From positions 1 through 9,218 of the forward strand of contig MGQK01000026.1 of assembly GCA_001797815.1 (NCBI GenBank): DNA of 9,218 bases, given 5' to 3'. The DNA is from Deltaproteobacteria bacterium RBG_13_61_14 (GTDB taxonomy: Bacteria > RBG-13-61-14). The notes under the pieces were generated by a model. That model was given only the letters and a program-made list of their open reading frames with translations, was not told where the DNA came from and ran no database searches. Positions 1-9,218 of the stretch are shown here, in pieces (position 1 is the stretch's first letter; each line of letters starts with the position of its first letter). The position numbers and the translations under genes were made by a program.

Positions 1-69
1 GGTGTGATAGTTTGCAGAAGAAATCGTGAAAGTTAATCTATCAGACGTGCAAATTCATGTCAACCCGGA

Positions 70-97
70 TTGACAAGTTATGCTTTCGCTTTTTACT
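70..97 (+). promoter_or_regulatory. Candidate sigma-70 promoter for the HAD gene
   Basis: A perfect TTGACA at 70-75 is followed after 16 bp by TTTACT at 92-97, which matches the -10 consensus at four of six positions. Transcription would start near 104, leaving a leader of about 85 nt before the GTG start at 190. This is read from sequence only; the weak -10 limits confidence. Confidence 0.5.
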
Positions 98-178
98 CTC
101 GCATTCAATCGACTTCATGGATGATTCGAGCAGCGGTCTTCGCTGCCCACAATAGATCGCGAACGCTGCTTTCTCTCC

Positions 179-184
179 GGGAGG
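179..184 (+). promoter_or_regulatory. Ribosome binding site fixing the HAD start
   Basis: GGGAGG lies 5 nt before GTG at 190. It is the only good Shine-Dalgarno near the start of the frame, and the residues that follow GTG begin the first HAD strand. Confidence 0.75.
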
Positions 185-189
185 TACGT

Positions 190-843
190 GTGCACGCGAA
201 GCTGAAGGCGATCGTCTTCGATTATGGCCAGGTGTTGAGCTATCCCGAGGATCCCGGCAGGTACGACAAAATGGCTGCGATCTCTGGAGTCGATCGTCGA
301 CAGATGTGTCGAATGTACCATGCTCTCAGACCCGCGTACGATCGAGGCGAGTTCAAGGGGACCGAGTACTGGCGGCGTATCGCTGCATTGGTCGGGCGTA
401 CTCTCAGCGACGCCCAGGTAAACCAGCTCATCCAGGAAGATACTCGCAACACAACGGAGCTCAATCCGCAGATTCTGAGCTGGGTGGCCCGTCTCGTCGA
501 GACCGGATTCACCGCCGCGATCCTCTCCAACATGACGCATGACGACATGGGGCGGATCGCGCAGCATCGGATCCGCGAGAGCCTCGGATACTTCACGGTT
601 CAGCTGTTTTCCAGTGAAATCGGTCTGGTCAAACCGGAAGAGGCGATCTACCGGCGCTGCCTGGCGGCTCTCGGCGTTTCTCCACGTCAGGTCCTCTTTC
701 TCGACGACAAGCGAGAGAATGTAGCTGCGGCCAGAAAGGTGGGCATGCACGCCGTCCGGTTCCGGTCTTTTGCCGCGAGCGTCCCAATGCTCATTTGCCG
801 GTTCGGGCTACCGCAGCAACCAGATGGTGTTGGTACCGAATGA
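190..843 (+). CDS. HAD-family phosphatase (YihX / glucose-1-phosphatase-like)
   Basis: This 217-residue cytoplasmic protein belongs to the HAD superfamily, subfamily IA, whose members hydrolyse small phosphate esters through an aspartyl-phosphate. All four HAD motifs are visible: FDYGQVL with nucleophile Asp11, ILSNM with Ser113, GLVKPE with Lys148, and FLDDKREN with Asp172/Asp173. Residues 17-95 form the helical cap. The usual second Asp of motif I is Gly13, as in the YihX-like branch (FDLGNV in E. coli YihX, an alpha-glucose-1-phosphatase), so the general acid/base is atypical. GTG at 190 was chosen for its GGGAGG site and because the HAD core starts there; ATG at 121 and TTG at 70 are longer alternatives. 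The gene converges on the isomerase gene with 7 bp between stop codons. It probably dephosphorylates a sugar phosphate made by this locus. The fold is clear; the substrate is not. Confidence 0.87.
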   Translation: MHAKLKAIVFDYGQVLSYPEDPGRYDKMAAISGVDRRQMCRMYHALRPAYDRGEFKGTEYWRRIAALVGRTLSDAQVNQLIQEDTRNTTELNPQILSWVARLVETGFTAAILSNMTHDDMGRIAQHRIRESLGYFTVQLFSSEIGLVKPEEAIYRRCLAALGVSPRQVLFLDDKRENVAAARKVGMHAVRFRSFAASVPMLICRFGLPQQPDGVGTE

Positions 844-850
844 GGGCCCT

Positions 851-1693
851 TCAGTCCCCGATGGCTTCCAGCAGCTTGATGCTGCGAAGGATCTCATTCT
901 CGATCCCCTTCGTGTCGAGCGCCTGCACCTTGGGGGAGAAGGGTTCGAACGAGATGTTGCCATTGTATCCGAGCCTCATGAGCAGCGCGATCTGATCCCT
1001 GGTTCGGATGCGGTCCGCCGCGCTCAGCATCACCCGAAGATCGTCGGTATAGCGGTCGGGTGAGGTCCGGCTCGTCACCCCGGACGCGTGCACGAGGCCG
1101 GTCAGGGAAACGTCGTACGTTGCTTCGACGTATTCAGCGGGATCCGCTCCCGTGAAGTGGTGGAAGGTGTCATAGACAATACGGTAACACGCTCCCCGTG
1201 ATTCACGAATTGCCGCTGTCGCCTCGCCGAGCGACCGCAGCGAGCAGCTCGACATCCCGATGGGCTCGAGATACCCCATGAGCCCGCTTTCCTCGAAGAA
1301 CGGACGGAACGCTCTCAAAGCGCCGACGGTCTCCCGATGCACCTCGTCACGGCTCCGGCTGTCAGCCTGCGAGTGGGTTGGGCAGAGGATGATCGCCTCA
1401 CACACCACCGAAGCTGCAACGTCCAATAGCTTGCGCAACTCCTCGATGAGGGCAGGTAGGCGCGCTGCGGAGTTGAAGTTTTGCAGAGCATTGATCGTGA
1501 TGATCCTGATGCCCAGCGACCGCGCTAGTGAATTGACCTTTTCGGACGAAAGCCCGCCGAGGGTGCCTCCAACGAGATCGTTGCGTAATTCCACCTTCCG
1601 GATCTCGAGCCGGCCGGCGAGCTCGAAGAACTCCTCGAGCCCCAGTCTCGGAGATACCGATCTGTTCAGCGCAAAACGATCCCGGGCAATCAT
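851..1693 (-). CDS. TIM-barrel sugar isomerase/epimerase, IolI/MocC (2-keto-myo-inositol isomerase) type
   Basis: This 280-residue protein has the AP-endonuclease-2-like TIM barrel shared by xylose isomerases and IolI. The N-terminus (FALNRSVSPRLGLEEFF, then VELRNDL) and the INALQNFN segment at 67-74 are hallmarks of the IolI/MocC inosose isomerase branch. The four metal ligands of B. subtilis IolI (Glu142, Asp174, His200, Glu246) have clear counterparts: Glu143 in LEPIG, Asp175 in YDTFHHF, His202 in LVHASG and Glu250 in SFEPF. A divalent-metal isomerase or epimerase of a keto-cyclitol or keto-sugar is therefore expected. I chose the ATG at 1693, which has GAAAGGAAG about 9 nt upstream; the frame can be extended to a TTG at 1750, but those residues overlap the promoter and look non-coding. 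The gene is divergent from the ABC operon and shares its control region. The family is firm; inosose as the substrate is a family-based guess. Confidence 0.88.
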   Translation of the reverse strand: MIARDRFALNRSVSPRLGLEEFFELAGRLEIRKVELRNDLVGGTLGGLSSEKVNSLARSLGIRIITINALQNFNSAARLPALIEELRKLLDVAASVVCEAIILCPTHSQADSRSRDEVHRETVGALRAFRPFFEESGLMGYLEPIGMSSCSLRSLGEATAAIRESRGACYRIVYDTFHHFTGADPAEYVEATYDVSLTGLVHASGVTSRTSPDRYTDDLRVMLSAADRIRTRDQIALLMRLGYNGNISFEPFSPKVQALDTKGIENEILRSIKLLEAIGD

Positions 1694-1748
1694 AACCCCG
1701 TCTTCCTTTCTGACAAAAGCATAATAGATGAAAGCGACCACACCTTGC

Positions 1749-1766
1749 AATTACCATTTGGTTATT
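1749..1766. promoter_or_regulatory. Imperfect palindrome, candidate operator
   Basis: AATTACCATTTGGTTATT is an 18-bp imperfect palindrome in which seven of nine base pairs match, built from two TGGTWATT half-sites. It overlaps the first three bases of the leftward -10 and the predicted start site, so a bound repressor would block the isomerase promoter. A third half-site lies at 1805-1812. The binding protein is unknown. Confidence 0.45.
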
Positions 1767-1792
1767 ATACGTCATACCCGATACGCAAATTG
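1764..1792 (-). promoter_or_regulatory. Candidate leftward promoter for the isomerase gene
   Basis: On the minus strand, 1769-1764 reads TATAAT, a perfect -10. No good -35 sits 16-18 bp upstream: the correctly spaced hexamer at 1792-1787 is CAATTT. A strong -10 with a poor -35 suits a regulated, activator-dependent promoter. Transcription would start near 1757, about 65 nt ahead of the ATG. Confidence 0.55.
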
Positions 1793-1800
1793 CTTTTTTA

Positions 1801-1825
1801 AAATTGGTAATTTTCAAATCAATTT
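1801..1825. promoter_or_regulatory. Second inverted repeat over the rightward -35
   Basis: AAATTG at 1801-1806 and CAATTT at 1820-1825 form a 6-bp inverted repeat with a 13-bp centre. The left half also contains TGGTAATT at 1805-1812, a perfect inverted match to AATTACCA at 1749-1756. The right arm runs into the TTGACA hexamer, where a regulator could control the ABC operon. Confidence 0.4.
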
Positions 1826-1852
1826 GACAATCTGACGGCTCTATTATAGGAT
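1824..1852 (+). promoter_or_regulatory. Candidate rightward promoter for the ABC operon
   Basis: A perfect TTGACA at 1824-1829 is followed by a 17-bp spacer and TAGGAT at 1847-1852, which matches the -10 consensus at four of six positions. TATTAT at 1842-1847 is a better hexamer but lies only 12 bp away. The predicted start near 1859 gives a leader of about 120 nt before the binding-protein gene. Confidence 0.6.
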
Positions 1853-1888
1853 GAGCCCGGTAAAAGCTACGTGCCAAGGAGAAATAAC

Positions 1889-1921
1889 ATGCAGACAATA
1901 CTGATGAAGAGAGGAACGTGA
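1889..1921 (+). CDS. Putative 10-codon leader peptide
   Basis: ATG at 1889 opens a 10-codon frame (MQTILMKRGT) ending in TGA at 1919-1921. AAGGAG at 1876-1881 sits 7 nt before the ATG, a spacing as good as that of any gene here. It lies inside the predicted leader transcript of the ABC operon. It may be a regulatory upstream ORF or a chance frame; the well-placed ribosome binding site is the only evidence, and no family is recognised. Confidence 0.35.
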   Translation: MQTILMKRGT

Positions 1922-1960
1922 TCGCAATTAGGTTCGTGCGAAGGGCAGGAGAGTCCTCTA

Positions 1961-1984
1961 ATGGATGAAAGGAGAGAAGCATGA
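1961..1984 (+). CDS. Putative 7-codon upstream ORF overlapping the binding-protein start
   Basis: ATG at 1961 opens a 7-codon frame (MDERREA) whose TGA stop at 1982-1984 overlaps the binding-protein ATG at 1981 as ATGA. AGGAG at 1947-1951 lies 9 nt before its ATG. Ribosomes finishing here would be placed on the main start, so it could couple or tune translation. The main gene also has its own strong site, so this may be fortuitous. Confidence 0.3.
   Translation: MDERREA
1970..1974 (+). promoter_or_regulatory. Ribosome binding site of the binding-protein gene
   Basis: AGGAG within AAAGGAGAG sits 6 nt before ATG at 1981. A small hairpin lies just upstream, AGGA at 1947-1950 with TCCT at 1954-1957. 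Confidence 0.8.
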
Positions 1985-3276
1985 AGAAGATCGGCATGAT
2001 GGTTTTCGTCCTCTCGGTATTCGTTTCCTTCGATATTTTCGCCTGGGGAGGGGGCGGCGAAAAGCCGATTACCCTGAACGTGGCCGTTCGAGACTACACG
2101 CTGGACAACGAGCCTCCCTGGAAAACGGGAGCCGCTGCATACCAGAAGCTTCACCCGAACGTCAAGATCGTGTTCGAGGGACTCCCGTACGACGATATGA
2201 GGAACAAGGTCCTCATCGCGGTCGCTGCCGGAAAGGGACCCGACATCGCCTACGTGGACTGCATCTGGCTCGGGGAGTACGCGAGCAACAAGATCATCAT
2301 CCCGGTAACGAAGTACATGAATGCCACGCCGGCGCTGAAGAACGACCTGTATTCGCCATTCCTTGCCGGCGCCACCTGGAAAGGCGAGATCTATGGCCCC
2401 TGGTCGCACACCGACGTCCGCACCCTCGTCTGGAACAAGGACATGTTCAAGGCGGCCGGACTTGATCCCGAGAAGCCGCCGACGACCTGGAGCCAGCTGC
2501 GGGAGTACGCAAAGAAGCTCACTAACCCCTCGAAGGACGTGTGGGGATTCGGGTTCCCTGCGTTCGCCTCCGAAGGATCGCTGGACATGTGGTATCCCTT
2601 CGTCTACCAGGGTGGTAAGGGGATCCTATCGGATGACTTCACGAAGGCGATCTTCAACCAGCCGCACGGCGTAGCCGCGATGCAGCTGTACTACGACCTG
2701 ATGTGGACCGACCATGCGTCGCCGACCGATCTGATCGGCGTGGAGGAGGGCCAGCACACCGACGGCTTCGATGCCGGCAAGTATGCGATGATCATCATGG
2801 CCGGCACCAACAAGACCAATGATGCGTACGCGGACCTGACCCGGCAGCAGTTCGAAGCCAGGGTTGGCGCCGCGCCCTACCCGCTCGCCCCCGGCGGCAA
2901 GGTTGCAACGGGGTCGGGCGGCTGGATCATCGGGATTACACGGGACGCAAAGAATCCCGATGTCGCCTGGGATTTCATCACAAGCGTGCTGAAGACCGAC
3001 AACCTCGTGGACTTCGTCGTGGCCGACGGCGACGAGGCCACCTACAAGTCGGTCGTGGCGAGCCCGAAGTACAAGGAGTACCTCCCGCAATATCCGGTGC
3101 GCTTCGGGCTGATGGATTCAACGCACTTCAGGCCTCCGGTGCCCGAGTACCTGAAGATCGCGGATGCGCTGCTCAACGCGATGCAGAAAGTGCTTACGCA
3201 GAAGGCGAGCGCCCAGGAAGCCCTGAACGAGGCGGCGCTGATTGCCGACTCCCTCCTGGCGCAGCGCAAGTGGTAG
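1981..3276 (+). CDS. Sugar ABC transporter periplasmic substrate-binding protein
   Basis: This 431-residue protein is a family-1 extracellular solute-binding protein (SBP_bac_1, UgpB/MalE-like) that captures a carbohydrate in the periplasm and delivers it to the two permeases encoded next. A signal peptide is clear: MKK, a hydrophobic core at about 4-20, and likely cleavage around residues 21-23 (FAWGGGGEK). There is no lipobox cysteine, so the mature protein should be soluble. Family features follow in order: VKIVFEGLPYDDMRNKV, GKGPDIAYVD, the WKGEIYGPWS and LVWNKDMFKAAGLD segments, PPTTWSQLREYAKKL, and GSGGWIIGITRDAKNPDVAWDFI near the C-terminal lobe. The length is normal for the family. 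ATG at 1981 has a strong AGGAG site. A strong hairpin follows the stop codon and probably keeps this protein in excess over the permeases. The family is certain; the ligand is not predictable from sequence. Confidence 0.95.
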   Translation: MKKIGMMVFVLSVFVSFDIFAWGGGGEKPITLNVAVRDYTLDNEPPWKTGAAAYQKLHPNVKIVFEGLPYDDMRNKVLIAVAAGKGPDIAYVDCIWLGEYASNKIIIPVTKYMNATPALKNDLYSPFLAGATWKGEIYGPWSHTDVRTLVWNKDMFKAAGLDPEKPPTTWSQLREYAKKLTNPSKDVWGFGFPAFASEGSLDMWYPFVYQGGKGILSDDFTKAIFNQPHGVAAMQLYYDLMWTDHASPTDLIGVEEGQHTDGFDAGKYAMIIMAGTNKTNDAYADLTRQQFEARVGAAPYPLAPGGKVATGSGGWIIGITRDAKNPDVAWDFITSVLKTDNLVDFVVADGDEATYKSVVASPKYKEYLPQYPVRFGLMDSTHFRPPVPEYLKIADALLNAMQKVLTQKASAQEALNEAALIADSLLAQRKW

Positions 3277-3298
3277 ACACGCTCTAGGTAGTTCAAAC

Positions 3299-3332
3299 GC
3301 CGGAATCCGGGGCCGTCGCCCCGGATTCCGGC
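3299..3332 (+). other. Perfect 15-bp intercistronic hairpin
   Basis: GCCGGAATCCGGGGC at 3299-3313 and its exact complement at 3318-3332 flank a 4-nt CGTC loop. The stem is very GC-rich but is followed by CATGCAGCC, not a T-tract, so it is not a normal intrinsic terminator. It lies 22 bp after the binding-protein stop and ends 26 bp before the permease start. Such stems are known to protect upstream mRNA and lower downstream expression (as between malE and malF), which would suit the usual excess of binding protein. Confidence 0.8.
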
Positions 3333-3358
3333 CATGCAGCCACGTCGAAGGAATAGTC

Positions 3359-4246
3359 ATGGGAATCGGGCGCAGACCGATGGTGGGCTATCTCTATATC
3401 CTCCCGTTGTTGGTGCTCCTGGGCTTGCTGTCCGTGTACCCGGCCCTCAGCGTGCTGTGGATGAGCCTTCAGAGCATCGAGCTCGCCAACCTCGGTGCCG
3501 CAGAGTTCGCGGGCCTCAAGAACTACCTGCTCCTGCTGAAGTCGACGAGCCCGACGCTCGGCGAGGCCCTCGGGCTCTCGTTCCTGTTCGTCTTCGTCTC
3601 GGTCGTCTTCCACGTCTTCATCGGCTTCTCCCTGGCGAACCTGCTGGCAATCCCCTGGGTGAAGGGAAAGAACGCCTGGCGCAACCTCTACATGATCTCC
3701 TGGGTGGCCGCCGGCATAGTCATCGGCTACACGTTCCGCTTCTTCTTCGAACCGCGTGCCGGCGTCCTGAACTATCTCATGCGGCTGGCGGGGCTGGCTC
3801 CGCGGTCCTGGGCCGCCGATCCGAAGCTCGCGATGCCGGCGATCATCATCGTCAACATCTGGCGCGGCGTCCCCTACAGCCTGATCATCGAGACCGCAGG
3901 ACTGCAAAGCATCAACACTGAGCTCTACGACGCGGCGCGCGTGGACGGTGCGAACGCGTGGCAGATGCTTATGCGCGTCAAGATTCCCATAGTCAAGGAT
4001 TTCCTGCTGCTGGACATCATCCTCGACACCACGGACACCTTTCAGGTCTTCGAGACGATTCTGGCGATCACCGGGGGCGGACCGCTGCACCAGACTGAGA
4101 CGCTGGCCCTGTACATGTACAACCAGGCGTTCCGCTACGGCGACGTCGGCAGGGGATCCGCCATCGGGGTGGTGCTGCTCGCCATCAGCATCGTGTTCGC
4201 GGTGATCTACATCAGGTTCTTCCGGCCGGGGAAGGAGGAGCTGTGA
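3359..4246 (+). CDS. Sugar ABC transporter permease, MalF/UgpA type
   Basis: This 295-residue inner-membrane protein is one half of the transport channel. About six hydrophobic segments are visible, including residues 10-32, 73-98, 110-130, 158-180 and 266-287. The coupling-helix EAA loop, which docks on the ATPase, is YDAARVDGANAWQMLMRVKIP at about 190-210 and fits the family pattern (EAA...DGA...I.P). The segment ITGGGP at 237-242 is also typical of MalF-type permeases. ATG at 3359 was chosen because GAAGGA lies 6 nt upstream and the hydrophobic N-terminus starts there; the frame stays open back into the binding-protein gene, but that part is non-coding. It overlaps the next gene by 4 bp (GTGA), so the two permeases are translationally coupled. 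No soluble ATPase domain is present. Confidence 0.95.
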   Translation: MGIGRRPMVGYLYILPLLVLLGLLSVYPALSVLWMSLQSIELANLGAAEFAGLKNYLLLLKSTSPTLGEALGLSFLFVFVSVVFHVFIGFSLANLLAIPWVKGKNAWRNLYMISWVAAGIVIGYTFRFFFEPRAGVLNYLMRLAGLAPRSWAADPKLAMPAIIIVNIWRGVPYSLIIETAGLQSINTELYDAARVDGANAWQMLMRVKIPIVKDFLLLDIILDTTDTFQVFETILAITGGGPLHQTETLALYMYNQAFRYGDVGRGSAIGVVLLAISIVFAVIYIRFFRPGKEEL

Positions 4247-5103
4247 GGCGCTCCCCGATCCGGCTCCTGCCGGTGAAAACGCTGGTCTACGCGCTGCTTC
4301 TCGTGTGGGCGCTCCTCACGATCCTTCCCTTGTATTGGGTTTTCTCGACGGCGTTCAAGTCGCCGGAGGAGGCCCGAGGATATCCCCCGACGCTCATTCC
4401 CCACTCCTTCAGCTTCCGGAACCTCGTCCAGGTCTTCGACGATCCGCAGACGCACAAGTCGCTGGGGTTCAAGCCCTACCTGAACAGCCTCATCATCGCG
4501 CTCGGCACCGCTCTCCTCACGGCGACGGTGAGCTTCCTGGCCGGTTTTGGATTCGCACGGTACCGCTTCCGGGGCAGGGAGGTGCTCCTTCTTTCGCTCC
4601 TGTTCATCAACATGCTTCCGGAAATGGCGAAGATGATCCCGCTCTTCCGCATGTTCATCCTGTACCATCTCTACGACACCTACCTGGGGCTGATACTCCT
4701 TCTGGCCGCGGGCTCGGCCCCCTTCTCCACCTGGCTCATGCGAGGATACATCAAGAGCATCCCCCAGGACCTCGAGGATTCAGCGGTCATCGACGGGTGC
4801 ACCCGGGGGCAGGCGAGCCGCCGCATCACCGCCCCGCTTGCGGCGCCGGGGCTGGCCGCGGTGGCCGTGCTTGCGTTCCGCGCCGCATGGAACGAGTTCT
4901 CCGCCGCGCTCATCCTCACGACGTCGGACAGCGTCCGACCCTATACCACGGCCATCTTCAAGTACGTGAAGGAGCACGCGAGCGTCGACTGGCACCTGCT
5001 GTCCGCCGCCTCCTTCGTTTCCATCATCCCCATCGTGATCGCCTTCGCGTTTTTCCAGAGGTATTTCGTCGGCGGGCTCACGCGCGGGGCGGTGAAGGAC
5101 TGA
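4243..5103 (+). CDS. Sugar ABC transporter permease, MalG/UgpE type
   Basis: This 286-residue protein is the second channel subunit, partner of the permease encoded just upstream. It has the usual MalG order: TM1 at about 12-36, the FKSPEEA segment, PYLNSLIIALGTAL, the GFGFARYRFRG loop at 101-111, the EAA loop at about 177-202 (LEDSAVIDGCTRGQASRRI) and the family C-terminus QRYFVGGLTRGAVKD. Cys186 replaces the usual Ala/Gly after DG in the EAA loop, a small departure. Translation starts at GTG 4243, whose last two bases share the upstream TGA; AAGGAGGAG at 4232-4240 lies immediately upstream. Its own TGA overlaps the next start (TGATG). The coupled arrangement supports a 1:1 permease heterodimer. 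Confidence 0.95.
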   Translation: MRRSPIRLLPVKTLVYALLLVWALLTILPLYWVFSTAFKSPEEARGYPPTLIPHSFSFRNLVQVFDDPQTHKSLGFKPYLNSLIIALGTALLTATVSFLAGFGFARYRFRGREVLLLSLLFINMLPEMAKMIPLFRMFILYHLYDTYLGLILLLAAGSAPFSTWLMRGYIKSIPQDLEDSAVIDGCTRGQASRRITAPLAAPGLAAVAVLAFRAAWNEFSAALILTTSDSVRPYTTAIFKYVKEHASVDWHLLSAASFVSIIPIVIAFAFFQRYFVGGLTRGAVKD

Positions 5104-5975
5104 TGCACATGGACGTTCTCGTGCTCGGCACCGCGGCGGCGGAGCAGTGGCCGTCGATTTACTGCCGGTGCGACATCTGCTGCCGGGTTCGCCGTGACGG
5201 CGGAAGGGACGTGCGGACACGGTCCTCGCTGCGCATCGGAGAGCGGTATCAGATCGACTTCGGCCCTGACGCGAACTGGCAGATGCATCGCAACGGGATC
5301 GACCTGTTCGATCTCGAGCATCTGTTCATCACCCATACCCACAGCGATCACTTCCAGTTCGAGGAGATCGTGAGCAAGTCGCACGCGATCAGGGCGAACA
5401 GCAAGCCGCTCGCGGTCTACATGAGCGTGCCTGCCGCGGAGTACCTCGAGCGTATCCTGCACACCTTCGACGCGCAGATCGAGGACGAGGAAGATCTCGC
5501 GGCATGGCGCCGACGCTTCCCCGTGCGGGCATTGGAGTACTTCCGTTCCTTCGAGATCGGTGAGCTCGGGGTCACGACGATCAAGGGCAGCCACCTGGCG
5601 GAGGGGATGGACCAATTCTCGATCAACTACCTGATCCGGCTTCCCGACGGCCGATGCCTGCTCTACGCGGTCGACACCGGCTACTACCAGGAGGAAGCGT
5701 GGGAGTACCTGCGGGGGAAGCGGGTGGACATCCTCGTCATGGACTGCACGTTCCCGACGCGCCGCACCGAGCCGCGCTCCTTCGGCCACCACACGCTCGC
5801 GAGCTTCCTCGGAACCCTCGAGCGCATGCGTGAGATCGGCTTCATCGACGGGCGCACGAAGGTGTGCGCCACGCATTTCGACATCCACCAGGCTCTGCCG
5901 CACGGGGAGATGCAGGCGCTGTTCGACGGAAGTGCCGTGCCGGTGACCGTCGCCTACGACGGGCTCGCGCTCTAG
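5103..5975 (+). CDS. PhnP-like metallo-beta-lactamase-fold hydrolase
   Basis: This 290-residue cytoplasmic protein is a binuclear-metal hydrolase resembling PhnP, the phosphodiesterase that opens cyclic ribose phosphate in the C-P lyase pathway. The metal motif THTHSDH supplies His78, His80, Asp82 and His83, and further likely ligands are His164 (KGSH), Asp191 (AVDTG) and His258 (CATH). CRCDIC at 21-26 matches the Cys-X-Cys-X2-Cys structural zinc site of PhnP at the same positions, and ILVMDCTFP matches VMVMDCSHP. No other phn gene is present, so a role in phosphonate use is unlikely; a cyclic or diester sugar phosphate, or a lactone, is more plausible (inference). ATG at 5103 overlaps the permease stop, but AAGGA at 5095-5099 is better spaced for ATG at 5109, which would shorten the protein by two residues. 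The stop codon shares CTAG with the opposing gene. Confidence 0.87.
   Translation: MHMDVLVLGTAAAEQWPSIYCRCDICCRVRRDGGRDVRTRSSLRIGERYQIDFGPDANWQMHRNGIDLFDLEHLFITHTHSDHFQFEEIVSKSHAIRANSKPLAVYMSVPAAEYLERILHTFDAQIEDEEDLAAWRRRFPVRALEYFRSFEIGELGVTTIKGSHLAEGMDQFSINYLIRLPDGRCLLYAVDTGYYQEEAWEYLRGKRVDILVMDCTFPTRRTEPRSFGHHTLASFLGTLERMREIGFIDGRTKVCATHFDIHQALPHGEMQALFDGSAVPVTVAYDGLAL
5972..5975. other. Shared CTAG stop of two convergent operons
   Basis: The palindrome CTAG gives TAG on the plus strand (5973-5975, end of the PhnP-like gene) and TAG on the minus strand (5974-5972, end of the 573-residue protein gene). The two coding regions therefore overlap, and no terminator separates the operons. Confidence 0.9.
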
Positions 5976-7693
5976 CAGGACCTTTCGACACGTTCTCTCC
6001 CGTCGACCCGGGGGATATCGGCGGACCGCCAGCTGATCACGCCCGAGGGACTCTCCCGGATGACCGTGCACGTCGTGGGCATGTCGTTCCTGCCCTCCAC
6101 GTCGATCGAGACGGTTCCGTCGGTCAGCATGACCGCGTCTGGTATCCGTACGCCCGCCCTGGCACGAACGTACCGGCAGGCATGCTCAAGGGTGACGAGC
6201 TGGGGTTGAGAGGAGGCTATTCCTTCGACGACGCCCCGCAGGATCCGCTCCCAGTTCGCCGGCGCGATGTGCTGGAGGTAGTCCGATTCGTGCGTGAAGA
6301 GCGTCGCAGGTATCAGGCTGCCGAGTGACCGTCGAAGCTGGAGCACACCGTTGTGGATCGTTCGTTCGACGTCATTGTCCGGCGCCCACTCATACCCGCA
6401 GACATCGCGGATCTCCACCAAGCAATTGAACAGCCTCCGGCTGATCGCCGGCATCGTTTCCACCTCGAGCGGATGGGCATAGTACATCGGCATCGAAGTC
6501 CGGGCGGGCCCCGTTCCGCTCGAGCGGAACGGTCCTCCCCTGAGCCAGGGTTCGTCATCCGTGTACGGTGCTCCGGGAGCAATGGGGGTGCCGATGAACT
6601 CGCACCCCATTTCAAGGAGGTGGGGCAGGGCGTTCCTGCCGATTTCGTAGTAGTGGCCGATCGCCATGGCGGAGATCTCGATCCCATGCTTCCTATGCCA
6701 CCGGCGGACCCGGTTGACGTTTGCTCGCATGACGGGATCCGGAAAATCAGTACGCTTGTGATGATCGTAGTAGATCCAGCGCTCCGGCTTCGTGGGATCG
6801 ACCTGACACTCGTTTCCGTTGAAGGCGTGGGGGAACGCGGTTGCTCCACCGCTCCGTGTGTACCTCCTCAGGTTGTCGATTGCCTGGTCGCTCATGTTGT
6901 CCAGGAACAAGCCGAGCCACGGCTTCAAGCCGCAGCGGTTGCACGCGCCGACCCAGTGGAATGGATCGCCGCCCAGGCCGCTGCCGCCCGATCCCCAGAC
7001 ATCATCCACCCTCATGGTGACGAAGGGGGGCATGCCCTGCAGAACGCATGGCTTCCTCGACACCCAAACGATTCCCCTCCACACGAGGTCGTCCATGCCG
7101 GCGATGGGTCCTCTCACTGCATGCGACATCCACGAGGCGTCATTCCACAGCACGACCTTCCCGCCGCCTACGGCCCCGACCTCGAGGATCGACGCGTCGC
7201 CCGTGGAAACGAGAACCGAGCCGTGTCGCAGATGGGCTCCCGCACGGATCTCCACGGGCTCGAGGAGATCGATCCGCTCCCGTGGCTCATGGAGCGCCGT
7301 GATGTAATGCGAGTTGTCGACGATCAGGAAATGCCGTGAAGCTACCGAAAGCCGCCGTGCAGGCACGATCACATCTGCGAACACACCCGACCACGTCATG
7401 AGGGTAGGGTCGAAGCAGATCAGGCCGGCGCCCTTGACTACCTCCCCCGCGATCAGATGCATGAAGCCGGCGTCTCCGATGCCGGCGAGGAGTGACGCGT
7501 GGCCGACGAGGTAGACGCCGTGTCCGACCACCGTGCCGGGATCGGGAGGCGCGCCGATGTCGATCTCAATGTAAGGAAAGCCGAAGTGGTCGAGGTAAGG
7601 CTGCACACGCCGGACGTATTCGTTGAAAAACTCGGAGCGGGAGTTCAGGAGCACTCCCATCCGGCGCGATGGTCGGTCGACTCCGGGCCTCAT
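5972..7693 (-). CDS. Uncharacterised 573-residue protein: GATase-like N-terminal region plus NodB-deacetylase-like region
   Basis: I cannot name this family. The N-terminal part (about 12-215) looks like an alpha/beta flavodoxin- or GATase-like domain: strand MGVLLNS, then VYLVGHASLL, AGLICFDPTL and GKVVLWNDASW, without an evident catalytic Cys. The middle (about 222-475) recalls NodB polysaccharide deacetylases or related TIM-like amidohydrolases: PFVTMRVDDVWG with Asp230/Asp231, ATAFPHAF with His289, YYDHH at 308-312, AIGHYYEIGRN at 344-354 and LFTHESDYLQH with His468. Such paired Asp and spaced His residues could bind a metal. A short beta-rich tail follows (about 515-560). There is no signal peptide or membrane segment, so it should act in the cytoplasm. 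Its ATG overlaps the GH4 stop (ATGA), so the two are translationally coupled and probably act on the same sugar. Met12 is an alternative start with no ribosome binding site. A deacetylase or esterase role is inference. Confidence 0.85.
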   Translation of the reverse strand: MRPGVDRPSRRMGVLLNSRSEFFNEYVRRVQPYLDHFGFPYIEIDIGAPPDPGTVVGHGVYLVGHASLLAGIGDAGFMHLIAGEVVKGAGLICFDPTLMTWSGVFADVIVPARRLSVASRHFLIVDNSHYITALHEPRERIDLLEPVEIRAGAHLRHGSVLVSTGDASILEVGAVGGGKVVLWNDASWMSHAVRGPIAGMDDLVWRGIVWVSRKPCVLQGMPPFVTMRVDDVWGSGGSGLGGDPFHWVGACNRCGLKPWLGLFLDNMSDQAIDNLRRYTRSGGATAFPHAFNGNECQVDPTKPERWIYYDHHKRTDFPDPVMRANVNRVRRWHRKHGIEISAMAIGHYYEIGRNALPHLLEMGCEFIGTPIAPGAPYTDDEPWLRGGPFRSSGTGPARTSMPMYYAHPLEVETMPAISRRLFNCLVEIRDVCGYEWAPDNDVERTIHNGVLQLRRSLGSLIPATLFTHESDYLQHIAPANWERILRGVVEGIASSQPQLVTLEHACRYVRARAGVRIPDAVMLTDGTVSIDVEGRNDMPTTCTVIRESPSGVISWRSADIPRVDGRERVERSC

Positions 7694-9030
7694 GCGCCGA
7701 AGTGCTTCCGCATCTCAACGTGGAATGGGAGGGCGAGGATCTCGGAACAGAGCTCATCCGCCTGCTCAACGCTGCGGGTCCAGGGATCCATGAGGAGCAT
7801 GTCGACGAGGTATTCCCTCCGTCCGGTCCGGAATGCGGCAAGTTCGAGCTCGACCGGTGCGATGCGATCGCGCGCCAGAAAGGCGAGGACCGGCGCGGGA
7901 AGCTTCCGCGTCGCATGCCCGTGGATACCCCTGGCGTTCACGGTCGCGGGCACCTCGACCTCGAAGTCCCGCGGGACCCCTTCGACGAATCCGCCCGAGT
8001 TCGGAATGTTCACGATCACGGTCCGCTCCACGCCGCAGGCGAGGGCCTCGATGAGGGGTATCATCGGTTCGCCGGAGGTTCCCGGAAGGGCGTCTGAAAT
8101 CCTGACGGAAGGATCGGTGGCGGCGCGATGTATCCCCGAAAGGTTCGCGCGGCCATCGACGATGTACTGGTCGAACCAGCCCGCCGGGTCTTCCCTCCAC
8201 TTGCGCTCGGTGTCGCGGTCCATGTGGTACCAGTAGCCCCAGCTTCCGCCACCCGGGCTGCCCGTGTCGCCGATCGGGAAGACGCCGAACCGCCGGTAGA
8301 GATCGATCGCTTTCGGGCCCATGGGGTGGCAGGGGGGACACGAACGGAAGTACTCCTCGGATTTTTCCTCGATCCATCGATCGAGCAGCGGGAAGACATC
8401 CCTACCGTCGCATGCGAAGCGATTCGACCAGACGAAGTGGTTGACGCCGGGGATCTCGAAGGAGAGCTTCTCGGGGTCGAGACCGAGGACGCTGGCGACA
8501 TCATAGATCCCATGGTAGCCGTGGCACATGCCGACCACTTTCACTCCCCGGTACGTGCGCGAGAGATATGTGGTTCCGGCGAGCACGGGATTGGCCACGA
8601 GCACGAGCCAAGCGTTCGGACAGATGTCGATCATGTCCTGCACGATCGACTCCATCAGGTTGAGCTGGTGGAAGTTGATCCAGAAGGCCTCGTCATGCAT
8701 CACGTGCAGGCTGCCGCCGAACCGGTAGCCCAGCCGATGGGCGATGTCCCATCCTTTCCGCCACTGGTCGTAGTTGGCGACCATGGCGGTGTCGATCACG
8801 AAGTCGGCCCCTTGCAGGGAGTGCCTTCTGTCGAGCGTCGCCTCGATCCTCAGCCTGCTTCCGGACTCCTGCAGGAAGCGGGCGAACAGTCGGTGAACGT
8901 CATCGAGTCGTTCGGCATCGATGTCCATCAGGCAGACGACGCTGTCGGCGAGCCCCGGCGTTCTGCAGAGGTCTTGTACGAGCCGCAGCGAGAAGACGGC
9001 GCTTCCCGCGCCGATGATGCTGATCTTCAC
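7690..9030 (-). CDS. Glycoside hydrolase family 4 enzyme (NAD- and Mn-dependent glycosidase)
   Basis: This 446-residue cytoplasmic protein is a GH4 glycosidase. GH4 enzymes oxidise the C3 hydroxyl with NAD, eliminate the aglycone and add water. Visible features are the dinucleotide-binding start MKISIIGAGSAVFS, the acidic MDIDAERL that ends the second strand, LVANPV at 144-149, Cys169 in GMCHGYHG and His198 in PGVNHF. Cys169 and His198 are the expected Mn ligands. The usual length is about 430-480. The stretch IGDTGSPGGGSWGYWYH replaces the region that carries the catalytic Tyr in classical 6-phospho-glucosidases, placing this in a divergent branch perhaps nearer alpha-galacturonidase-type members. 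I used the GTG at 9030, 6 nt after GAGGAG. The stop overlaps the next ATG. The family is confident; sugar, anomer and phosphorylation state are open. Confidence 0.93.
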   Translation of the reverse strand: MKISIIGAGSAVFSLRLVQDLCRTPGLADSVVCLMDIDAERLDDVHRLFARFLQESGSRLRIEATLDRRHSLQGADFVIDTAMVANYDQWRKGWDIAHRLGYRFGGSLHVMHDEAFWINFHQLNLMESIVQDMIDICPNAWLVLVANPVLAGTTYLSRTYRGVKVVGMCHGYHGIYDVASVLGLDPEKLSFEIPGVNHFVWSNRFACDGRDVFPLLDRWIEEKSEEYFRSCPPCHPMGPKAIDLYRRFGVFPIGDTGSPGGGSWGYWYHMDRDTERKWREDPAGWFDQYIVDGRANLSGIHRAATDPSVRISDALPGTSGEPMIPLIEALACGVERTVIVNIPNSGGFVEGVPRDFEVEVPATVNARGIHGHATRKLPAPVLAFLARDRIAPVELELAAFRTGRREYLVDMLLMDPWTRSVEQADELCSEILALPFHVEMRKHFGA

Positions 9031-9036
9031 ATTCTG

Positions 9037-9042
9037 CTCCTC
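9037..9042 (-). promoter_or_regulatory. Ribosome binding site of the GH4 gene
   Basis: On the minus strand GAGGAG lies 6 nt before the GTG at 9030-9028. It decides this unusual start codon. Confidence 0.75.
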
Positions 9043-9104
9043 GGCGTGCCGCGGGGCGGAAAGCTACCGCACGATTCCTGCTGCTGAGCGCCTCATCTGC
9101 CCGC

Positions 9105-9123
9105 CCCGGGGCTCGACCCCGAG
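9105..9123 (-). other. Small GC-rich hairpin between operon genes
   Basis: On the minus strand CTCGGGGT pairs with GCCCCGGG around a 3-nt CGA loop; the stem is 8 bp with two G-U pairs. It begins 2 nt after the stop of the upstream partial gene and lacks a T-tract, so it is more likely an mRNA-stability or partial attenuation element than a terminator. Confidence 0.45.
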
Positions 9124-9125
9124 TT

Positions 9126-9218
9126 TCAGGCGGCTCGTGCGGCGCGGATGAAGCGATCGGCGGCCGCGCGCAGTTCCTCGTCGCCCGAGAGCACGTTGAT
9201 GCCGAAGCCGGCACCCAG
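9126..9218 (-). CDS. C-terminal fragment of an unidentified gene
   Basis: The last 30 codons of a leftward gene enter from the window edge and end in TGA at 9128-9126, 95 bp before the GH4 start. The visible end reads LGAGFGINVLSGDEEL followed by an Ala/Arg-rich helix. The shape (Gly-rich strand, an S-x-D turn, then a terminal helix) recalls the C-terminus of HpcH/HpaI-type 2-keto-acid aldolases, but 30 residues are too few to assign it. Same strand and short spacing suggest it is in the GH4 operon. No family is claimed. Confidence 0.5.
   Translation of the reverse strand: MGAGFGINVLSGDEELRAAADRFIRAARAA

Follow-up and report, generated by a model that had tools for sequence, protein, structure and literature searches.

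Introduction

The closest described systems are carbohydrate deacetylases. In Agd3, NDST1 and PelADA, an Asp acts as base, an Asp-His-His triad binds the metal and a His acts as acid (PMC7229062, PMC10864358, PMC13254593). In Agd3, the galactosaminogalactan deacetylase of Aspergillus fumigatus (CE18 with a CBM87; 6nwz), D377 serves as base, D378, H510 and H514 as metal ligands, and H668 as acid (PMC7229062). In the heparan sulfate N-deacetylase NDST1 (8ccy), these parts are played by D319, by D320, H389 and H393, and by H529, respectively (PMC10864358). For PelA (CE21; 9cgy), where the metal ligands D530, H600 and H604 again include an HxxxH motif, the residue proposed to activate the base is H526, located two residues before it (PMC12022489). 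As for ChbG, the base is D10, the metal ligands are D11, H61 and H125, the histidines not being adjacent in the HxxxH manner, and the acid is H206; this enzyme takes diacetylchitobiose-6-phosphate as its substrate, and what it produces is then used by ChbF (PMC9402603).

The window considered here, i.e., the whole stretch of DNA that was analysed, corresponds to a complete contig of 9218 bases from a genome whose phylum counts only three genomes in the collection searched. It encodes a three-domain protein of 573 residues next to a GH4 glycosidase. With a probability of about 0.6, we consider this protein to be a sugar deacylase that belongs to the NodB superfold, requires a metal, works in the cytosol together with the GH4 enzyme and is built on the plan of Agd3, NDST1 and PelA.

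The Locus and Its Genes

The gene of the three-domain protein lies on the minus strand (5972..7693; start codon at 7693-7691, stop codon at 5974-5972). As already reported in the preliminary description of this DNA, its start overlaps the stop codon of the GH4 gene in an ATGA (7693-7690); both Met1, placed in this overlap, and Met12 are possible starts. From its homologous loci and its conserved motif residues, this reading frame is judged to be a real gene and not a chance one. Directly upstream on the same strand, the GH4 gene (7690..9030; 446 aa) begins with a GTG codon preceded by a Shine-Dalgarno-like GAGGAG; its product matches Pfam PF02056 (5e-39) and PF11975 (3e-31), and its nearest solved structure is AglA of T. 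maritima (1obb, 9e-97), the 3u95 and 1vjt enzymes being also among the nearest ones. Upstream of GH4, a partial minus-strand reading frame of some 30 residues (9127-9218, ending in ...RFIRAARAA*) runs into the contig edge, so that, if these genes form an operon, its first part is not contained in the contig.

On the other side, a plus-strand sugar ABC importer (1981..5103) comprises a solute-binding protein (1981-3276; SBP_bac_1, 5.5e-40) and two permeases, contained within 3242-4246 and 4243-5103 (BPD_transp_1, 2e-10 and 5.5e-20, respectively). It is followed on the plus strand by a gene for a metallo-beta-lactamase-fold hydrolase related to PhnP and RNase Z (5103..5975), which meets the gene of the 573-residue protein tail to tail, the two stop codons overlapping in the palindrome CTAG (5972-5975). 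A xylose-isomerase-like TIM barrel of the sugar isomerase/epimerase type is encoded on the minus strand at 851..1750 (AP_endonuc_2, 2.3e-16).

The first 57 residues of the 573-residue protein contain no hydrophobic N-terminal stretch, since the hydropathy over 12 residues peaks at 0.85 there, where relatives clearly endowed with a signal-like stretch reach 2.4-2.8. The earlier view that a signal peptide is lacking is thus supported, and the protein would act in the cytosol.

Distribution of the Family

Taken alone, the protein matched nothing in Pfam, NCBIfam or the PDB sequences, and neither its comparison with plasmids and viral contigs nor an initial genome scan was of use. Three full-length relatives were obtained from a search of 386 genomes, and an alignment of these with the 573-residue protein led to 19 loci; by phmmer, 22 distinct homologous loci were recovered with E-values from 1e-26 to 1e-79. 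Further members came from surveys of the Acidobacteriota, the Planctomycetota, one class of Thermoproteota and the Paenibacillaceae, where the family proved sparse (6/247, 3/294, 2/81 and 5/104 genomes in those four surveys). Altogether, some 30 homologues are distributed among the Omnitrophota, Acidobacteriota, Planctomycetota, Latescibacterota, Paenibacillaceae and Thermoproteota, i.e., a wide range of at least six phyla including both bacteria and archaea.

The family tree is divided into two clades, where the 573-residue protein groups with secreted members from the Acidobacteriota, its long branch leaving the exact placement uncertain. A signal-like hydrophobic N-terminus is present in the members from six loci (L042-L045, L030 and L024) but not in the 573-residue protein. 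One of these, a secreted and very divergent member of 1404 residues with BACON repeats (L045:2283-6497, minus strand), adjoins genes which read as Wzz-like, outer-membrane export-like and glycosyltransferase genes, a context suggesting that some family members have a role linked to exopolysaccharides. Two family copies occur in one locus in two instances (L022 and L066, the copies of the latter belonging to different clades) and on separate contigs of one genome in another (L042 and L043). On a 6-kb contig labelled Vermiphilus sp. (L013, DYKC01000064.1), the family gene has hisB- and xerD-type neighbours shared with three Omnitrophota loci (L007, L012 and L014) and its product clusters with theirs in the tree; this contig is probably misbinned or transferred.

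Conserved Residues and the Missing HxxxH Motif

The motif TMRVDDVWG and the residues His289 and His468, pointed out from the sequence beforehand, are found in their places. Conservation was counted over 31 family sequences, except for H468 and position 469 where 30 sequences were considered. D231 and H289 are invariant (31/31), as is H468 (30/30); D230 is replaced only by N in L020 (30/31), R228 is equally conserved (30/31), H347 is present in 29/31, with Q and D in the two others, E350 in 27/31, and position 469 is E or D in 30/30. The residues D231, H289, H347 and H468 follow one another at spacings of 58, 58 and 121 residues. Asp230, Asp231, His289 and His468 are among the most conserved residues of the barrel; the preliminary description had proposed that they be conserved and would have given way had homologues lacked them, and it stands on this point, none of the outcomes named there as refuting having come about.

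The HxxxH motif, on the contrary, is absent from 31/31 sequences, the position four residues after His289 never being His and being D or E in 20/31. The metal site is therefore not of the standard type and is probably an altered one. Loss of this motif could also mean that catalysis was lost, the protein being then an inactive or regulatory relative, i.e., a sugar-binding pseudoenzyme, and CE4 pseudoenzymes do exist (6hm9 and 6hpa are among the structure matches). Such a fate appears very improbable, considering that practically every member, from archaea to Acidobacteria, retains the base, the metal Asp, the His of motif 2 and the acid His, which is unexpected for a dead site, and that ChbG is active without adjacent histidines (PMC9402603).

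Predicted Fold and Domain Organisation

The AlphaFold2 model of the whole protein, built from an alignment of 19 rows, has a mean pLDDT of 76.7 and a pTM of 0.83 and is unreliable at residues 380-438; the model of the central domain, from 30 rows, reaches a pLDDT of 87.9 and a pTM of 0.90. Three domains can be discriminated, in agreement with those anticipated from the sequence, namely (i) a ThuA/GATase1-like N-terminal domain (residues ~10-214; 7052..7666, minus strand), which VIA structure alignment matches to 3soz, 2gk3, 3rht and 1t0b over model residues 8-214 (Z 15-17), and of which the Pfam family ThuA (PF06283) is matched by one of 19 homologues (1.6e-7), (ii) a NodB-type (beta/alpha)7 deacetylase domain (residues 214-515; 6149..7054, minus strand) carrying R228, D230, D231, H289, H347, H468 and E469, with CE4-type deacetylases as best matches, and (iii) a C-terminal beta-rich tail (residues 515-573; 5975..6151, minus strand), modelled as five strands between 515 and 571.

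With the whole model, Foldseek ranks PelA (1e-9) and NDST1 (7e-8) first, and VIA aligns 468 residues, over 5-573, with Agd3 6nwz (Z 14.9, rmsd 5.9). With the central domain, VIA gives Z 16.4 to the insect chitin deacetylase 5z34 (244 residues, rmsd 3.6), 16.0 to NDST1, 14.2 to PelA and 13.6 to Agd3. In a viral structure library, the one clear match was a NodB-domain protein of a haloarchaeal virus.

The resemblance to Agd3 extends to the order of the alpha/beta/alpha domain, the (beta/alpha)7 deacetylase domain and the beta-rich tail, as well as to the Asp-Asp pair of base and metal ligand and the acid His. Agd3 differs by its HxxxH metal histidines, by a base-coordinating Arg located downstream (R613), where the conserved Arg in the family of the 573-residue protein precedes the base by two residues, and by being secreted and acting on a polymer; sequence identity is only ~10-11%. 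NDST1 likewise combines a Rossmann-like N-terminal domain with the barrel and has its D319/D320 pair and acid H529, but its H389 and H393 form HxxxH, a sulfotransferase domain takes the place of the short beta tail and it is a Golgi enzyme. PelA, the top Foldseek match, has H526 where R228 stands here, two residues before the base (PMC12022489), and the three-domain plan is shared with the Bacillus PelADA (CE26/CBM114; PMC13254593). Both Pel enzymes differ by their HxxxH, by working outside the cytoplasm on a GalNAc polymer and by belonging to pel operons, genes of this kind being absent here. Since Agd3, NDST1, PelA and PelADA all exhibit the three-part plan, the initial claim that no characterised family has this architecture fails; the NodB-like assignment of the centre stands.

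The same superfold also comprises GH57 and GH38 glycosidases and allantoinase, all found among the central-domain matches, and with GH57 enzymes scoring Z 13-14 the fold by itself leaves the reaction undecided. The barrel could then be a GH57/GH38-like glycosidase or transglycosidase, the pair acting as two glycosidases in turn. Besides the GH57 and alpha-mannosidase matches (Foldseek 2e-3, VIA Z ~13-14), glycosidase-like genes near some homologues (DUF4838 in L024, GH42M-type in L022) would fit such a role. It is nonetheless improbable. GH57 enzymes use a Glu as nucleophile and an Asp as acid; here, the only near-invariant Glu residues (E350 and E469) are replaced in several homologues, and the invariant Asp-Asp, His and His are located at the ends of the strands, in the metal-binding place of NodB enzymes. 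The best structural matches, moreover, are deacetylases, and one homologue exceeds a Pfam deacetylase cut-off.

Relation to Established Families

That homologue is archaeal, with 25.9 bits against a Polysacc_deac_1 cut-off of 23.1, and is the only one of 30 family members to match. The 573-residue protein itself does not match PF01522 (CE4), but comparison of the family profile with that of CE4 gives a collinear alignment with P 1.6e-4, where RVDD stands opposite TFDD, PHAF close to motif 2 and GHYYE opposite motif 3. As controls, three unrelated families gave P 0.09-0.54 against the family profile, and the lowest value for an unrelated pair of any kind was 0.012. Together with the Asp-Asp, His and His set, the Pfam match and the CE4 comparison hint at a deacetylase. 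Relative to CE4 (NodB), the barrel, motif 1 and acid His are alike and the profile similarity is weak, but the HxxxH of motif 2 is missing, the RxPY of motif 3 is replaced by a conserved HxxE, and the 573-residue protein stays below the Pfam cut-off.

As for CE18, the three-domain plan is present, the CM2 HxxxH is absent and Agd3 6nwz gave no sequence or profile match in PDB searches at E up to 10. As for CE21, HxxxH is again absent, and neither the hydrolase domain nor pel genes occur in the window. ChbG/YdjC has a metal triad of one Asp with two non-adjacent His, in the order D-D...H...H...H, an arrangement proposed also for the 573-residue protein, where D231, H289 and H347 would fit it by order and conservation. 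It is however of ~250 aa, lacks the ThuA-like N-terminal domain and has no detectable sequence relation: YdjC PF04794 is not matched and hhalign gives P 0.23, a value that says little since the YdjC-CE4 positive control hardly rose above the rest either (P 0.02). YdjC structures are absent from the best 50 rows of each VIA list, though they may match further down. On the features considered, membership of CE4, CE18, CE21 and YdjC fails. DUF2194 (PF09960) was rejected as parent family, with no match to the 573-residue protein, E 0.03 for one homologue and an insignificant hhalign comparison with a member. This family may be that of the CE26 deacetylase PelADA; in one locus (L050:1447-4574, minus strand), a DUF2194 protein (PF09960, 594 bits) with a weak Polysacc_deac_1 match is encoded directly after a PelG gene (PF16933, 8e-63).

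The family of the 573-residue protein is best called an unnamed one, respective to Pfam and NCBIfam, with an Agd3-like plan and a changed metal motif. Its novelty is the want of a family name and of HxxxH, the architecture itself being already known.

Gene Neighbourhood and the Possible GH4 Partner

The idea of a joint function with GH4 is only partly sustained. Besides the ATGA overlap, it is favoured by an archaeal locus (L029) where a GH4 gene lies ~117 bases from the family gene, in convergent orientation. The GH4 enzymes of the window and of L029 are 56% identical, compared with 47% for the best in the other 385 genomes searched, and the L029 family protein belongs to the other clade. As L029 was retrieved for its family protein and not for its GH4, this counts as an independent recurrence, though a single one. 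On the other hand, GH4 adjoins the family gene in only these two of the loci examined, and a search from the GH4 side found close GH4s in 8 other genomes, none of them among the family-carrying genomes of the 386-genome search. A general partnership between the family and GH4 is rejected, close relatives of the GH4 occurring elsewhere without a family neighbour.

Commoner than GH4 near homologues are Gfo/Idh oxidoreductases (10 loci), SIS proteins (6) and DegT aminotransferases (5), M20 deacylases being found in 4 loci; many of these loci are from closely related Omnitrophota, so that the counts do not represent independent events. In six loci, namely L015, L016, L020 and relatives, a SIS-domain isomerase gene stops where the family gene begins, and the latter is in several cases followed by a Gfo/Idh gene, thus forming a conserved small sugar operon. 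These recurrent neighbours point to sugar, perhaps aminosugar, metabolism.

They also bear on a further explanation, where the protein would be an amide or ester hydrolase acting on a small molecule other than a carbohydrate, of the allantoinase/PuuE or lactam-utilisation LamB type, and its overlap with GH4 would be incidental. PuuE and LamB do appear in the fold lists, most homologues have no adjacent GH4, M20 deacylases are encoded near four members and a gene read as N-acyl-D-amino-acid-deacylase-like near one. The sugar-type neighbours recur, however, polysaccharide deacetylases have this same three-domain plan, and some secreted members with BACON or other extra domains, one of them beside exopolysaccharide-like genes, suggest polymers as substrates; this explanation is considered unlikely, if less so than a glycosidase.

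Proposed Function and Mechanism

From its Agd3/NDST1/PelA-like build and the adjacency of GH4, here and in one archaeon, the protein probably deacylates sugars within the cell. In the mechanism we infer, from metal binding and the parts of the single residues to deacylation, its substrate and the succession of the steps, the N-terminal ThuA-like domain is probably a sugar-binding platform. Asp230 would act as general base and owe its activation to Arg228, whose part could be like that proposed for PelA H526. Asp231 and His289 would be metal ligands, with His347, which aligns with CE4 motif 3, as likely third ligand, i.e., the second metal histidine, as in ChbG; the Asp or Glu common four residues after His289 is an alternative candidate. 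His468 would serve as general acid, helped by Glu469.

The substrate would be a sugar taken up by the adjacent ABC importer, from which an acetyl or other acyl group would be taken off, either ahead of or following cleavage of the glycosidic bond by the NAD-dependent GH4 enzyme. ChbF is also a GH4 enzyme. By analogy, ChbG prepares the substrate of ChbF, and the proposal resembles that system in that an imported sugar, a disaccharide in the case of ChbG, would be deacylated in concert with a glycosidase.

More tentatively, and on balance not expected to hold in full, the family could be a new carbohydrate esterase family of bacteria and archaea, combining the Agd3/NDST1 plan with a ChbG-like metal site. 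Its cytosolic members would deacylate an imported aminosugar glycoside as dedicated partners of GH4, some relatives would act in Gfo/Idh-SIS-DegT aminosugar pathways and others would be secreted polymer deacetylases.

Significance

The family extends over six phyla or more, in Bacteria as well as Archaea, with no Pfam or NCBIfam entry matched by its members as a whole. Should the 573-residue protein prove to be a deacylase, the large polysaccharide deacetylases, i.e., Agd3, NDST1 and PelA, would be connected through it to intracellular small-sugar metabolism. The HxxxH metal motif would then be dispensable in the architecture of these enzymes, and a second pairing of a deacetylase with GH4 would stand beside that of ChbG with ChbF.
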